Positions 1 through 64,000 of a stretch of DNA of 64,000 nucleotides are shown in pieces. The notes under the pieces are model-generated. The model saw only the letters and a list, made by a program, of their open reading frames with translations. It made no database searches and was not told the DNA's origin. The translations under genes were made by a program, and so were the position numbers. Every line of letters starts with the position of its first letter. Position 1 is the stretch's first letter. This stretch comes from Flavobacterium piscisymbiosum (GTDB taxonomy: Bacteria; Bacteroidota; Bacteroidia; Flavobacteriales; Flavobacteriaceae): the NCBI RefSeq assembly GCF_020905295.1, contig NZ_JAJJMM010000001.1:3906001-3970000 (forward strand), written 5' to 3'.

Positions 1-53
1 ATTATCCTATGCCGGGTCGTACAATGAAATTTATAATAAGTATCGAGCTATGA
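1..53 (+). CDS. TonB-dependent receptor, C-terminal end (partial)
   Basis: The reading frame from position 3 to the TGA at 51-53 encodes YPMPGRTMKFIISIEL. A YPMPGR motif followed by a short last beta strand is the usual end of Bacteroidota TonB-dependent receptors, which import large ligands across the outer membrane. Only the last 16 residues are inside the window, so subfamily and ligand cannot be read. The stop overlaps the start of the next lipoprotein gene in an ATGA arrangement, so the two are probably translationally coupled and act together. Receptor identity is an inference from the C-terminal motif and the context. Confidence 0.7.
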   Translation, partial: YPMPGRTMKFIISIEL

Positions 54-1195
54 AAAAGATCACAACAAAATTAGTCCTCGGTTTATTGATAACCCTTGCT
101 TTTGTTTCCTGTAGGGAAGAGGAAACGATTTTTCCGTCTTCGGATAAAAGTGTAGCTGCGCCAAGAAGCGACGGTAAAATAGAGGGATTTTATCTTCTTA
201 ATGAAGGTAATATGGGAATGAACAGAGCCAGTATTGATGTATTCAATTACAGGACAGGAAATTATACCACCGATATTTATTCAGAACGAAACCCAACAGT
301 TGTAAAAGAATTGGGTGATGTTGGAAACGATATTCAAATCTACGGCAACAAGGTTTATGCGGTAATTAATGTTTCGAACAAAGTAGAAGTTATTGATAAA
401 TGGACGGCAAAACGCATCAAAAAAATAGACATTCCCAATTGTAGATATGTGGCTTTCTATAAAGATAAAGCTTATGTAAGTTCTTACGCAGGTCCTGTGG
501 CGATTGACCCCAATGCCGAAATAGGTTTTGTGGCAGAAATCGATACGACATCATTAGAAATAAAAAGAAAAGTAAATGTGGGTTATCAGCCCGAACAAAT
601 GGTGGTACACAACGGGAAACTTTACGTTGCCAATTCCGGAGGTTACAGGGTTCCCAACTACGACAGAACCGTATCTGTAATCGATCTTGAAACTTTTACC
701 GAAATAAAAAAGATAGATGTTGGTATCAATCTTTACAGTATGGAAATCGACAGCAGGGGAGATATTTATGTGAGTTCCAGAGGAGATTATTACAACATTC
801 CTTCGAATCTTTTTGTGATTGATACTAAAACTGATGAGAAAAAAATGCAGCTCGATATGCCGGTTTTAGGAATGTGTCTCGTTGACGATTTGCTCTATTA
901 TTACAGTGTATCATGGAGTTACCTCACCAATAGTAATAAGGTGACCTACGGAATATTAGATACAAAAACGAAGAAAGTAATAAGCGATAAGATTATTACA
1001 GACGGTACCGAGAAACAAATTATGATTCCGTACGGACTTCAGATAAATCCTGAAACAAAGGAAATTTATATTACCGATGCACAAAATTATGTGGTAACAG
1101 GCTACATCTATTGCTTTACGCCCGAAGGCAAACTAAAATGGAAAACTACCGCCGGGAATATTCCTGCACATATTGCTTTTATAACTAAAAATTAA
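50..1195 (+). CDS. DUF5074/YncE-like beta-propeller surface lipoprotein
   Basis: This 381-residue lipoprotein has a signal peptide with Cys21 in a lipobox (FVSC) followed by an acidic REEE stretch, which in Bacteroidota favours export to the cell surface. The rest consists of repeated blade-like segments (for example ISNKVEVIDKW-type and TVSVIDLETF), typical of YncE/DUF5074 seven-bladed propellers. Bacteroides BtuG, a cobalamin-binding partner of the receptor BtuB, has this general architecture. The gene starts inside the stop codon of the TonB receptor and is followed after 1 bp by the next lipoprotein gene, so it is operonic. It probably captures ligand for the receptor; the ligand itself is not shown by the sequence. 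Confidence 0.75.
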   Translation: MKKITTKLVLGLLITLAFVSCREEETIFPSSDKSVAAPRSDGKIEGFYLLNEGNMGMNRASIDVFNYRTGNYTTDIYSERNPTVVKELGDVGNDIQIYGNKVYAVINVSNKVEVIDKWTAKRIKKIDIPNCRYVAFYKDKAYVSSYAGPVAIDPNAEIGFVAEIDTTSLEIKRKVNVGYQPEQMVVHNGKLYVANSGGYRVPNYDRTVSVIDLETFTEIKKIDVGINLYSMEIDSRGDIYVSSRGDYYNIPSNLFVIDTKTDEKKMQLDMPVLGMCLVDDLLYYYSVSWSYLTNSNKVTYGILDTKTKKVISDKIITDGTEKQIMIPYGLQINPETKEIYITDAQNYVVTGYIYCFTPEGKLKWKTTAGNIPAHIAFITKN

Positions 1196-1196
1196 A

Positions 1197-2492
1197 ATGA
1201 AAAAAATGTATCACAACTTTTTAAAACATTTTCGATTCGCAGTGCTTGTATTAGTAGCACTAACACTTACCAATTGTTCTGATAGTGGTTCGAATGACGA
1301 TGATAACGGAGAAACTATTGTTGAAAATGAATATAGTGTACAACGCTCTAAAATAGTAGCAGTTACAGCACATAATGGACTAAGTACAGAGGCTAAATTT
1401 ACGTGGAGCGTGACAAAAGGACCATCTGATAATTATGCATTTTCTGATGTTACGGCCAAGGAAACCTTATTTGCAGCGACTGAAGTTGGGGTTTACGAAC
1501 TGACGTTATTGATCAACGATCAGGGAATGATGCAAACGCAAAAAGTAAAGGTAAATGTAACCAAAGAAACAAAGGAATATAAAACTTTTATCGACAAAGT
1601 ATTTGAGTTTAAACCTGCGCCCGGACAGTTTATAAATGATTTACCGGCAGCCAATGATGGAGAAACGGCCGAAAGAATTTTGGCCAGAGCCAATACATAC
1701 TTGGCCAAGAAAAACGGAGATCTTATTTCGCTTGGAGCATTTGGCGGTTACATTGTTTTTGGATTTGATCATACCATTGTTAACATAAAAGGCAAACGCG
1801 ATTTTAGGGTTTTAGGCAATGCTTTCTGGGCAGATGCCAATCCTAATCCTGATACTTCAATGCGAGGCGGGAGTAGTGAAGCGGGAGTGATAATGGTTTC
1901 TTACGATAAAAATAAAAACGGACTTCCGGATGACGAATGGTACGAAATAGAAGGTGCAGGTCACAACATGGAAAAAACGATTCATAATTATGAAATCACG
2001 TACTACAGGCCAGATCCCAACAAAGTGCCTGTTCCCGGAGGTGGAACCGGAACTGTACTTTTTACTGATATAGAATATATCTACTGGAAAGACAATCAGG
2101 GTAAAGATGGTTATTTGGCACAAAACAACGCCTACAATCACTCATTAGATTACTGGCCAAAATGGCTCAAAGATCAGCCAAGTCTCACTTTTAAAGGAAC
2201 AAGATTACGGGACAATGCGGTTGATGAAAGCGGAACAGGAAGCTATTTTGTTCAGTACGCATTTCTTTACGGATATGCAGATAACGCACCCAACAACGAC
2301 GATGATTCTGCTATAGATATTGATTGGGCAATTGATAAAAACGGAAACAAAATTCACCTTCCGGGAGTAGATTTTGTAAAAGTGTATAATGGTCTCAACC
2401 AGCAGGCGGGATGGTTAGGCGAAACTTCTACCGAAATAATGGGAGCAACAGATTTGCACCTTTTGGGAGAAAATATTCCTACCCGAAAATAG
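1197..2492 (+). CDS. PKD-like cell-surface lipoprotein, paralogue 1 of 3
   Basis: This 431-aa lipoprotein has a lipobox at Cys27 (LTNC) followed by SDSGSNDDDN, an acidic surface-export-like signal. Residues about 45-125 resemble a PKD/Ig-like domain (FTWSVTKGPSDNY, GVYELTLLIND). The larger C-terminal half holds the block GGYIVFGFDHTIVN, an EF-hand-like Asp/Asn loop (YDKNKNGLPDDEWYEIEG) and a second block, IDIDWAIDKNGN. All three blocks recur in the two following genes, so this is a tandem triplication. Its start lies 1 bp after the previous stop. A ligand-binding accessory role for the upstream TonB receptor is inferred; no enzyme motif is visible. Confidence 0.7.
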   Translation: MKKMYHNFLKHFRFAVLVLVALTLTNCSDSGSNDDDNGETIVENEYSVQRSKIVAVTAHNGLSTEAKFTWSVTKGPSDNYAFSDVTAKETLFAATEVGVYELTLLINDQGMMQTQKVKVNVTKETKEYKTFIDKVFEFKPAPGQFINDLPAANDGETAERILARANTYLAKKNGDLISLGAFGGYIVFGFDHTIVNIKGKRDFRVLGNAFWADANPNPDTSMRGGSSEAGVIMVSYDKNKNGLPDDEWYEIEGAGHNMEKTIHNYEITYYRPDPNKVPVPGGGTGTVLFTDIEYIYWKDNQGKDGYLAQNNAYNHSLDYWPKWLKDQPSLTFKGTRLRDNAVDESGTGSYFVQYAFLYGYADNAPNNDDDSAIDIDWAIDKNGNKIHLPGVDFVKVYNGLNQQAGWLGETSTEIMGATDLHLLGENIPTRK

Positions 2493-2533
2493 ATTAACCA
2501 AAATATTAAATTAAAATTATAATACCAAAAACC

Positions 2534-3766
2534 ATGAAAAAAAACCTTACCCATTTATTATTAGTTGCCTTTGCAGCCGTGTTTACAAGCTGTAGTAGCA
2601 ACAATGATGATGATAAAGCTGAAGAAAAGATCGCAGTTACACTTCAGGAAAAATACGAAACATCGACATTTAGCGTCCTTAATATTCCGGTTTCTGCCGA
2701 AGTTGCAAGCCCTGTTTATGAATGGATTTTGACTAAAAATCCGGTGAACCAAAAGACAGATTCTATTGTTGGAAACACAAAAGACTTACGTTTTGTAGCC
2801 ATTTATTCGGGAGCTTATGAACTGACTTTAAATGTTACTTCAGGAGATAAAAAAGGCAGTAAAAAAACAATAATTAATGTAACGAACGAGACCAAAAATT
2901 ACACCCCATATATCACAAGTATTTTTGATTTTGATCCGGCACCGGGAATGTTTGCCAATGATTTATACAAAGACGGATTTAAAAAAGAAGATGTAGTGCG
3001 AACGGCTTTGGGCAGAATCAATGAAACCAATGTTGGATATCAATTGGATCTTGGAGGTTTTGGAGGTTCTATTATTGTAGGTTTCGATCATACTGTTGTG
3101 AATGTTCCGGGACAAAACGATTTTAAAATTTATGGAGGAGATTTAACAGATCAGGCCAATCCGCCGGCACCGGGATTAATATATGTTGCTTATGATAAAA
3201 ACGGAAACGGAAAACCCGATGAAGATGAATGGTATGAAATCATAGGAAGTCAGCACACAAAAACAAATACCATAAAGAATTTTAAAATCACGTATCATAA
3301 AAAAGCGGCAGGAGCACCTGTAGTAGTGGGCGGACCTAATGATATGTTTTCAGATCGTGAACACATTTTTTGCGAAAATAATTCACCTGAGTCCTACTAC
3401 CTGCCAAGATCTAAGAGCAAAAAAGAATATTATCCTTTATGGGCTGCTCAAACTTCAGTTACTTATGAAGGAACAAAACTAAATGTAGATTTTGTTACGG
3501 CACGTCCGGGGCAAGCTACCCTATGGAATTTTACACCTCCACAATGGGGATATGCAAATGCAGTAAACCCTGATATCGATATCGATTGGGCAGTAGATAA
3601 AAACGGAAACAAAGCCAATCTTCCCGGAATTAATTTTATAAAAATAGTAAACTGTGTGAGCGAACCAATGGGACTTTGCCATCAGCAATCTTCAATGGCT
3701 ACTAAGTTTGCAGGAGCAGGAGATCTTCATCTATTAAAAAAATACAATTTAAAAAAAGTAAAATAA
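2534..3766 (+). CDS. PKD-like cell-surface lipoprotein, paralogue 2 of 3
   Basis: This 410-aa paralogue of its two neighbours has lipobox Cys20 (FTSC) followed by SSNNDDDKAEE, an acidic surface-export-like stretch. An N-terminal PKD/Ig-like region (YEWILTKNP, GAYELTLNVTSG) precedes the conserved C-terminal module: GGSIIVGFDHTVVN, the Ca2+-loop-like YDKNGNGKPDEDEWYEI and IDIDWAVDKNGNK. It ends with AGDLHLLKKY, matching the ATDLHLLGE end of paralogue 1. It lies 41 bp downstream of paralogue 1 and 7 bp upstream of paralogue 3, in one operon. No catalytic residues are recognisable. A surface ligand-binding or scaffold role is inferred. Confidence 0.7.
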   Translation: MKKNLTHLLLVAFAAVFTSCSSNNDDDKAEEKIAVTLQEKYETSTFSVLNIPVSAEVASPVYEWILTKNPVNQKTDSIVGNTKDLRFVAIYSGAYELTLNVTSGDKKGSKKTIINVTNETKNYTPYITSIFDFDPAPGMFANDLYKDGFKKEDVVRTALGRINETNVGYQLDLGGFGGSIIVGFDHTVVNVPGQNDFKIYGGDLTDQANPPAPGLIYVAYDKNGNGKPDEDEWYEIIGSQHTKTNTIKNFKITYHKKAAGAPVVVGGPNDMFSDREHIFCENNSPESYYLPRSKSKKEYYPLWAAQTSVTYEGTKLNVDFVTARPGQATLWNFTPPQWGYANAVNPDIDIDWAVDKNGNKANLPGINFIKIVNCVSEPMGLCHQQSSMATKFAGAGDLHLLKKYNLKKVK

Positions 3767-3773
3767 TAAGAAT

Positions 3774-5003
3774 ATGAAAAAGTATTTAAAACATAGTTTG
3801 TTTCTATTGGCTATTGGCGCTTTTTATTGCTGCAGCAATGACGATTCAAAACAAGAAGATCCTGAAACGCAACCTGTAAAAGAAGCTTCCATTTCATTAA
3901 AATTAGCATCGGATTTTAGCGTTAGCAGATACAATGCAGTAACTGTAGATCCTGAAGTAATTATCGAAAATGGTGATGCTGCCCTTGCAAAATACAAATG
4001 GACAACAAAAGTAAGCGGAGCTAACGGAGCTGTAAAAGATTCTGTTATTGGAGACACTAAAACATTACAATTCATAGCGCCTAAAGCAGCTAGTTATACA
4101 GTAGATTTAGCCGTAACATTAGGGAAATTGGTAAAACAAGCGTCTACAAAAGTTACTGTTTCAGAAACGGGTAAAACCTATACTTCAAAAGCATTATCGG
4201 TTATCGATTATTTGCCTGCACCTAGTTATAATAGTGATAATATTCCATTTACGACCAAAGCACAAGTTATGGAAAAAATTCAGTCAGATCTTACAGAAGA
4301 AAATGGTATTTCATTAGGAACTTTTGGAGGATCAATTGTTACAGCTTTTGATCATACAGTAATAAATACTTATGGTAAACGTGATTTTACAGTTTTAATG
4401 AATGAGAATAACGGTAGTTTAAAATTTTCGCCTGTAAGCATCTATGTTGCTTACGATGCAAATAAAAACGGCATTGCAGACGAAAACGAATGGTATGAAA
4501 TCGCTGGTAGTGAATACAATAAATCGACTACTGTTAAAAATTATGAAATGACCTACAACAAGCCTAATCCGGCTAAAGCAGCTGTAACAGGTACAAAAGA
4601 CTGGCAGTTTGATAAAGAATATCTTAAATGGACCGATAATAAAAATGCATCCGGTTTTATTACAAAAACAAAAAAATGGAGACGCTATAATTATTATCCG
4701 CAATGGATGGGAGAATCCTATACAGTAAAAGGAACAAAAGTGTATTTGCCGGTGAAAGATGTAAGTGACGGAGATGAAACAACCTTTAATGTAGGAACTT
4801 TTGAGTGGGGTTACGGAGGTATCAAAGATCCGTCAATAGATATTAGCTGGGCTGTAGATAGTAACGGGAAGAAAGTTCATTTACCCGGAATCGATTTTAT
4901 CAAAGTATTCGTTTCAACATTTGCAGCCGCAGGTGCTACAGATTTGGTAACAAGCTACTTTATAAAAGCCGAAGATTTGAATTTTCCAAAAGCAAGTAAG
5001 TAA
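3774..5003 (+). CDS. PKD-like cell-surface lipoprotein, paralogue 3 of 3
   Basis: This third tandem paralogue (409 aa) has adjacent Cys19-Cys20 at the signal-peptide end (FYCCSNDDSKQED), so either could be the lipidated Cys, followed by an acidic stretch. The PKD-like region (YKWTTKVSG, ASYTVDLAVTLG) is followed by the shared module GGSIVTAFDHTVIN, the EF-hand-like YDANKNGIADENEWYEI and IDISWAVDSNGKK. It is more diverged from copies 1 and 2 than they are from each other: the loop has ISW in place of IDW. It is operonic, 7 bp after paralogue 2 and 57 bp before the DUF4465 gene. Function is inferred from context only. Confidence 0.7.
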   Translation: MKKYLKHSLFLLAIGAFYCCSNDDSKQEDPETQPVKEASISLKLASDFSVSRYNAVTVDPEVIIENGDAALAKYKWTTKVSGANGAVKDSVIGDTKTLQFIAPKAASYTVDLAVTLGKLVKQASTKVTVSETGKTYTSKALSVIDYLPAPSYNSDNIPFTTKAQVMEKIQSDLTEENGISLGTFGGSIVTAFDHTVINTYGKRDFTVLMNENNGSLKFSPVSIYVAYDANKNGIADENEWYEIAGSEYNKSTTVKNYEMTYNKPNPAKAAVTGTKDWQFDKEYLKWTDNKNASGFITKTKKWRRYNYYPQWMGESYTVKGTKVYLPVKDVSDGDETTFNVGTFEWGYGGIKDPSIDISWAVDSNGKKVHLPGIDFIKVFVSTFAAAGATDLVTSYFIKAEDLNFPKASK

Positions 5004-5060
5004 AAACCACCTTTTCTTATATTAACTAAAAACGAATATTAACCCTAAATTTTATAAATT

Positions 5061-6008
5061 ATGAAAAAAGTACTTTATTTTTTAACAGTAGGTCTTTTCT
5101 TAGGACTTTCATCCTGTAACAATGATGATGCGCCTTTAAGCAACGAAAGTGCAAGTGCAGTTGCAAAAAACCAGAGTGGTTTAACAAAAAGAACAGTAAC
5201 AGATCCTGCAATTGGAACCACATCAACGCTTAATTTAACCAGTGCATTATTAACCAGCGGCATTACAACAACCGGCGGTAAATACTGGGAAAACACGTAT
5301 GTGTCTAACACGAATTTAAATGTAGATATCTTTACATTTTCGCATACAGCTACCTCTTCAGGTTATAATTATTGGGATGGTTTTATCGTGTCAAATGTAA
5401 ATGACATTACAGATTACGGTTCTGGTTCAGGCCCTGGCGGATCTGATGGATGGGTGCCTCATCAATGGGGAACTATGGCCGGAAGCGGTTTTGGTACTTC
5501 TTCTACAATTGCTGCCGGAACTCCCGGAACAACAGGTGATCCTTATATCGTAGCGTATTGGTCAAGCTATTTAGATCCTAAAAATCCACAAGGAACTACC
5601 TTTAGCGAAAGCAGTTTTTCAAACTGGATTAAAATTGGAAACACAGGATTATATAAAGTCGAAGGATTAAAAATAAACATGCACCCATGGCCGTATTACG
5701 GTTGTTTATACGGAGATGGATTTGCAAGAGCATTCACTTCAGGTGATTCTTTCAAATTATTAATTTACGGAGTAGCTGAAGACGGAACTATCACGAATCC
5801 TATTGTACATACATTAGCAAATCATACAGGATCTTCATTAGTAATGCCTACAGGATGGATAAATGTAAATACACTTAATCTTCAGAGTTTAGGAGATGTA
5901 AAATACCTTGTTTTCCAAATGACTTCTACAGATTCAGATTTAGTTTACGGAATGAATACTGCAGCTTATTTCTGCTTAGACAAACTTTCTGTAAAACGTG
6001 TAGATTAA
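5061..6008 (+). CDS. DUF4465 domain lipoprotein
   Basis: This 315-residue lipoprotein has lipobox Cys19 (LSSC) followed by NNDDAP. The body has the hallmarks of DUF4465 beta-sandwich proteins: a Trp/Tyr-rich WDGFIVSN segment, a long Gly/Ser-rich loop, a central YWSSY block, and late FKLLIYG and AAYFCLDKLSVK blocks. DUF4465 proteins accompany TonB receptors and DUF5074 propellers in Bacteroidota; BtuH-type cobalamin-binding proteins are, as I recall, of this type, which would need checking. It is the last gene of the locus and is followed within 50 bp by a strong terminator. A surface ligand-binding role is inferred. Confidence 0.7.
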   Translation: MKKVLYFLTVGLFLGLSSCNNDDAPLSNESASAVAKNQSGLTKRTVTDPAIGTTSTLNLTSALLTSGITTTGGKYWENTYVSNTNLNVDIFTFSHTATSSGYNYWDGFIVSNVNDITDYGSGSGPGGSDGWVPHQWGTMAGSGFGTSSTIAAGTPGTTGDPYIVAYWSSYLDPKNPQGTTFSESSFSNWIKIGNTGLYKVEGLKINMHPWPYYGCLYGDGFARAFTSGDSFKLLIYGVAEDGTITNPIVHTLANHTGSSLVMPTGWINVNTLNLQSLGDVKYLVFQMTSTDSDLVYGMNTAAYFCLDKLSVKRVD

Positions 6009-6031
6009 AGGCATTAATCTCATTACTTTAT

Positions 6032-6062
6032 AAAAGCTGCAAGATTTCTTGCAGCTTTTTTT
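6032..6062. terminator. Strong hairpin terminator closing the receptor/lipoprotein locus
   Basis: A perfect 12-bp stem (AAAAGCTGCAAG at 6032-6043 and CTTGCAGCTTTT at 6048-6059) with a 4-nt loop runs into a T tract. It sits 23 bp after the DUF4465 stop. Because A and T tracts flank both sides, it can also serve the convergent oxidoreductase gene ending at 6089. Confidence 0.85.
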
Positions 6063-6088
6063 ATGCATTTACTTTACTTGATAATTTT

Positions 6089-6619
6089 TTATAAAGATTC
6101 CAGAAAAGAGATATATTCTCCCGCACTTTTTTCTATTTTTCCCTGATTTGGATGATGTTCTGCGCCATAAAAAGCAAACAAGGGTTTATAATTGGCTTTT
6201 ATATAATTGAAAGTGACCTCAAAAGGAGTTGTTAGTTGTTGTAACGTGTATTTGTATCTTCCGGTTTCGCTGTAATCTTCTTTGTTGATACCGGCAGAAA
6301 TCGCAAGCGCAATTTTTTTACCTTCCAGTTTATAACCACTTTTGCTGCCATAAGCCCATCCGTGTGTTAAAACTTCGTCCAGCCATTTTTTTAATAATGG
6401 CGGACAATTGAACCAATAGAAAGGAAACTGAAATACAATCGTATCATGCTCCTCGATTAATCGCTGTTCTTTTTCAATATCAATCTTTTCGTTTGGATAT
6501 AGTTGGTGCAAATCATGCAAAGTATATTGGTTAGGATATTTTTTTAATTCTTCAATCCATCTTTTATTGATTAAAGAATTTTCAAGATTGGGATGTATTA
6601 TAATTACGAGAGTTTTCAT
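6089..6619 (-). CDS. NAD(P)H-dependent oxidoreductase, flavodoxin-like fold (KefF/MdaB/YwrO type)
   Basis: The protein is 176 aa from the chosen start. The N-terminus MKTLVIIIHPN is the first strand and phosphate-binding loop of the flavodoxin_2 family. FQFPFYWFNCPPLLKKWLDEVLTHGWAYG is split across the classic FPxYWxxxPxxLKxWxD(x)VxxxGxAY signature. Such FMN/FAD enzymes transfer two electrons from NAD(P)H to quinones or nitro compounds in the cytosol. An in-frame ATG 14 codons upstream exists, but the flavodoxin strand starts at 6619, so that start is preferred. It is divergent from an HxlR regulator gene, the usual arrangement for electrophile- or quinone-responsive control. Confidence 0.85.
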   Translation of the reverse strand: MKTLVIIIHPNLENSLINKRWIEELKKYPNQYTLHDLHQLYPNEKIDIEKEQRLIEEHDTIVFQFPFYWFNCPPLLKKWLDEVLTHGWAYGSKSGYKLEGKKIALAISAGINKEDYSETGRYKYTLQQLTTPFEVTFNYIKANYKPLFAFYGAEHHPNQGKIEKSAGEYISFLESL

Positions 6620-6698
6620 TAAATAAGTATTAAAAATTGCGATTGCAAAGATCAAACTCATTCATAAATACGACAATAAGGGGCGAATTAATCATATA

Positions 6699-6714
6699 GT
6701 GATAAATTAATCAC
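6699..6714. promoter_or_regulatory. Candidate HxlR operator palindrome
   Basis: GTGATAAATTAATCAC is a near-perfect 16-bp inverted repeat (GTGAT/ATCAC arms) in the short divergent intergenic region between the oxidoreductase and the HxlR gene. A further half-site, ATCAT, lies just upstream. Location and symmetry suggest an operator for the adjacent regulator; binding is inferred. Confidence 0.4.
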
Positions 6715-6770
6715 CATGAATTTTAGATGCAAAAACGGCATTTGTCTGTACTTTTGTATTTCTAAAAGAA

Positions 6771-7148
6771 ATGAATATGTATCAGCGAAAAATACCAATC
6801 GATTATAATTGCGGACTTAATGTAGCAATGGAAGTAGTGGGTTCTAAATGGAAATTTTGTTTACTCGATGAAATTGCAAAAGGAATAAAACGTCCTAAAG
6901 ACCTTATCAATGCTGTTAATGGTATTACAAAACGCGTATTGCAAAACCAATTGAAAGAACTTGAATTTCACGGACTTTTAGGAAAAACAATTTATAATGA
7001 AATCCCTTTAAAAGTAGAATATTTTCTAACCGAATCAGGAGAATCCCTAATGCCCTTGATTGTTGCTATTGATAAATGGGGATTGGCATTTGCTCCCCAA
7101 TTAAAAATGATACTTGAAAATCAAATTCTTGAGACTGAAGAACGGTAA
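6771..7148 (+). CDS. HxlR family winged-helix transcriptional regulator
   Basis: This 125-aa protein shows the compact HxlR fold: a Cys near the N-terminus (NCGLNVAMEVVGSKWKF), the helix-turn-helix KRPKDLINAVNGITKRVLQNQLKELE, and a wing ending in PLKVEYFLTESG. HxlR/YodB proteins often sense electrophiles, diamide or quinones through the N-terminal Cys and repress oxidoreductase genes. Cys14 is in the right place for that. A TACTTTTG flavobacterial -7 element at 6749-6756 precedes it closely. The second ATG (codon 3) is an alternative start. It probably controls the divergent oxidoreductase and itself. Confidence 0.85.
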   Translation: MNMYQRKIPIDYNCGLNVAMEVVGSKWKFCLLDEIAKGIKRPKDLINAVNGITKRVLQNQLKELEFHGLLGKTIYNEIPLKVEYFLTESGESLMPLIVAIDKWGLAFAPQLKMILENQILETEER

Positions 7149-7172
7149 TATATAAAAGTCCGCCATGACTAT

Positions 7173-7199
7173 CCTAACAGGTTTTCAAAACCTGTTAGG
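7173..7199. repeat. 27-nt perfect palindrome, with an imperfect second copy at 7291-7317
   Basis: CCTAACAGGTTTT-C-AAAACCTGTTAGG has two 13-nt perfectly complementary arms around one base. An imperfect copy (CCTAACAGGTTTTAAAAAAC followed by TTTTAGG) lies about 90 bp downstream, so the 257-bp gap between the HxlR gene and the MgtC-like gene is largely made of this repeat pair. It may act as a terminator for the HxlR gene, but there is no clean T tract. Confidence 0.8.
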
Positions 7200-7405
7200 T
7201 ATTTATTCAACATCAATATCAATATCAAGATAGTAGCTTTATTATAGATGCATTTTATTATTCCTTTTAATTTTAATAATAATCAGAATACCTAACAGGT
7301 TTTAAAAAACTTTTAGGATAACACAAAGCGAAACTTTAGAATTTAAATCATCCTGAAAATTCTTATATTTAATGTTTTAAATTTTAGTATTAAAAAGCAA
7401 ACATC

Positions 7406-7828
7406 TTGACAACAACTGAATTTTTTACCCGACTCGTAATAGCTTTATTCGCAGGACTCATTATAGGTTTTGAAAGGCAATGGCATCATAAAGAAACAGG
7501 ATTAAAAACCAATATGCTCGTAGCTACAGGAGCTGCTGCTTTTGTATTATTGTCTATAAAAGTAGCGGCAACAGCACCCAATATCGATGTAACCCGAATT
7601 ACCGCTCAGGTAGTTATGGGAGTTGGCTTTCTGGGAGCAGGAGTTATTTTTAGAGAAGGCCCCAATGTACACGGACTAAATTCTGCGGCCACAATATGGT
7701 GTAGTGCTGCCATTGGTTGTATCGCCGCTTCAGGTTATTTTGCCGAAGCTTTGATTTGTACGGCATTAGTAACCATTGTGAATACAGTTCTGGAGCCGAT
7801 AGATAAGTGGATGAGGAATAGGAAGTAA
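7406..7828 (+). CDS. MgtC/SapB family membrane protein
   Basis: This 140-aa hydrophobic protein starts with TTG; no ATG fits the N-terminus TTTEFFTRLVIALFAGLIIGFERQ. The GLIIGFERQWHHKETGLKTN segment and the later GVGFLGAGVIFREG are the two MgtC signatures. About four transmembrane segments are predicted. MgtC-like proteins are inner-membrane factors linked to Mg2+ limitation and F-ATPase modulation in pathogens; in free-living species the role is unclear. The length matches the N-terminal membrane domain only, without the cytosolic ACT-like domain of pathogen MgtC. It stands alone. Confidence 0.85.
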   Translation: MTTTEFFTRLVIALFAGLIIGFERQWHHKETGLKTNMLVATGAAAFVLLSIKVAATAPNIDVTRITAQVVMGVGFLGAGVIFREGPNVHGLNSAATIWCSAAIGCIAASGYFAEALICTALVTIVNTVLEPIDKWMRNRK

Positions 7829-7860
7829 GTAGAGGGTAGAATAAAGAGCAAAGAGGAAAG

Positions 7861-7916
7861 AATAAAGAATAAAGAATAAAGAATAAAGAATAAAGAATAA
7901 AGAGTAAAGAATAAAG
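7861..7916. repeat. Tandem heptanucleotide array (AATAAAG x 8)
   Basis: Eight consecutive 7-bp units of AATAAAG follow the MgtC-like stop; one unit is AGTAAAG. A pure short tandem array of this kind is prone to copy-number change. Confidence 0.9.
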
Positions 7917-7934
7917 ACAGCGATTAAAAAGTAA

Positions 7935-7970
7935 AAATCTGCTAAATCTGCTAAATCTGCCAAATCTGCG
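7935..7970. repeat. Tandem 9-bp array (AAATCTGCN x 4)
   Basis: Four consecutive units AAATCTGCT, AAATCTGCT, AAATCTGCC and AAATCTGCG lie just before the 3' end of the outer-membrane barrel gene. The same unit, ending in ...CTGCGAGA, recurs inside the hairpin at 59236-59311, so it belongs to a dispersed family. Confidence 0.85.
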
Positions 7971-8016
7971 AGAAAATTATTTTTATATAGCGATTAAATC
8001 ATTTCATTAAAGCTCT

Positions 8017-9087
8017 CTAAAAAGCCTCTCCAATTCTAAAATAAAGTCCCCAATCGCCTTTACCAACAGCAGCGTCCAATCCTATGTTGAATTTTTCGTT
8101 TTTAAAAGCCCTGTAGCGATAACCTACACCGGCTCCCGGATATAATTTCCAGTTAAAACTTTCTGTATCTGAACCATAAATAGTGGCAACCCCTGCAAAT
8201 CCTACAAGTCCCATTCTTTTATTAAAATTATAGCGGTATTCAGCCTGTAAATCCATCAATCCGTCGCCGCGATATTTCCCTTCAGAATATCCTCTGATGT
8301 CTTCACTACCAATCGTTTGCTGTTGTTCGAAGGCAATATTTCCTAACCCAAACTTACCGGCAAAGCGTGCTGCCAAAACATCCGTTCCGCCTCGCATAGG
8401 AAAATATTGATTGTACTCTGAAAGAATTTTGTTAGCGCTAACATCATTTCCGAACCATTCAGGATAATCGAGCCATCGCAATTTTATTTTTTTTCCTTTA
8501 GTAGGATAATAAATAGCATCTCTTGTGTCGTACAACATAATCAGCTGTAAACCATTTGTATGCGTGACAGAAGAAGGTTCAATATTATCTTCGTATTTTG
8601 TGTCATAATGTGCATAAGCATATCCAAATCCCGCATAAAAAGATTTGAATAGTTTACGCTGAATCGTAAAACTTGCCATTGTTGTTTTAGTTCCGTAGTT
8701 GTAAAAATCAGGAACATCAATATCATCTACATAAAACTGTGCATTTTGATTGCCCGTTGCTGCGAAAAATTGCAAACGCCAGGAATCTTCTTTAAAAAAG
8801 AATTTGTTAAACGTAGCTATAAAATAGGATTTGTTGGTCGTGTAAACCGCAGATAGACCAGATAAAGATTTAGGCGAAATAGTATCGGTTTTATTCAATT
8901 TGTACATCATCATCGGGATAGCGCCAAACATAAAATCCATTGTCCTATTGTAATTAAGATAAGGCATTACATTAAAATCAATATTTTTTTCTGGTTTCTT
9001 AGAGGCTATACTATCAGTAGATTTTGTCTGACTCCAAATACCAGAAGACCATAAGAAGATGATTAGGAAAGGTAAGATTTTCTGCAT
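8017..9087 (-). CDS. BamA/TamA-family (D15 surface antigen) outer-membrane barrel protein
   Basis: This 356-aa protein has a cleavable signal peptide ending near GIWSQ. The rest is an amphipathic beta-strand barrel with the D15/Omp85 late-strand motifs: an RGYSEGKYRG-type substrate loop, LQAEYRYNF, GAGVGYRYRA, and a final strand ending in an aromatic residue (YFRIGEAF). There are no POTRA domains, unlike BamA, so it is a short stand-alone Omp85-type barrel. Such proteins are common in Bacteroidota and of unknown substrate. It is monocistronic, with about 490 bp of apparently non-coding DNA upstream. Confidence 0.8.
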   Translation of the reverse strand: MQKILPFLIIFLWSSGIWSQTKSTDSIASKKPEKNIDFNVMPYLNYNRTMDFMFGAIPMMMYKLNKTDTISPKSLSGLSAVYTTNKSYFIATFNKFFFKEDSWRLQFFAATGNQNAQFYVDDIDVPDFYNYGTKTTMASFTIQRKLFKSFYAGFGYAYAHYDTKYEDNIEPSSVTHTNGLQLIMLYDTRDAIYYPTKGKKIKLRWLDYPEWFGNDVSANKILSEYNQYFPMRGGTDVLAARFAGKFGLGNIAFEQQQTIGSEDIRGYSEGKYRGDGLMDLQAEYRYNFNKRMGLVGFAGVATIYGSDTESFNWKLYPGAGVGYRYRAFKNEKFNIGLDAAVGKGDWGLYFRIGEAF

Positions 9088-9544
9088 TTTAAATTTACTT
9101 TTAAGTTAGTCTTATAAAAAGTGTTTGTGTTCTAAAGCGCATGAAGTGAAGTGATTATAAAAAAAACAGAACAACCATTTTTTACCCTTCATAAAAACTT
9201 AAAGATAAATATTTTTTTTTAAAGTTGTAAGAAAAGGTGAGGTCTATGTTCTAAAAAAAAGGCAGCGTTTTTAATTTTACTATTTTTCGAAAGAATCAAT
9301 TTTTGTACTTTCTTTTTTATTTTGAAAAGCATTTCTTAATAATGTATGATGAAACTTTCATCCCAAAATGCTGGATATTTCAAATAAAATCAAAGCATTT
9401 TTAAAAGTATAACAAATTGATATTTTTATTGTTATGGCTTATTTTACTAAGTTTTTTTGTCCTTTACAACTACTTTTGCTATGTATTAATTTAAAATATT
9501 TTAAAAAATAAATTTAAACTCTACTAATTACATAGAATTTATAT
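9088..9544. other. Intergenic region, no gene seen
   Basis: This very AT-rich spacer lies between the divergent barrel gene and the SAM riboswitch. No ORF with a coding-like composition, hairpin terminator or named repeat was found. Confidence 0.6.
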
Positions 9545-9552
9545 TATATTTG
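9545..9552 (+). promoter_or_regulatory. Flavobacterial -7 promoter element for the riboswitch transcript
   Basis: TATATTTG matches the Bacteroidota TAnnTTTG consensus, and transcription would start about 20 nt upstream of riboswitch stem P1. No clear TTG -33 box is visible. Confidence 0.55.
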
Positions 9553-9572
9553 CAGGGTAGAAAAAATCTACA

Positions 9573-9676
9573 TGAACTTATCCAGAAAGACTGAGGGAGT
9601 AGGCCCGGTGATGTCTTAGCAACCTGTTGCCAAATAAGGTGCTAAATCCTTCCGCCAACGCGGACAGATAAGATAG
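9573..9676 (+). promoter_or_regulatory. SAM-I (S-box) riboswitch
   Basis: The P1 arms CTTATC (9577-9582) and GATAAG (9667-9672) enclose the classical SAM-I core: AGACTGAGGGAGTAGGCCC, then TGATGTCTTAGCAACC, then AAGGTGCTAAATCC. These are the conserved GAGGGA, GGCCC, GCAACC and GGTGCTAA-TCC blocks. SAM-I aptamers switch off methionine/SAM-related genes when SAM is abundant. Downstream come a 32-codon micro-ORF and then a TlpA-like thioredoxin gene, so the controlled function is not an obvious methionine-biosynthesis enzyme. A small hairpin (AGATTT/AAATCT, about 9675-9693) follows and may be part of the expression platform. Confidence 0.9.
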
Positions 9677-9731
9677 ATTTCATTAGTAAATCTGCATAAG
9701 ATCATTAGTATTAAATCATTTATTTTTTAGA

Positions 9732-9830
9732 ATGAAAACTGAACAAATATTACCTGCCTGTCCGGAACAATGTAACTTATTTTCAAAAATAGAAAACCAT
9801 CTCCTGGTTTTCCGAATGCACTACACGTAA
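9732..9830 (+). CDS. 32-residue micro-ORF behind the SAM riboswitch
   Basis: The ATG lies 60 nt after riboswitch stem P1, and the frame runs to TAA without interruption. The peptide begins MKTEQILPACPEQCNLF and ends FRMHYT. It has two Cys in a CPEQC motif and an amphipathic tail rich in Phe, Leu, His and Arg. It is the first start codon behind the aptamer and so is its most direct target. It may be a real small protein or a leader peptide. I do not recognise a family. Coding status rests on position and composition only. Confidence 0.45.
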   Translation: MKTEQILPACPEQCNLFSKIENHLLVFRMHYT

Positions 9831-9880
9831 CTTTTTTTTAGATCCCATATCTTTTTTATCCATACAATAACAGACCATTT

Positions 9881-9888
9881 TAATATTG
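9881..9888 (+). promoter_or_regulatory. Possible separate -7 element for the TlpA gene
   Basis: TAATATTG differs at one base from TAnnTTTG and lies about 40 nt upstream of the TlpA-like start. If real, the thioredoxin gene is expressed independently of the riboswitch. Confidence 0.25.
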
Positions 9889-9928
9889 GTTCTGGAATTT
9901 CTATGTCCAATTTTTAAAAACAAACCCA

Positions 9929-10909
9929 ATGAAAAAAATAGTAATATTTCTGGCTTTATGCCTTTGCGCAACAACAACTCAGGCACAAGAGGCAAACGTG
10001 CAGCTAAAAGGAACAGTTGTCGATACTGTTGCTCAATATGTCTACCTGCAAAAGTTTCACAACAAGATGTTTACTACAATAGATTCGGTAAAAGTTACCG
10101 ATGGGAAATTCAGTTTTAAAACGAAAGTCAAACTTCCTGAATTGTACGGATTAAGCTTAAATACAGCTGAAAGTCCATTATATATTTTCCTTGAAAAATC
10201 TCCAATTACAGTAAAATTAAGTCCTGTTAAATATTATAGCACATCGGTTGTAGAAGGTTCTGCGTCTCAGGATTTATTTAATAATTACAGAAAAACGGCT
10301 AATGTTGATATAAGTAAATTTATCACAGAACACCCTGGTTCTCTGGTTTCTGCATATGTGCTGTACCGAAATTGGTCGTATAGACTGAGTCCGGAAGAAA
10401 TTACTAAGAATATTTCTCTTTTAGATAAAAGTCAGCAAAATTCCACTTACGTGAAAGAACTTCAGGAACTTGTAAAAGTGCTTAACGGATTACAGGTTGG
10501 AAAAAAAGCACCAGATTTTGTGTCTAAAGATCCGGAAGGAAAATCGATTCGTTTTTCTGAAAACCTTAAAGGATATACATTGGTAGATTTCTGGGCTTCA
10601 TGGTGCGGACCTTGCCGAAGAGAAAATCCAAACATTGTAGCCGCTTACAAAGAATATCATGATAAAGGTTTTAATATTGTCGGAATTTCATTAGACAAAA
10701 AGAAAGAAAACTGGATAAAAGGAATTCAGGACGATCACTTAGACTGGCTGCATGTTTCGGATTTATTATTCTGGAATAGTGCTATCGCTAAATTATATGG
10801 AGTAAGAGCCATTCCTGCCAATTATTTAGTCGATGCAAAAGGTGTTATTGTCGCAAGAAACCTTCATGGAGACGAACTTCAGTCTACACTTAAATCACTT
10901 TTAAAATAA
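9929..10909 (+). CDS. TlpA/ResA-like thiol-disulfide oxidoreductase with N-terminal DUF4369
   Basis: This 326-aa periplasmic protein has a signal peptide ending TTQAQ. Residues about 22-110 form a DUF4369 beta domain (VQLKGTVVD, KFSFKTKVKLPELYGL). Residues about 190-326 form an AhpC-TSA/thioredoxin domain with the redox motif WCGPC (Cys226, Cys229) and the cis-Pro loop RAIPANYLVD. Such Bacteroidota fusion proteins reduce or shuffle disulfides in the periplasm, for example in cytochrome c maturation; the actual partner is unknown. It lies about 100 bp after the riboswitch-linked micro-ORF, which suggests a sulfur- or thiol-linked role. A terminator follows directly. Confidence 0.85.
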   Translation: MKKIVIFLALCLCATTTQAQEANVQLKGTVVDTVAQYVYLQKFHNKMFTTIDSVKVTDGKFSFKTKVKLPELYGLSLNTAESPLYIFLEKSPITVKLSPVKYYSTSVVEGSASQDLFNNYRKTANVDISKFITEHPGSLVSAYVLYRNWSYRLSPEEITKNISLLDKSQQNSTYVKELQELVKVLNGLQVGKKAPDFVSKDPEGKSIRFSENLKGYTLVDFWASWCGPCRRENPNIVAAYKEYHDKGFNIVGISLDKKKENWIKGIQDDHLDWLHVSDLLFWNSAIAKLYGVRAIPANYLVDAKGVIVARNLHGDELQSTLKSLLK

Positions 10910-10917
10910 AGAACTGC

Positions 10918-10950
10918 AAACCTGCACGGTTCTTAAAAGTTTGCAGGTTT
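10918..10950 (+). terminator. Hairpin terminator after TlpA gene
   Basis: The arms AAACCTGCA (10918-10926) and TGCAGGTTT (10942-10950) pair perfectly 8 bp after the TlpA stop. The T run after the stem is short. Confidence 0.6.
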
Positions 10951-11107
10951 TGATAATTAATATATTTTTTAAACTCATAGAATACAGTTTTTCTTCGAAT
11001 TTCCTATTCACTCAATTTCTATGTGTTAGTACTAAACATTACCAGCAGAACAACAATTAATACGCTATCAAAGGCGGGATAAATTGTTTATTCTCAACAA
11101 TAAAATT

Positions 11108-12568
11108 ATGATATTAAAAAAATCAATAGAAAGATTAGTCTCAGAAAATGAGCAAAATGAAGGAGCAGGATTAAAACGTTCATTAGGTCCAATAAACCTT
11201 GTTGCATTAGGAATTGGCGCTATTGTGGGAGCAGGAATATTTTCGCTTACCGGCATTGTAGCAGCCGAAAATGCGGGACCAGCGGTTATTTTATCTTTTA
11301 TTCTAGCAGCATTTGCCTGTGCATTTTGTGCATTATGCTACGCAGAATATGCCTCGATGATTCCGGTTGCGGGTTCAGCTTACACGTATACTTATGCAAC
11401 AATGGGAGAATTTATGGCCTGGATTATCGGTTGGGATCTGGTTCTAGAATATGCACTTGCATCTGCGACTGTGGCGGTAAGCTGGTCGAGTTATGCAACC
11501 AAATTGTTAGCACAGCTTCATATCAACTTACCTCCGGAATTGACAAGTTCACCATTTGATCCGGTGAAATTAGCAGACGGATCGACTTTAAGTGGCGGAA
11601 TCGTAAATCTTCCTGCAATTGTAATTGTTGCGTTGCTTTCGTTGGTATTGGCAAAAGGAACTAAAGAATCGGCAACGATGAATAATTTATTGGTATTGCT
11701 AAAACTGAGTGTAATTGTGCTGTTTATCGTTTTAGGCTGGTCATTTATTCAACAAGAAAATTATCATCCTTTTATACCTGAAAATACAGGAGAATTTGGT
11801 CATTTTGGCTGGTCAGGAATTGTTAGAGGTGCTGCAGTAGTGTTCTTTGGTTTTATTGGTTTTGATGCCGTTTCTACAGCGGCGCAGGAATCTAAAAATC
11901 CACAAAAAGATATGCCAATCGGGATCATAGGTTCGCTTTTGGTGGCGACTGTTTTATATGTTGCTTTTTCTTATGTAATGACCGGTATGGTTTCGTATAA
12001 AACCTTTATTGGCGATGCAAGTCCGGCAGCAACTGCATTTGCGGTAACGGGATTTCATTTTTTAAACAGTGCTTTAATCATTGCAATCTTAGCAGGTTAT
12101 ACCTCTGTAATTCTTGTCATGCTTATGGGGCAATCGAGAGTTTTTTACAGCATGTCTAAAGACGGACTTTTGCCTTCTTTTTTTAGTGATATACACAGCA
12201 AATTTAAAACACCCTGGAAAAGTAACCTTTTCTTCATGGTATTTGTGAGCCTATTGGCAGGATTTGTGCCCATTTCAGATTTAGGACATATGGTAAGTAT
12301 CGGAACCTTATTTGCTTTTTCACTTGTTTCACTGGGGATTATAATCCTAAGAAAAACAAGTCCTGATGTAAAACGAGGATTTCGAGTTCCGTTTGTGCCT
12401 TTTGTACCCATTTTAGGAATCTGTGTTTGTGTTTTTCTAATGACGGGACTTCCTCTTGAAAGTTGGGAACGATTATTTATCTGGATGGCAATTGGGATTG
12501 TTTTTTATTTTTTATACGGAAAACGACATAGCAAATTGAGAAAAGAAAAGGAAGATTTAGATCTGTAA
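11108..12568 (+). CDS. APC superfamily amino acid permease (cationic amino acid transporter type)
   Basis: This protein of 486 aa has about 12 transmembrane segments. The TM1 signature is LGIGAIVGAGIFSLTG, followed by AGPAVILSFILAAFAC, an IGFDAVSTAAQE segment in TM6 and a late YTSVILVMLMGQSRVFYSM block. All are hallmarks of the CAT/YfnA-type branch of APC transporters, which take up amino acids by proton symport. The first possible start is a TTG at 11084; the ATG at 11108 (MILKKSIERLVS) fits better because family members begin there. The aminotransferase gene starts 63 bp downstream and may be co-transcribed. Confidence 0.9.
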   Translation: MILKKSIERLVSENEQNEGAGLKRSLGPINLVALGIGAIVGAGIFSLTGIVAAENAGPAVILSFILAAFACAFCALCYAEYASMIPVAGSAYTYTYATMGEFMAWIIGWDLVLEYALASATVAVSWSSYATKLLAQLHINLPPELTSSPFDPVKLADGSTLSGGIVNLPAIVIVALLSLVLAKGTKESATMNNLLVLLKLSVIVLFIVLGWSFIQQENYHPFIPENTGEFGHFGWSGIVRGAAVVFFGFIGFDAVSTAAQESKNPQKDMPIGIIGSLLVATVLYVAFSYVMTGMVSYKTFIGDASPAATAFAVTGFHFLNSALIIAILAGYTSVILVMLMGQSRVFYSMSKDGLLPSFFSDIHSKFKTPWKSNLFFMVFVSLLAGFVPISDLGHMVSIGTLFAFSLVSLGIIILRKTSPDVKRGFRVPFVPFVPILGICVCVFLMTGLPLESWERLFIWMAIGIVFYFLYGKRHSKLRKEKEDLDL

Positions 12569-12631
12569 TTCTTAAAAATAAGGAAGAAATCAAAGTTTAA
12601 AAAAAGAAGTTAATTTTAAAATGATAGGGAA

Positions 12632-14125
12632 ATGAATGTTATTGAGAAAACGAAACCAAGTCAGTTAGAGCGCTATTTTTCTAAGTTTAGAGGAAATACA
12701 ATAGGAGTAAACCACACTTTCGAGTCGGTTTATGGCACACAAAAATTATTATATGGAGATTGGGTGGCCAGCGGAAGATTATACCTGCCCATCGAAGATA
12801 TTATACTCAACAAAATAGGCCCAATGGTAGCCAATACGCATTCTTTTTCCAGCGAAACAGGCAAGGCGTCGACTTACGCTTATAATCATGCCAGAGAATT
12901 GATTAAAAAACATGTAAACGCAAATGATTCTGATGTTTTAGTAACGACAGGAACCGGAATGACCGCCGCTTTATCAAAATTACAGCGTTATATAGGCTTA
13001 CGTAATGCTCATAACAGAGTAAATACTGAGTTGAATACTGCAGATAAACCGGTAGTTTTTATCACACATATGGAGCATCACTCTAATCAGGTTTCCTGGT
13101 ACGAAACCAATGCCGAACTTGTAGTATTACCGCCTGATGAAAACAATTTGGTAAACCCTGAAAAACTTTCTGAATTGCTTGAAAAATATTCTGACAGAAC
13201 GCTGAAAATTGGTTCGTTTACAGCTGCTTCAAATGTTACTGGAATCATTACGCCATATCATGAACTGGCTAAAATAATGCATCAGCACAACGGATTCTGC
13301 TTTGTCGATTTTGCCGCTGCTGCGCCTTATGTAAAAATAGATATGCACCCAAAAGATCCGCAGGAACAATTAGATGCTATCTTTTTTTCGCCACATAAAT
13401 TCCTGGGCGGACCCGGAACCAGCGGTGTTTTGGTTTTTAATGAAAAACTCTATCAAAGCGATGTTCCTGATAATCCCGGAGGAGGAAATGTAAAATACAC
13501 AAATCCTTGGGGTAATTATTCGTACAGTGAGTCGATCGAAGTAAAAGAAGATGGCGGAACTCCAGGCTTTTTGCAAGTCATTCGAGCTGCTCTGGCATTA
13601 AAACTGAAAGATCAAATGGCTGTCGAAAATATCAAAAAAAGAGAAAAAGAATTACTCAGTCTCTGTTACTCAGAATTTCAAAAGATAGAAGGTTTGTCTG
13701 TTTTGGGAGATATAAATACAGATAGAATTGGTTGTGTTTCTTTTATAATTGAGGACATTCATTACAATTTGATTGTTCGACTTTTAAATGACCGTTTTGG
13801 TATTCAGGTTCGTGGCGGATGGTCTTGTGCAAGTACTTACGCGCATTATTTATTTGATATCGATGAAACAAAATCGAATATAATAACCGAAGAACTTCTT
13901 CAAAAAAATCAAAGCAATAAACCAGGCTGGGTGCGTTTGTCTTTGCATCCCATTATGACAAACGACGAAGTTTTATTTATTTGCGATGCGATTCAGCAAG
14001 TAGTTTCAAATCATAAAGAATGGCAAAAAGACTACAAGCACAATACAGCAACCAATGAGTTTGAAAGTTTGGTAAAAGAAGAAAGTATAGAAAACGAGGT
14101 AAAAGAATGGTTTTGGCTGGAATAA
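12632..14125 (+). CDS. Class V aminotransferase / cysteine-desulfurase-like PLP enzyme
   Basis: This 497-aa protein is a fold-type I PLP enzyme. Lys256 in FFSPHKFLGGPG is the Schiff-base residue, HMEHHSN (147-152) matches the SufS/CsdA active-site His region, and FVDFAAAAPY holds the PLP-pyridine Asp. A Cys in GGWSCAST lies where cysteine desulfurases carry their catalytic Cys. It is longer than SufS (about 405 aa), with N- and C-terminal extensions. It could be a desulfurase-like or another class V enzyme; no suf genes are adjacent. The upstream permease suggests that the substrate is an imported amino acid. Confidence 0.8.
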   Translation: MNVIEKTKPSQLERYFSKFRGNTIGVNHTFESVYGTQKLLYGDWVASGRLYLPIEDIILNKIGPMVANTHSFSSETGKASTYAYNHARELIKKHVNANDSDVLVTTGTGMTAALSKLQRYIGLRNAHNRVNTELNTADKPVVFITHMEHHSNQVSWYETNAELVVLPPDENNLVNPEKLSELLEKYSDRTLKIGSFTAASNVTGIITPYHELAKIMHQHNGFCFVDFAAAAPYVKIDMHPKDPQEQLDAIFFSPHKFLGGPGTSGVLVFNEKLYQSDVPDNPGGGNVKYTNPWGNYSYSESIEVKEDGGTPGFLQVIRAALALKLKDQMAVENIKKREKELLSLCYSEFQKIEGLSVLGDINTDRIGCVSFIIEDIHYNLIVRLLNDRFGIQVRGGWSCASTYAHYLFDIDETKSNIITEELLQKNQSNKPGWVRLSLHPIMTNDEVLFICDAIQQVVSNHKEWQKDYKHNTATNEFESLVKEESIENEVKEWFWLE

Positions 14126-14812
14126 ATTTTCTATGATAAAAGGAAATCTTTTTTTAGGAGCTAATCCCGCACCCGAGCCTGAAAGTGCGAACTGGCGAAG
14201 CAATCCGTTCCACACGAAGTTCACTGAAATCCGAAATAAAATAAAAAGTAAGTGAAGTAGCCGTTTGGGCCTCCCGATAACTATCGGTCAATTTCATTAA
14301 GCTAAGGAAAATTCAATGGAACAATTTGTTAAGGACAATATCTTATCGCTTTGCTTTTGTTCCATCGGAACATTTCATTGGTAGCCCAATAAATACGGCA
14401 TTTTTTCACGTTCCGTAGGAACGTTTGATTCTATATATATAATAATTGGTAAAAAACATATGCAGATTACATATACAATTTCTCAAACTTCCCAATGGGA
14501 CGATGTTTCTCACGATGTATTTTTTCTACCGATGAGATGTTCCGATGGAACACAATCGATAATCTTTGTCGATCTGCTGGTGTTATATACTTCGTATGTT
14601 CGCTATCGATCGGGTCTCCCTGCGTTCGAGATGACAAACGTTGCGATAGCTCCAGCGGAGCGTAATATTTATAGCCAATCAGAATGTAGTTTTCAATAGC
14701 TCCAGCGGAGCGCTATATTATAGAATATATCTTAAATACGTTGGGATAAATTTCTAAGTAATTAAACCCAAACAATCTTTAAAAAATATATTTACATCAA
14801 AAAACAATCAAA
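14126..14812. repeat. Intergenic hairpin-repeat cluster (GTTCC-nnn-GGAAC units)
   Basis: This 690-bp non-coding stretch contains repeated short perfect hairpins: TGTTCCATCGGAACA (14358-14372), CGTTCCGTAGGAACG (14409-14423), TGTTCCGATGGAACA (14538-14552) and two copies of GCTCCAGCGGAGC (within 14646-14662 and 14696-14712). The segment 14353-14431 recurs at about 40461-40533 with only a few differences, and its first part recurs near 30219. This points to a mobile REP-like element family. An ORF at 14460-14699 consists of these repeats and is not considered coding. Confidence 0.75.
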
Positions 14813-15256
14813 ATGAATAATATAATAGGATTTCATCATTTTGCCATAAAAGCACAGGATTTTGAAAGAACCGTGCAATTTTACAAAACCCTTAATTTTG
14901 AAGTGGTACACGATTGGAGTTTGCCTGAATTTAATTTAGAAAAGTGTGTAATGCTAAAGAACAAAGCATTTGATTCTTATATAGAAATATGCGACAATAA
15001 CGCCGATTTCCCTACTCAGGGACGCAAAAGAAAACAAGGAGATCCTTATGTCGAAAATTCGCTTTTGCACATTTGTTTTACCGTTCTTGACGCTAAAAAA
15101 GCCTACGATGAAGCAATTAAAAATGGTGCAAAACCATTATCTGCAAAAGAAACTTTGGAACTTAAAAATCATAGAAAATCGGTAACTGTGAGCAATAGTT
15201 TGGTTTATAGCCCAAATGGAGAAGTAATTGAATTTTTGGAAAGAGTTATTTTTTGA
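14813..15256 (+). CDS. VOC superfamily (glyoxalase/bleomycin-resistance-like) protein
   Basis: This 147-aa protein has the two-module vicinal-oxygen-chelate pattern. HHFAIKAQDFERTVQFYKTL opens the first beta-alpha-beta unit, and LLHICFTVLDAKKAYDEAIKNGAKP the second. GEVIEFLERV is the last strand with its metal-ligand Glu. Potential metal ligands are His8 or His9, Glu56-type residues, His in LLHICF, and the final Glu. VOC proteins act as isomerases, dioxygenases or binding proteins; substrate cannot be assigned. It is a single gene flanked by non-coding DNA. Confidence 0.85.
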   Translation: MNNIIGFHHFAIKAQDFERTVQFYKTLNFEVVHDWSLPEFNLEKCVMLKNKAFDSYIEICDNNADFPTQGRKRKQGDPYVENSLLHICFTVLDAKKAYDEAIKNGAKPLSAKETLELKNHRKSVTVSNSLVYSPNGEVIEFLERVIF

Positions 15257-15416
15257 TTGAATTGGTTTAAAAATAAACATTTCCTGAGGCTTCGATTATT
15301 TTCAGAAGCCAAATAATACGTTTCAGTACTAAAAAATGATTCTACAGTATTTTTTTATAATAACTCAAAAAAATAATTAGGCAATTTTACGAGAATAATT
15401 GCTTAATTGATTTTTT

Positions 15417-16250
15417 ATGAATGTACATCCTACGATTATAGCGGCAACCAATTTTTCTGCTATTGCAAATAACGCGGTTAATTATGCTGCCGGACTTGCA
15501 AAAAGAACCAACGCCAAACTTATTCTTTTTAATTCTTTTACGCTAACAGTTCACAGCGCTAATTCACAAATTACTGCAGATGCTATGCAAAAGCAGTTAG
15601 ATAAAGCTTCTGCCAGATTAGATGCCTTAGGCCAGGATATTGCAGCAGCTTTTAGTATCGAAGTAAGCTGTTCTTGCAGTTATTCGTTTTTAGAAGAGGA
15701 ACTTTCGTCATTAATCGATCTTAACAATGCAGAACTTGTAGTAATGGGGATGGCTGAACGCTCTTTCGAACAAGAACTTATGGGCAATTCTACCACATCG
15801 GTTATAAAGAATTTAAATACGCCGGTATTAGCTGTTCCTGCAAACGCCCGTTTTCAAAATATTAAGAAAATACTGTATGCTTGCGACACTTTAAGCTTCT
15901 CGGCTATAAGAAGATTTAGCTGGTTAAAAAGCATGGTTGGAAATCTTGGGGCAGAGGTAGAATTTTTTAGCGTAAATGAAAAAATGGACGACCTTAAGGA
16001 GGAGCAAGGCAAATTATTATTGCATTCTACCCTCGAAGAAGAGTTTCAAGAGGTAAAATACCTCTATAAAACTGTTAAATCGAATGCAGTGATTAATGAG
16101 ATTAAGAAGGAAATTAACAATTATGATGCTGATATTCTAGTAATGGTGCCACAAAAGTATGGTTTTTGGGATTCTTTGGTACATAAAAGCAAAACTAGAA
16201 TAATGGCCGCAGGTTTAGACGTGCCACTCTTGTCTTTTCCAAATTTCTGA
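15417..16250 (+). CDS. Universal stress protein, tandem UspA domains
   Basis: This 277-aa protein contains two Usp domains (about 1-142 and 148-277). The first begins TIIAATNFSAIANNAVNYAAGLAKR and ends in LVVMGMAERSF...GNSTTSVIKNLNTPVLAVP, close to the G-x2-G-x9-GS/T nucleotide-binding pattern. The second domain is more degenerate (LVMVPQKYGFWDSLVHKSKTRIMAAGLDVPLL). Tandem Usp proteins are cytosolic and often bind ATP. They are induced by starvation or redox stress. The gene lies 77 bp upstream of fabH on the same strand and may be co-transcribed. Confidence 0.85.
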   Translation: MNVHPTIIAATNFSAIANNAVNYAAGLAKRTNAKLILFNSFTLTVHSANSQITADAMQKQLDKASARLDALGQDIAAAFSIEVSCSCSYSFLEEELSSLIDLNNAELVVMGMAERSFEQELMGNSTTSVIKNLNTPVLAVPANARFQNIKKILYACDTLSFSAIRRFSWLKSMVGNLGAEVEFFSVNEKMDDLKEEQGKLLLHSTLEEEFQEVKYLYKTVKSNAVINEIKKEINNYDADILVMVPQKYGFWDSLVHKSKTRIMAAGLDVPLLSFPNF

Positions 16251-16327
16251 CGTTATTTTGCAGTCTGCTTTTTATTCCAAAAAAAAACAGCAAAAGAAAA
16301 GATTCAAAATAACAAAAACAAATAAAA

Positions 16328-17377
16328 ATGAAGGCAACAATTACAGCTATAGGAGGTTTTGTACCAAACTCCATATTAAGTAATGAGATGATTTCAAGAA
16401 TGGTTGATACAACTGACGACTGGATAGTAAAAAGAACAGGAATAAAAGAGAGAAGATTAGCCACAGATCAAAATCTGGCAACATCTGATCTTGCCACTGC
16501 AGCAATAGAAAATTTATTTGATACATATGAAATAGACCGACTGGAAATTGATGCTCTTGTATTGGCAACTGCAACGCCAGATCATCTTTTAACTCCTACA
16601 GCAAGTAAAGTATGCGAATTAAGCGGATTTACAAATGCATTTGGATTTGATCTTAACGGTGCCTGCAGCGGATTTCTTTATGCGCTTGAAATGGCAACAA
16701 CAATGATCGAAAGCGGACGCTACAAAAAAGTGGTTGTAGTAGGAGCAGATACCATGAGTTCTATTGTAGATTATGAAGATCGTAATACTTGTATCCTTTT
16801 TGGAGACGGGGCAGGAGCGGTTCTTTTAGAAAAAACAGATTTAGAACACGGAATGATGAAAAGTATTCTAAGAACAGACGGAAGTGGCACATCTGCGCTT
16901 TTAGTACCTGCAGGAGGTTCAAAAACACCGGCAACGATGCAAAGCATTATACACAGAGAACATTTTATCAAACAAGAAGGTTCATTTGTATTTAAAAAAG
17001 CTGTTGAATCGATGTCAAGCGTTTCGCAAGAGACTCTTGCCAGTAATAATTTGACTGTAGAAGATGTTGATTGGGTGGTACCGCATCAGGCTAATCTAAG
17101 AATTATTAAATCGGTGAGTGAACATTTGAATATTGGTATCGAGAAGGTTAAAGTAAATATCGATAAATACGGTAATACAACTTCAGCGACGATCCCGTTA
17201 TGTCTTTGGGATTTTAAAGACGATTTCAAAGAAGGTCAGAACATATTGATCACCACTTTTGGAGCCGGATTTTCATGGGGAGCAACTTGTATAAAATGGG
17301 GCGTGATGAGAGCGCTTAAAGCAGTAGAATCTTCAACAGTTGGAAAAATATTGAAACATGATTTGATGTGTCAATAA
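16328..17377 (+). CDS. fabH: 3-oxoacyl-ACP synthase III (KAS III)
   Basis: This 349-aa thiolase-fold enzyme condenses acyl-CoA with malonyl-ACP to start fatty acid synthesis or related chains. The catalytic triad is complete: Cys113 in LNGACSGFLYAL, His253 in VPHQANLRII and Asn283 in DKYGNTTSAT. TDDWIVKRTGIKERR and GDGAGAVLLE are further family signatures. It is about 20 aa longer than typical FabH because of a tail after the GATCIKWG end. The usual partners plsX, rpmF and fabD are absent, so this is a stand-alone copy. It may be an auxiliary KAS III; chain specificity is unknown. Confidence 0.9.
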   Translation: MKATITAIGGFVPNSILSNEMISRMVDTTDDWIVKRTGIKERRLATDQNLATSDLATAAIENLFDTYEIDRLEIDALVLATATPDHLLTPTASKVCELSGFTNAFGFDLNGACSGFLYALEMATTMIESGRYKKVVVVGADTMSSIVDYEDRNTCILFGDGAGAVLLEKTDLEHGMMKSILRTDGSGTSALLVPAGGSKTPATMQSIIHREHFIKQEGSFVFKKAVESMSSVSQETLASNNLTVEDVDWVVPHQANLRIIKSVSEHLNIGIEKVKVNIDKYGNTTSATIPLCLWDFKDDFKEGQNILITTFGAGFSWGATCIKWGVMRALKAVESSTVGKILKHDLMCQ

Positions 17378-17427
17378 AAAATAGTAAGGTGTGGTTTTTA
17401 ATGCGCCTATTGTCAATATATTAGACT

Positions 17428-18522
17428 ATGGATTCAAACGTGCAAAATAAAACCAGAGGAAAGAACTTTTTCTATAAGTATTATAGGATTATCGTAATAC
17501 CGGTTGTTTTTTTTCTCTATTTATCGTCGTATTATTTTTTGAATCCCTATCAGGATTTTGAGCAAAATACGCTACTGGTTTTAGACTGGACGGTTGATAT
17601 TTTTATCATTCTGGTGTATTGCGCCGTCCTTACAGAGTTAAGTCTTTTTGTAGGTCGAAGCCTTAATTATTGGATTAGCTGGGAACAAAAGCCTATTTTT
17701 AGGGCTTTTGCCCAATTTATATGTCTTATTGCGGGGAATATTCTCTTGAATTATTCTTTTTCGCATTTATGGCAGTTCTTTTATTCCTGGACACCATTAA
17801 AAGAAAGCGAACTGGTACAAATATGGCAGTCAAATTTAATGGCTGCTATATTGTCTCTTTTTATCAGTTTCATTCATACCAGTATCTTTTTACTGAACCG
17901 CTGGCGCGTAACTTCTGAAGAAGCGGCCGAGCTAAAAATCAAAGCTTCTGAATTGCAGGAAGCTGTTACCAGATCAGAGTTAGAATCTTTAAAACTACAG
18001 CTCGATCCTCATTTTATCTTTAATAATTTTAGTACACTTACAGAGCTAATTCATGAAGACCAGCAATCTGCGGCATCTTTTCTGGAGAATATTACGCGTG
18101 TGTATCGTTATATGATTTCGAATCTCGATAAAGACACCATTACGGTAAGGGAAGAAATTGAGTTTTTGAATGCTTATTTTTATCTTTTAAAAAAACGTTT
18201 GGGTGAAAAAGTCGAGCTAAAATTGCAAATAGATATGACTTGTCTCGATCTTCATTTGCCGCCTTTAACGCTGCAATTATTGGTCGAAAATGCCGTAAAA
18301 CATAATAGTGCAACAATAGCAAATCCGCTTGTTATCGCTATTTATTCTGATGTAGGAGATCTTGTGGTGCGCAACAATTTACAGGCAACTTCCGGTAAAA
18401 ATTTTATTTCTACAGGAGTGGGGAATAAAAATATAGAGTTTAGATATAAAATTTTGTTTGATCGAATGCCTGTTTTTTCAGAGTCTAATGGTTTTTATTG
18501 TGTACGTCTGCCCTTAATTTAA
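17428..18522 (+). CDS. LytS/YehU-type membrane sensor histidine kinase (copy 1)
   Basis: This 364-aa protein has four predicted transmembrane segments in residues about 18-160, then a short coiled linker and a His_kinase (PF06580-type) domain. The phospho-acceptor His195 sits in LKLQLDPHFIFNN, the hallmark of this family, and the N box is LLVENAVKHN. There is no periplasmic sensor domain, so the stimulus is probably membrane-borne. The response-regulator gene starts 4 bp after the stop. A closely similar pair on the minus strand occurs at 40804-42662. Confidence 0.9.
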   Translation: MDSNVQNKTRGKNFFYKYYRIIVIPVVFFLYLSSYYFLNPYQDFEQNTLLVLDWTVDIFIILVYCAVLTELSLFVGRSLNYWISWEQKPIFRAFAQFICLIAGNILLNYSFSHLWQFFYSWTPLKESELVQIWQSNLMAAILSLFISFIHTSIFLLNRWRVTSEEAAELKIKASELQEAVTRSELESLKLQLDPHFIFNNFSTLTELIHEDQQSAASFLENITRVYRYMISNLDKDTITVREEIEFLNAYFYLLKKRLGEKVELKLQIDMTCLDLHLPPLTLQLLVENAVKHNSATIANPLVIAIYSDVGDLVVRNNLQATSGKNFISTGVGNKNIEFRYKILFDRMPVFSESNGFYCVRLPLI

Positions 18523-18526
18523 TAGT

Positions 18527-19282
18527 ATGAAAATTTTAATTATAGAAGATGAAAGTATCAATGCCAACCGTCTAAAAAGATTGTTGGAAGAATTAGAACC
18601 TGATTGCGAAATCCTCGACATCATAGATACTGTTCAGGGTGCAGTAAAATGGCTGAATTCGAATGAGATGCCGGATTTAATCACTATGGATATTCGTTTG
18701 GCAGATGGTATTAGTTTTTCCATTTTCGAAGAAGTAAAAATTACTTGTCCAATAATATTCACGACAGCTTATGATGAATATGCAGTACGTGCATTTAAGG
18801 TAAACAGCATTGATTATTTGATGAAACCTATCGAAAAAACAGAACTCGAACAGGCTTTAACCAAATTTAAATCAGTATCGAAAGTTAAAAATAACACCGA
18901 AGATATTGCTGCAATTTTAAAAGGGTTCATGAACAAACCTTCTTTTAGATTGCGATTTTTAGTTACCTATCGCGATGGTTATAAAAGTATTGATGTAGCC
19001 GATATCGATTTTGTGTATTCAGAATTTAAAACTTCGCATCTTTTTCTTAAAAACGGCACTATAATCCCCATTCCTCAAACTATGGAAGAATTGGAGGAAG
19101 AACTTGATCCTGATGTTTTTTTTCGCGCCAACAGGCAGTTTTTTATTCGTGCCGAAAGCATCAAATCGATTGCCAATTATTTTAATGCCAAACTCAAGAT
19201 TCAGCTTAAAGCAGATCCTGAGCGTGAAGTGATCATCAGCAGGGAAAAAGCACCTTTTTTCAAGCAATGGATGGATCGCTAA
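18527..19282 (+). CDS. LytTR-family response regulator (copy 1)
   Basis: This 251-aa protein has a receiver domain (residues 1-120) with phospho-acceptor Asp55 in LITMDIRLADG, the acidic pocket EDE near the N-terminus, and a conserved Lys in YLMKPIEK. The C-terminal LytTR DNA-binding domain (about 145-251) includes FFRANRQFFIR and ends in KAPFFKQWMDR. It pairs with the upstream kinase. LytTR regulators bind direct repeats upstream of targets. Candidate targets are the cyclase and RND efflux genes downstream, but no binding site was identified. Confidence 0.9.
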   Translation: MKILIIEDESINANRLKRLLEELEPDCEILDIIDTVQGAVKWLNSNEMPDLITMDIRLADGISFSIFEEVKITCPIIFTTAYDEYAVRAFKVNSIDYLMKPIEKTELEQALTKFKSVSKVKNNTEDIAAILKGFMNKPSFRLRFLVTYRDGYKSIDVADIDFVYSEFKTSHLFLKNGTIIPIPQTMEELEEELDPDVFFRANRQFFIRAESIKSIANYFNAKLKIQLKADPEREVIISREKAPFFKQWMDR

Positions 19283-19453
19283 AATAACTTTCGAAACTTC
19301 ATTTTAGGCGGTATAACTTACTATTCGGTTCATTTAATCACCGTTTGGGTAATACTTTCCTGCATTTACGTTTATTACGGGATTAATTTTGCTGCATATT
19401 ATTTCGAATCAAAACGATCTTTTTTGGTTTGAGTTGCATCAAAATTATCTTTA

Positions 19454-20530
19454 ATGAAATACTCCCTAAAAACATTTTTAAAATTTAAAGAATACCTGCA
19501 GATTATAGCACTCTGGATTGCTGCTTTTTTGTTCTATGTCTTCATGACGTTCAGTATGATCGAGGATGAATTTTTTATTACCCGTAAAATTAGCGTAAGG
19601 GATTTTTTATTATCAGAAATAACGGGAGCTTTAACCGTTGGTGTTTTTATGGGAACCATTCTTTTTCTTTTACAGGAATTAGTTTATCCAAGAATTTTTC
19701 GCAGTTACGGGATTTTACTGATTACATTACTCCGAAGTCTTTTGTTTTTAATAGTCTGTTTTCTTGGCCTTTTGATCATAATCGAACTTAATAAAGTGCA
19801 TTACATCATAATCGATAATTGGTTTACAATTCAGGTCAATGCAAAATGGCTGACTTGCTTTACGGTCTATTGTTTAATCGTTCATATTTTTATTACCCTT
19901 TTACAGGCTTTTAGCCGTAGGTTAGGACGTAATTATTTCAAAAATCTTTTGCGAGGCAATTATATGATTCCTGTTGTAGAATACAGGGTTTTTATGTTCC
20001 TGGATATGTGTTCTTCGACTACAGTTGCAGAAGAAGTAGGTCATTATAATTACAGTCTTTTATTGCAGGAATGCTTTACCGATTTATCAGAAATATTAGT
20101 AGAGTATAATGCCGAAGTTTACCAATATGTAGGCGACGAAGCCGTGCTTACCTGGAAAGTAAAAGAAGGTTTTAAAAGACAGCAATGTATTGAACTTTAT
20201 GAAGCTTTTGCCGTTCGTTTATTAGAAAAAAAAGAGGTGTATCAACGTAAATTTGGTTTGGTTCCAAGGTTCAAAGCCTCCATTAACGAAGGACTTGTAA
20301 CCGTTGCCGAAATTGGACAAATTAAAACCGAAATCGCCTATCACGGAGATGTCCTTAGCACGGCAGCGAGAGTTCGTGACTTATGCAATGATTATAAAAC
20401 AAATCTTCTGATCACGCAGTCCTTTTTCGAACAATTAACTTCTTTTGATCAGGATAATTTTACAGCAATAGAAACCATCATTTTGCGCGGTAAAAAAAGA
20501 CCCGTTACCATTTATAAATCTTTCGATTAA
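19454..20530 (+). CDS. Membrane-bound class III adenylate/guanylate cyclase
   Basis: This 358-aa protein has four predicted transmembrane helices (about 15-155) followed by a class III cyclase domain. Both metal-binding Asp residues are present: Asp184 in FMFLDMCSST and Asp228 in YQYVGDEAVLTW. Lys274 is at the base-recognition site, and the transition-state Arg306 is present (STAAR). The neighbouring residue, usually Asn in VNxAAR, is Ser302 here. This could lower activity or reflect a family variant. It would make cAMP or cGMP at the inner membrane. It follows the LytS/LytTR pair by 170 bp. Confidence 0.85.
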   Translation: MKYSLKTFLKFKEYLQIIALWIAAFLFYVFMTFSMIEDEFFITRKISVRDFLLSEITGALTVGVFMGTILFLLQELVYPRIFRSYGILLITLLRSLLFLIVCFLGLLIIIELNKVHYIIIDNWFTIQVNAKWLTCFTVYCLIVHIFITLLQAFSRRLGRNYFKNLLRGNYMIPVVEYRVFMFLDMCSSTTVAEEVGHYNYSLLLQECFTDLSEILVEYNAEVYQYVGDEAVLTWKVKEGFKRQQCIELYEAFAVRLLEKKEVYQRKFGLVPRFKASINEGLVTVAEIGQIKTEIAYHGDVLSTAARVRDLCNDYKTNLLITQSFFEQLTSFDQDNFTAIETIILRGKKRPVTIYKSFD

Positions 20531-20690
20531 ATCTTCCTTACAGTACTGTCAGCGTACTGTTTTTCTCGGTTGTTCTATTGTTCGTTTCAGCATCAAAAAA
20601 ATACGGTTGGGTAAAGTTCCGTTGATTTAAGGGGCTTTTGGGTTGTTATTTTGTCATCGAATCCTATCTATTCATTAAAAGTGAAATAAA

Positions 20691-21824
20691 ATGACAAAAC
20701 AATTTTTTCAAAATAATAAAACACTCAGCAAAATGGTAGTTTTATTAATTATCATTAGCTTTTCTTCATGCGGTAAAAGCGGACCGGAAGGTATGGCACC
20801 GCCAAAACCTGAAGTAGATTTTTTTCAGGCTAAATCAGTTACGGGCGAAGTAGAAAAAAAATATCCGGGTATTATCGAAGGTACCGTAAATGTTGACATA
20901 AAAGCGCAGGTTTCAGGTTATCTTGAAGCGATTTATGTCAAAGAAGGAGATTATGTTACCAAAGGACAATCGCTGTTTAAAATCAAAGCAGATGTGTATG
21001 CAGAGCAGGTAAATAACAGCCGTGCAGCATATAAAAGTGCTTTGGCGAACCTTGCCAATGCCAAGCTGGAAATCGAAAAAATCAAACCGCTTGTGGATGC
21101 AAAAGTATATTCAGACATGCAGCTAAAAACAGCACAGGCCAATTACGATGCAGCATCTGCTCAGGCAGCTCAGGCAAAAGCAGCATTGGGATCTTCTCAG
21201 CTTAACGCCGATTTTTCTTTGATAAAAGCACCGGTAAGCGGCTACATCAGCAGGATTCCGAATCGTGTTGGAAATCTGGTTACGCCAACGGATGCTGTTC
21301 CTCTTACTATTCTTTCAGAAATCAATACCGTTTTTGTTTATTTCTCTTTAAGCGAAGCAGATTATCTTGCTTTTTCTAAAGATTCAAAATCAAACCAAAC
21401 CGTAAGCTTAATTCTGGCTGATGACAGCGTATACGAACATCAGGGAAAACTTGAAGTAGCAAGTGGTAATATCGACCGTACGACAGGAACTATTGCCTTG
21501 AAAGCTGTTTTTGCAAATCCTAAAAAGCAATTGCGTTCAGGCGGTTCGGGCCGAGTAGTGTTAAACAGTAGTTTGTCTTCGGTAATTTCTGTTCCAATGG
21601 CAAGCGTAAAAGACATACAGGATAAATTCTTTGTTTATGTTCTAAAAGAAGGAAACAAAGTAGCAATGGTCCCTATAGAAATTGCAGGCAGCGCCGGTAC
21701 AGATTATTTTGTAAAAAGCGGAGTAAAATCAGGTGATAAGATTGCGATAAACAATATTGACCTGCTTTACGATAATAGTGAAGTTGTTCCAAAAACAGCA
21801 GCAAAAGCGGTAAGCAATAAATAA
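20691..21824 (+). CDS. RND efflux periplasmic adaptor (AcrA/MexA-like) lipoprotein
   Basis: This 377-aa membrane-fusion protein has lipobox Cys27 (FSSC). Barrel-sandwich halves lie around VDIKAQVSGYLEAIYVKEGDYVTKGQSLFKI (split across about 65-100) and LIKAPVSGYISRIP. A hairpin of two helices rich in Ala lies between them. A beta-barrel and membrane-proximal domain follow (LRSGGSGRVVL, VPMASVKDIQDKFFVYVL). It bridges the inner-membrane pump and the outer-membrane channel encoded directly downstream. It is the first gene of the three-gene efflux operon 20691-26417. Confidence 0.9.
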   Translation: MTKQFFQNNKTLSKMVVLLIIISFSSCGKSGPEGMAPPKPEVDFFQAKSVTGEVEKKYPGIIEGTVNVDIKAQVSGYLEAIYVKEGDYVTKGQSLFKIKADVYAEQVNNSRAAYKSALANLANAKLEIEKIKPLVDAKVYSDMQLKTAQANYDAASAQAAQAKAALGSSQLNADFSLIKAPVSGYISRIPNRVGNLVTPTDAVPLTILSEINTVFVYFSLSEADYLAFSKDSKSNQTVSLILADDSVYEHQGKLEVASGNIDRTTGTIALKAVFANPKKQLRSGGSGRVVLNSSLSSVISVPMASVKDIQDKFFVYVLKEGNKVAMVPIEIAGSAGTDYFVKSGVKSGDKIAINNIDLLYDNSEVVPKTAAKAVSNK

Positions 21825-21855
21825 AATTTTGGTTTTAATATAAATAACATTTTCC

Positions 21856-24800
21856 ATGTTAAAAAAAATAATAGACAGGCCTGTATTGGCTACAGTTATC
21901 TCCATTGTATTGGTGATATTGGGTATCATAGGTCTTACAAGATTATCGGTAACCAGGTTTCCTGATATTTCGCCGCCAACCGTAATGGTAAGCGGTTCTT
22001 ATCCAGGAGGAAATAGTGAAACCGTTATACGTTCTGTGGTGACACCACTTGAAGAACAAATTAATGGAGTAGAGAACATGCAGTATATTAAATCTACTGC
22101 GAGTAATGACGGATCTTTTTCGATCAGTGTCATTTTTAAACAAGGTGTCGATCCTGATCAGGCTGCTGTAAACGTACAAAACAGAGTACAGCAGGCAACG
22201 CCAAAATTGCCGCAGGAAGTAATCAGAATGGGGCTTACGACCTCGAAGCAGCAAAATAGTATGATTGTTATCTTCAACCTTTATACAGACGATAATAAAA
22301 AATACGACGAATTGTTTTTGCAGAATTATGCCAACATCAATTTGGTACCGCAAATAAAACGTGTTCCGGGAGTAGGGCAAGTGCAAATTTTTGGACAAAA
22401 AGATTATTCGATGCGTGTTTGGCTTGATCCGCGAAAAATGGCCAATGCAGGTTTAGTACCTTCAGATGTTACCCGCGCCATTGCAGATCAAAGTTTAGAG
22501 TCGGCTCCGGGAAAACTGGGAGAAGAATCAAAAGCAGCTTTAGAATACGTTATTCGATATAAAGGAAAGAAAAACAAACCTGAGCAATATGAAAATATTG
22601 TCGTTAAAACGGATGGCAATAATATCCTAAGGCTTAAAGATGTAGCACGCGTAGAATTTGGTTCAATTTCTTACAGTGGCGACAACAAATCGAACTCTAA
22701 GAATGCCGTAACTATGGCAATTTTACAAACATCAGGCTCAAATGCCAATGATATCGAAATTGGTATCAACAAGGAAGTAGAAAGATTATCGAAATCTTTT
22801 CCTCCCGGTATTAAGTATGTCAATGTAATGAGTACCAAAGAAAGACTGGACGAAGCAACCGGACAAGTAAAATCGACCTTGCTAGAAGCTTTTATTCTGG
22901 TTTTTATCGTGGTTTTTATATTTCTTCAGGACATTCGTTCTACGATTATTCCGGCTATTGCAGTTCCGGTAGCGATTGTAGGAACCTTTTTCTTCCTGTT
23001 GGTATTTGGATTCACCATCAACATTCTGACTCTTTTTGCATTGGTTCTCGCCATTGGTATTGTCGTCGATGATGCGATTGTGGTCGTCGAAGCAGTTCAC
23101 AGTAAAATGGAGGAAGATTCGAGCCTTTCGGCTAAAGAAGCGACGCATAGCGCAATGGCAGAAATTACAGGAGCTGTTGTTTCGATCACGCTGGTGATGT
23201 CGGCAGTATTTATCCCGATTGGTTTTATGACGGGATCATCAGGGATTTTCTACAAGCAGTTTGCTTATACATTGGCGATTGCTATTATTATATCGGCAGT
23301 AAATGCATTGACACTTACTCCGGCATTATGTGCTCTTTTGTTAAAGAACAGCCATAACGGCAAACATGGAGAAGAACATAAAAACGGATTTAAAGAACGT
23401 TTTTTTGTTGGTTTTAATTCAGGTTTCAACAACTTAACAGGTAAATACATCAAAGGAGTTCGTTTTCTTATTGGCAGAAAATGGCTTGCAGGAGGATTAG
23501 TTTTGGGAGTTACTGCCATTGCTGTAATGATGATGATGGCTACTCCAAAAAGTTTTGTACCAATGGAAGATGACGGATTTATGCTTTATAGTTTATCAAT
23601 GCCGCCAGGTACAGCTTTAGATCGAACTACAGAAGTGATACAACAACTGGAAAAAGAGCTGTCGACTGTTGAGGCTATTGATGTAAATACCAGTATTACA
23701 GGTTTCAACATTTTGAGTAACAGTGCCAGTACTGCTTACGGATTAGGATTTATAAAATTAAAACCTAAAAAAGAAAGAGGAGCCGTTAAGGATATAGATG
23801 AAATCATGAATATCGTAAATGGTAAATTGTCTGTAATTAAAAAAGGGCAGATAATGGTCTTGAGAATGCCGCCTGTAGAAGGATTTGGTGTAACAAGTGG
23901 TGCTGAAATAGTACTTCAGGACAGAACGGCACGTGATCCGGCAACACTAAAAGCTATGGCTGATAAAGTGATTGGGCAAATCATGCAGCAACCCGGAGTA
24001 CAATATGCGTACACGACTTTCAGGGCAGATTATCCGCAGCTTGAATTGGAAGTGGATGAAGAAAAAGCAAGCCAAATGGGCGTGAATATTCGTGAAATGT
24101 TAGGCAATATCCAGACTTATTTTGCCGGAGATCAATCGGCAGATTTTTCAAGATTTGGAAAGTTTTACAGAGTGAATGTCAAAGCGGATGGAATTTTCAG
24201 AACAGATCAGGATGCATTCAACGAAATATTTGTTCGAAATGCCAAAATGGAAATGGTGCCTGTAAAATCCCTTGTCAAATTGCGTAAAGTGTATGGTCCG
24301 GAATCGGTAAACCGTTACAATCTTTACAATTCGGTGAATATTACCGCTGTAGCACTACCGGGATTTAGTAACGGACAAATTATGGGGAATCTTGAAACGG
24401 TTCTGGACAAATTACCATCTGATTACAGTTACGAATGGACGGGATTAAGTCTTGAAGAAAAAGCAGGAGGAAACCAAACCATAGCCATTTTTGGATTATG
24501 TCTTTTGTTTGTTTTCTTTTTACTGGCAGCTCAATACGAAAGTTACTTATTGCCACTTGCTGTATTACTTTCTATTCCAACCGGAATTCTGGGTGCTTTT
24601 GCAGGAGTTAAAGCTGTAGGACTGGATAATAATATTTATGTTCAGGTCGGGTTAATCATGCTGGTCGGACTTTTGGCCAAAAATGCGATTCTTATTGTTG
24701 AATTTGCCCTTCAGAGACGTTACGCAGGCTTGTCTATAGCCGAAGCAGCGATAGAAGGAGCAAGGTCAAGATTAAGACCTATCATCATGACATCCCTTGC

Positions 24801-25008
24801 CTTTATTGTAGGTATGATTCCGTTGATGTTTGCTTCCGGAGGAACAGCAGTAGGAAACAGGTCTATTAGTGTAAGTGCTGCTATCGGGATGTTTAGCGGA
24901 GTGGTTTTGGGAGTTTTTGTAATCCCGTTACTTTTTATCCTCTTTCAGTATTTACAGGAAAAAGTATCCGGTAAAAAGATTGTAATTCAAACTATAAAAG
25001 AAGAATAA
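21856..25008 (+). CDS. RND efflux permease (HAE1/AcrB family)
   Basis: This 1050-aa inner-membrane pump begins MLKKIIDRPVLATVISIVLV and has twelve transmembrane helices in the 1+5+1+5 RND pattern. GIVVDDAIVVVEAV in TM4 provides the proton-relay Asp pair, and the two periplasmic porter domains are full length. The family exports hydrophobic toxins, detergents or dyes with a proton antiport mechanism. It lies 31 bp after the adaptor gene and overlaps the TolC gene by 1 nt. A second permease of this family is at the right edge of the window. Confidence 0.95.
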   Translation: MLKKIIDRPVLATVISIVLVILGIIGLTRLSVTRFPDISPPTVMVSGSYPGGNSETVIRSVVTPLEEQINGVENMQYIKSTASNDGSFSISVIFKQGVDPDQAAVNVQNRVQQATPKLPQEVIRMGLTTSKQQNSMIVIFNLYTDDNKKYDELFLQNYANINLVPQIKRVPGVGQVQIFGQKDYSMRVWLDPRKMANAGLVPSDVTRAIADQSLESAPGKLGEESKAALEYVIRYKGKKNKPEQYENIVVKTDGNNILRLKDVARVEFGSISYSGDNKSNSKNAVTMAILQTSGSNANDIEIGINKEVERLSKSFPPGIKYVNVMSTKERLDEATGQVKSTLLEAFILVFIVVFIFLQDIRSTIIPAIAVPVAIVGTFFFLLVFGFTINILTLFALVLAIGIVVDDAIVVVEAVHSKMEEDSSLSAKEATHSAMAEITGAVVSITLVMSAVFIPIGFMTGSSGIFYKQFAYTLAIAIIISAVNALTLTPALCALLLKNSHNGKHGEEHKNGFKERFFVGFNSGFNNLTGKYIKGVRFLIGRKWLAGGLVLGVTAIAVMMMMATPKSFVPMEDDGFMLYSLSMPPGTALDRTTEVIQQLEKELSTVEAIDVNTSITGFNILSNSASTAYGLGFIKLKPKKERGAVKDIDEIMNIVNGKLSVIKKGQIMVLRMPPVEGFGVTSGAEIVLQDRTARDPATLKAMADKVIGQIMQQPGVQYAYTTFRADYPQLELEVDEEKASQMGVNIREMLGNIQTYFAGDQSADFSRFGKFYRVNVKADGIFRTDQDAFNEIFVRNAKMEMVPVKSLVKLRKVYGPESVNRYNLYNSVNITAVALPGFSNGQIMGNLETVLDKLPSDYSYEWTGLSLEEKAGGNQTIAIFGLCLLFVFFLLAAQYESYLLPLAVLLSIPTGILGAFAGVKAVGLDNNIYVQVGLIMLVGLLAKNAILIVEFALQRRYAGLSIAEAAIEGARSRLRPIIMTSLAFIVGMIPLMFASGGTAVGNRSISVSAAIGMFSGVVLGVFVIPLLFILFQYLQEKVSGKKIVIQTIKEE

Positions 25009-26417
25009 TGAGCGTACTATATAAAATTGGAATTTCTTTATTTGCAGGTGTTTTACTGACATCCTGCGTAGTAGGGAAAAAATATTCCCGAACAGATTTA
25101 AATGCGCCTGAGAAATATCGTGAAGAAATAACATTGACCGGAGATACCATTTTGCATCCCTGGAAAAGTTACTATAAAGATCCTATGCTGGTGAGTTTAA
25201 TCGAAAAAGCCCTCGTTAAAAACAACGAGGTGCTTATCGCGATAAAAAGTATGGAGCAGCTTGATCTTACTTACAAACAGGCAAAATTGTCGTTATTGCC
25301 AACACTTGATTTTGATGCAGGAGCAAGCAGAAGTTATCAGTCTAAAAATTCGCTTAACGGTTCTTTGAGTGCACAATTTACCAGTAAAGATTATCTGGAC
25401 GATTACAGTGCCAATCTTAGATTATCGTGGGAAGCTGATATTTGGGGAAAAGCTGCCATGCAAAAGAGAGATGCCAAAGCGGGTTATTTTGCCCAAAAAG
25501 AAAATCTTTCGGCTTTGAAAACGAGAATTATTGTTCAGGTTGCGCAGTCTTATTATAATCTTTTAGGACTTGACGAGCAGCTTAAAATTGCACAGAAAAA
25601 CATTGATTTGAGCAATAGTACGTTAGGAATGATGAAAATGCAGTATAATTCAGGATTGATTAGTTCATTGGCACTTTATCAGACAGAAGCTCAGAAAAAA
25701 ACAGCAGAATTGTTGGTTCCTTTAGCAGAGGCAAATATAGCGGTTCAGGAAAATGCATTGCAGATTTTATGCGGTGAGTATCCTGACAGCATCACACGTT
25801 CAGGAAATCTTAACGTAGCAGAACTTAATATGGCTTTACCTTCAGGAGTTCCGGCAGCGCTTTTAAGCCGAAGACCGGATGTAAAAGCGGCTGAATATGC
25901 CGTTATGTCTGCCAATGCTAAAACGGGACTTGCAAAAGCAACTATGTATCCAACATTGAGTCTGAGTCCGTCAATTGGGATTAACTCTTTTGAATTTGAC
26001 ACCTGGTTTAATTTTCCGGGATCGGTGACCAAAACTATTGCAGCCAATTTAGTGCAGCCAATTTTCAAAAAACGCCAGTTAAGAACAGCGTATGAAATTG
26101 CAATTCTGGAGCAGGAAAAGGCAGTTGTTCAGTTCAAGCAATCATTTATTACAGCGGTTGGAGAAGTTTCTGATGCGATGTCAAAACTAAAAAATGCAGA
26201 TAAACGAATGGAATTGGCTACCGAAAAGTCGGTTTCGTTAGATAAAGCAACCCACGACGCCAACTTGTTGTACAAAAGCGGAATGGCAACATATCTTGAG
26301 GTTATTGTAGCGCAAAACAGCGCTTTGCAAAATGATCTTGATGTTGTTGCGATTAAATTAGAAAAACTAAATGCAGCCATCAATCTATATCGTGCCCTGG
26401 GTGGCGGAGTAGAGTAA
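25008..26417 (+). CDS. TolC-like outer-membrane efflux lipoprotein (NodT family)
   Basis: This 469-aa protein has lipobox Cys20 (LTSC) and two OEP repeats. Typical segments are LRLSWEADIWGKAAMQKRDA in the first repeat and LLSRRPDVKAAEYAVMSANAKTGLAKA at the start of the second, ending in IKLEKLNAAINLYRALGGGV. It forms the trimeric outer-membrane exit duct of the RND pump. Its ATG overlaps the permease stop by one base, so translation is coupled. It is the last gene of the operon and is followed by a terminator. Confidence 0.95.
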   Translation: MSVLYKIGISLFAGVLLTSCVVGKKYSRTDLNAPEKYREEITLTGDTILHPWKSYYKDPMLVSLIEKALVKNNEVLIAIKSMEQLDLTYKQAKLSLLPTLDFDAGASRSYQSKNSLNGSLSAQFTSKDYLDDYSANLRLSWEADIWGKAAMQKRDAKAGYFAQKENLSALKTRIIVQVAQSYYNLLGLDEQLKIAQKNIDLSNSTLGMMKMQYNSGLISSLALYQTEAQKKTAELLVPLAEANIAVQENALQILCGEYPDSITRSGNLNVAELNMALPSGVPAALLSRRPDVKAAEYAVMSANAKTGLAKATMYPTLSLSPSIGINSFEFDTWFNFPGSVTKTIAANLVQPIFKKRQLRTAYEIAILEQEKAVVQFKQSFITAVGEVSDAMSKLKNADKRMELATEKSVSLDKATHDANLLYKSGMATYLEVIVAQNSALQNDLDVVAIKLEKLNAAINLYRALGGGVE

Positions 26418-26432
26418 GCCGGTATTTTGAAT

Positions 26433-26479
26433 AATTCATCATCTGTACAAATTATGTATAGGTGATGAATTTTTTTTGT
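26433..26479 (+). terminator. Terminator of the first RND operon
   Basis: The arms AATTCATC (26433-26440) and GATGAATT (26464-26471) are followed by a T-rich tract, 15 bp after the TolC stop. Confidence 0.65.
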
Positions 26480-26501
26480 TTTAAAAATTTTATACTTATA
26501 A

Positions 26502-26669
26502 GTATGTTCAGACAGATGTTTTATTTTACAGATCAAAAAGGATTCTTATAAAAAAGAATGGTGCGACGGCAAAATTTCTTTAGAAAATAATCTTTCAAGA
26601 ATCATCGCAAAATTAGAATTAATAGCTGTAGAAGAAAAGCGATGGAAAGAGGCTGGTGATAGTATTTAA
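26502..26669 (+). pseudogene. Short coding-like remnant without start codon
   Basis: An open frame between two stops encodes about 55 residues, including KKDSYKKEWCDGKISLENN and IAKLELIAVEEKRWKEAGDS. The peptide looks helical and coding-like, but no ATG, GTG or TTG is well placed. I do not recognise the family. The best reading is a decayed gene end in the 380-bp spacer behind the efflux operon; it could also be chance. Confidence 0.3.
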
Positions 26670-26798
26670 TTGAAAAAAGCAGTAAGAAGAATCAGCAGGA
26701 GAATAAACCGTAATGCATTTTGTAAGAAGTAGTTAAATATTTATTTATCTTTATAAGGATATAAAATGTTTATTATTAATAACTTATAAAAATATACT

Positions 26799-27053
26799 AT
26801 GACTACTTTTACTTCCGCTGACATTTTGAAACAACAAAAAACTCTAAAAATATTAGCTTCAATATTTTTGTTTTTATCCTATCTCATTGGTTTAGGCGCT
26901 TTAATAGGAACACTTTATCTATTGTTTACACCAAGAGGAATTGGTGGATGGATTTTACCAGCCTTTAGCTTTTTGACAGGATTAATTGTGTTTCTGTTTT
27001 TGTTTTCCATCTCGAAAATCATCACTATTTTAATAGAAATCAGTTACAAATGA
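26799..27053 (+). CDS. Small two-helix membrane protein, unknown function
   Basis: This 84-aa protein has two strong hydrophobic segments (about 17-40 and 50-80) and a polar N-terminus, TSADILKQQKTLK. It contains no recognisable domain. Its stop overlaps the start of mqo (ATGA), so the two are co-translated, and it may help the membrane association or stability of that respiratory enzyme. That role is inferred from the coupling alone. Confidence 0.65.
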   Translation: MTTFTSADILKQQKTLKILASIFLFLSYLIGLGALIGTLYLLFTPRGIGGWILPAFSFLTGLIVFLFLFSISKIITILIEISYK

Positions 27054-28645
27054 AAAGGGGCATTAGCTGTTTGTTGTGCATCTTGATTTTAGGATCCTGC
27101 ACAGAGAAAAAAAGTAATCCCGAAGAAACCGTCGATGTGGTTATGGTAGGCGGCGGAATTATGAGCGTAACCCTGGCCAATATGCTTAACGAACTTGATC
27201 CAGAGTTGTCTATTGTTACTTACGAAAGACTCGATGCTGTGGGCAAAGAAAGTTCATCTGCCTGGAACAATGCCGGAACAGGACATTCGGCACTTTGCGA
27301 ACTGAACTATACTCCGGAACTCAGTAACGGAACTATCGATACCCATAAAGCGGTTGAGATTAACGAATCGTTTGAAATTTCAAAACAATTCTGGTCGTAT
27401 TTAGTATCCAAAGGAAAAATCGGACCTCCCAAAACATTTATCAATCCTACGCCTCATATGAGTTTTGTTATTGGTGATGAGAATGTCAAATACCTGAAAA
27501 AAAGATATTTGGCCTTGCAAAAAGAACCGCTTTTTACCGGAATGGAATTTTCTGATGATCAAAAACAAATCAAAAGCTGGATTCCGCTTGTAATGGACGG
27601 CCGTGATCCTTCGCAAAAAGTAGCGGCAACCAAAATAGATATTGGTACCGATGTAAACTACGGATCTTTAACCGCAGAACTGGCTTCGAATTTACTGAAA
27701 GCAGGCAAAATGAAATTAGAACTTAATCACGAGGTGACTAATTTTAAAAGAAATAGCGACGGAACCTGGAAAGTGTATGTAAAGGATTTAAAAAACAATA
27801 CCACCAAAACCATCGATGCTAAATTTGTTTTTATTGGTGCGGGCGGTGCGACATTGCCTTTGCTTGAAAAAACACATATTCCGGAAGCAAAAGGTTACGG
27901 CGGATTTCCGGTAAGCGGGGAGTGGCTGGTTTGTAACAATCCTGAAATCATAGCGCAGCATCAGGCAAAAGTATACGGAAAAGCTTCTGTAGGCTCGCCG
28001 CCAATGTCTGTTCCGCATCTGGATACGCGAATCATTAACGGAAAAAAGGAACTCCTGTTTGGTCCTTTTGCAGGATTTTCGTCCAAGTTTCTTAAAAATG
28101 GTACCTGGGGCGATTTACCTGCATCTTTTAATTTTTATAATATCAGACCCATGTTAGAAGCCGGACTGGACAATGTGCCGCTTACCAAATATTTGGTACA
28201 ACAAGTGGTATTAACACCGGAACAGCGTTTAGCAGCTTTAAGAGAATATTTTCCGAAAGCAAAAATGGAAGACTGGGATCTAAAAGTTGCCGGACAAAGA
28301 GTTCAGGTCATAAAAATTGACGAAACCACTCAAGGCGGAATATTGCAATTTGGTACCGAAGTTGTTACAGCATCAGATGGGAGTGTTGCGGCTTTATTGG
28401 GCGCTTCGCCGGGAGCTTCAACTTCAGTTTCTATTATGCTCAAAGTAATTGAGAAATGCTATAAAACTAAACTTGAAACTCCGCAATGGCAAGCTAAAAT
28501 TAAAGAAATGATTCCGTCATACGGACAAAAATTATCTGATAATATTGCCTTAGCCAATCAGATCAGAAAAAATGACAGTGAGAAACTGGGCATTGTCTGG
28601 AAAGAAATTTATAAGGATACAATCCAACAGCAAAAAGGCCATTGA
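27050..28645 (+). CDS. mqo: Malate:quinone oxidoreductase with lipoprotein-type signal
   Basis: This 531-aa FAD enzyme oxidises malate to oxaloacetate and reduces quinone. The N-terminal dinucleotide fold VDVVMVGGGIMSVTLANML, the Mqo signature SSSAWNNAGTGHSALCELNY and the C-terminal LGASPGASTSVSIML are all conserved. The first 17 residues, MKRGISCLLCILILGSC, form a signal peptide with a good lipobox (LGSC). E. coli Mqo also has a signal-like N-terminus. If processed, the enzyme would be tethered outside the cytoplasm. It is coupled to the small membrane protein upstream and convergent with the proline dehydrogenase gene, 10 bp apart. Confidence 0.95.
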   Translation: MKRGISCLLCILILGSCTEKKSNPEETVDVVMVGGGIMSVTLANMLNELDPELSIVTYERLDAVGKESSSAWNNAGTGHSALCELNYTPELSNGTIDTHKAVEINESFEISKQFWSYLVSKGKIGPPKTFINPTPHMSFVIGDENVKYLKKRYLALQKEPLFTGMEFSDDQKQIKSWIPLVMDGRDPSQKVAATKIDIGTDVNYGSLTAELASNLLKAGKMKLELNHEVTNFKRNSDGTWKVYVKDLKNNTTKTIDAKFVFIGAGGATLPLLEKTHIPEAKGYGGFPVSGEWLVCNNPEIIAQHQAKVYGKASVGSPPMSVPHLDTRIINGKKELLFGPFAGFSSKFLKNGTWGDLPASFNFYNIRPMLEAGLDNVPLTKYLVQQVVLTPEQRLAALREYFPKAKMEDWDLKVAGQRVQVIKIDETTQGGILQFGTEVVTASDGSVAALLGASPGASTSVSIMLKVIEKCYKTKLETPQWQAKIKEMIPSYGQKLSDNIALANQIRKNDSEKLGIVWKEIYKDTIQQQKGH

Positions 28646-28655
28646 TCTTAAATCA

Positions 28656-29597
28656 TTAATTTACAATATCATTTAAAGCCTGAAATATATTCAATGGATA
28701 TTCTGCAATTCTATTGCACAAATACAAATACCACTCTTTACCATAAACAAAATATAGTTTTGTAGGATATCCTTGTTCTTTTAAATTGATAAGTTGTTGT
28801 GTCTGAATTCCGTATAAACTTTCAAATTCGTATAAATCCTTGCTCGTTTTATAGTTTTCAACTAATGCAACAACTTCTTTCTGAATGAGATCATGATGGG
28901 TTGCAATAGCGCAACGGTGATTTCTGGACAATAATTGATCGATATAATACAAATAGCGTTCATCAAGAGCAGCTCCTCTTGGTATCGAAAAATTTTCAGG
29001 AGTTTCAAAAGCGCCCTTAACGATTCTGATTCTTCCGTTTTCTTTTATTAAATCCTCAAAATCATCTTTTGATCGGTGCAAATAAGCCTGAAGTGTGATT
29101 GATGTATTGGTAAAAGTTTTAGCAGCCGTTTTATAAATGTCGATAACCGAATCTGTTATTTCGATGTTTTCTGCACTAATCGTTACTTCGATATTCTTTT
29201 TTTCGGCTTCCTGGCATATAGAAGTCAAATTGTTAAGGCATAATTCGTTTGATATCTTTAAACCAATATGCGAAAGATCAAGAGAGATTGTCGAATTGAG
29301 TTGCTGTAATTTAATTTCCTGAGCGATTCTAATAAACTCATTAGTAGCTTCAGAAGCTTCTTTCTCTGTTAATGTATTTTCACCCATAAATTCCATAGAA
29401 CATTTAAACTCCTGTTTATTTTGTTCTTTGACTTTGATAATGGTTTCTTCGAGAGTTTCACCTCCAATATAGCGATCTGCCGCTTTTTTCATGGTTTTAA
29501 ACAGCACTTCATTAGATAAAATATAATCTTTTGCCTGTTCATTCAAAGCCGCTTTTCGTAAAGCATTGGCTCCCATTAAAAGTAAATCTTTTTCCAT
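28656..29597 (-). CDS. Proline dehydrogenase family protein
   Basis: This 313-aa protein is a stand-alone ProDH-type flavin barrel. LSLDLSHIGLK-like and ITLQAYLHRS segments match barrel strands. GRIRIVKGAFETPENF corresponds to the conserved R-x-V-K-G-A-Y/F-x-E motif, and YLYYIDQLL and FESLYGIQTQ resemble the C-terminal E-(F/M)-L-x-G block. The typical YxRxxxxRP helix is not clearly present near the C-terminus, where YLYLCNRIAEYP occupies its place, so the key arginines may be partly conserved. It would oxidise proline to P5C and feed electrons to quinone. It is transcribed toward mqo. Confidence 0.75.
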   Translation of the reverse strand: MEKDLLLMGANALRKAALNEQAKDYILSNEVLFKTMKKAADRYIGGETLEETIIKVKEQNKQEFKCSMEFMGENTLTEKEASEATNEFIRIAQEIKLQQLNSTISLDLSHIGLKISNELCLNNLTSICQEAEKKNIEVTISAENIEITDSVIDIYKTAAKTFTNTSITLQAYLHRSKDDFEDLIKENGRIRIVKGAFETPENFSIPRGAALDERYLYYIDQLLSRNHRCAIATHHDLIQKEVVALVENYKTSKDLYEFESLYGIQTQQLINLKEQGYPTKLYFVYGKEWYLYLCNRIAEYPLNIFQALNDIVN

Positions 29598-29971
29598 TTT
29601 TATTGAATAATTTGTTTTTGATGATTAATTAAAACCCCATATCAAAACTTGTTTGATAAAGTGTTGAGGTAGCTTAAGATTTTACTTTCGCTTTTCTGTA
29701 ATACGCCTAAAGAAGTGTCCGGAAATAAGGATACCATACTAAAATTAGGGATATAAATATATCATTTATTATGGGAAATACAGGTATAAAATCAGTCTAT
29801 TCAATAAGATTTTTACAAAAGTGTATTGCAGGCTTATTTAAGATATATTCTAAATCTAATAAAGGATTGAATATAAAGGAGTAAGGATTGTTCTTTGGTT
29901 TTGAATAAAAACTCCAATACTTTAAAATAGTTTAAAACCCAGAAGTGTAATACTTCGTAAGTACGGTAAAA
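29598..29971. other. Intergenic region, nothing recognisable
   Basis: This 374-bp AT-rich spacer lies between the divergent proline dehydrogenase gene and a small membrane-protein ORF. No promoter box with good spacing, hairpin or repeat stands out. Confidence 0.6.
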
Positions 29972-30160
29972 ATGGATAATATTGGAAGTATGGAGGACAA
30001 ATATCAGAAAATGATGGACGAGGAAAACGAAAGATTAAATGAAAGAATCGCTAAAATCGAGCGTCATCATGATCGTGTCAGGCTCAATTTACTTAGCGTG
30101 GCGCCAATCATTATAGGAGTTACCATCTATTTTTGCTATATCTTAACCCGTTGGGTGTAA
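29972..30160 (+). CDS. Small single-pass membrane protein, hypothetical
   Basis: This 62-aa ORF has a charged, probably helical N-terminal half (MEDKYQKMMDEENERLNER), and residues about 40-58 form one transmembrane segment (LLSVAPIIIGVTIYFCYIL). The composition is coding-like. Met7 is an alternative start. A dispersed repeat starts directly at the stop codon. No family is recognised. Confidence 0.5.
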   Translation: MDNIGSMEDKYQKMMDEENERLNERIAKIERHHDRVRLNLLSVAPIIIGVTIYFCYILTRWV

Positions 30161-30600
30161 TTAGTAAAAAATCATTTAGCAGATAGACGTGATCCCGTTC
30201 CTTCGTTCAATTTATTTGCTTTTTGTTCCATCGAAACATCTCATCGATAGCCCTTAATCAGGAAAGTAATTATAAAATCCGTTTTTATTAGCGTTTTCGC
30301 TTTAGCGAATCAGTAAAATCAGCGTCTAATTTGACGCGGATAAAACAGATTTACTTCGTAAAAACGCGGATAAAAACGGATTTGATTTGCAATAATTTTA
30401 TTTTGTAAAAGATTAACTTGATAGCATTGCCAACGGGACGATATTCTCACGATTCACTCAAACGTCCCTATGTTCAATGTTATTAAGTTATGCTTTAAAC
30501 ACAATCCCTTTGTGATCTTAGAGCAAAGCGTAATTCACAAAACTTTGCGAACTTTGCGTAATTCTTTGCGAACCTTGCGGTAAAATTTTCTTTGTCGGGT
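30161..30600. repeat. Composite dispersed repeat, copy A
   Basis: The region starts with AAAAAATCATTTAGCAG, also seen near 40398. It contains a TGTTCCATCGAAACA hairpin relic (about 30222). The core 30274-30424 (a TTTTCGCTTTAGCGAA hairpin, then TAAAACAGATTTACTTCGTA and ACGCGGATAAAAAC) recurs nearly unchanged at 56357-56509 and inverted at 40605-40717. The part around 30459-30497 (AAACGTCCC...CAATGTTATTAAGTTA) also recurs near 40571. A TTTGCGAACTTTGCG-type run at 30540-30590 follows. No coding frame is supported. Confidence 0.75.
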
Positions 30601-30621
30601 TAATTATGGGCTTGCTAATAT

Positions 30622-31212
30622 TTATTCTTTGTACAAAATAATAGTAGCTTTATATCCTGTACCAACATTCCATTGGCTGGCCTGAATAACAGCTCCTTTG
30701 TCATCATAAACCTGAAATTCAGCTGTATTTGGTGAGGCTGAACCTTCGTTTAAGGCTTCAAAATCGATTTTATTGATTCCTTTTACCAAATTTATTTTAA
30801 AACCCTGAAAATCGCCATTTAAGATTACTTCGGTTTCAATAACTGTATCATTCAAATACACCTTGATTTTATCTCCATCTACAAAAGCCGCATCGCGATA
30901 TCGAATGGTAGAAGTAGCTGTATTGGTTACAAAACCTCCTAAATATTCATTTCTTCTATAAAAGATCCCTTCTACATTTGCTTCGGGCTTGTACAGCGTA
31001 TTGTTTTTATAAAGTTCATTCGGATCTATTTTTAAAACGGTTGATTCTTTTAAAGGCGGAGGGTCGTTTGGCGGAGTTTCCGTTGGCGGCAGCGGTTCTT
31101 TTATTTCAGAATTTTTAGCCGGAATTGGTTTGTATTTATCTTTTATTTCTTTTTGAGAATATCCTTGTAAAGAAATCCCCAATATAGTGACCAAAAACAA
31201 TATTTTTTTCAT
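30622..31212 (-). CDS. Secreted hypothetical protein with Pro-rich linker
   Basis: This 196-aa protein has a signal peptide ending GYSQ, then a charged segment and a Pro-rich linker (EPLPPTETPPNDPPPLKEST). The C-terminal beta-rich domain of about 125 residues contains TATSTIRYRDAAFVDGDKIKVYLND and KGINKIDFEALNEGSASP, separated in the protein. That domain resembles secreted Bacteroidota beta-sandwich modules that end in a metal- or ligand-binding loop. Function is unknown. It shares a bidirectional terminator region upstream with the GH27-like gene. Confidence 0.6.
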   Translation of the reverse strand: MKKILFLVTILGISLQGYSQKEIKDKYKPIPAKNSEIKEPLPPTETPPNDPPPLKESTVLKIDPNELYKNNTLYKPEANVEGIFYRRNEYLGGFVTNTATSTIRYRDAAFVDGDKIKVYLNDTVIETEVILNGDFQGFKINLVKGINKIDFEALNEGSASPNTAEFQVYDDKGAVIQASQWNVGTGYKATIILYKE

Positions 31213-31454
31213 AAATCTTAGATATATTAATAAGTATATACAAGTTAATCATTAAATTTTAAACCAATTAACTCTTATGTATTAAAACATTCAATTAACA
31301 TATTTATTGCCTTTGTAATGTATTATTTGTGATGCCAGATTTTTTTTTATGAATGGTTAAATTAATTTTAGATATTGAATGTTGATTGAATTTAACAATG
31401 AAACAAATAGCAGGAAATACGATTGTTGTGATGAAAAAGAAGATGTAATCTAAA

Positions 31455-31498
31455 AAAAAATCCTGATTTTCTAAGTAAGTTGAAAATCAGGATTTTTT
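31455..31498. terminator. Strong bidirectional hairpin terminator
   Basis: The arms AAAAAATCCTGATTTTC (31455-31471) and GAAAATCAGGATTTTTT (31482-31498) form a perfect 17-bp stem with a 10-nt loop. It lies 14 bp beyond the 3' end of the glycosidase gene, which is transcribed toward it. Confidence 0.85.
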
Positions 31499-31511
31499 AG
31501 TTTTTAAAATT

Positions 31512-34190
31512 TTATTCCTTGAAAAATTTAAAGTTTTGAACCGGATTTCCCGAAGACGAAACTTTTACCATATAAACGCCTTTGCGTAAATTGTTTACAG
31601 GGATTTCTGAACTAATCATATCTTCGGCCAAAATAGTAGTTTTGGACACTTCTTTACCTGCAACATCATAAATAAAGATGTTAACAGGACCATTAATGGT
31701 TTTATCAAATCGTATTCTGAAATTGGTTGATGCAGGATTTGGATAAATGTAATTAGTAGCTGTTTTCCAATTGTATCCGGGTGCGCTCAATATCGATCCG
31801 TCATAGATAGCAAACAAAGCTGCATCAGCCTTTGGGAGTTGTACATTTAAAGTTCCTTGTGTAGAACTTAGTGTTCCTGAATATAACTCTTTTACGGTAT
31901 AATTCCCGGATCCTAATCCTAAACGATTTAGACTTACATTGTTGGTTGTTGCAGAATTAGTATAATTAAATACAGCTACATAAGTGACGTTGTTATCTGT
32001 AGCCGAAAAAATGTTTGCTGCATTATAACCTGTATTCCCATCGGCAGGAATAAAATGCATATCAGCGCGGGCAACATTCATAACATCATTATTTTGTAAA
32101 AGATCCTGCGATTTAGCTTTCCAGGGGCCTGCAACAGAGAAATCGTCACCGCTTGTAATAGTTCCTGTAACGACACTACTTAGTAATCGTGCGCGATTTT
32201 CTCCGGCGGTAACATTGCCAAAAACAATATGGTCAGCATCTAAATAATCGTAAATCTGATTTTGCCACCAACCGTAAGTAGTACTATTAAGCGTATAATC
32301 TGTCTCGTTAATACTACTGTAAGCATCGCAGGCAATACGGCGGATATGCACATAAGGACCAGTGGCCAAATTGGGCGATATTGCCGCCTGAACCAGCATT
32401 TTTCCGTCGATTTCATCTATCAAAAATTTCATTCCTTCCTGATAAGCTTCCATACCGGTATGCAGTTGATTATTTGCAAAACTATCCGCTTCGATACTGG
32501 CATGTGTCAAAAAGTCGATTTTTATCATTTCGAATCCGGCAGTTTTAAAACGGTTCATAAAATATTTTATTCTTGCCTTAGTCCCCGGACTTGTAGGATC
32601 CATGGCATAAGCTCCGTCAAGCTCAAGCGGATTTCCGTTTACTTTTGTCCAGCATTGATCGTAGTTATAAGAACTTCCTTCGACCTGACGATTGTATTTG
32701 CCCCAATCTACAAAAGGTGCCCAATAAATTCCTGCTTTAAAGCCTTTGCTTTTTGCATAAGTAACAAATTGAGCCAACTCTGCATCGCTCATATTATCCC
32801 AATACGAATCCAGGTCAATGAATAGCGTATTGTCTTCGGTTTTGTAGGCTGGACAGTCGTCATGAAAAAAGTCGACAACTGCCTTAACTTTCGTTAAATT
32901 AATGTTGGTTTGCATCGCGCCCCAACTATTCCAGCCAATAGGTTTAGGAGCCGTCCAGTCGAAAATATATTTGGGTTGCATGGCAGCATTGGCTTGTGCA
33001 AATTCTTCGAAACCAGTTCGCCAATCGTCATTAGAACTTATTAAAACTTTAGGCGAAGCGCAACTGTTTTGTCCAACATTTACCCAGCCGTGACCACGTT
33101 TATCCCTGGTAATATTTTCTTTTGTCCATCCTGCAATAACCGAAACATAGGCTGACGAAGATCCTCCACCAGATACGGTAATTCCGGTTTTCCATTTGGT
33201 GTGTTCTACAGAACCAATTAGCAAGCCTTTACGATTGGTATTGTTGTAAATATTAGTCACCTCAGATGCCGTAAAGTCGGCCGAGTTAAGAGGTTGTGCA
33301 TCGTAGCGAATCCATGCGTCATTATCGTAAGGAACAAATACGGCTCTGGTATCTCCGCTGCCAAAATTTGGTGTAACCTGATAACTGGTCAAAGGCGACA
33401 TTTTGTAACTATTCGAGCCATTTCCGGTGAGGACAACTTGTACGGCCAAATAGTTTTTATTAGAATAAGTATAAAAAACTTGCTGCATACCCAACGAATA
33501 ATTTCCACTTAAAGTGAAAATATGTTTGGTACCGCTGCCAATGTTATCCGTAAAGGTTTCTGAAGTATAAACAGCCGATGCAAAATTACTGCTTGTATAT
33601 TGCTGATCACTAAAGGCATAAGCTGAGGCATTTGTAATAGCCGTGGCTCCATTGAATTTTATAGTATAGGTTTTATTGGTTAAGTTGTACACGATACTAT
33701 TGTTTGAACCAAAAGCAATGGTTTGAAGTGTAGGCGAAGCTAGCGGAGTTAACACAAATTTGTCCAGATTAGGTGCCCATGAACTCGTATTGTCCAAAAG
33801 CAGGGTAGTGGTTCCGCTATTCAGATATACACTTACGTTTTTAGCAGCAGCGGTGCTCCATCCTCCGCTGGGTTCGCACGGAATTGCTATTGTTGTAGCT
33901 GAACCGGCAGTTAATTTAATGGTTCGCGGATCGCCTGTACAATAAAATAACTGGAGATTGTACCAGCCTGTTGCCGCTACAGTAACGTTTACCGAAACAC
34001 TGCTATTACCTCCTAAATTACCAACGATTTTGCCTGAACATGAATCACAATTTTGGATGTCTGCATTGTTGGTGCGCGTTCCATTTTCGAATTCATAGGT
34101 TTGCGCAGAGCTGTATATTGCCAATAATAGCAATATTGTGGTGAGGAAGACTTTAAATGATAATTTTTCTTTTGTAATTTTTTCTTGCAT
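31512..34190 (-). CDS. Secreted GH27/GH36-like alpha-galactosidase-type glycosidase with T9SS sorting domain
   Basis: This 892-aa enzyme has a signal peptide (about 1-30, ending SSAQ), a CBM6/35-like beta-sandwich (31-150), a beta-rich domain (155-400) and a clan-D TIM barrel (about 405-700). PIGWNSWGAM opens the barrel, and Asp559 in EMIKIDFL is the expected nucleophile. A barrel-following beta domain comes next. The last 75 residues (from IYPNPASTNFRI) form a type A T9SS sorting domain. It should be secreted and anchored or released at the surface to cleave alpha-galactosides or related sugars; exact specificity is not shown. It is monocistronic with its own terminator. Confidence 0.85.
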   Translation of the reverse strand: MQEKITKEKLSFKVFLTTILLLLAIYSSAQTYEFENGTRTNNADIQNCDSCSGKIVGNLGGNSSVSVNVTVAATGWYNLQLFYCTGDPRTIKLTAGSATTIAIPCEPSGGWSTAAAKNVSVYLNSGTTTLLLDNTSSWAPNLDKFVLTPLASPTLQTIAFGSNNSIVYNLTNKTYTIKFNGATAITNASAYAFSDQQYTSSNFASAVYTSETFTDNIGSGTKHIFTLSGNYSLGMQQVFYTYSNKNYLAVQVVLTGNGSNSYKMSPLTSYQVTPNFGSGDTRAVFVPYDNDAWIRYDAQPLNSADFTASEVTNIYNNTNRKGLLIGSVEHTKWKTGITVSGGGSSSAYVSVIAGWTKENITRDKRGHGWVNVGQNSCASPKVLISSNDDWRTGFEEFAQANAAMQPKYIFDWTAPKPIGWNSWGAMQTNINLTKVKAVVDFFHDDCPAYKTEDNTLFIDLDSYWDNMSDAELAQFVTYAKSKGFKAGIYWAPFVDWGKYNRQVEGSSYNYDQCWTKVNGNPLELDGAYAMDPTSPGTKARIKYFMNRFKTAGFEMIKIDFLTHASIEADSFANNQLHTGMEAYQEGMKFLIDEIDGKMLVQAAISPNLATGPYVHIRRIACDAYSSINETDYTLNSTTYGWWQNQIYDYLDADHIVFGNVTAGENRARLLSSVVTGTITSGDDFSVAGPWKAKSQDLLQNNDVMNVARADMHFIPADGNTGYNAANIFSATDNNVTYVAVFNYTNSATTNNVSLNRLGLGSGNYTVKELYSGTLSSTQGTLNVQLPKADAALFAIYDGSILSAPGYNWKTATNYIYPNPASTNFRIRFDKTINGPVNIFIYDVAGKEVSKTTILAEDMISSEIPVNNLRKGVYMVKVSSSGNPVQNFKFFKE

Positions 34191-34514
34191 AATAAATCAT
34201 TTTAATTAGTTAAGATGCAGTACTATACTATACTGTGCTACAATGATAAGAAAAATATTAATATAATGTTAAAGAATAAGTGATTTTAATTATTTAGGAT
34301 GGGTTTGTTTGGGATTTAAGGCTATAATTTGCTGATATTTTAACGAAAATAAAATTGTGATATCAGCAATACAATATGCAAAACATCCAGAAATTAGTCA
34401 GGATGATCGCTTATTATTGAGATCTAAAGACAGAAGTTTTCTGTTGTAATCAGTTGATACAACGATAAAATTTTAGTTTAAACTTTATCAGGTTTTGGAT
34501 TAGATCTTTTAAAA
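34191..34514. other. Intergenic region, nothing recognisable
   Basis: This AT-rich spacer of 324 bp lies upstream of the glycosidase. TATCATTG-like sequence on the minus strand (about 34241-34248) is one mismatch from the flavobacterial -7 box and could be the glycosidase promoter. No gene was seen. Confidence 0.4.
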
Positions 34515-36623
34515 TTACCAAATACGTACGCGTTCCTCAGGAGATAAGTAGAGTTTGTCTTCTGGTTTTACATTGAAAGCTTTGTACCATTCATCAATAT
34601 TGCGAACAACACCATTTACACGAAAATCTGCAGGAGCATGATAATCTCGTGATAATGTCATGCGGTACATTTCGGGAGTATAAAGACTGCGATTCGTTTG
34701 GGCAAAAGATAAAAAATAGCGTTGATCATCTGTAAAATTATTTAAAACCAACGGAATATTTTGATGATCAGCACGGTATAATTGGGAAGCTTCATAAGCA
34801 ACAACTACGCCGGTTAGATCGCCAATGTTTTCTCCAAGCGTTTGTTTTCCGTTTACATGTGTTCCATCTGATGAAAAGGTATCGTATTGCTCAACAAGTT
34901 GTTTGGTACGTTCTTCAAATGATTTTCGGGTTTGAGGAGTCCACCAGTCACGGATTAAACCATTGCTATCAAACTTTGAGCCTTCATCATCAAAACAATG
35001 CCCCAACTCATGTCCGATAATTGCGCCTATTGCGCCAAAGTTTACCGCCGGATCAGCAAACGGATCAAAAAAAGGAGCCTGCAATATACCTGCCGGAAAT
35101 TCAATAGAATTATATAATTTACTGCTTGTTGCATCTACAGTTTGCGGAACCTGATACCAATTTTTACTTGTATAAACCTTTTGAAGCAACGACCGTTCAT
35201 TATCCCAATTTGATTTTGCAATAAGCTGCTCATTGCCAACAGGATTCTTAGGGTCAAATTTCATTGAAGAATAATCACGCCAGGTTTCGGGATATCCTAT
35301 TCTCACCGTCACAGCTTCCAGTTTGGCTATTGCCTCTTTTCTGCTGCTATCATCCAGCCAATTCAGTTTTTGCAATCGAATAGAGAATGCTCTTTTGATG
35401 TAATCTACCAGATCTTTAATGTTTTTAAGGTATTCAGTAGGAAAATATTTTTCGACATAAAGTTTGCCAACAGCTTGTCCTAAACGATTGTTTACATATA
35501 AAATTGATTTTTTTTCTCTTAAAACATCATTCTTAATTCCGTTTAAAGTACTGGAGTAAAAATCAAACTGATTCTTGCGAAACTTCTCTGGTAATACCGT
35601 AGAATGATTTACGATCCAGTGAAATGCAATATAAGATGACCAAATGGCTATTGATGTATTTTCAAATAATGCAGCTTTTGCCTTTATTGCAGAGTCGGCT
35701 TGTAATATTACTTCGTTTACATGATCTACTTGTCTGCTGGCCAAAAAAACTTTCCAGGGAAAACCGGGAGCGTAAGCAGAGAGTTCTGAAACAGAAAGCA
35801 GACGTGAATTAATCTTACTGTCACGCATTTGCGCAGGCGTCCATTGTACCGCTGCTAATTTTGTTTCAAGTTCCAATATATCATTAGCGCGTTGCTCAGC
35901 GTTAGAGATACCGGCAAGTTCAAAAGTGCGTACAATATGTTCTTTATACGCTTTGCGATAACCGGGATAAAGACCATCTTGTTTTTCGTAATATTCTGGT
36001 GAGGGTAAACCTATGCCGCTCTCGCCAAGTGCAACAAGAAATCGGCTTCTATCATTAATATCCGGGGCAGTGTGAATAGAGATGATCGAAAAAGATTTTG
36101 GATTGGCCATCCATTTTGCAACACCTTCATAACTGTTTAAGGCAAGTATTTGTTTTAAATCCTGCTGAATTGGTTTTAATCCCAGTTTTTCGATATTATC
36201 GGTATCAATATAACCCAGATAAAGTGCTCCAACTTGTTTTAGCGTTCCTTTGCTGGTATTGATTTTGTCAGCACCGTCATGAATAATATGCGCTATTCTT
36301 TCGTCAATTCTATTTTTAGCTTCACTATAATTACTAAATCCCGAAGAACCTGCCGGAATGGTTTTCGACTCCAGCCATCCTTCATTAACATATTTATAAA
36401 AATCATTGCCCGGCACTATTTCCTTACTGATAAATTGAGTTTCAATTCCCCAATCTCCAAAGGTTGCTTTGCCAATAGTAGAAGCAACTGTTTGTGCTTT
36501 TAGATTATTAGAACTAAAAAATAGTAACACAATTATACCCAATCGTGCGATTATTTTTGCAATCATATTTTTTTGTGATGCAAACAGTACAGGCAATTTT
36601 GAAAATATGGTTTTGAAATTCAT
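34515..36623 (-). CDS. M13 family zinc metallopeptidase (neprilysin/PepO-like)
   Basis: This 702-aa peptidase has the zinc site complete: HELGH at 538-542, with Glu598 in GENIGD providing the third ligand and Asp602 the catalytic-support residue. The C-terminal ADFRVNGVVRNIDEWYKAF...VRIW matches the family end with its conserved Arg. A signal-like segment ends near NLKAQ. It therefore acts outside the cytoplasm on short peptides. The ATG at codon 20 (36566) would give a more typical signal peptide, and no start-deciding ribosome-binding site is visible. It is a single gene. Confidence 0.92.
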   Translation of the reverse strand: MNFKTIFSKLPVLFASQKNMIAKIIARLGIIVLLFFSSNNLKAQTVASTIGKATFGDWGIETQFISKEIVPGNDFYKYVNEGWLESKTIPAGSSGFSNYSEAKNRIDERIAHIIHDGADKINTSKGTLKQVGALYLGYIDTDNIEKLGLKPIQQDLKQILALNSYEGVAKWMANPKSFSIISIHTAPDINDRSRFLVALGESGIGLPSPEYYEKQDGLYPGYRKAYKEHIVRTFELAGISNAEQRANDILELETKLAAVQWTPAQMRDSKINSRLLSVSELSAYAPGFPWKVFLASRQVDHVNEVILQADSAIKAKAALFENTSIAIWSSYIAFHWIVNHSTVLPEKFRKNQFDFYSSTLNGIKNDVLREKKSILYVNNRLGQAVGKLYVEKYFPTEYLKNIKDLVDYIKRAFSIRLQKLNWLDDSSRKEAIAKLEAVTVRIGYPETWRDYSSMKFDPKNPVGNEQLIAKSNWDNERSLLQKVYTSKNWYQVPQTVDATSSKLYNSIEFPAGILQAPFFDPFADPAVNFGAIGAIIGHELGHCFDDEGSKFDSNGLIRDWWTPQTRKSFEERTKQLVEQYDTFSSDGTHVNGKQTLGENIGDLTGVVVAYEASQLYRADHQNIPLVLNNFTDDQRYFLSFAQTNRSLYTPEMYRMTLSRDYHAPADFRVNGVVRNIDEWYKAFNVKPEDKLYLSPEERVRIW

Positions 36624-36737
36624 TTTAATGTTTTTATATGCGCCAAAGCTAGGTTTCGAAATTGAATTATAATTGTATAAATGCGAATTGAAAAGTATTT
36701 TTTAGGGTAATCTTAGACTGTAATTTAATGATATTAA

Positions 36738-36992
36738 AAGGTTACACGAGTTAATAATCACAAACAAACGTTTCATATTCATATATGGGATCAGGGAATC
36801 ATAAATTATGGGACAGGATTTATTTTTAGAAATTATTTGATTGAATTTTCTGAAATAGCAAAACAATACGAAGCCTTAAAACTGAAACTTGCGCAGGAAT
36901 TTCAATACGATCGGGTAGGATATAGAGTTGCCAAAACAGATTTTGTAGTCAAAATTACTGAAGAAGCTAAGAACTATTACCTCAGTAAATAG
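36738..36992 (+). pseudogene. GrpB family protein, C-terminal remnant
   Basis: An open frame without start codon encodes about 84 residues that match the end of GrpB proteins (nucleotidyltransferase-like fold). They include FHIHIWDQG, then FRNYLIEFSEIAKQYEALK, then LAQEFQYDRVGYRVAKTDF, ending EEAKNYYLSK and a stop. The N-terminal half of a GrpB gene (usually about 170 aa) is missing; a stop lies just upstream. This is a decayed gene in the 528-bp spacer between the M13 peptidase and the serine hydrolase. Confidence 0.75.
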
Positions 36993-37151
36993 TTTGTATC
37001 ATCGATATTGTAAAGTAATTTAATAATAAGCATTTTGGGTCTTTTTACAATAAAGACACAAAGTTAGCGGCGATGTTACAGTAAAATAGGAAAAAGGGGA
37101 AAAAGGGAACAAAATGTACTTTTTGAATTAAAATAATTTAGTTAAAAAAAG

Positions 37152-38612
37152 TCACATGTTATTTTTGTCTTTTTGAAGATTTTTGAGTTTCTCGAGGATA
37201 TAATTCCAGTGTTGGTTTTCAGGATCCAGTTCGCGCGCTTTTTCAAAATAAGAAATCGCTGTTTTTGGATTCTTGTTTCGTTTGTAAATTTCACCCAGGC
37301 TTTCATAAACAAGCGTTGAATTGGGATATTCCTGCACATTGAGTTTCAGGAGTTTTATAGCTTCTTTTATTTTTCCTTCTTTTCTCAATTCATTCCCTAA
37401 GTAATCCAATTGATTTTCATTAAAAATAAATAATGCGTTTTTCGAAGCTTTAAGTTTTTGATATAAAGCAATGGCAGCATCTGTTCCTTTAGTTTTATTG
37501 GTTGTTCTAAGGGTATCCAGCAATGTCCAAGGGTATTTATAAGAGTCTATTGTATGAGTAGCATCCATAATATGCCAGCCAATATCTGAAACTGAATTTT
37601 GAGAATTGGACAAAACAACAACGCCAATTTTATTTTTTTTGTCGATTCCTAAAAAGGAAGAATATCCGGGCATTCCGCCATCTTTAAACAGATAACTTTT
37701 TCCGTTTTCATCTACAAGAGTCCAGCCCATTGTGGTAAACGTATCGTTTCCGTCTTTTTTTGCCTGCATGACATGGGTGAGTTCCATAGCAGGGGATAAA
37801 TTTGTTTTGATGCTGCCTATATTGGCTTCTGCAAAAGTCAGAAGATCATTTACGTTGGAACGAATGGATCCGCCGGGACCAATAGCGCCTAAATCAGTTA
37901 AACCCACAACCGCTCCGGTTTCTGCATGTCCTACCGCCAAATTTGATTTTTGTTTTTTCGTTAATGAAATAACCGTGTTGTTGAGGTTTAAGGGTTTAAA
38001 AATGTCTTCTTGTATTAAAGTCTCGAAATCCTTTTTTGCAACCAATGTCAATATATTACCCAATAATCCGTAAGCAACGTTTGAATACCGCCACTTTGAA
38101 TCAATATCAAAAGCAGGTTCAAAGTGAGATACATATTCGTACAGCTTTTCTACAGTATAATCTGCATAAGGTTCGTCTAAATTTTTTGGATCAACATTAT
38201 AAGGAAACCGGGGCATTCCGGATCTGTGTGTTGATAAACTCAGCAATGAAATTTCTTTTCCGTTTCTAATAGGTGTTTTTACTGTTTTAGGAAGAAACTT
38301 AGAGATAGGATCATTAAGATTGAGTTCTTGTTTTAAACTCATATCTGCCAATACCAGCGAAGTAAAAACTTTTGTAATAGATCCAATTTCGTAAATAGTA
38401 TTGCCATCAGGCAAAGCGGTATTGCTGTCACTTATTTTTCCTTCTGCAAATATTTGCCTGCCATTAGTATTTACAATTCCAACAATAATACTTTTGCTTC
38501 TTTTGTTGGCAACTTCCCGCTTAATGATTGCCTTTATACTGTCTGTTGGTATTTGACTAAAAACAGAAGGAGTTGCTGTAAATAAGAAAATAAGGACCGC
38601 ATATTTTTTCAT
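37152..38612 (-). CDS. Serine hydrolase (class C beta-lactamase fold) with C-terminal TPRs
   Basis: This 486-aa secreted protein has a signal peptide ending VFSQ. The penicillin-binding-like domain (about 25-345) has Ser78-x-x-Lys81 in GSITKVF, Tyr176-Ser-Asn178 in RYSNVAYG, and a KDGGMPGYSS motif in the KTG-like position. Residues about 375-480 form TPR repeats (LGEIYKRNKNPKTAISYFEKA). Such fusions hydrolyse D-amino esters or peptides and are common in Bacteroidota. The substrate is unknown. It lies 7 bp downstream of the GH130 gene and is co-transcribed with it. Confidence 0.88.
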   Translation of the reverse strand: MKKYAVLIFLFTATPSVFSQIPTDSIKAIIKREVANKRSKSIIVGIVNTNGRQIFAEGKISDSNTALPDGNTIYEIGSITKVFTSLVLADMSLKQELNLNDPISKFLPKTVKTPIRNGKEISLLSLSTHRSGMPRFPYNVDPKNLDEPYADYTVEKLYEYVSHFEPAFDIDSKWRYSNVAYGLLGNILTLVAKKDFETLIQEDIFKPLNLNNTVISLTKKQKSNLAVGHAETGAVVGLTDLGAIGPGGSIRSNVNDLLTFAEANIGSIKTNLSPAMELTHVMQAKKDGNDTFTTMGWTLVDENGKSYLFKDGGMPGYSSFLGIDKKNKIGVVVLSNSQNSVSDIGWHIMDATHTIDSYKYPWTLLDTLRTTNKTKGTDAAIALYQKLKASKNALFIFNENQLDYLGNELRKEGKIKEAIKLLKLNVQEYPNSTLVYESLGEIYKRNKNPKTAISYFEKARELDPENQHWNYILEKLKNLQKDKNNM

Positions 38613-38619
38613 TTACAGA

Positions 38620-40086
38620 CTATTTACTTTTTTTTAAAGCATCGATAAGTTCTATCATATCAACTATTGCATAAGTAGAAGAATAATCAGATACTGCGTA
38701 AGGTAATATCAGGCTATTGTTATGAATAATGGCACCGCAGGAATAAACAACGTTAGGAACATATCCTTCTCGTTCGTCCTCAAGTGGTGAAAGCAACGGT
38801 TCTTTTAGTCGGCCAATTTCTTTGGATGGATCATCAAGGTCAAATAACGACGCACCAATACAGTAACGTCTCATTGTGCCAACACCATGGGTAATAACGA
38901 GCCAGCCTTCTGTGGTCCAGAGCGGAGATCCGCAATTCCCTATTTGTGTAAACTCCCAAGTATAACGAGGTTCCTGAAGAAGAAGAGGAGTATTCCATTG
39001 CGTCACCCGGTCAGAATACATAATATAATTGTTTACACCATCAATTCGGGCTAGCATGGCGTATTTGCCTTTTATTTTTCTTGGAAACAAGGCAAGGTTT
39101 TTATTTTGAGCTCCAATACCGTGTAAAGGCATTACTCTAAAGGTGTAAAAATCTTCTGTAGAAATAAGTTTAGGCAATATGGCATGACCATTATAAGCTG
39201 TATAAGTAGCCATAACACGGCTTGATCCGTCTTCATCATCAAAGCGTACAAAACGGGCATCCTCGATACCGCGGCTTTCAGAATCTGATATGGGGAAAAT
39301 CACACGCTCTGTAATATCAGAATCGTGCTTGAATTGCAAATCATAAAACGAATCGGCGAGCCAGATTATTTCTTCGAGCGCTGTTCTTCTTTCCTGACGA
39401 ATAGAGGGATCGCTTAAAGCCGTAGTGACCATACTTTTTAATATAGCAAATTCGAACTCATCAGGCAAATCCTGCATAATTTGTGCGATGTATTTGTCCT
39501 GCGTATGCATTTCAGACAGTTTGAGTAAAAACCGTTCTTTATTGAATAAAGTCTTGTGTTCAATTTCGGCCTTATCTATATTATGACCAATTTTCATTAC
39601 CTGAAGATTGTTGTCTTTATCGAGAATTCCTCTTCTAAAAACGATAGATGAAATATGACCTTCTCCGGTTGCACGAAAAGAAATTATAACACGTTTTTCG
39701 CCTGCTTCAAGACCTGACTGATCAAAATCTTCTACAATCGAAGGATTAAAAATGGCTGCAGATTCTATCGCATATTCCATCGTGCAGTAAGAGCCAATAA
39801 GCATTTTTCGATCAAGTGACATTGCTTCATAATCAATTTGCATGGCCTCGATTACAGGTTTTATTTTTTCGCAATGTCTAAAAAATATGGCAGATATATT
39901 TCGATGGCGTCTGGCAAACTCGCGAAGTGTTTGTTCGAGGGTTTCCAGTACTTGTTTTTCATCGAGCATCATGATCCGACCCACCATTTGTTTTGTTCGT
40001 TCATCGCCATTTACAAAATATCGGGCAACAACTCTTCTGGAATCTGGGGTAAATTTTATATTTTTTCGGATGACCGGTACTCGCAT
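38620..40086 (-). CDS. GH130 family glycoside phosphorylase
   Basis: This 488-aa cytosolic-type protein has a five-bladed propeller with GH130 motifs: SRGIEDARFVRFDDEDGS, MPLHGIGAQNKNLALFPRK and QIGNCGSPLWTTEGWLVITHG (split across about 375-400), ending SCGAIIHNNSLILPYAVSDYSS. An N-terminal helical extension of about 100 residues includes REFARRHRNISAIF. GH130 enzymes phosphorolyse or hydrolyse beta-mannosides such as mannosyl-glucose or mannosyl-chitobiose. Subfamily cannot be assigned by eye. It is the first gene of a two-gene unit with the serine hydrolase. Confidence 0.88.
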   Translation of the reverse strand: MRVPVIRKNIKFTPDSRRVVARYFVNGDERTKQMVGRIMMLDEKQVLETLEQTLREFARRHRNISAIFFRHCEKIKPVIEAMQIDYEAMSLDRKMLIGSYCTMEYAIESAAIFNPSIVEDFDQSGLEAGEKRVIISFRATGEGHISSIVFRRGILDKDNNLQVMKIGHNIDKAEIEHKTLFNKERFLLKLSEMHTQDKYIAQIMQDLPDEFEFAILKSMVTTALSDPSIRQERRTALEEIIWLADSFYDLQFKHDSDITERVIFPISDSESRGIEDARFVRFDDEDGSSRVMATYTAYNGHAILPKLISTEDFYTFRVMPLHGIGAQNKNLALFPRKIKGKYAMLARIDGVNNYIMYSDRVTQWNTPLLLQEPRYTWEFTQIGNCGSPLWTTEGWLVITHGVGTMRRYCIGASLFDLDDPSKEIGRLKEPLLSPLEDEREGYVPNVVYSCGAIIHNNSLILPYAVSDYSSTYAIVDMIELIDALKKSK

Positions 40087-40387
40087 AGTTTTATTTTTTA
40101 ATTATCATAAAAATAAGCTCATTCTTCGTTTATTTGAAAAAATCACTTCATTGTCGCTGCATCAATTTATTTCGTTAAATGTAGAATTACAGCTGTTTAA
40201 ACAGTAAAAAACACCTAAGCTTATTACTAATTTATATACAAGTTAGTGATTTTTGTTATTGAAAAAAAAACTTTTTGCATTTCGTTTTATAAACAATTGA
40301 TAATTTTAAATTTCAAAATACGAATGGTATTGGTGTTTTTAAGTGCATAACATACGCTATGGAGAGTATTATAATATATGCAGTGGG

Positions 40388-40760
40388 GTATAATTATTAA
40401 AAAATCATTTAGCAGGTAGTTCTGAATACCATTCCTATGTTCAATTTATTTGCTTTTTGTTCCATCGGAACATTTTATCGGTAGCCCAATAAATGCGGTA
40501 TTTTTTACGTTTCGTAGGAACGTTTGATTTAATCGCAAAAACATACATTTACATTAGTACACAATTTTTTTAAACGTCCCTGCGTGCAATGTCATTAAGT
40601 TAAGCTTTTAGAAAATAAATTATTGCAAATAAAATCCGTTTTTATGCGCATTTTTACGAAGTAAATCTGTTTTATCCACGTCAAAATTATCCGCTGATTT
40701 TAGTGATTCGCTAAAGACAGTGTCCGTATCCCGATACGTCAGAAAGGGATCAAAATTATG
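40388..40760. repeat. Composite dispersed repeat, copy B (core inverted)
   Basis: The 717-bp gap before the second LytTR gene contains AAAAAATCATTTAGCAG (near 40398), TGTTCCATCGGAACA (about 40459-40473) and a CGTTTCGTAGGAACG hairpin (about 40508-40522). AAACGTCCC...CAATGTCATTAAGTTAAG follows (40571-40606). The inverted core 40605-40717 is complementary to 30274-30424 and 56357-56509. It is a mosaic of the same pieces in a different order from copy A. The remainder, 40087-40387, shows nothing recognisable. Confidence 0.75.
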
Positions 40761-40803
40761 TGTCAAAACTAATTTGACTCAACGTATTATACTAAATTAT
40801 TTA

Positions 40804-41571
40804 TTAGTAATCCAGCCACAATTTAAAAGAAGGGGCTTTTGTTCTGCTCACAATAATATCATCATCCTTGCTATGCTTGATTTTGAGTTTTAATTTTCCA
40901 TTAAAAAAATTATTCACATTCTCAATCGAATTAACATGTATAATATACTGTCGATTTGCCCTAAAGAAATTTTGAGGGTCCAACTCCTGTTCCAGGTTTT
41001 CTAATGTTTGTGATACTACAACTTCTTCTCCATTAAACAGTTTTGCATAATTAATATTCATATTTGAATAAAAATAGGCAACATCTTCAGTATTTATTTT
41101 CCTGTAACCATCACGATACGGAATAAGAAAGCGTTTACGGTATTCTTTGGGGTGTATATAAGCAAGCAGTTCTTCGATTTTGGGTTGCTGGCTGGTTGAA
41201 TGCTGTACAGAATTTTCAAATTTGATGATAGCGGCTTCAAGTTCATTCTTTTCAATTGGTTTAAGTAAATAATCTATACTGTTGTATTTGAATGCTTTAA
41301 TGGCATATTCGTCATAAGCTGTGGTAAATATAACCGGGCAGGTAACATCAGCAAGATTGAAGATTTCGAAGCACAAACCATCTGCTAACTGAATATCCAT
41401 CATAATTAGGTCCGGACAATGGTTCTCTGATAACCACGATACCGTTTTTTTAACACTTGCCAGAACGTCGACAATTTCTACATGTGGACGTATTTTAAGG
41501 ATTAGACGCTTTATTCTTTCTGAGTTTAATTTTTCGTCCTCAAGAATCAGTATTTTTTTTATAGTATTCAT
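40804..41571 (-). CDS. LytTR-family response regulator (copy 2)
   Basis: This 255-aa paralogue of the regulator at 18527-19282 has a receiver with Asp59 in LIMMDIQLADG and the shared FTTAYDEYAIKAFKYNSIDYLLKPIEK block, with Lys near position 109. A LytTR domain (about 150-255) contains FFRANRQYIIH and ends SRTKAPSFKLWLDY. The start overlaps the kinase stop by 4 bp. It therefore forms a second complete system. No LytTR binding repeats were identified. Confidence 0.9.
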   Translation of the reverse strand: MNTIKKILILEDEKLNSERIKRLILKIRPHVEIVDVLASVKKTVSWLSENHCPDLIMMDIQLADGLCFEIFNLADVTCPVIFTTAYDEYAIKAFKYNSIDYLLKPIEKNELEAAIIKFENSVQHSTSQQPKIEELLAYIHPKEYRKRFLIPYRDGYRKINTEDVAYFYSNMNINYAKLFNGEEVVVSQTLENLEQELDPQNFFRANRQYIIHVNSIENVNNFFNGKLKLKIKHSKDDDIIVSRTKAPSFKLWLDY

Positions 41572-42662
41572 TTGATAAGGGGGACTTTTACAGTAAAAGT
41601 TTCATTGTTTTCTTCTACAAAAACTTCTCGATCACTTAATAATGCATAGCGACTGATAATGTTTTTTAAACCAATTCCTGTAGAAGGCGCTTTTTTGATC
41701 AGCGGCAGGAGATTATTAGAAACTATTAATTCATCATTTTCATTAGAATAAACCTGAACAATCAGAGGATTTTCTTCTTCTGTACGATTGTGTTTTAAGG
41801 CATTTTCGATAAAAAGCTGCAGTGTAATAGGAGGAATCGACATATTAAGTTTTGATGGATCAATGTCGATCTTGAAATCACATCCATCGCCAATTCTATT
41901 TTTTATCAAAAAGAGATAGGCATCTAGAAATTCGAGTTCTTCTTTCAGGAGTACCAAAGGTTTTTTGGAATTAACTAATAAATAACGGTACACTTTAGCG
42001 AAATTTTCTGTAAAATCATATCCCAGTTGCTGGTCTTTTAGTATCAACTCTGAAAGAACGCTAAGATTATTAAAAACAAAATGAGGATCAAGCTGTAGTT
42101 TAAGCGATTGTAACTCTATTTCGGCCAATAATTGTTTGTTTTCGGCAGCATTAATTTTGTATTGTGCGGCTTTTATGTTGGCATTTTTCCAATTTCTCAA
42201 CAAAAAATCACCTGTATTTAAAGCACTGACCATTAATGACCAAAGAATGATCGAAATCATAATATATAATGCCTGCCTAAGCCCCACGTTTGCATGTGGC
42301 GTAACCGTAGGCCTTCCTAATGCGTAGTAAATAATAGCTAATGCGACAATAATAAGTATGGCGCCTAAAATTTGAAATAATATCTGAATCAATAAACGCC
42401 TTATAGGATGTATCATCCAGGATATTTTTTTATCTAAAAGTCTGTCAATAAAAAGACTTAACATTAAGAGCGCAACACAAAAAAGAAGATTTGATGATAT
42501 ATCTATAATAAGGTTGGGATAGGGCAGGTTCACATAATCATTCCAGTACGAAGTAGGATATATGATAAATATGCTTGCATAAGAGCCTATAAATACAAAC
42601 GTAATTAGCAATACAGTTTTTAGTTTACTCTTTCTTACCGTTGTTTCTTCTGTATGATTCAC
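41568..42662 (-). CDS. LytS/YehU-type membrane sensor histidine kinase (copy 2)
   Basis: This 364-aa protein has the same length and layout as the kinase at 17428-18522. It has four transmembrane segments, His194 in LKLQLDPHFVFNN and an N box, LFIENALKHN. Both pairs begin and end in similar ways, so one arose by duplication or both descend from an old family expansion. Overlap with the regulator gene shows translational coupling. The signal is unknown. Confidence 0.9.
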   Translation of the reverse strand: MNHTEETTVRKSKLKTVLLITFVFIGSYASIFIIYPTSYWNDYVNLPYPNLIIDISSNLLFCVALLMLSLFIDRLLDKKISWMIHPIRRLLIQILFQILGAILIIVALAIIYYALGRPTVTPHANVGLRQALYIMISIILWSLMVSALNTGDFLLRNWKNANIKAAQYKINAAENKQLLAEIELQSLKLQLDPHFVFNNLSVLSELILKDQQLGYDFTENFAKVYRYLLVNSKKPLVLLKEELEFLDAYLFLIKNRIGDGCDFKIDIDPSKLNMSIPPITLQLFIENALKHNRTEEENPLIVQVYSNENDELIVSNNLLPLIKKAPSTGIGLKNIISRYALLSDREVFVEENNETFTVKVPLIK

Positions 42663-42914
42663 AAAATTGTTTTTTATGGGATGCTAAATATCGATTCGAT
42701 TCATTTTGGTGGGTACAAATAAAAGAATTTTGAAGCAGTTTTGACTCAAATAATCGAAGTATTTATAATATGCTTGTTTTCTTAAACGCTTGCTATATAA
42801 GCGATTTCTGCTAAAAATAGATATAGAAAATCAATTCAATAGTCTAAAACGACAATTCACCGGATAGATTCGTTGCTTCACTAAATAAATTTCATGTAAA
42901 AGTGATGTGAGGAA

Positions 42915-42922
42915 TAATTTTG
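42915..42922 (+). promoter_or_regulatory. Flavobacterial -7 element
   Basis: TAATTTTG matches TAnnTTTG and lies 33 bp upstream of the ATG at 42955. A TSS about 7 nt later would support the longer start of the secreted protein gene. Confidence 0.5.
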
Positions 42923-42954
42923 CGCCATCATAATAACAATTAATAGATCTAAAA

Positions 42955-43713
42955 ATGAAAAAAACAAAGCTAATGGCAAGTACGAATTTCGATACATTTA
43001 AAACAACTTGCTCACTTCAAAATTATAGAATGACTACCTTAATTCTTTTTCTTACGATGCTTTTTGCATCTACTATTTCTGCACAGAAATCAAAAATATC
43101 AGATGTATTTTTTAAATATGGTATCGATTCTAGTGTCCTTAATCCTGAAAAAACAAAACGACCTGATAATTTTGCATTCGATTTTAAACAAACCGTGATA
43201 ACAAGCGCGAGTGAGGCGGTTACAATTGCGAAATTCGATCCTTCAAATTCAGACACTGAACGCTGGACGGTTGTTTCTATCGACGGAAAATCACCTTCTA
43301 AATCTGCAACAAACTCTTTTAGAAAGAACCAAAACAAACCTTCGCCAGCTTTACAAGCAGATGATGCCAGTTATAAAATTGAGAAAGAATCTGCAGACCA
43401 ATTGGTTATCAGTTACAAGGTCGATCCTTCTTCTCTTACGAAAGAAAATAGTTTTATAAAAGATTGTAGATTTTATATGGTCATTAATTTAAAATCAAAA
43501 AAACTGGACCAAATACAAACGCTAAACGAAAAGCCGGTAAAAATCAATATTCTTACTGCTGATAAGTTTGATCTTGTGGTAAAATACAAATGGGATGAAC
43601 AGTCAAGACAATACCTTCCTATAAATGAAAAACTTCATATGGAGGCCAAATTCATCGGACAGGCTACGAATGTAGAAACGATTACAGAATACTCCAATTA
43701 CATTAAAAAATAA
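42955..43713 (+). CDS. Secreted hypothetical protein
   Basis: This 252-aa frame has a clear signal peptide, MTTLILFLTMLFASTISAQ, beginning at codon 26 (43030). The first 25 residues before it look unlike a signal, so the true start may be 43030, although the promoter position allows the longer form. The mature part is beta-rich, with no recognised domain (SDTERWTVVSIDGKSPSK, FYMVINLKSKKLDQIQTL). It precedes an outer-membrane porin-like gene and probably belongs to the same cell-envelope unit, with a hairpin between the two. Confidence 0.55.
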   Translation: MKKTKLMASTNFDTFKTTCSLQNYRMTTLILFLTMLFASTISAQKSKISDVFFKYGIDSSVLNPEKTKRPDNFAFDFKQTVITSASEAVTIAKFDPSNSDTERWTVVSIDGKSPSKSATNSFRKNQNKPSPALQADDASYKIEKESADQLVISYKVDPSSLTKENSFIKDCRFYMVINLKSKKLDQIQTLNEKPVKINILTADKFDLVVKYKWDEQSRQYLPINEKLHMEAKFIGQATNVETITEYSNYIKK

Positions 43714-43729
43714 ATACTAAATATTGGTA

Positions 43730-43760
43730 AAACGGCGGGATATTTCACCTGCCGTTTGTT
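43730..43760 (+). terminator. Hairpin between secreted protein and porin genes
   Basis: AAACGGC (43730-43736) pairs with GCCGTTT (43751-43757) and the hairpin is followed by a short T/A run, between the two genes. It may be a terminator or an attenuating hairpin. Confidence 0.45.
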
Positions 43761-43789
43761 TAAAAAATTAAATTAAAAATAGAAAAAAT

Positions 43790-44356
43790 ATGAAAAAAAT
43801 AATTGCTGCAGCAACTTTGTTTATGTCTGTGTTGGGTTATGGTCAGGTACATCTTGGGGCAAAAGCCGGTGTTAATATGAATAAGCTGGATGGTAAAAAT
43901 TTTAATAGTGATTTTGAATTAGGTTATCAGCTGGGTGGTTTTGCTTATTATAATTTTAGTGATTTTTTAGGTATTCAGGGAGAAGTATTATTCAATCAGA
44001 CGAATACTAAAATCACGGATAATTACAGAGATATTTTTGATAATGCTTTCAAAAAAAACAAAACTCTTAATTACATAAGTGTGCCCGTTTTACTTCGTTT
44101 AAATAGCGAGGGATTGATAACTGTTGTGGCAGGACCTCAATTTAGTTTTCTGGCAAGTGGCAACGAAAGCGTTCTGGAGAACGGTAAAAAACTGTTCAAA
44201 AAAACCGATTTTTCGTTTATTGCCGGAGCCGAAGTTAATATCAGGCCATTAACTATTTACGCAAGATATGTATGGGGATTTTCAGATGTAAGCGATTTTG
44301 GCGCAAAAGCCAATAGTCAGCAAATTCAGGCTGGATTGGGTCTTCGTTTGTTTTAA
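43790..44356 (+). CDS. Outer-membrane beta-barrel protein (PorT/OmpW-like porin family)
   Basis: This 188-aa protein has a signal peptide ending GYGQ and an eight-stranded-barrel-like pattern of alternating residues. LGAKAGVNMNKLDG is the first strand, IQGEVLFNQTNTK and FIAGAEVNIRPLTIYARYVWG are internal strands, and QAGLGLRLF is the last. This fits the outer_memb_bbarl_2 / PorT-like family of Bacteroidota. Function is unknown; such barrels are often induced by stress or linked to secretion. A 56-aa ORF follows after 9 bp. Confidence 0.8.
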   Translation: MKKIIAAATLFMSVLGYGQVHLGAKAGVNMNKLDGKNFNSDFELGYQLGGFAYYNFSDFLGIQGEVLFNQTNTKITDNYRDIFDNAFKKNKTLNYISVPVLLRLNSEGLITVVAGPQFSFLASGNESVLENGKKLFKKTDFSFIAGAEVNIRPLTIYARYVWGFSDVSDFGAKANSQQIQAGLGLRLF

Positions 44357-44365
44357 TGAGACATT

Positions 44366-44536
44366 ATGAACAGTTGGAAAATAATAAAAGGATTACTTTT
44401 TACTATAATAATCTTGTTTTTAACCTTATGCTTTCTGATAAGTAAAGGCCTAAGTTTTATTCTGAAAGCGCGAACTGCATTAAATGAGAATATAACGGTC
44501 AGGTTTGATAGTAAAAATGATAATCTGCCGAGGTAA
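44366..44536 (+). CDS. 56-aa single-pass membrane peptide
   Basis: This short frame is not obvious from length alone. It starts with ATG 9 bp after the porin stop. It encodes MNSWKIIKGLLF, then a strongly hydrophobic segment, TIIILFLTLCFLI, and a polar C-terminal tail ending DNLPR. The hydrophobic core flanked by Lys and Arg is typical of small inner-membrane proteins. Co-transcription with the porin gene is likely, and a terminator follows at 44571. No family is recognised. Confidence 0.5.
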   Translation: MNSWKIIKGLLFTIIILFLTLCFLISKGLSFILKARTALNENITVRFDSKNDNLPR

Positions 44537-44570
44537 AAATCAGAATTAATTATTCTGATACTTAAATAAT

Positions 44571-44606
44571 AAAAGCTCTAAAGTCATTTGATTTTAGAGC
44601 TTTTTT
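44571..44606. terminator. Bidirectional hairpin terminator
   Basis: AAAAGCTCTAAA (44571-44582) pairs with TTTAGAGCTTTT (44593-44604), flanked by A and T runs on both sides. It serves the porin unit and the convergent dioxygenase gene. Confidence 0.8.
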
Positions 44607-44614
44607 ATCAAAAT

Positions 44615-45535
44615 TCAAATCCATTCTCCTGCAATGCTATAATCATTTGGCAAGTAGGTAAGGTATTGCACCATTCTTGGCTTTTCTCCTTTGTTTGGTG
44701 TTGCACAATGGGGCAATCTGTTATCCCAGATTATAAAATCGCCAGCATTACCAATTATGGGTTTTGGTTCTAATGTTTTAATCGCTTTTTCCCTGGGATT
44801 CTCAGTGGCATCGAGATTGTTGAGCCAATGACTTATTGTGTTATGAAATCCCGGAACACAATGAAAGGCACCATCATTACTACCACAATCACTAAGATAA
44901 AGCAGACCCTGAAGCCCAAATTTGATAGGTTGTTTTAAGCTGGTATCCCAATGAAGCGGACTTCCTAAAAAAGTAAAATCATTAGTTTCAGGAGGATTAA
45001 AGCTTACTTTATCAATTGTTTTATAGATATTGGTTGTATTGTAAAGTTGTTCGTATGCTTTTTTTATTCTGGGTGAAAATCTGTTTTTATTTAAAGTTTC
45101 ATGATCCGAAAAATTAACCATCAATCCTTTTTGATCCGGATGTCTTTCGTACCAGCTTTCCTTTTTATCTGGATCCATTTTCAGGAAATTCCAAATTGCT
45201 TGTTGTGTAGCTTTGCAATCTTTTTTTGAAATTGCACCTTTTACAATTACATATCCATTTTTGTTCCAAAATTCGAGATCTTCTTCTGATAGAACGATAT
45301 CTGTAAAATCTTCGTCTGTACTATTTTGGCTTTTCGTTCGATTATTGACCCAATTTTTAAAAGTTTCTAAATCAGGTTGTTCAAAGTATAAAAATTGAAG
45401 TGTATCTTCCATACCAATACCCAATTTGTATAAAACTTTAATTTCTTCGTTCCAGTTTTGATCTCTGTCTGCAGGAGATATGCTGGTTGGATCTACGGCA
45501 CGTTTCCATAGGTTTTCAAGAATAATCCAGGACAT
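44615..45535 (-). CDS. Phytanoyl-CoA dioxygenase (PhyH)-like Fe(II)/2-oxoglutarate enzyme
   Basis: This 306-aa protein has a PhyH double-stranded beta-helix core. The iron ligands are His195-x-Asp197 in LHWDTSL and His276 in NRLPHCATP, and Arg287 is the 2-oxoglutarate anchor. An N-terminal helical segment of about 85 residues precedes the core. Such enzymes hydroxylate lipids, amino acids or natural products; substrate is unknown. The gene starts 24 bp after an orphan injection-system tape-measure domain gene and is in an operon with it. It is the last gene before the terminator at 44571-44606. Confidence 0.85.
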   Translation of the reverse strand: MSWIILENLWKRAVDPTSISPADRDQNWNEEIKVLYKLGIGMEDTLQFLYFEQPDLETFKNWVNNRTKSQNSTDEDFTDIVLSEEDLEFWNKNGYVIVKGAISKKDCKATQQAIWNFLKMDPDKKESWYERHPDQKGLMVNFSDHETLNKNRFSPRIKKAYEQLYNTTNIYKTIDKVSFNPPETNDFTFLGSPLHWDTSLKQPIKFGLQGLLYLSDCGSNDGAFHCVPGFHNTISHWLNNLDATENPREKAIKTLEPKPIIGNAGDFIIWDNRLPHCATPNKGEKPRMVQYLTYLPNDYSIAGEWI

Positions 45536-45559
45536 AGTTTTTTTCGGTTTTATAGTTTT

Positions 45560-46126
45560 TTAATAAGGCCAATTAACATGCAAAGGCTTATTCATCCACG
45601 GATATTTTATAATTGAAAAAGCAAAAGGAGATCTGCTTATAAGCATATCATAAGCTCTTTTGTCGACTCTAAGTTCCCATTTTTTATCAAATTCTGTAAG
45701 GATTCCGTCCCGAACGAGCCAATTACCTCTAAAACCATCTATAGACGAGTCACCAATTTCAGACCAATAAGAAATAGCAGCGTTTATCAAACCTTCAATA
45801 AGGCTTCGATCTTCAGGAGAAATTTCAATTGTATCAGGAACATTATCGGTAAGTGATAAACCGCAAAGTATTTTGTTTAGTGGTAAATAAATTTGATCTG
45901 TTTCAGTTAGTCCGGTAACAACATATTGCAAATATTGAACAGCTTTCTTTTGATTTTTGATACTGCTAAAACGGTTATCCTCAACAAATTTAAGCCGTTC
46001 AAACAGCATAATGATATAGTCATTTAAAAGAACAATTCCTGCATTTCTAACCGGGATTCCTTCTTTAATTGGAGTTGCACGATTTTTTAATTCTTTTGAC
46101 GGTCGGTATTCAGGAGGTGTTCCCAT
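45560..46126 (-). CDS. Contractile injection system tape-measure protein, isolated C-terminal domain
   Basis: This 188-aa protein matches from memory the conserved C-terminal module of CIS tape-measure proteins (CIS_TMP; eCIS/T6SS-iv type). VRNAGIVLLNDYIIMLFERLKF matches the family's N-A-G-L-V-L-L start, AVQYLQYVVTG and LPLNKILCGLSL match the middle, and WELRVDKRAYDMLISR with IIKYPWMNKPLHVNWP match the end. The long N-terminal coiled region of the full protein (often above 500 aa) is absent, and no other CIS gene is near. It is coupled to a PhyH-like gene. It may be an adopted domain or a leftover. Confidence 0.75.
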   Translation of the reverse strand: MGTPPEYRPSKELKNRATPIKEGIPVRNAGIVLLNDYIIMLFERLKFVEDNRFSSIKNQKKAVQYLQYVVTGLTETDQIYLPLNKILCGLSLTDNVPDTIEISPEDRSLIEGLINAAISYWSEIGDSSIDGFRGNWLVRDGILTEFDKKWELRVDKRAYDMLISRSPFAFSIIKYPWMNKPLHVNWPY

Positions 46127-46216
46127 TTTGATGATATTAGTTATGAATACTAAGGCAAGATAAAAATAAAGATATTTTACTGATTGGTGTATAGGTATTT
46201 ATACCTGATCTGGTTT

Positions 46217-46765
46217 TTAAATAAAGGCATGGTTTCGTAAAGTATACGTAACAATATTGTTTACATTTTCATGCGTATTATTATACTTTTTGTCTTCGAA
46301 TTCGAAATTCAGTTTTTTTAGAATCGCTACAGAATTAATATTATCAGATGACGGAAATGCCGTAATTATCTTTGCTTTTATTTCTTCAAACGTATGTGCT
46401 GTAACTGCTTTGAGGGCTTCGGTCATAATTCCTTTTCCTTGAAATTCGGGTAACATTTCATATCCAATTTCAACGATTTCATTTTCGATATCAAAATTTC
46501 ACAAACAAACAGATCCAATTAAATCATTGTTTTCTTTTAATCGAATGATCCAATAAAGCCCTTCATTTTTTTCGACTAAATTTTGAATTTTTAGAATAAA
46601 CTCCTGTGCTTTTTCTAATGTTGATGAATTATCCCGGCCAACAAATTGATTTACAACTTCATCAGAACGTAGTTTGTGAATTAACTCGGCATCAGTACTT
46701 TCGATATTTCTCAATATCAATCTCTCTGTTTGGAGCTGAGGGAAATTTTTAAAATCTAATACCAT
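46217..46765 (-). pseudogene. GNAT acetyltransferase (RimJ/RimL-like) interrupted by an in-frame TGA
   Basis: Two frames in the same register (46499-46765 and 46217-46498) together form one 182-codon GNAT. The first part has LQTERLILRNIESTDAELI, ends GSVCL and then stops at TGA (46499-46501). The next codons read NFDIENEIVEIGYEMLPEFQGKGIMTEAL, which is the family's acetyl-CoA-binding segment. Family members have Trp at the stop position, so TGG-to-TGA is the simplest explanation. The rest of the gene looks intact (SSDNINSVAILKKLNFEFE). It may be recently inactivated, or a sequence error. Confidence 0.85.
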
Positions 46766-46864
46766 TTCTTACTCTTTAAAATTGTTAATCAATTCAATAA
46801 AACAGGCTTAATTCTCCTAACTTCTGGGTACAAATATTATAAATCAATTTAATACAAATTTGCT

Positions 46865-46965
46865 GCGGCCGTTCGCTATTGCTCGGGTCACTAAATTAGC
46901 CTCTTAAAATTTGTGCAAATTCGTGAAATTCGTGTTTGTGTCCAAAAGGTAGCTTAATTCTCTAT
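46865..46965. repeat. Dispersed TTTGTGCAAATTCGTG-type repeat fragment
   Basis: The segment around 46906-46945 (TTTGTGCAAATTCGTGAAATTCGTG) is low-complexity and resembles the TTTGCGAACTTTGCG and CACAAAGTTCACAAA runs at 30540 and 57500. It has no coding frame and lies upstream of the Crp/Fnr gene. Confidence 0.4.
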
Positions 46966-47001
46966 TTTTTTTAGATGATGAAAGTTAAAAAATAAATAGC
47001 A

Positions 47002-47009
47002 TACATTTG
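47002..47009 (+). promoter_or_regulatory. Flavobacterial -7 element for the Crp/Fnr gene
   Basis: TACATTTG matches TAnnTTTG exactly and lies 36 bp upstream of the ATG at 47045. Confidence 0.55.
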
Positions 47010-47044
47010 TTATGCTTCATAATTCATAAAGTAAATATTTTAAA

Positions 47045-47629
47045 ATGTACGATATAATTTTCAAACATCTTGAAGAAAAAGTTTCTCTGAATCCTGCCGA
47101 AAAGGAACTGATAAAGACTTTCTTTAAACCCAAAAAAATAAAGAAAAAGCAATTTGTAGTGGTTGAAGGACATGTTTGTAATTACTTGACATTTGTTTCG
47201 AAAGGACTTTTAAAGTCTTATAATGTTGATGAAAAAGGCAATGAACATATTAATCAGTTTTCGCCCGAAGGCTGGTGGACATCAGACATGAGCAGTTTTT
47301 TTAGCGGTGGAATTTCTTTTTACAGCATTGATGCAATGGAAGATTCAGAAGTATTGCTCATTACCAGAGAAGATTTCGAAAACTTAACGCTACAAGTTCC
47401 GGTGATGGATCGGTATTTTCGATTGCTTTTTCAGAATAGTTTAATTACAAAAGAAAGAAGATTAATAAGTTCACATACCCACACGGCAGAAGAAAAATAC
47501 CGACATATTGTAGAAAACAACTCTGATTTGATCAAACGAATACCGCAAAATTTACTCGCTTCGTATCTTGGTCTTTCTCCTGAAACCCTGAGCCGACTTA
47601 AAAAGAATATCATTTTCGATCCCAAATAA
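47045..47629 (+). CDS. Crp/Fnr family transcriptional regulator
   Basis: This 194-aa protein has a cyclic-nucleotide-binding-like jelly roll (about 15-120; KKKQFVVVEGHVCNYLTFVSKGLLKSYN split across it), a dimerisation helix and a C-terminal helix-turn-helix. IPQNLLASYLGLSPETLSRLKKNI is the recognition region. The cAMP-binding RGE/RS motif is not evident. The FNR Fe-S Cys set is absent. Such Bacteroidota CRP-like proteins often control one adjacent gene. The reductase gene starts 86 bp downstream and is the probable target. Confidence 0.85.
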   Translation: MYDIIFKHLEEKVSLNPAEKELIKTFFKPKKIKKKQFVVVEGHVCNYLTFVSKGLLKSYNVDEKGNEHINQFSPEGWWTSDMSSFFSGGISFYSIDAMEDSEVLLITREDFENLTLQVPVMDRYFRLLFQNSLITKERRLISSHTHTAEEKYRHIVENNSDLIKRIPQNLLASYLGLSPETLSRLKKNIIFDPK

Positions 47630-47714
47630 TTGATCTAGATCAAGCGAATTTCTTGTTTCAGGTCATCTTTCTGAGGAAGGTTGATGAAGTAATTTTGGAA
47701 AAAATAATTTACTT

Positions 47715-48803
47715 ATGAAATCAATACAAGAAAAAGCCGAAAATATAGCCTTAGTTGTAGGAGCAACCGGAATTGCCGGAAGTAATCTTGCCACAAAACT
47801 TCTGGAAAAAGGATGGACCGTTTTTGGACTTTCCCGAAATCCGAAAAATGATATCGAAGGTTTACAATCTATTGCTGCCGATTTACTAAATACGGAATCA
47901 TTAATTTCCGCTTTAAGCGAAATTGCCCCAACTCATGTTTTTTTTACAACTTGGATGCGAAATGATACTGAAGATGAAAATATCAGGGTAAATAGCGCTA
48001 TGGTTCGAAATTTATTAAACGTATTATCTCCTAAAAAATCGATTCAGCATGTTTCGTTAGTTACGGGATTAAAACATTATTTAGGACCATTTGATGCTTA
48101 TGCTACAACGGGCACTTTACCGGAAACGCCATTAAGAGAAGAACAACCAAGATTAGACCTGCCTAATTTTTATTACGCACAGGAAGACGAGGTGTATGAA
48201 GCTGCAAAAAGAGATGGTTTTAGCTGGAACATACACAGACCGCACACGCTAATTGGTAAAACGATTGGCAATGCCATGAATATGGGAACCACTTTGGCTG
48301 TTTACGCCAGTATTTGCAAAAAAGAAGGAACGCCGTTTATCTGGCCGGGTTCTGAGGCACAATGGAATGGAGTATCTGATGTTACGGATGCTAAAATTCT
48401 GGCCGATCAGATCATTTGGGCAGCAACAAGTACTGAAGCTCATAATGAAGCTTTTAATATCGCAAACGGAGATGTTTTTAGATGGAAATGGCTGTGGCCA
48501 AAAATAGCAGAATGGTTTGATATTGAATACGAAGGATACAGCGGAACGATACAGCCACTTGAAACTGTAATGAATGAAAAAGATGCGATCTGGAAAACCA
48601 TTACAAATGAACATCAGCTCATAGAAGAGGATTTAAACCAATTGGCTTCTGCGTGGCATACAGATCTTGATTTATCGCGCCCTCTAGAAGTAATGACCGA
48701 TATGTCAAGAAGCAGAAAACTTGGTTTTGCTACTTATAAAGATACGAAAGATTCGTTTTTTGAATTGTTTGCTCAGTTACGAAATGATCAAATAATACCT
48801 TAA
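47715..48803 (+). CDS. PRISE-type SDR reductase (progesterone-5beta-reductase/iridoid-synthase-like)
   Basis: This 362-aa extended SDR has the NADPH-binding fingerprint ALVVGATGIAGSNLATKLLE and the basic FGLSRNP loop. THVFFTTWMRND and SLVTGLKHYLGPFDAY follow; the latter corresponds to the TGxKHYxGP motif of PRISE enzymes, in which Lys binds at the active site. FYYAQEDEVYEAAKR supplies the active-site Tyr of the YxxxD/E variant motif. PRISE proteins reduce enone double bonds with NADPH. The bacterial substrate is unknown. The gene sits behind a Crp/Fnr gene and before a terminator. Confidence 0.8.
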   Translation: MKSIQEKAENIALVVGATGIAGSNLATKLLEKGWTVFGLSRNPKNDIEGLQSIAADLLNTESLISALSEIAPTHVFFTTWMRNDTEDENIRVNSAMVRNLLNVLSPKKSIQHVSLVTGLKHYLGPFDAYATTGTLPETPLREEQPRLDLPNFYYAQEDEVYEAAKRDGFSWNIHRPHTLIGKTIGNAMNMGTTLAVYASICKKEGTPFIWPGSEAQWNGVSDVTDAKILADQIIWAATSTEAHNEAFNIANGDVFRWKWLWPKIAEWFDIEYEGYSGTIQPLETVMNEKDAIWKTITNEHQLIEEDLNQLASAWHTDLDLSRPLEVMTDMSRSRKLGFATYKDTKDSFFELFAQLRNDQIIP

Positions 48804-48882
48804 ATTAATTAGATAATTGGGTAATTAGAAAATTAGATAATTCCAACAACTATTATTACACTTTTTGATGCTTCATTAATAT

Positions 48883-48918
48883 AAAAAAGGACGGTCTTTT
48901 AAAGATTGTCCTTTTTTT
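48883..48918. terminator. Hairpin terminator between convergent genes
   Basis: AAAAAAGGACGGTCTTT (48883-48899) pairs with AAAGATTGTCCTTTTTT (48901-48917) with one mismatch, in the gap between the convergent reductase and HxlR genes. Confidence 0.75.
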
Positions 48919-48943
48919 TATAATAAAATTAAATTTTAGGTGC

Positions 48944-49333
48944 TTATGAAACGTCGCCGGAGCGATCACTTCTGATTTTTTGACGGTGCTGAATTCCCCA
49001 TCTTGTCATTGCGCCCACGAGTTCTTCGAGCGTATGACTATAAGGTAAAAGTTCATATTCTATTAGAACGGGATATCCTACAGATACTTTTTTAATGATA
49101 AAACCATTCAGTTCAAGTTCTTTGAGTTCACTGGATAAAACCCGCGCAGAAATTCCGGTAACTTGTCTTTGCAACTCACTAAACCTATTATTTCCTCTTG
49201 CCATAGCAATAATAATCATTAGTTTCCATTTGCCTCCAATAGCATACAAAGCATCACTTACTGCTGCCAGCATTGTAGTGCATTCTGAGGTAAATTCTTT
49301 AGTCATTTCTGGTTTTTCTATTTTATCTTTCAT
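48944..49333 (-). CDS. HxlR family winged-helix regulator (second)
   Basis: This 129-aa HxlR protein has Cys18 near the N-terminus (SECTTMLAAVSDALYAIGGKWKL). The recognition region reads RFSELQRQVTGISARVLSSELKELE and the wing runs into VLIEYELLPYS. It is divergent from a SnoaL-like gene. Cys18 makes it a candidate redox or electrophile sensor, as in the YodB/HxlR group. Between the genes is a TAGTAAC-TAGTAAT direct repeat at 49367-49380, a candidate operator. It resembles the arrangement at 6089-7148. Confidence 0.85.
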   Translation of the reverse strand: MKDKIEKPEMTKEFTSECTTMLAAVSDALYAIGGKWKLMIIIAMARGNNRFSELQRQVTGISARVLSSELKELELNGFIIKKVSVGYPVLIEYELLPYSHTLEELVGAMTRWGIQHRQKIRSDRSGDVS

Positions 49334-49366
49334 GTAGTGGTTTTAAAAAATTACCTAATAACCTTT

Positions 49367-49380
49367 TAGTAACTAGTAAT
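49367..49380. promoter_or_regulatory. Candidate HxlR operator (TAGTAAC-TAGTAAT)
   Basis: Two 6-bp TAGTAA units in direct orientation, 7 bp apart, lie in the divergent promoter region of the HxlR and SnoaL genes. YodB-type operators contain AGTA/TACT elements, which fits, but binding is inferred. Confidence 0.35.
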
Positions 49381-49401
49381 AAAATGTAAGCAAATATAAA
49401 T

Positions 49402-49409
49402 TAATTTTG
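49402..49409 (+). promoter_or_regulatory. Flavobacterial -7 element for the SnoaL gene
   Basis: TAATTTTG matches TAnnTTTG and lies 52 bp upstream of the ATG at 49461. The putative HxlR site overlaps its -33 region, consistent with repression. Confidence 0.5.
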
Positions 49410-49460
49410 AATCTGTAAATCATTTACAACAAAGAATTTTCGAATATTAAATACAAAATC

Positions 49461-49901
49461 ATGACACTAGAAATTTTAAAAACAAAAGAAGAATTAAGAC
49501 AATTAATAGATGTATATGCAATTTTAGGCGACGAGAAAAAGATTGCCGAACAAATGAGCGTTTTTACACCGGATATCGTTTATCAGGTTTATATGAATGA
49601 CTTTTTAGCAGCAAACGTTTCCGGAAGGGATAATTTAGAAAAAGAATTTAACGGTCACGCAGCTCAGGTAAAAACTTATTTCACATTAAACGGACAACAT
49701 AACGTTGAAATAGATGGAGATGCTGCAAGTGGTGTCTCTTTTTCTCAGATAAAAATGATAAGAGAATCTGAAGGCAAAGATGTTTTAACAGACTATAGCG
49801 TTAAATACGAAGATAAATATATAAATGAAAGCGGAAAATGGTTCATAAAAGAGCGAATTGGATATTTTGTAATTATTGAATCCAGAGTATTGGGTAATTA
49901 A
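49461..49901 (+). CDS. SnoaL-like / NTF2-fold protein
   Basis: This 146-aa protein has the NTF2 cone fold of the SnoaL_4 group. An opening helix (TKEELRQLIDVYAILGDEKK) is followed by a beta sheet: FTPDIVYQVYMND, then SGRDNLEKEFNGHAAQVKTYF, HNVEIDGDAASGVSFSQI and GKWFIKERIGYFVII. The members bind small molecules or act as isomerases and dehydratases in detoxification. Active-site residues cannot be assigned. It is divergent from the HxlR gene and likely repressed by it. Confidence 0.8.
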   Translation: MTLEILKTKEELRQLIDVYAILGDEKKIAEQMSVFTPDIVYQVYMNDFLAANVSGRDNLEKEFNGHAAQVKTYFTLNGQHNVEIDGDAASGVSFSQIKMIRESEGKDVLTDYSVKYEDKYINESGKWFIKERIGYFVIIESRVLGN

Positions 49902-50083
49902 ATAATTTTTTTTTACTTATATCATTAATTAAATACGGGACAGGGAGAGTTTTTCTTTGTTCCGTAATTGTATGTTATTAGATAAGTGTTTAATAACTCC
50001 GATGTTAACGTTTAATTATGTTTTTTAGTGTTTTTTCTTTCAAAAAAAGGAAGTAACTTGCACAAAATTAATTGCAATTAATA

Positions 50084-50197
50084 ATGACGATTTCAAATTT
50101 TTATTTAACAAATAATGACTTGATGAGCCTTATGGGCACGTTATTGTATTTGCATGACGATACTTTCTTAAAAAGTTCGAAAGAGTTTATTAATTAA
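50084..50197 (+). CDS. 37-residue small ORF with a hairpin after its stop
   Basis: The start ATG lies in the 438-bp gap between the SnoaL-like and GreA-like genes. The peptide is MTISNFYLTNNDLMSLMGTL followed by LYLHDDTFLKSSKEFIN. It is acidic and amphipathic. The stop is 1 bp before the hairpin CCCTGTC...GACAGGG (50199-50221), which looks like a terminator. That pairing of a small frame with a hairpin is the main argument that it is a gene. I do not recognise it. Confidence 0.35.
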   Translation: MTISNFYLTNNDLMSLMGTLLYLHDDTFLKSSKEFIN

Positions 50198-50198
50198 G

Positions 50199-50221
50199 CC
50201 CTGTCAAAACTCTAGACAGGG
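50199..50221 (+). terminator. Hairpin after the small ORF
   Basis: CCCTGTC (50199-50205) pairs with GACAGGG (50215-50221), loop 9 nt, followed by ATTCTTTC. The stem is short and the T run is weak. Confidence 0.4.
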
Positions 50222-50340
50222 ATTCTTTCATCCGGAACGCTCATTTATTTAATCTTCAATTTTCATTGGGATTAAGATATCATTGAATTCAACACACACA
50301 AGAGCTATAAAACATTCAATGAAGAGTTATTATCTTACCT

Positions 50341-50751
50341 ATGAAAATATGGAGCAAACAGAAAGTTATGTCACAATCACAAAATATTATTTTAACAACA
50401 GGAATATACGATTTAATTAAAGATCACGTAAGAAGAAAAAAAGTAACAGTAGAAGAAGAAGTATTATTGCTTCATGAACTTAAAAAAGCCACACAGGTAC
50501 TTAGAAGAGATTTACCGGAAGATATTGTTTCTGTAAACCGAAGAGTAACTTATAAAGATTGTACAACCAATGAGGAAAAAACGGTTGTGTTTGTAGGTCC
50601 TGAGAAAAACAAAGTAAGTAAAAACAGAATTTCTATTCTTTCTGACGAAGGGATAGCAATGGTAGGATATAAAGAAGGAAATGTTGTAGAATGGCCTGCT
50701 AAAAAAGGAAATCTAAAACTGGAAATCTTAAAAGTAGAAGAAGTAGCGTAA
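50341..50751 (+). CDS. GreA/GreB C-terminal-domain (Rnk-like) protein
   Basis: This 136-aa protein has a C-terminal GreA/B FKBP-like domain. It contains VSVNRRVTYKDCTTNEEKTVV, then ISILSDEGIAMVGYKEGNVVEWPA, which matches the SP-IGxALLGxKxGD-x-V motif, and ends LKLEILKVEE. The N-terminal half has a short helix instead of the Gre coiled-coil. It therefore resembles Rnk-type proteins that bind RNA polymerase rather than a full transcript-cleavage factor. The internal ATG at 50368 (MSQSQNIIL) is an equally plausible start. It is a single gene with a terminator. Confidence 0.85.
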   Translation: MKIWSKQKVMSQSQNIILTTGIYDLIKDHVRRKKVTVEEEVLLLHELKKATQVLRRDLPEDIVSVNRRVTYKDCTTNEEKTVVFVGPEKNKVSKNRISILSDEGIAMVGYKEGNVVEWPAKKGNLKLEILKVEEVA

Positions 50752-50768
50752 TGCACTTTTTTAAATGT

Positions 50769-50812
50769 AAAAACATCCCAAAAAGAAATTTTTCTTGATG
50801 GGATGTTTTTTT
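50769..50812. terminator. Bidirectional hairpin terminator
   Basis: AAAAACATCCC (50769-50779) pairs with GGGATGTTTTT (50800-50810), loop 20 nt, with a T run on the plus strand. It separates the convergent GreA-like and ligase-like genes. Confidence 0.75.
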
Positions 50813-50844
50813 ATGATATATTTTGAAAATCAGCTTTGTGAATT

Positions 50845-52386
50845 TTAGTTTTCACAGAAAGCACCAATTTGCTGTAAATGCTTTTCGGTCTGGTATTTAT
50901 TAAAGTTGTTCCAATGAGGCGGAGAACTTGTTTTTTGTCCGTACATCGCATCCAGGCAAATGTTATTGTCTTTGTACATATCGTGCAAAACTGCCAGAAT
51001 TTTAAAGAAAAACTCATCTAATAATGTGATGGCTTCAAATTCTGATTTTAATGTATTGTAATTAACATCTGAAGGATTTAATAATTGCAGTAAATCCAAA
51101 ACTTCTTGTTTTTCTTCCTCGTTAATTTCAGTAGCATAACCCATTTTTAAAGTTTTAAAAACCAGATTATTCCATGCTTTACTGTCATGAGCCCATTGCA
51201 CATCAGGAAGGTTTAAAGAATGCTCGCAAATTAGGATAATACCAAAAAGAACATCGTTTAAGTATTCTGCCGGAAATTCATCAAAACTTCTGAATTCGAA
51301 ACCGCTTTGGTACATTTTTTCCTGATTAAAATCAAGACCAACTTCAGATAGCATTTCATATTCCATTTCAGCTTCAATCTGATCTCTCCACCAAATGTTT
51401 TCTTCTTTCTCAAATTTTAGTAATTTTCTAAAATCATCCACATTATAAGTCAGGATTTTACCTTTTGGCATCGCTTTATTATACGTTCCCACGCCTATGT
51501 AGCGAGACATTGCATTTCGCATAGAACCTAAAGTAAATTTTTTGTCAAGACTGTAAGTATCACTTATCACGCCCATAATATCAGGACTCCCAAGAGTAGC
51601 AATAAAGAAAGGTTCAAACCATTGCAGTAGATAAATGGCATTGGCGTGCGTTCTTTCAAATTCAGTATAATCTACAATCCTGCTGTCTTCAGTCAAAGAT
51701 GGTAAAGTAATATGAAAATGGTACGTTCCGTTATTAAACAAAACCAGATTTTCCTGATTGGTCATGAACATATTAAGTCCGTTATTGTAATCCGGAAAGT
51801 TTAATTTTCCGTTTAATACAGACGATTCATTGATTTTATCAAGGAATAATTTTTTAGTTGCTCTTAGTTCTTTGCACGATTCACCAATAGTTCTGTTCTC
51901 GAAATATTTGGTTACAAATTCGATCGAATCACCATCAAAGTGTACAGATCCCATTGTTTTGTTTCTCTGGGTAATCATACTCTGAATGTTGTACGGCTGA
52001 TCTTCAAGGAAAAGCTCCATGATCGATTTGCCCAGATAATCAGGATTTTCAGTGGGTTGTGCAATCATTTCACCAGTTGCTGTGTCTACTAATGGTTTGA
52101 TTGGAGATAACATTTTGTGCTGATAATTGATATCGAGTTTTTCCAGTGAATGACTGTTCATCATTCTGCTCACTTTATAGTTTTCATTCAAACCAAAAGC
52201 CTTCTTTAAAATAGGGGCTAAGCTTTCAGGTTTGTAACATTTTCTATAATCGATACTGTATTTCTCAAAACCAATTTTTTCTTGTATAAACTCACCAGAA
52301 ACTATTAGGGATTCTTCAAATTGCATGTAGGTTTCGTTTTCCAATCCTATTCCCCAATAATATTTTTTTGTCTGATTGTCTTTCAT
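50845..52386 (-). CDS. Putative carboxylate-amine ligase (glutamate-cysteine-ligase/amidoligase superfamily)
   Basis: This 513-aa protein has a GS-like fold signature set. WGIGLENETYM (E16, E18) resembles the first metal-binding ExE strand, and GTYHFHITLPS (about 220-230) resembles the histidine-containing strand. GSMRNAMSRYIGVGTY (about 287-302) resembles the S-x-R-x-x-x-x-R ATP/substrate segment, and SGFEFRSFDEFP (361-372) resembles the VEFR-x-x-D end motif. Such enzymes form an amide or peptide bond from ATP, a carboxylate and an amine. The specific substrate is not shown. It may have a promoter 334 bp upstream. It follows, on the same strand, a papain-like protein gene. The family call is by motif only. 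Confidence 0.55.
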   Translation of the reverse strand: MKDNQTKKYYWGIGLENETYMQFEESLIVSGEFIQEKIGFEKYSIDYRKCYKPESLAPILKKAFGLNENYKVSRMMNSHSLEKLDINYQHKMLSPIKPLVDTATGEMIAQPTENPDYLGKSIMELFLEDQPYNIQSMITQRNKTMGSVHFDGDSIEFVTKYFENRTIGESCKELRATKKLFLDKINESSVLNGKLNFPDYNNGLNMFMTNQENLVLFNNGTYHFHITLPSLTEDSRIVDYTEFERTHANAIYLLQWFEPFFIATLGSPDIMGVISDTYSLDKKFTLGSMRNAMSRYIGVGTYNKAMPKGKILTYNVDDFRKLLKFEKEENIWWRDQIEAEMEYEMLSEVGLDFNQEKMYQSGFEFRSFDEFPAEYLNDVLFGIILICEHSLNLPDVQWAHDSKAWNNLVFKTLKMGYATEINEEEKQEVLDLLQLLNPSDVNYNTLKSEFEAITLLDEFFFKILAVLHDMYKDNNICLDAMYGQKTSSPPHWNNFNKYQTEKHLQQIGAFCEN

Positions 52387-52719
52387 TTATACTTACTTTC
52401 TTTTTTAAGGTTATTTTAATTTATAAAGTCATTTTTTATTCAGGAATATAAATTCAATCTGTTAAAACCAGAGACAAGAAACCTATAACGGATTAAGCAT
52501 ATTGTTGCCTCCATTATAAAAGTTTTCGTTTACTTTTAAAAATATAGGAATTTATATTTTAGATTTTTTGCAATTTTATCGACTGAAACATCAATTAAGG
52601 AGTACAATTTTATAATAAGGTTATAAAATCACTATTGTTATTAATTGCTTTTGTATCAATAATTTAAGCAAGAGAATAGCTAAATCACAACTTTTAGTAT
52701 TCTTGTTTTTTCTAAGTTG
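52387..52719 (-). other. Long AT-rich leader upstream of the ligase-like gene
   Basis: The promoter at 52720-52750 would give a leader of about 325 nt before the ligase-like ATG. It has no obvious gene or strong hairpin. The longest frame read here has 24 codons (MEATICLIRYRF...) and is not convincing. A shorter transcript from another start cannot be excluded. Confidence 0.4.
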
Positions 52720-52750
52720 CAAAAGTAGTTTTTTATTATCGTATTTGCAA
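52720..52750 (-). promoter_or_regulatory. Flavobacterial promoter (TTG-N20-TACTTTTG) on the minus strand
   Basis: Read on the minus strand, TTG (52748-52750) and TACTTTTG (52720-52727) are separated by 20 nt, the expected spacing for the Bacteroidota primary sigma factor. It points toward the ligase-like gene and lies between it and the papain-like gene. Confidence 0.6.
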
Positions 52751-52815
52751 GTAGTTAACTTACTGATAATCAATATTTTTTTTTGAATGCCTGAACGATT
52801 CTGCCAAATGTGTTT

Positions 52816-53553
52816 TTATTCGTGATAATACAGCACGTAGGAGGAATATAACTCGTCATTCCACCAGTCTTCCCTGATTTCTGCAAAGTAATTATAATTC
52901 AGTTTTCCGGCTTGAGATTGTAGCGGATATACTACTATATTATTTTCGCGATAGGCTTTATGCAAATCAGTTTCGGGAACAACAGGAACAATATGCCCTG
53001 AAAGTCCTTTTTCTCTTCTTTTGGCACAAATAATTCCAATTCCGCCATTGGTATTTACCTTATTCTGAATTTCATCAACAGTAGCTATTCTTTCCCAGCC
53101 AAAACTCGCTCCCCATTCCGGGAACCAATCGTGTATGGCGCTGGAATAAATACGATCGACCGTTTGCTCAAAAACAGGTTCTACATCTTCACCGTTTAAA
53201 ACTTTTTCGAGAGAATCAGGTGTCCACCAAACGGTTGGGAGGTATACTTTAGAGAAATAGCAATAGTCATACGAGTATACATTGCAATACGTGTCTTCGA
53301 CTGTTTTTTGATATCTTAAGTTGTGTTCGACATCTAATTTTTCAATCAGTTGGGCAATACTTTCTTTTTTAGTCGCAGCATTGGTTAAATCTCTAAACGG
53401 AATAGTGGAATCCATAAGAGGTTTTTCTTTCATTTCCATAGAATCCAGACGGGATTCCGGATCGGGTAACAAATCAGCTTTTTTTATTTTCGTATTCGAT
53501 ATTGTATTATCATCTAAGGGTAACGATGCTACTGATACAGTATGTTTTTCCAT
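52816..53553 (-). CDS. Papain-like Cys/His protein (NlpC/CHAP-type amidase or peptidase)
   Basis: This 245-aa protein has no signal peptide. After an 80-residue charged lead comes TYCNVYSYDYCYFSKVYLPT, with the presumed nucleophile Cys90 in a C-N motif. WFPEWGASFGWERI (143-156), GIGIICAKRREKGLSGHIVP (171-190; His187) and YPLQSQAG (209-216) follow. Cys then His then polar residue is the order in NlpC/P60 and CHAP amidases. It could cleave peptidoglycan peptides or another amide. It is co-directional with the ligase-like gene 429 bp downstream. Substrate is inferred at best. Confidence 0.55.
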   Translation of the reverse strand: MEKHTVSVASLPLDDNTISNTKIKKADLLPDPESRLDSMEMKEKPLMDSTIPFRDLTNAATKKESIAQLIEKLDVEHNLRYQKTVEDTYCNVYSYDYCYFSKVYLPTVWWTPDSLEKVLNGEDVEPVFEQTVDRIYSSAIHDWFPEWGASFGWERIATVDEIQNKVNTNGGIGIICAKRREKGLSGHIVPVVPETDLHKAYRENNIVVYPLQSQAGKLNYNYFAEIREDWWNDELYSSYVLYYHE

Positions 53554-53645
53554 CTTGACTGCTTAAAATTAATTGGCTTAACGTTGCTTTAATTGATTGT
53601 TTATGCAACGTAATTTGATTGGCCAGCGGGTAAATGTAAGGATTT

Positions 53646-53663
53646 TAAACTTTCTAGAGAGTT
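53646..53663. promoter_or_regulatory. 18-bp palindrome upstream of the papain-like gene
   Basis: AAACTTTCTAGAGAGTTT is nearly self-complementary and lies about 95 bp upstream of the start of the papain-like gene. It could be a regulator binding site; none is identified. Confidence 0.3.
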
Positions 53664-53728
53664 TAAAAAAGCGACAAATTGCAGAAAATAACAGAATAAG
53701 CAGGATAATATCGTTGTTTTTAAATACA

Positions 53729-53759
53729 AAAAATGGCATACGATAGGCATGCCATTTTT
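53729..53759. terminator. Bidirectional hairpin terminator
   Basis: AAAAATGGCAT (53729-53739) pairs with ATGCCATTTTT (53749-53759), with T tracts at both ends. It ends the acidic protein gene and insulates it from the papain-like gene. Confidence 0.8.
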
Positions 53760-53785
53760 TTTAATTTTAATATTTAATAATTGGA

Positions 53786-54160
53786 TTATTCGTCCTCTTT
53801 ATTGAGATCATTCTGTTTGTTATTAACAGAAGTATCTTTATTGATGGTTTTATCCTTATCTTCGGTCTGTTCTGATTTGACATTAGAGATATTTTCAAGA
53901 TCAATTTCAGTATTTAGATCTTCTTTGAATTTTTCCTCATATCGGTACGGATCTTCATCTCTTGCATAATTGTCATGATCAACAAGTGTTTCCTGGTCGA
54001 TATAATCAGGGTCGCCTTCTACAAATTCCGGGATAGGTTCTGTAGTAATGGTTCGTTTATATTGATCGTCGCTCTGAATGTTATTTCCATCAACTAGCGT
54101 ATTTTGATCAATAAAATCAGGGTCTGTCTGACCGTATTCGTTGCTGTTTTGCTTTTCCAT
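53786..54160 (-). CDS. Acidic low-complexity protein with a duplicated DPDxIDQxTLVD motif
   Basis: The protein has 124 residues from the ATG at 54160; an upstream ATG at 54196 gives 136. It is highly acidic and Asn/Gln-rich with no signal peptide or predicted fold. DPDFIDQNTLVDGNN and DPDYIDQETLVDHDN are a clear internal duplication about 40 residues apart. The C-terminal third (KSEQTEDKDKTINKDTSVNN) is charged and likely disordered. It has its own terminator and stands beside the papain-like and ligase-like genes. It could be a substrate or a binding partner for them, but nothing in the sequence shows that. No family is recognised. Confidence 0.65.
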   Translation of the reverse strand: MEKQNSNEYGQTDPDFIDQNTLVDGNNIQSDDQYKRTITTEPIPEFVEGDPDYIDQETLVDHDNYARDEDPYRYEEKFKEDLNTEIDLENISNVKSEQTEDKDKTINKDTSVNNKQNDLNKEDE

Positions 54161-54413
54161 GACGCTGTTATTTAAGTAATTATTATTGTCACACAACTAA
54201 ACTTGTGTGCTTTTTACAAATTTAGCGAAGACATTTAGTAAACTTTTACAGAAAAACCATTTACAGTTCCATAATTAAAAGCTTCGTCTTTTTTTATTTT
54301 TATTTTAACGATATTGTAAGTAAAAGACTATTATGTATTTTTTAAGGAATACTTTAACATTTTTAAAAAGAATAAAACAACAATAAACACCGTTCTTAAA
54401 CAAAACTATATAT

Positions 54414-55442
54414 ATGGGCTTATTTGATTTTATGATAGTGGAGATAGCTATGGATTTGGGAACAGCGAATACTTTAATAATTTACGACGGAAAAATTGTA
54501 GTTGACAGTCCATCGATTGTGGCAAGAGATATAAGAAACGGAAAAATTATTGCTGTAGGCAAAGAGGCCAGTTTAATGCAGGGTAAAACACACGAAAATA
54601 TTAAAACAATCCGACCGCTAAAAGACGGTGTAATTGCAGATTTTGATGCGTCGGAAAAAATGATTAACTGGTTTATCAATAATATACCGGAAATTAAAAA
54701 AAATCTTTTTAAGCCTTCTTTGCGAATGGTGGTTTGTATTCCCAGCGGTATTACCGAGGTTGAGATGCGAGCGGTAAAAGAGTCGTGCGAACGTGTAAAC
54801 GGAAAAGAAGTATTCCTGATTCATGAGCCTATGGCGGCCGCTATAGGGATGGGTATTGATGTTATGCTGCCTCAGGGTAATATTATTGTGGATATTGGAG
54901 GAGGAACCACCGAAATCGCGGTTATTGCCCTTGGCGGAATTATTTGCGATAAATCGATCAAGATTGCCGGTGACGTTTTCACGAATGATATCTTATATTA
55001 TATGAGAACACAGCATAATCTGTATATTGGAGATGCCACGGCAGAAACGATAAAAATTGAAGTAGGTTCCGCAATGGAAGAACTCGAACAACCCCCTAAT
55101 GATATGCTGGTTCGAGGAAGAGATTTGCTTACCGGAAAACCCAAAGAGATCAAAATCACCTATAGAGAAATTGCGAAAGCACTGGATAAATCGATTCTTA
55201 GAATCGAAGATGCTATTATGGTAACGCTTTCGCTAACTCCGCCCGAATTGGCTGCCGACATTTACAACACAGGTTTATATCTGGCAGGAGGAGGAGCAAT
55301 GCTTCGTGGTCTCGATAAAAGGATTTCTCAAAAAACAGATTTACCAGTTTATATTGCCGAAGATCCTTTAAGAGCTGTAGTGAGAGGTACTGGGGTTGTA
55401 TTAAAAAATATTGCCAAATACAAAAGTGTGTTGATAAAGTAA
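54414..55442 (+). CDS. mreB: MreB-like actin homologue (solo copy)
   Basis: This 342-aa protein is a full-length MreB. MDLGTANTLIIYDG is phosphate-1, VVDIGGGTTEIAVIALGGI (897-level region of the gene) is phosphate-2, and LAGGGAMLRGLDKRI is the adenosine motif. It lacks the usual mreC/mreD neighbours, and the start MGLFDFMIVEIAMDLG is typical. MreB directs lateral peptidoglycan synthesis on the inner membrane face. This may be the cell's second MreB-like copy or a solo one. It is transcribed divergently from the acidic protein gene with a 254-bp spacer. A strong terminator follows. Confidence 0.9.
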   Translation: MGLFDFMIVEIAMDLGTANTLIIYDGKIVVDSPSIVARDIRNGKIIAVGKEASLMQGKTHENIKTIRPLKDGVIADFDASEKMINWFINNIPEIKKNLFKPSLRMVVCIPSGITEVEMRAVKESCERVNGKEVFLIHEPMAAAIGMGIDVMLPQGNIIVDIGGGTTEIAVIALGGIICDKSIKIAGDVFTNDILYYMRTQHNLYIGDATAETIKIEVGSAMEELEQPPNDMLVRGRDLLTGKPKEIKITYREIAKALDKSILRIEDAIMVTLSLTPPELAADIYNTGLYLAGGGAMLRGLDKRISQKTDLPVYIAEDPLRAVVRGTGVVLKNIAKYKSVLIK

Positions 55443-55471
55443 ATTTGTCAATTGAATATCTATAACATAAA

Positions 55472-55497
55472 AAAACCTCGCCGATTGGCGAGGTTTT
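55472..55497 (+). terminator. Hairpin terminator of the MreB gene
   Basis: AAAACCTCGCC (55472-55482) pairs with GGCGAGGTTTT (55487-55497) with a 4-nt loop, 30 bp after the stop. Confidence 0.85.
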
Positions 55498-55644
55498 CTA
55501 TTTCTATTCTTTGTCGATTAACTTTGTGGGCACGGAAAGAATTTCCGCGCTATCGTTGCGCATATGCGAGCGATCGGGTCTTCTGCAAATGTTAGATGTA
55601 ATAATTAACCACCAATACATCTGATACATTACCATAATGTTTAA

Positions 55645-56109
55645 TTATTCATTTTTAATTAAGTAGTTAGATGATTTTGGTATTGATTTTAAATTTGGAT
55701 AAATTTCTTTTACTTCGTACTCGGCATTAATATTCTTCTTTTCGTATGCCTTAAACAGGTAATAATTGGCTAATTTGTTTACTCTTATGGCACTATCATT
55801 TTCACGAAGCGTTAATAAATAAAACGTGTCAAAGTAGGCATCTCCATAATCATATTTTTCAGACATTTTTATTGAATAATATAAAAAGTCTTCATAACAA
55901 TTGATGGAAACATATTTCTTAAATGCTTCGGCGTATAAAATTTTATTTCCATTTTTTAAAGCGCTATCAGCAAGTTTTTTAGCTTCTATTTTGTTGTTGT
56001 AATACTTCTCATAATTTGATGAAGAAGAAGTTTTTTGACTATTTATCTTTTCTTTTTGCTTATTACATGAAAGGATTAATAGCGCAATGATTAATATATA
56101 TATTTTCAT
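55645..56109 (-). CDS. Small hypothetical lipoprotein
   Basis: This 154-aa lipoprotein has lipobox Cys15 (LILSC) followed by NKQKEK, which lacks the acidic surface signal, so it probably remains in the periplasmic leaflet. The remainder is helical with pairs such as AKKLADSALKNGNKILYAEAFKKY and YYLFKAYEKKNINAEYEVKEIYP, like short Sel1/TPR-type repeats. No family is recognised. It is a single gene, divergent from a repeat-rich spacer. Confidence 0.55.
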   Translation of the reverse strand: MKIYILIIALLILSCNKQKEKINSQKTSSSSNYEKYYNNKIEAKKLADSALKNGNKILYAEAFKKYVSINCYEDFLYYSIKMSEKYDYGDAYFDTFYLLTLRENDSAIRVNKLANYYLFKAYEKKNINAEYEVKEIYPNLKSIPKSSNYLIKNE

Positions 56110-56179
56110 TATTTATATTTTTTTAAATTTTTTTGTTCTCGAGCCAGGAACTCCCGATCGCGCAGATTTATCTCAGCAA

Positions 56180-56327
56180 CGATAGCGCGGATTTGCAATC
56201 CGTGCCCGCAAAGATTGGTTTGGTTTCCTTGAAAATCTAAAATACGCATTAATTTGTTAGACTTTTGTTTTAATGATTTGTTTTGTGTCTTACTGTTGCG
56301 GGCACGGATTGCAAATCCGCGCTATCG
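56180..56327. repeat. Perfect 31-bp inverted repeat pair
   Basis: The 31-nt segment 56180-56210 (CGATAGCGCGGATTTGCAAT then CCGTGCCCGCA) is exactly the reverse complement of 56297-56327, with 86 nt between. A related single copy with a different centre is at 55527-55555 (GGGCACGG, AAAGAATTT, CCGCGCTATCG). The pair forms a large potential stem in the 693-bp gap 56110-56802. Confidence 0.85.
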
Positions 56328-56356
56328 GGTTAAAATCATTTAACCATTTAATTAGA

Positions 56357-56509
56357 AAAATCCGTTTTTATCAGCGTTTTCGCTTTAGCGAATCAGTAAA
56401 ATCAGCGTCTAATTTTGTCGCGGATAAAACAGATTTACTTCGTAAAAACGCGGATAAAAACAGATTTGATTTGCAATAATTTTATTTTTTAAAAGCTTAA
56501 CTTAATGAC
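56357..56509. repeat. Dispersed repeat core, copy D
   Basis: This stretch reads like copy A (30274-30424): GCGTTTTCGCTTTAGCGAAT, then TAAAACAGATTTACTTCGTA and ACGCGGATAAAAAC, ending TTGCAATAATTTTA. Its ORF on the plus strand is not coding. It adjoins the 31-bp inverted repeat pair. Confidence 0.8.
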
Positions 56510-56660
56510 ATTGGGCGCGAGCATCTTGATCGTGAACGCAAAGCAATATTTTCAAATTTAATATAAATTCTTTTTAAGATGATTCTTAAAAAGAACATAA
56601 GCCATTATCTTCTTACTTTAAATTATGTTTTCCTCTATATAAAATAAACAAATAATCCAT

Positions 56661-56668
56661 TATCTTTG
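56661..56668 (+). promoter_or_regulatory. Flavobacterial -7 element
   Basis: TATCTTTG matches TAnnTTTG, 135 bp upstream of the msrA ATG. It would give a leader of about 125 nt. Confidence 0.45.
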
Positions 56669-56802
56669 ATAGAGAACTAAAGAAAATTAAACATTGTAAA
56701 CAGTAATTTATTTACCCGTTATCAATGCATTGATTCAATAAAACTTAAGAACCAAATCTAACGAAATCTTAAGTTTTAAAATGATTTTTAAAAACAAATA
56801 TT

Positions 56803-57297
56803 ATGGAGAATTTAAAGAAAGCCTATATAGCCGGAGGATGTTTTTGGGGCATGGAAGACCTTTTTCGTGTTCGTCCAGGTGTAATCGACACTGAAGTGGG
56901 TTACATTGGTGGGGAAAATGATAATCCCACTTATCAAAATCATCCCGGACATGCAGAAGGAATGGAGATTACGTATGATGCCAATACAACATCTTTTAAA
57001 GAATTGTTAGATTACTTTTTCAGAATGCATGATCCAACAACAGTAGACAGGCAGGGTAATGACAAAGGATCAAGTTACAGGTCGGCTATATTTATTCAGA
57101 ATGAAGAAGAGGAAGAGGCTGCAAAAGAAGTAATTCAGCTTGTTGATGATTCTAAAAAATGGCCGGGAAAAGTGGTTACGACATTGGAACCTATTAGTAA
57201 ATTTTGGGTAGCCGAAGATTATCATCAGGATTATCTGGTCAAAAAGCCAAATGGGTATACTTGTCATTTTGAACGATTTAATACTTCATTTTTATAA
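56803..57297 (+). CDS. msrA: Peptide methionine sulfoxide reductase A
   Basis: This 164-aa MsrA reduces methionine-S-sulfoxide in oxidised proteins. It has the catalytic Cys13 in [11 protein letters not shown], the GYIGG block and [23 protein letters not shown] of the active-site loop. The end [12 protein letters not shown] is typical. It has no signal peptide, so it is cytosolic, and no MsrB is fused or adjacent. It is a single gene with a terminator behind it. Confidence 0.93.
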
Positions 57298-57333
57298 GTG
57301 TTATGATGATTTGTTTCGATCATTAAAATATAC

Positions 57334-57364
57334 AAACCTCTAGAGTCATTGATTTTAGAGGTTT
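57334..57364 (+). terminator. Hairpin terminator of msrA
   Basis: AAACCTCTA (57334-57342) pairs with TAGAGGTTT (57356-57364), followed by TTTTAT. Confidence 0.75.
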
Positions 57365-57459
57365 TTTTATGCTAAAGTTTTAATAATCTTATCTCATATA
57401 GGATCAACACTAAATGTTGTGGAAAATATAAAAAAATTAAACATATTAATTATTTTTCA

Positions 57460-57596
57460 CCACAGAGAATTCAAAGATTATTATTTAAGGATACTTCCAA
57501 AAACACAAAGTTCACAAACCTTTGTATTGGCTTAGCTTTGTGAACTTTGTGTTTTTTTATAAAAGATAAGATAAAAAAACTTAGCGTTCTCTGTGG
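57460..57596. repeat. Nested inverted repeat with a 20-bp perfect inner stem
   Basis: The outer arms CCACAGAGAA (57460-57469) and TTCTCTGTGG (57587-57596) enclose inner arms AAAAACACAAAGTTCACAAA (57499-57518) and the exact complement at 57537-57556. The CACAAAGTTCACAAA motif resembles other gene-spacer runs here. It sits in the 565-bp non-coding gap before a GNAT gene. No transposase is present. Confidence 0.8.
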
Positions 57597-57862
57597 TAAT
57601 TTTTTTCTCTCCACAGATTTTTGAAGTGGTCCCTAAAACACTAGTTCAATTGATATCAGAATGATAAAAGCATATCATTTTGATAGGAAGATTATTAGAT
57701 TAAAGTTTTATGTTTTGCGCTTAAGTTGTTGATATATTGGTTTTAATAATTGAAATAAATAGATTTTAGAGAATTGGTATATTAATTGGAAATTCTGTTT
57801 TGTATTTCCAAATGCATAATAGATTGTAGTATTAATAAAATAGGGAATACATCAAACTACAT

Positions 57863-58528
57863 ATGAAAACCCTACAACGTACCATAGATTTTTTCGGCAA
57901 AGATTTTCCAGAACCTGATCCGTTCCCCAACAAACAAATTGTATTACACAATAGTCAGATTGCAGAAGAAATACCAAATTTTACGGTTGAAGTCGCCAGC
58001 GCCAAACATGTTTTTTGGACAAAAGAAATTTGCGACGTCACGCTATCATCTGCCATAGCCCGTGGAACTGGTATTTCGGGACGTTCTCCTGAATTGCTGG
58101 AATCAAAAATAAAAAAAGGCGAAGCTATTATCGCTTTTACATCAGAGGGAAAATGGGCAGGATTCTCTTTTATATCTTCCTGGGAAGATGGACGATATGT
58201 TTCTAATTCCGGATTAATTGTAGCGCCTGAATTCAGACACACAGGTTTAGCAAAAACGATTAAAAGAAAAATCTTCGAATTGAGCCGTCAAAAATATCCT
58301 GATGCAAAAATATTCAGTCTGACAACTGGTTTGGCCGTAATGAAAATGAATCATGAATTGGGTTTTGAACCCGTCACGTATTCAGAATTAACTACCGATG
58401 AGGTTTTCTGGGAGAATTGTAAATCCTGTGTCAATTGCCCCATATTACTGAGTAAAGAAAGAAAAAACTGTTTGTGTACAGCCATGCTTTACGATCCTAA
58501 ACACAACGAATCCTTAAATATTAAATAA
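57863..58528 (+). CDS. GNAT family N-acetyltransferase with a C-terminal Cys cluster
   Basis: This 221-aa protein has a GNAT core at residues about 45-185. YVSNSGLIVAPEFRHTGLAKTIKRK holds the acetyl-CoA loop (R-x-x-G-x-A), and NHELGFEPVTYSEL is strand 5. The C-terminal part NCKSCVNCPILLSKERKNCLC has five Cys and may form a metal site, which is unusual for GNATs. The purpose is unknown. The nucleosidase-like gene is 76 bp downstream on the same strand and may be co-transcribed. Confidence 0.8.
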   Translation: MKTLQRTIDFFGKDFPEPDPFPNKQIVLHNSQIAEEIPNFTVEVASAKHVFWTKEICDVTLSSAIARGTGISGRSPELLESKIKKGEAIIAFTSEGKWAGFSFISSWEDGRYVSNSGLIVAPEFRHTGLAKTIKRKIFELSRQKYPDAKIFSLTTGLAVMKMNHELGFEPVTYSELTTDEVFWENCKSCVNCPILLSKERKNCLCTAMLYDPKHNESLNIK

Positions 58529-58604
58529 AAAAAATCAAATCATTTTGAAAATATAGAAGTAAATAATACCCGATATTTGCAACATAAAAAATACTTCAAT
58601 TTTT

Positions 58605-59213
58605 ATGATAAAGATTAACGAAAAACATACATACCCATTCAAAGATGTGCTTTTTACATTTGCCCTGGCTTCTGAAGCAGCCGAAGTGTTTAAAGATCAT
58701 ACTGCACTTATTACAGGAATTGGAAAGGTCAATGCTGCCTACGAATTAACCAAAGCGATACAATTAAAAAGACCTTCGGTAATTGTAAATCTGGGTTCGG
58801 CGGGAAGTACTCATTTTAAGAAAGGTGATGTAGTTTGCTGTACAAAATTTGTTCAAAGAGATATGGATGTTAGAGGACTTGGTTTTGCTCTGTACGAAAC
58901 ACCTTTGTCCGGTTTGTCGCCAGTTTTAGAATATGGTCTGGAAATGAACGGACTGCCTTTAGGTATTTGCGGTACAGGAGATAGTTTCGAAATGCAGCAT
59001 TCTGAAACGATCTATGATGTAGTAGATATGGAATCTTACGCCTTGGCTATGATTGCTATGAAAGAAAACATTCCGTTTTTGTGTTTAAAATATATTTCTG
59101 ATGGTGCCGATGATAATGCAGCTGAAGACTGGAGTGTTCAGGTTCATAAGGCGGCTGTTGCGTATGGCAGTATTTTAAAATTGAATATAAACGAAACTTC
59201 GGTTAATTCTTAG
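58605..59213 (+). CDS. MTA/SAH-nucleosidase-like (PNP/UDP family) protein
   Basis: This 202-aa protein has the PNP/UDP phosphorylase fold. GIGKVNAAYELTKAIQ is the phosphate-loop-like start, IVNLGSAGSTHFKKGDVV the core strand, and VDMESYALAMI (about 140-150) contains the Glu143 that binds the ribose. KYISDGADD (162-170) includes Asp166, the usual catalytic acid. It is shorter than Pfs (about 230 aa). It probably cleaves an adenosine- or purine-type nucleoside. Location behind the Cys-cluster GNAT suggests a joint unit. Confidence 0.8.
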   Translation: MIKINEKHTYPFKDVLFTFALASEAAEVFKDHTALITGIGKVNAAYELTKAIQLKRPSVIVNLGSAGSTHFKKGDVVCCTKFVQRDMDVRGLGFALYETPLSGLSPVLEYGLEMNGLPLGICGTGDSFEMQHSETIYDVVDMESYALAMIAMKENIPFLCLKYISDGADDNAAEDWSVQVHKAAVAYGSILKLNINETSVNS

Positions 59214-59235
59214 AGGATAACGAATAAGATTTTTT

Positions 59236-59311
59236 CTCTCGCAGATTCGGCAGATTATTCTTTGCCAGACTTTATCAAAAAAATCTGCCGAATCTGCTAA
59301 ATCTGCGAGAG
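59236..59311. repeat. Inverted repeat built from CTGCCGAATCTG/9-mer units
   Basis: The left arm CTCTCGCAGATTCGGCAGATT pairs with AATCTGCCGAATCTG...CGAGAG on the right, which carries one extra CTAAATCTG unit. The same 9-mer forms the array at 7935-7970. It may work as a terminator for the nucleosidase gene, but there is no clean T tract. Confidence 0.75.
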
Positions 59312-59368
59312 TTTTATCAGCGTATTTTTCAAATTATTATAATTTCAAAATATTACTTTTTGATAAAA

Positions 59369-59402
59369 AAAGGCTGCCTGAATAGATTTCAGACAGCCTC
59401 TT
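59369..59402. terminator. Hairpin terminator of the second RND operon
   Basis: AGGCTGCCTGAA and TTCAGACAGCCT form a 12-bp stem with one mismatch (about 59370-59400), preceded on the plus strand by an A tract, which becomes a T tract for the minus-strand TolC gene ending at 59461. Confidence 0.65.
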
Positions 59403-59460
59403 ATAACTGCAGTTTTTATGTACTAATTCAAAAGTTTACGACCAATTAGTTGCTTTAAGA

Positions 59461-60915
59461 TTAGTTTATTCCTCCTCCTAAAGCTTTGTACAATAAAACC
59501 TGTGACTCTGCATTTTTTAATTGAATGTCAACAAAATCCAGTTCGGCCTGCAGTTTGTTTTTTTGCGCATTTATAATTTCCAGATAATTGGCATAACCGC
59601 TCAAATACAAATCATTCGAAACGTTTACGGCAATTTCGAGATGCTCAATTTCCTTCGATTTGTATTTTAAAACACCAACAAATGATTCTGTTCTGTGCAG
59701 TAAAGCACTCAGCTCATTATATGCAGTTGTAATCGTATTTTGATATTGCAGAAAAGAAATTTGCTGTCTTCTATTAGATACAAAAAATTCCTGCTTAATT
59801 TGACCTTTATTAAATACCGGAGCTGTTAAACCACCAAGCAATTGCCAGGCAAACGATCCGTTATCAAAAAATGTGGAGAAAGAAAACGAATTAAAACCAG
59901 CATAACCTCCCAGGTTTAAAGTCGGGAAAAAGGCCGCACGTGCAGCTTTTGCATCAGCATTTGTGGCACGCAGTTCATGATAGGCTTCAGCGACATCAGG
60001 TCTTTTATGAATGATAGAATCAACGCTTATTTTTTGATTTAAAACCTCGAGATGACCGGAAAGGAAATCAGCACTTCTTTCGATTTTTCCGCCGTATTCA
60101 CCTAAAAGATTTAATAACGCTTTTTCGGTTTGATCAATACTTAAATTAAGTTGCTCGGCTTCCGCCAAAATATTGTTGTTCTGTGCATTAAACTGCTGAA
60201 CAGCCAATTCCGTCGCTTTACCCACAGATCGCTGCGCCGAAATAATATCAAGCGCTCTCTGCTGGGTTTTAAGGTTCTTTTTGTAAATCTCAGCCTGTTT
60301 ATCCACCGCAATGAGTTTATAATACAAATCAGCGACATCACTTAACAATCGGGTTTGCAGTAAACGCATTCCTTGTTGAGAAGCAAAAAAACGTTCGCGA
60401 GCGGCTTTTTTACGATTGCTCAGTTTCCCCCAGATATCAGCTTCCCAGGAAACTTTTCCGCCTAAAAAGAGGTTAGGAGAGACACTTTCATTTATTCTTT
60501 GTTTCTCATTAATGTTTTGGGAAAAATTAGTATCAAAATTCCCTACACCATCCATAGTATATTTCCCGTAATGTGTTCCAGAGGCATCTGCAACAAGATC
60601 TAAAGATGGGAGCAAAGCCAGTTTTGCTACTTTTAAATGAGAATTGGCAATTAAAATTCTTTCCTGCACAATTAAATAGTCAGGATTTTGAGCAATAGCT
60701 TTCTTTAAAAGATTTTCCAATTTGGCATCTTTAAAATAGGTTTCTGTTTTTAAAGGAATAAAATTTTGCAGACTATCAGTTGCCTTTTTTCTTTTCAGGT
60801 CAAAATTTTCCGGCAGCTGTTTCGCTGCCAGATTATCATTGATTTTTGGAGCGGAGCAAGCTGTAAGAAGCAAAACACCGCCAAAGATTATATATCGATT
60901 TATTTGTTGTTTCAT
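59461..60915 (-). CDS. TolC-like outer-membrane efflux lipoprotein (second system)
   Basis: This 484-aa NodT-type channel has lipobox Cys20 (LTACS). Two OEP repeats are visible: GKVSWEADIWGKLSNRKKAARERF in the first, and DSIIHKRPDVAEAYHELRATNADAKAARAAFFPTLNL in the second. It ends QVLLYKALGGGI. It is the outer-membrane duct for the RND permease encoded 3 bp upstream. The arrangement permease-then-TolC mirrors 21856-26417; the adaptor gene of this second system would lie outside the window. Confidence 0.93.
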   Translation of the reverse strand: MKQQINRYIIFGGVLLLTACSAPKINDNLAAKQLPENFDLKRKKATDSLQNFIPLKTETYFKDAKLENLLKKAIAQNPDYLIVQERILIANSHLKVAKLALLPSLDLVADASGTHYGKYTMDGVGNFDTNFSQNINEKQRINESVSPNLFLGGKVSWEADIWGKLSNRKKAARERFFASQQGMRLLQTRLLSDVADLYYKLIAVDKQAEIYKKNLKTQQRALDIISAQRSVGKATELAVQQFNAQNNNILAEAEQLNLSIDQTEKALLNLLGEYGGKIERSADFLSGHLEVLNQKISVDSIIHKRPDVAEAYHELRATNADAKAARAAFFPTLNLGGYAGFNSFSFSTFFDNGSFAWQLLGGLTAPVFNKGQIKQEFFVSNRRQQISFLQYQNTITTAYNELSALLHRTESFVGVLKYKSKEIEHLEIAVNVSNDLYLSGYANYLEIINAQKNKLQAELDFVDIQLKNAESQVLLYKALGGGIN

Positions 60916-60918
60916 GTT

Positions 60919-63900
60919 TTATTTTTTATTCATTGCTTTTTCTAATTTGGCAAACAAAATGTAAAGTCCCGGAATTATTACCAGTCCAAAAACAGTTCCT
61001 ATAAGCATTCCTCCAGCGGCCGCAGTACCAATAGAACGGTTACCAACAGCTCCGGCTCCGGTTGCAATACACAACGGAATCAGTCCGGATATAAAAGCAA
61101 ATGAGGTCATAAGAATTGGCCTGAAACGAAGTCTCGCTCCTTCGATTGCTGCCTGTGTAATTTCGCGTCCTAATTTATTTTGAGCCATGGCAAATTCGAC
61201 AATTAAAATGGCATTTTTGGCGAGCAGACCAATCAGCATGACGAGTGCGACCTGAGCATAAATGTTGTTGTCTAAACCAACCATTAAAAGAGCGAGATAA
61301 GAACCAAATACTCCCACCGGCAAACTTAAAAGTACTGGAAACGGCAATAATAAACTTTCGTACTGAGCGGCAAGAAGGAGATAAACAAACAAAATACATA
61401 AAGCAAAAATGTAAATGGTTTGATTTCCGGACAGGATTTCCTCGCGAGTCATACCAGACCATTGCAGTTCAAAACGGCTTGGGAGTTTTTCTGCTGCAAT
61501 TTTCTCTACTGCTGCAATGGCTTCTCCTGAGCTGTAACCTTCGGCAGGTTCACCGTTGATCATTGCCGACATATACATATTATATCGCGTTAAAACCTCC
61601 GGACCATACACACGTTCCAGTTTTATGAAGGTAGAAAACGGAACCATTTCGCCGGCATCATTTTTTAGATACATATCAAGAATACTTTCAGGATTTTTTC
61701 TAAACTGCGGACTGGCCTGAACCATTACTTTGTACATTTGAGAAAAACGAATAAAGTTGGTCGCATAAAATGAACCCAGCATGGTCTGTAAAGTTGCCAT
61801 GGCATTGTCTACCGAAATTCCTTTTTTAGCGGCCAGATCATAATCAACATGAATTAGATATTGAGGAAAAGTCGCATCGAAACTGGTAAACGAATTCTGA
61901 ATTTCAGGTGAAGCATTTAATTCTTTTATAAAGTTTTTAGTGACTTCATCTGTATTGCTTATCGTTCCGCCGGATTTATCCAGTAAACGCATTTCAAAAC
62001 CGCTCGTATTTCCAAATCCCGGAACTGTTGGCGGAGCAAAAATTTCGATCTGTGCATCTGTAATGCCTTTTGTTTTCTCAGTTAGTAGCGCAATAAATTC
62101 ATTCACAGAAATATCACGTTCCTTCCAGTCTTTCAAATTAATCATTCCCATTCCGTAAGACGCTCCGGCGATTTCGGTAACGATACTATATCCTGCAAGG
62201 GTAGTAACGTTGTCGACACCCTTTATTCCTTTGGCAAGACGGGTTACTTCATCAAGGGCTTTTTCGGTACGTTCTACCGTCGCTCCCTGAGGTGTTGTTA
62301 CATTTACATACACCATTCCCTGATCTTCAGAAGGAATAAATCCGGAAGGTAAAAACTTGCTTGTTCCCCAGGTTAAGAAACAAAACAAAACCAGTAAACC
62401 AACGGTAACTACCGTACGATCTGCAAATTTTACAAGTACTTTAATGTATTTAGAAGTAACATTGTCAAACCATTTATTGAATACGTTGAAAAAACGATCC
62501 AGTAAAGAAGTTTTCTTTTTATTTGGATCATGTGCCTTAAGCATAATCGCACATAAAGCTGGGGTAAGAGTAAGAGCATTAATACCTGAAATCACAATAC
62601 TAATCGCCATAGTTAAGGAGAATTGCCTATAGAAAACCCCAACCGGACCGCTAAGGAAAGCTACGGGAATAAATACGGCAGCCATAACAATGGTAATAGC
62701 AATAACGGCTCCGGTAATTTCTTTCATAGCGCTAATAGTGGCGGGGAGCGGATCCATATGTTCTTCGGAAATTTTTACGTGAACGGCCTCGACGACGACA
62801 ATGGCATTATCAACTACAATTCCGATAGAAAGAACCAAAGCAAAAAGAGTTAGCAAGTTGATAGAGAATCCCATCATCGACATAAAGGTAAACGAACCAA
62901 TAAGTGCTACAGGCACAGCGAGAACAGGAATTAGAGTAGAACGCCAGTCCTGAAGAAAAATAAAAACAACAAAAGCAACCAGAATAAAGGCTTCTATAAG
63001 GGTTTTTATAACTTCATCGATGGAGGCATCAAGAAAACGGGATACATCATACGCAATGTTAAAATTCATTCCCGGAGGAAAAGAAGTGCCTTTAAGTTCT
63101 GCCATTTTTTCCTTTACGCTGGCAATAACTTCAGATGCATTAGAGCCTGGGCGCTGTTTCAACATGATTGAAGCTGAGGGTTTTCCGTCGGTTTTAGAAA
63201 CCATTCCGTAACTCATCGAACCGAATTCAATATTCGAAATATCTTTTAATCTTAAAATTGTTCCGTCAGAATTTGCTCTAAGCGGAATCTCTTCGTATTG
63301 TTTAGGCTCGAAAAATTTTCCTCCGTATTTTATAACATACTGAAGTTCATTGTTTAATTGTCCTGATCCTTCACCAACTTTACCCGGAGCAGCAGAGATG
63401 TTTTGTTTTTGAAGTGAACCAATAACCTCATTTGCCGAAATATTATACGAAAGCATTTTTTGAGGATCCAGCCATACACGCATCGAATATTCTTTCTGCC
63501 CCATGATTTCGGCACGGCCAACACCATCAATACGTTTTAGTTCCTGCAGAATATTAATATCAGTAAAATTGAAGATAAATTGTTCATCTTGAGTTTCATC
63601 TGTACTGGTAATATTCAGGTACATCAACATACTGTTTACCTCTTTTTCTGTAGTAACTCCGGCCCTGATTACCTCTTCAGGAAGTTCATCAAGTATGGTC
63701 GTTACACGGTTCTGTACGTTTACCGCCGCTAAATCGGGATCAGTTCCTACTTCAAAAAATACCTGAATCAGCGTTAAACCATCATTCGAAGTAACGGTCG
63801 ACATATACGTCATTCCGGGAACACCGTTTATGGCACGTTCTAACGGAAGCGCCACGGCATCGGCAGAAACTTCGGCATTTGCTCCTGTATATTTAGCCGT

Positions 63901-64000
63901 TACGGTTACAGAAGGCGGAACAATATCAGGAAATTGAGTTATAGGAAGCTGGAATAAGGCTAATATTCCAAGCAGTACTATCATAGCCGAGATGATTAAT
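60919..64000 (-). CDS. RND efflux permease (HAE1 family), 5'-truncated by window edge
   Basis: The frame is open to the window edge; the residues before the first Met (63984) read LIISA in frame, so the start is outside the window. At least 1026 residues are present. IGIVVDNAIVVVEAV provides the TM4 proton-relay Asp, which is followed by Asn where the first system has a second Asp. The last 45 codons are complete (TVFGLVIIPGLYILFAKLEK). It pairs with the TolC gene 3 bp behind it. The substrate range is not shown. Confidence 0.95.
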   Translation of the reverse strand, partial: LIISAMIVLLGILALFQLPITQFPDIVPPSVTVTAKYTGANAEVSADAVALPLERAINGVPGMTYMSTVTSNDGLTLIQVFFEVGTDPDLAAVNVQNRVTTILDELPEEVIRAGVTTEKEVNSMLMYLNITSTDETQDEQFIFNFTDINILQELKRIDGVGRAEIMGQKEYSMRVWLDPQKMLSYNISANEVIGSLQKQNISAAPGKVGEGSGQLNNELQYVIKYGGKFFEPKQYEEIPLRANSDGTILRLKDISNIEFGSMSYGMVSKTDGKPSASIMLKQRPGSNASEVIASVKEKMAELKGTSFPPGMNFNIAYDVSRFLDASIDEVIKTLIEAFILVAFVVFIFLQDWRSTLIPVLAVPVALIGSFTFMSMMGFSINLLTLFALVLSIGIVVDNAIVVVEAVHVKISEEHMDPLPATISAMKEITGAVIAITIVMAAVFIPVAFLSGPVGVFYRQFSLTMAISIVISGINALTLTPALCAIMLKAHDPNKKKTSLLDRFFNVFNKWFDNVTSKYIKVLVKFADRTVVTVGLLVLFCFLTWGTSKFLPSGFIPSEDQGMVYVNVTTPQGATVERTEKALDEVTRLAKGIKGVDNVTTLAGYSIVTEIAGASYGMGMINLKDWKERDISVNEFIALLTEKTKGITDAQIEIFAPPTVPGFGNTSGFEMRLLDKSGGTISNTDEVTKNFIKELNASPEIQNSFTSFDATFPQYLIHVDYDLAAKKGISVDNAMATLQTMLGSFYATNFIRFSQMYKVMVQASPQFRKNPESILDMYLKNDAGEMVPFSTFIKLERVYGPEVLTRYNMYMSAMINGEPAEGYSSGEAIAAVEKIAAEKLPSRFELQWSGMTREEILSGNQTIYIFALCILFVYLLLAAQYESLLLPFPVLLSLPVGVFGSYLALLMVGLDNNIYAQVALVMLIGLLAKNAILIVEFAMAQNKLGREITQAAIEGARLRFRPILMTSFAFISGLIPLCIATGAGAVGNRSIGTAAAGGMLIGTVFGLVIIPGLYILFAKLEKAMNKK

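Follow-up and report, generated by a model that had tools for sequence, protein, structure and literature searches.

Genes and features of the locus

The window analyzed here is a stretch of 64,000 nucleotides of Flavobacterium piscisymbiosum DNA that carries a predicted ligase gene, a predicted peptidase gene and a small acidic ORF. All three lie on the minus strand, as the first-pass annotation had placed them, together with the following features.

50845..52386, minus strand: gene for a GS-fold carboxylate-amine ligase, 513 aa (ORF translation)
52387..52719, minus strand: long leader of the ligase transcript, ~330 nt, partly conserved (alignment)
52482..52520, minus strand: predicted leader hairpin (both partners of one base pair changed in 7 of 16 sequences; that pair broken in 3)
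52720..52750, minus strand: ligase promoter of the Bacteroidota type, TTG-N20-TANNTTTG (pattern match, spacers of relatives and alignment)
52816..53553, minus strand: gene for a papain-like (NlpC/P60, Tae1-type) Cys/His amidase-like protein, 245 aa, without a hydrophobic start
53728..53760, minus strand: terminator-like hairpin between the acidic gene and the pair (z -5.9)
54160 to 53786, minus strand: acidic ORF, 124 aa from ATG

The motifs first read from these proteins are all present: E16-N17-E18, H223-F-H-I, S288-x-R290-x-x-x-S294-R295 and E364-F-R366-x-x-D369 in the ligase, Cys90, His187 and a PLQSQAG block (Gln214) in the 245-aa protein, and two copies of DPD[FY]IDQxTLVD in the acidic protein. 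Ten ligase residues (E16, E18, D151, D153, E156, R290, S294, R295, E364 and R366) are invariant among 69 aligned ligases, with H223 conserved in at least 90% of them, and Cys90, His187 and Gln214 are invariant among 35 aligned small proteins, one of which comes from a phage contig. Judged by this invariance, the motifs of both enzymes exceed chance.

The promoter pattern is what we take to be the Bacteroidota consensus. It has one match in the window, which is within chance (2.2 expected), but the exact pattern recurs in 45 of the 50 spacers taken from related loci, bearing out the proposal that the ligase has a promoter of its own; in the common layout, the ligase and peptidase can therefore be switched apart. 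The proposed terminator between the acidic and peptidase genes is likewise supported by its hairpin, and together with the ligase promoter it argues against tight co-expression in the window. The same hairpin was missed by a simple terminator scan. Covariation in the leader fold is scant. A sigma-70 scan found 24 matches against 18.3 expected, and the single Rfam match, which fell short of the curated score (E 0.011), was taken as chance in AT-rich DNA.

Linkage of the ligase and peptidase genes

The ligase and peptidase genes occur in the same 43 of 199 genus genomes, an even draw from a larger group, and neither was found without the other; they are adjacent in 42 of these 43. In a second collection, which comprises the best 80 of 150 relatives and partly overlaps the first (some strains are the same), they are adjacent in 78 of 80 loci, the two misses being contig ends. 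Thirteen of the 80 locus titles lack the name Flavobacterium (L141, L146, L200, L202, L206, L207, L210, L212 to L215, L217 and L218). Outside the genus sample, matches appeared in 8 of 395 genomes of a phylum sample, all from the same genus, and in 1 of 100 of a family sample, which was the genome under study itself. The three protein searches contributed 120 proteins each, among the matches listed, of 619, 680 and 695 proteins found. Of the 20 clusters surveyed, no other gene family accompanies the pair in more than 4. Co-occurrence, adjacency and the cluster survey together rule out a chance neighborhood and establish a true link between ligase and peptidase.

The first-pass annotation had suggested a survey of whether all three genes co-occur, and the expected association held for the ligase and peptidase and failed for the acidic protein. 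The latter is present in 28 of the 199 genomes, but the ligase accompanies it in only 10 of these (p 0.048 for the overlap), and among the 78 loci listed it is close to the pair in 13; it was rejected as a third member of the module on these counts. Similarly, mreB, the next gene in the window, was dismissed as a lasting or functional neighbor, a close copy occurring in the flanks of 12 of these 78 loci, and its link is local.

Folds of the two enzymes and comparison with known systems

The 513-aa protein has the overall fold of the GS-fold carboxylate-amine ligases (YbdK/GCS class), as first proposed, with the metal and ATP motifs on the expected predicted strands: E16/E18 on 10-19, E156 on 154-158, H223 on 221-231 and E364/R366 on 363-369. 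The ligand roles of these residues are presumably those of E. coli GshA; no residue-by-residue match to YbdK was obtained. The fold is common to YbdK/GCS2, GshA, GshF and, more widely, PafA and Dop, and a putative activity of the ligase is ATP-dependent amide formation. In contrast to the YbdK/GCS2/GshA/GshF group, the window ligase gave no sequence-level match to GCS2 (PF04107) in Pfam model scans and has a partner peptidase. Identity with YbdK and its Salmonella counterpart is 14-15% in the aligned part, and hhalign against E. coli YbdK returned only a 35-column match with a probability of 0.3.

The 245-aa protein was described as a papain-like Cys/His enzyme, and its predicted structure agrees, with an NlpC/P60-type fold in which Cys90 sits at the N-terminus of a helix (89-100) and His187 on a strand (187-191). 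The fold match is moderate (best Foldseek E 0.044), and the alignment behind the prediction contains a single row below 60% identity. This papain-like core is shared with Tse1/Tae1 and YkfC, NlpC/P60-type endopeptidases that cleave between gamma-D-Glu and a diamino acid; the window peptidase differs from them in its 20% identity in the aligned part, a Gln-Ala-Gly block, the lack of a hydrophobic start and the absence of a match to NLPC_P60 in Pfam scans. The phage forms L219 and L233 and a distant peptidase clade (E 2.5e-9, 6 of 15 members) carry an SH3b domain, and the window peptidase has none. Among the 15 peptidases, Peptidase_C39_2 matched weakly (best 0.017), and a PHROG scan returned four families, the best value being 0.00066 in one member, with no function given. 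Taken together, when the two window proteins or their alignments were run against Pfam, NCBIfam, PADLOC and PDB sequences, only weak matches and the SH3 domains (6 of 15 peptidases) emerged.

The genus survey and these folds suggest that some Flavobacterium species carry an undescribed make-and-cut enzyme pair. Our preferred reading, to which we give a probability of roughly 0.4, is a two-gene module of cytosolic enzymes in which a gamma-glutamyl-type amide is formed by the ligase and cleaved by the peptidase. The ligase would activate a gamma-glutamyl-type carboxylate with ATP and join it to an amine, perhaps of a diamino acid, and the Cys90-His187 enzyme would cut (or transfer) an amide of that same kind, between a gamma-glutamyl group and a diamino acid. 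Like the first-pass annotation, we infer that both enzymes work on a single molecule; the idea is better motivated now because both folds lie in families that act on gamma-glutamyl-type amides. The pair would thus control how much of a single small peptide-like product is present, or how long it is, or else release and re-use muropeptide pieces. Against the module stand the missing GCS2 match and the moderate peptidase fold match.

The lack of a hydrophobic start in the window peptidase points to a cytosolic location, which would also suit muropeptide recycling, where an endopeptidase like Bacillus subtilis YkfC releases a product that the ligase re-uses. Passages of PMC2954226 describe YkfC as lacking a signal peptide and taking murein peptides, and the SH3b domain with a papain-like layout in the distant clade is as in YkfC. 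We nevertheless consider recycling improbable, as a patchy distribution (43 of 199 genomes) is odd for a housekeeping path, no further family accompanies the pair beyond 4 of 20 clusters and there is no SH3b domain in the window peptidase. A role in thiol metabolism, with a gamma-glutamyl-thiol ligase and a papain-fold partner resembling phytochelatin synthase, seems the most improbable of the alternatives.

Pairing of a peptidase with a ligase has precedents. In lysostaphin-Lif and zoocin A-Zif, the gene for a wall peptidase is accompanied by one for a ligase that forms peptides; these peptidases are secreted, whereas the window peptidase has no export signal, and their folds, M23 and FemABX, are unlike those of the pair here. 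The window ligase has a GS-fold in place of the FemABX fold of Lif/Zif-type immunity ligases, but it may nonetheless act as they do. Iyer et al. 2009 reportedly described gene pairs of an amidoligase and a papain-like peptidase, which have in common with our locus the general idea of a ligase and a Cys peptidase at one place, but neither window protein scores above the cut-off of the Pfam amidoligase or peptidase models.

Viral relatives and the origin of the pair

The closest relatives of the two proteins are in viruses. Relatives of the peptidase were found in 15 viral contigs (its tree has 29 rows, L237 and L244 being left out for lack of a clean single frame), and in two of the three contigs whose neighbors were examined, L234 and L242, the peptidase gene has a holin gene two positions upstream (Phage_holin_4_1, E 3.1e-12 and 2.8e-9; PHROG 199, holin). 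The peptidase is a member of a phage family, with a lysis-cassette context in two cases; in the third contig, L245, its gene lies between tail genes on both sides. No ligase was found in the phage contigs with the peptidase (best E 0.36 across 19 loci, in the DNA covered).

This context favors the main rival of the cytosolic module, which we regard as unlikely: an endolysin-derived wall-cutting weapon with a ligase that alters the producer's own stem peptides to resist it, on the pattern of lysostaphin with Lif or zoocin A with Zif. The holins, the SH3b domains of the distant clade and of L219 and L233, and the fact that no ligase without peptidase was found in 199 genomes are consistent with this reading, and a paper in the reference list of PMC9662197 labels Zif, in its title, a FemABX-like immunity protein. 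It is opposed by the missing hydrophobic start, the tail-gene context in L245 and the different, FemABX fold of known immunity ligases. T6SS VipB was also not found in the genome, with a positive control in E. coli; a scan for TssC (PF17541) gave no match in the genome and none in any control. Furthermore, wall protection would be senseless in the giant viruses of eukaryotes that carry ligase relatives. A captured phage lysin and ligase acting abortively or inhibitorily upon infection would fit the phage-borne peptidase family, the patchy distribution and the small isolated cassette without fixed neighbors, but neither protein has a PADLOC match (none up to E 1), and we hold such a phage-conflict role to be very improbable.

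The giant-virus relatives of the ligase are Dasosvirus A0A3G4ZUC6 (TM 0.83 and 30% identity in structure comparison), Yasminevirus A0A5K0U889, ChoanoV1 and mimivirus R704a. Environmental forms share 29-36% sequence identity with the ligase, and they are regarded as viral on the strength of BFVD hits, one 'viral metagenome' label, which is an unclassified-sequence taxon, and one viral contig (L220). L220 was the sole match in three scans of viral contigs, and no ligase was found in the phage and plasmid records searched. The L220 ligase starts with MGC and includes a saccharopine dehydrogenase domain, and no peptidase was found in the contig (best tblastn E 0.32, 14 of 25.6 kb covered). A CaaX-like box ends 75 of 104 environmental homologues but 0 of 136 Flavobacterium-type ligases. 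Because it is in the majority in 22 of 42 environmental clusters at 70% identity and 12 of 30 at 60%, this end is common but not general among them; P0257, P0258 and P0259, the environmental rows closest to clade B in the ligase tree, lack it.

That tree took in 54 environmental proteins out of 104, along with 8 rows from clade A and 11 from clade B. In it, a single clade of clade A and clade B ligases was not rejected with all 74 rows (AU p 0.058), and was rejected (p 0.0004) after removal of four long-branch rows (L220, P0339, P0293 and P0283) picked after the first tree was seen. The distant clade may have exchanged its ligase and retained the partner peptidase. A bolder view, which we consider rather unlikely, is a virus-derived pair: a domesticated peptidase of a phage endolysin family and a giant-virus ligase without its former membrane-lipid anchor, in a pairing renewed on at least two occasions with ligases from different lineages, would form a new class of wall lysin and wall-modifying ligase or a pathway to a new gamma-glutamyl product.

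Two sources of parts, giant-virus-like and phage-like, and the ligase promoter of the common layout would also accord with linked inheritance of genes that act on different things. This seems quite improbable, as G135 keeps both genes at 336 kb apart, tail-to-tail and head-to-tail layouts both retain the pair and the partner would have stayed through the possible ligase exchange. The cytosolic make-and-cut module is itself countered by the viral data, in that the giant-virus ligase relatives belong to viruses whose host cells lack a bacterial wall, no peptidase was found in the 14 of 25.6 kb covered of L220 and the phage contigs with the peptidase are without a ligase in the DNA covered.

Two enzyme families that lie outside every family model searched gain a testable context from this locus. 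A GS-fold ligase is common to Flavobacterium and giant viruses, its environmental forms often having a predicted lipid anchor, and a phage peptidase family with no named model besides SH3 in our scans is part of a lysis cassette in two contigs. With neither ligase nor hydrolase found without the other in 199 genomes, the question of their substrate is directly testable.

The ligase and peptidase genes and their neighbours

Iyer et al. 2009 reportedly described ligase and Cys-peptidase gene pairs of this general kind in the amidoligase world. The present pair differs from those pairs in its ligase and peptidase families, neither of which has a family model in the libraries searched. A search by title, in largely open-access literature, found no prior description of it. 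The locus is laid out as follows.

50845-52386, minus strand: ligase gene (ORF, 513 aa), downstream of the peptidase gene
52720-52750, minus strand: ligase promoter TTG-N20-TANNTTTG, a pattern match within the spacer
52816-53553, minus strand: peptidase gene (ORF, 245 aa)
53728-53760, minus strand: terminator hairpin between the acidic gene and the pair (z -5.9)
53786-54160, minus strand: acidic gene (ORF, 124 aa), upstream of the pair

Every motif named in the first-pass annotation was found in the window proteins, and the fold upholds both of its enzyme classes: the 513-aa protein is almost certainly a GS-fold carboxylate-amine ligase, and the 245-aa protein is very probably a papain-like amidase of the NlpC/P60 type. 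When both were searched in one set of 199 Flavobacterium genomes, each occurred in 43, the identical 43, and they were adjacent in 42; in the exception, genome G135, they lie 336 kb apart. The ligase is at least 67% identical to the window's in 37 of the 43 genomes (clade A), with both genes in the same direction except in G135, and 35–38% identical in the other six (clade B), with the genes tail to tail and 79–86 nt between them. Among the best 80 of 150 relatives, partly the same strains, the peptidase adjoins the ligase in 78 loci, and contig ends cut the remaining two (L145 and L210). When 93 loci were grouped by their ligases at 85% identity, 18 of the 20 clusters had the peptidase as a neighbour; the next-best gene family reached 4. 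The pair is a two-gene unit with variable surroundings, and the link that had been proposed between the two genes is in our estimate functional with a probability of about 0.85. The Fisher co-occurrence figure of 1e-44 ignores kinship and carries no weight as evidence.

The proposed third member, the acidic protein, which carries two DPD[FY]IDQxTLVD copies, did not survive the survey. It occurs in 28 of the 199 genomes (its own included), only 10 of which have the ligase (hypergeometric p 0.048, uncorrected), and in 13 of the 78 printed pair loci, which rules it out. The strong hairpin that had been said to set its gene apart is indeed present. The mreB gene, beyond the acidic gene on the opposite strand, is likewise ruled out as a meaningful neighbour, as a close copy (at least 88% identity) is present in 12 of the 78 loci.

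The peptidase and ligase genes are separated by 429 nt in the window. The promoter previously assigned to the ligase within this spacer matches what we take to be the Bacteroidota promoter consensus; the match is within chance for the window taken alone (2.2 expected), yet the identical exact pattern is kept in 45 of 50 similar-length spacers from related loci. Because of the promoter's position, the ligase leader would be about 330 nt long. At 52482-52560 (minus strand), the leader holds a predicted hairpin and, directly ahead of it, an inverted repeat, AAAAGT-N-ACTTTT, that is exact in 37 of the 50 spacers. Gaps of just 38–59 nt in 8 of the 78 adjacent loci look operon-like.

Phage and giant-virus relatives

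A tblastn search that used the phage protein of contig L219 as query found peptidase relatives on two plasmids, one from Hymenobacter and one from Azospirillum. Two phage records hold weak matches. A scan with an alignment of the found relatives brought the viral contigs to 15, L219 among them. The phage peptidases are 207–281 aa long in the 13 contigs readable as a single clean frame, and many members of this gene family (L232-L245 and L219) share the motif TYCN[IV]Y ... SGHI ... QSQAG. Both tested forms (L219 and L233) carry SH3b; the Pfam scan of five phage peptidases matched SH3 models and nothing else, and the PHROG scan of four gave no match up to E 0.01. Gene neighbours were examined in three of the 15 contigs. 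Two of them, L234 and L242, have a holin gene two genes upstream of the peptidase, and the intervening 196–207-aa gene overlaps the peptidase gene by 4 nt; in L245, tail genes (Gp37-like, tail sheath) flank it.

L242:6900-7376: holin (Phage_holin_4_1 / PHROG 199)
L234:6972-7421: holin (Phage_holin_4_1 / PHROG 199)

On this evidence, with neighbours examined in 3 of 15 contigs, the peptidase belongs to a lysin-like family of phages for which no named model was found. The Azospirillum plasmid protein (L227:9104-10693) joins an N-terminal domain, an SH3-like part and the peptidase; the N-terminal domain looks lysozyme-like, and a family search with it gave no match.

The ligase is confined to its own genus in the phylum sample (8/395) and to its own genome in the family sample (1/100). 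In the viral protein structure library, it matches proteins of Dasosvirus (TM 0.83, 30% identity), Yasminevirus (TM 0.81), ChoanoV1, mimivirus (R704a) and Cafeteria roenbergensis virus. On viral contig L220 (2568-5300), the ligase lies inside a 911-aa protein with an MGC start, possibly a lipid anchor, and a saccharopine dehydrogenase end (E 2e-27 to a solved enzyme); nearby ORFs read like giant-virus genes, among them those for the small subunit of ribonucleotide reductase and for a helicase with uracil-DNA glycosylase. Within the literature searched, no paper turned up on giant viruses together with either glutamate-cysteine ligase or saccharopine dehydrogenase.

The 120 listed out of 695 matches to a clade-B alignment comprised 16 clade-B-like proteins and 104 others (P0257 to P0360; 39–58% identity to the first clade-B sequence), called environmental here, whose organism is unstated in the sources; one, P0306, is labelled viral metagenome. 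Cys occupies position -4 in 75 of these 104 and in none of the 136 clade-A and clade-B ligases; other positions among the last twelve have Cys in 1–12 of the 104 each, save -5 (43), and 41 have two consecutive Cys at the C-terminal box. Of these 75 proteins, 58 have Ile at position -2, and 54 end in one of the residues S, I, M and C. Such a C-terminal pattern resembles that of CaaX prenylation boxes and, if prenylated, these ends would tie the environmental homologues to eukaryotic cell membranes. That proteins of giant viruses may be prenylated is not in itself a new idea, since the literature on mimivirus and CaaX boxes includes a paper on a mimivirus Rab GTPase.

Two records stand beside these. 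The organism's own genome encodes a GSH-S_ATP-like ATP-grasp protein (C1:3401798-3402181) and, despite this, no GCS2 gene was found in it. Locus L207 (CP034120.1), titled Glaciecola amylolytica, holds the pair among genes that read as Bacteroidota-like; the title or record may be wrong.

Proposed working and history of the pair

From its fold, the ligase would form an amide at a carboxylate, driven by ATP, and its nearest relatives suggest the glutamate gamma-carboxylate as donor group. The peptidase is predicted to cleave gamma-D-glutamyl to diamino-acid amides, as its relatives do. Both enzymes are predicted to be cytosolic. The simplest reading would have them share one gamma-glutamyl-type amide there, a single common substrate that we propose tentatively; the amine may be lysine-like, a hint that comes from the saccharopine dehydrogenase domain fused to the ligase in L220. 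Lysostaphin-Lif and zoocin-Zif each combine a lysin with a protective ligase, and by analogy the main rival would make the peptidase a lysin and the ligase the protection against it; however, an export signal is absent and the ligase has kin in giant viruses, and both points count against this rival. A recycling role like that of YkfC (PMC2954226) would agree with the cytosolic location but is at odds with the patchy distribution.

The trees of the two genes are unrooted and give no direction of transfer. In the peptidase tree, the proteins of clades A and B group together to the exclusion of 15 relatives from phages and plasmids (100/100). In the ligase tree, A and B are each a group; B is placed among environmental sequences, and a long branch leads to A. 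Keeping them together was rejected with four rows dropped (p 0.0004) and not rejected with all rows (p 0.058). Should the two ligase clades truly be separate, clade B would have swapped its ligase for another from the virus-like pool, retained its peptidase and taken on a new gene order. Such a swap, if true, would be strong evidence for a common task of the pair.
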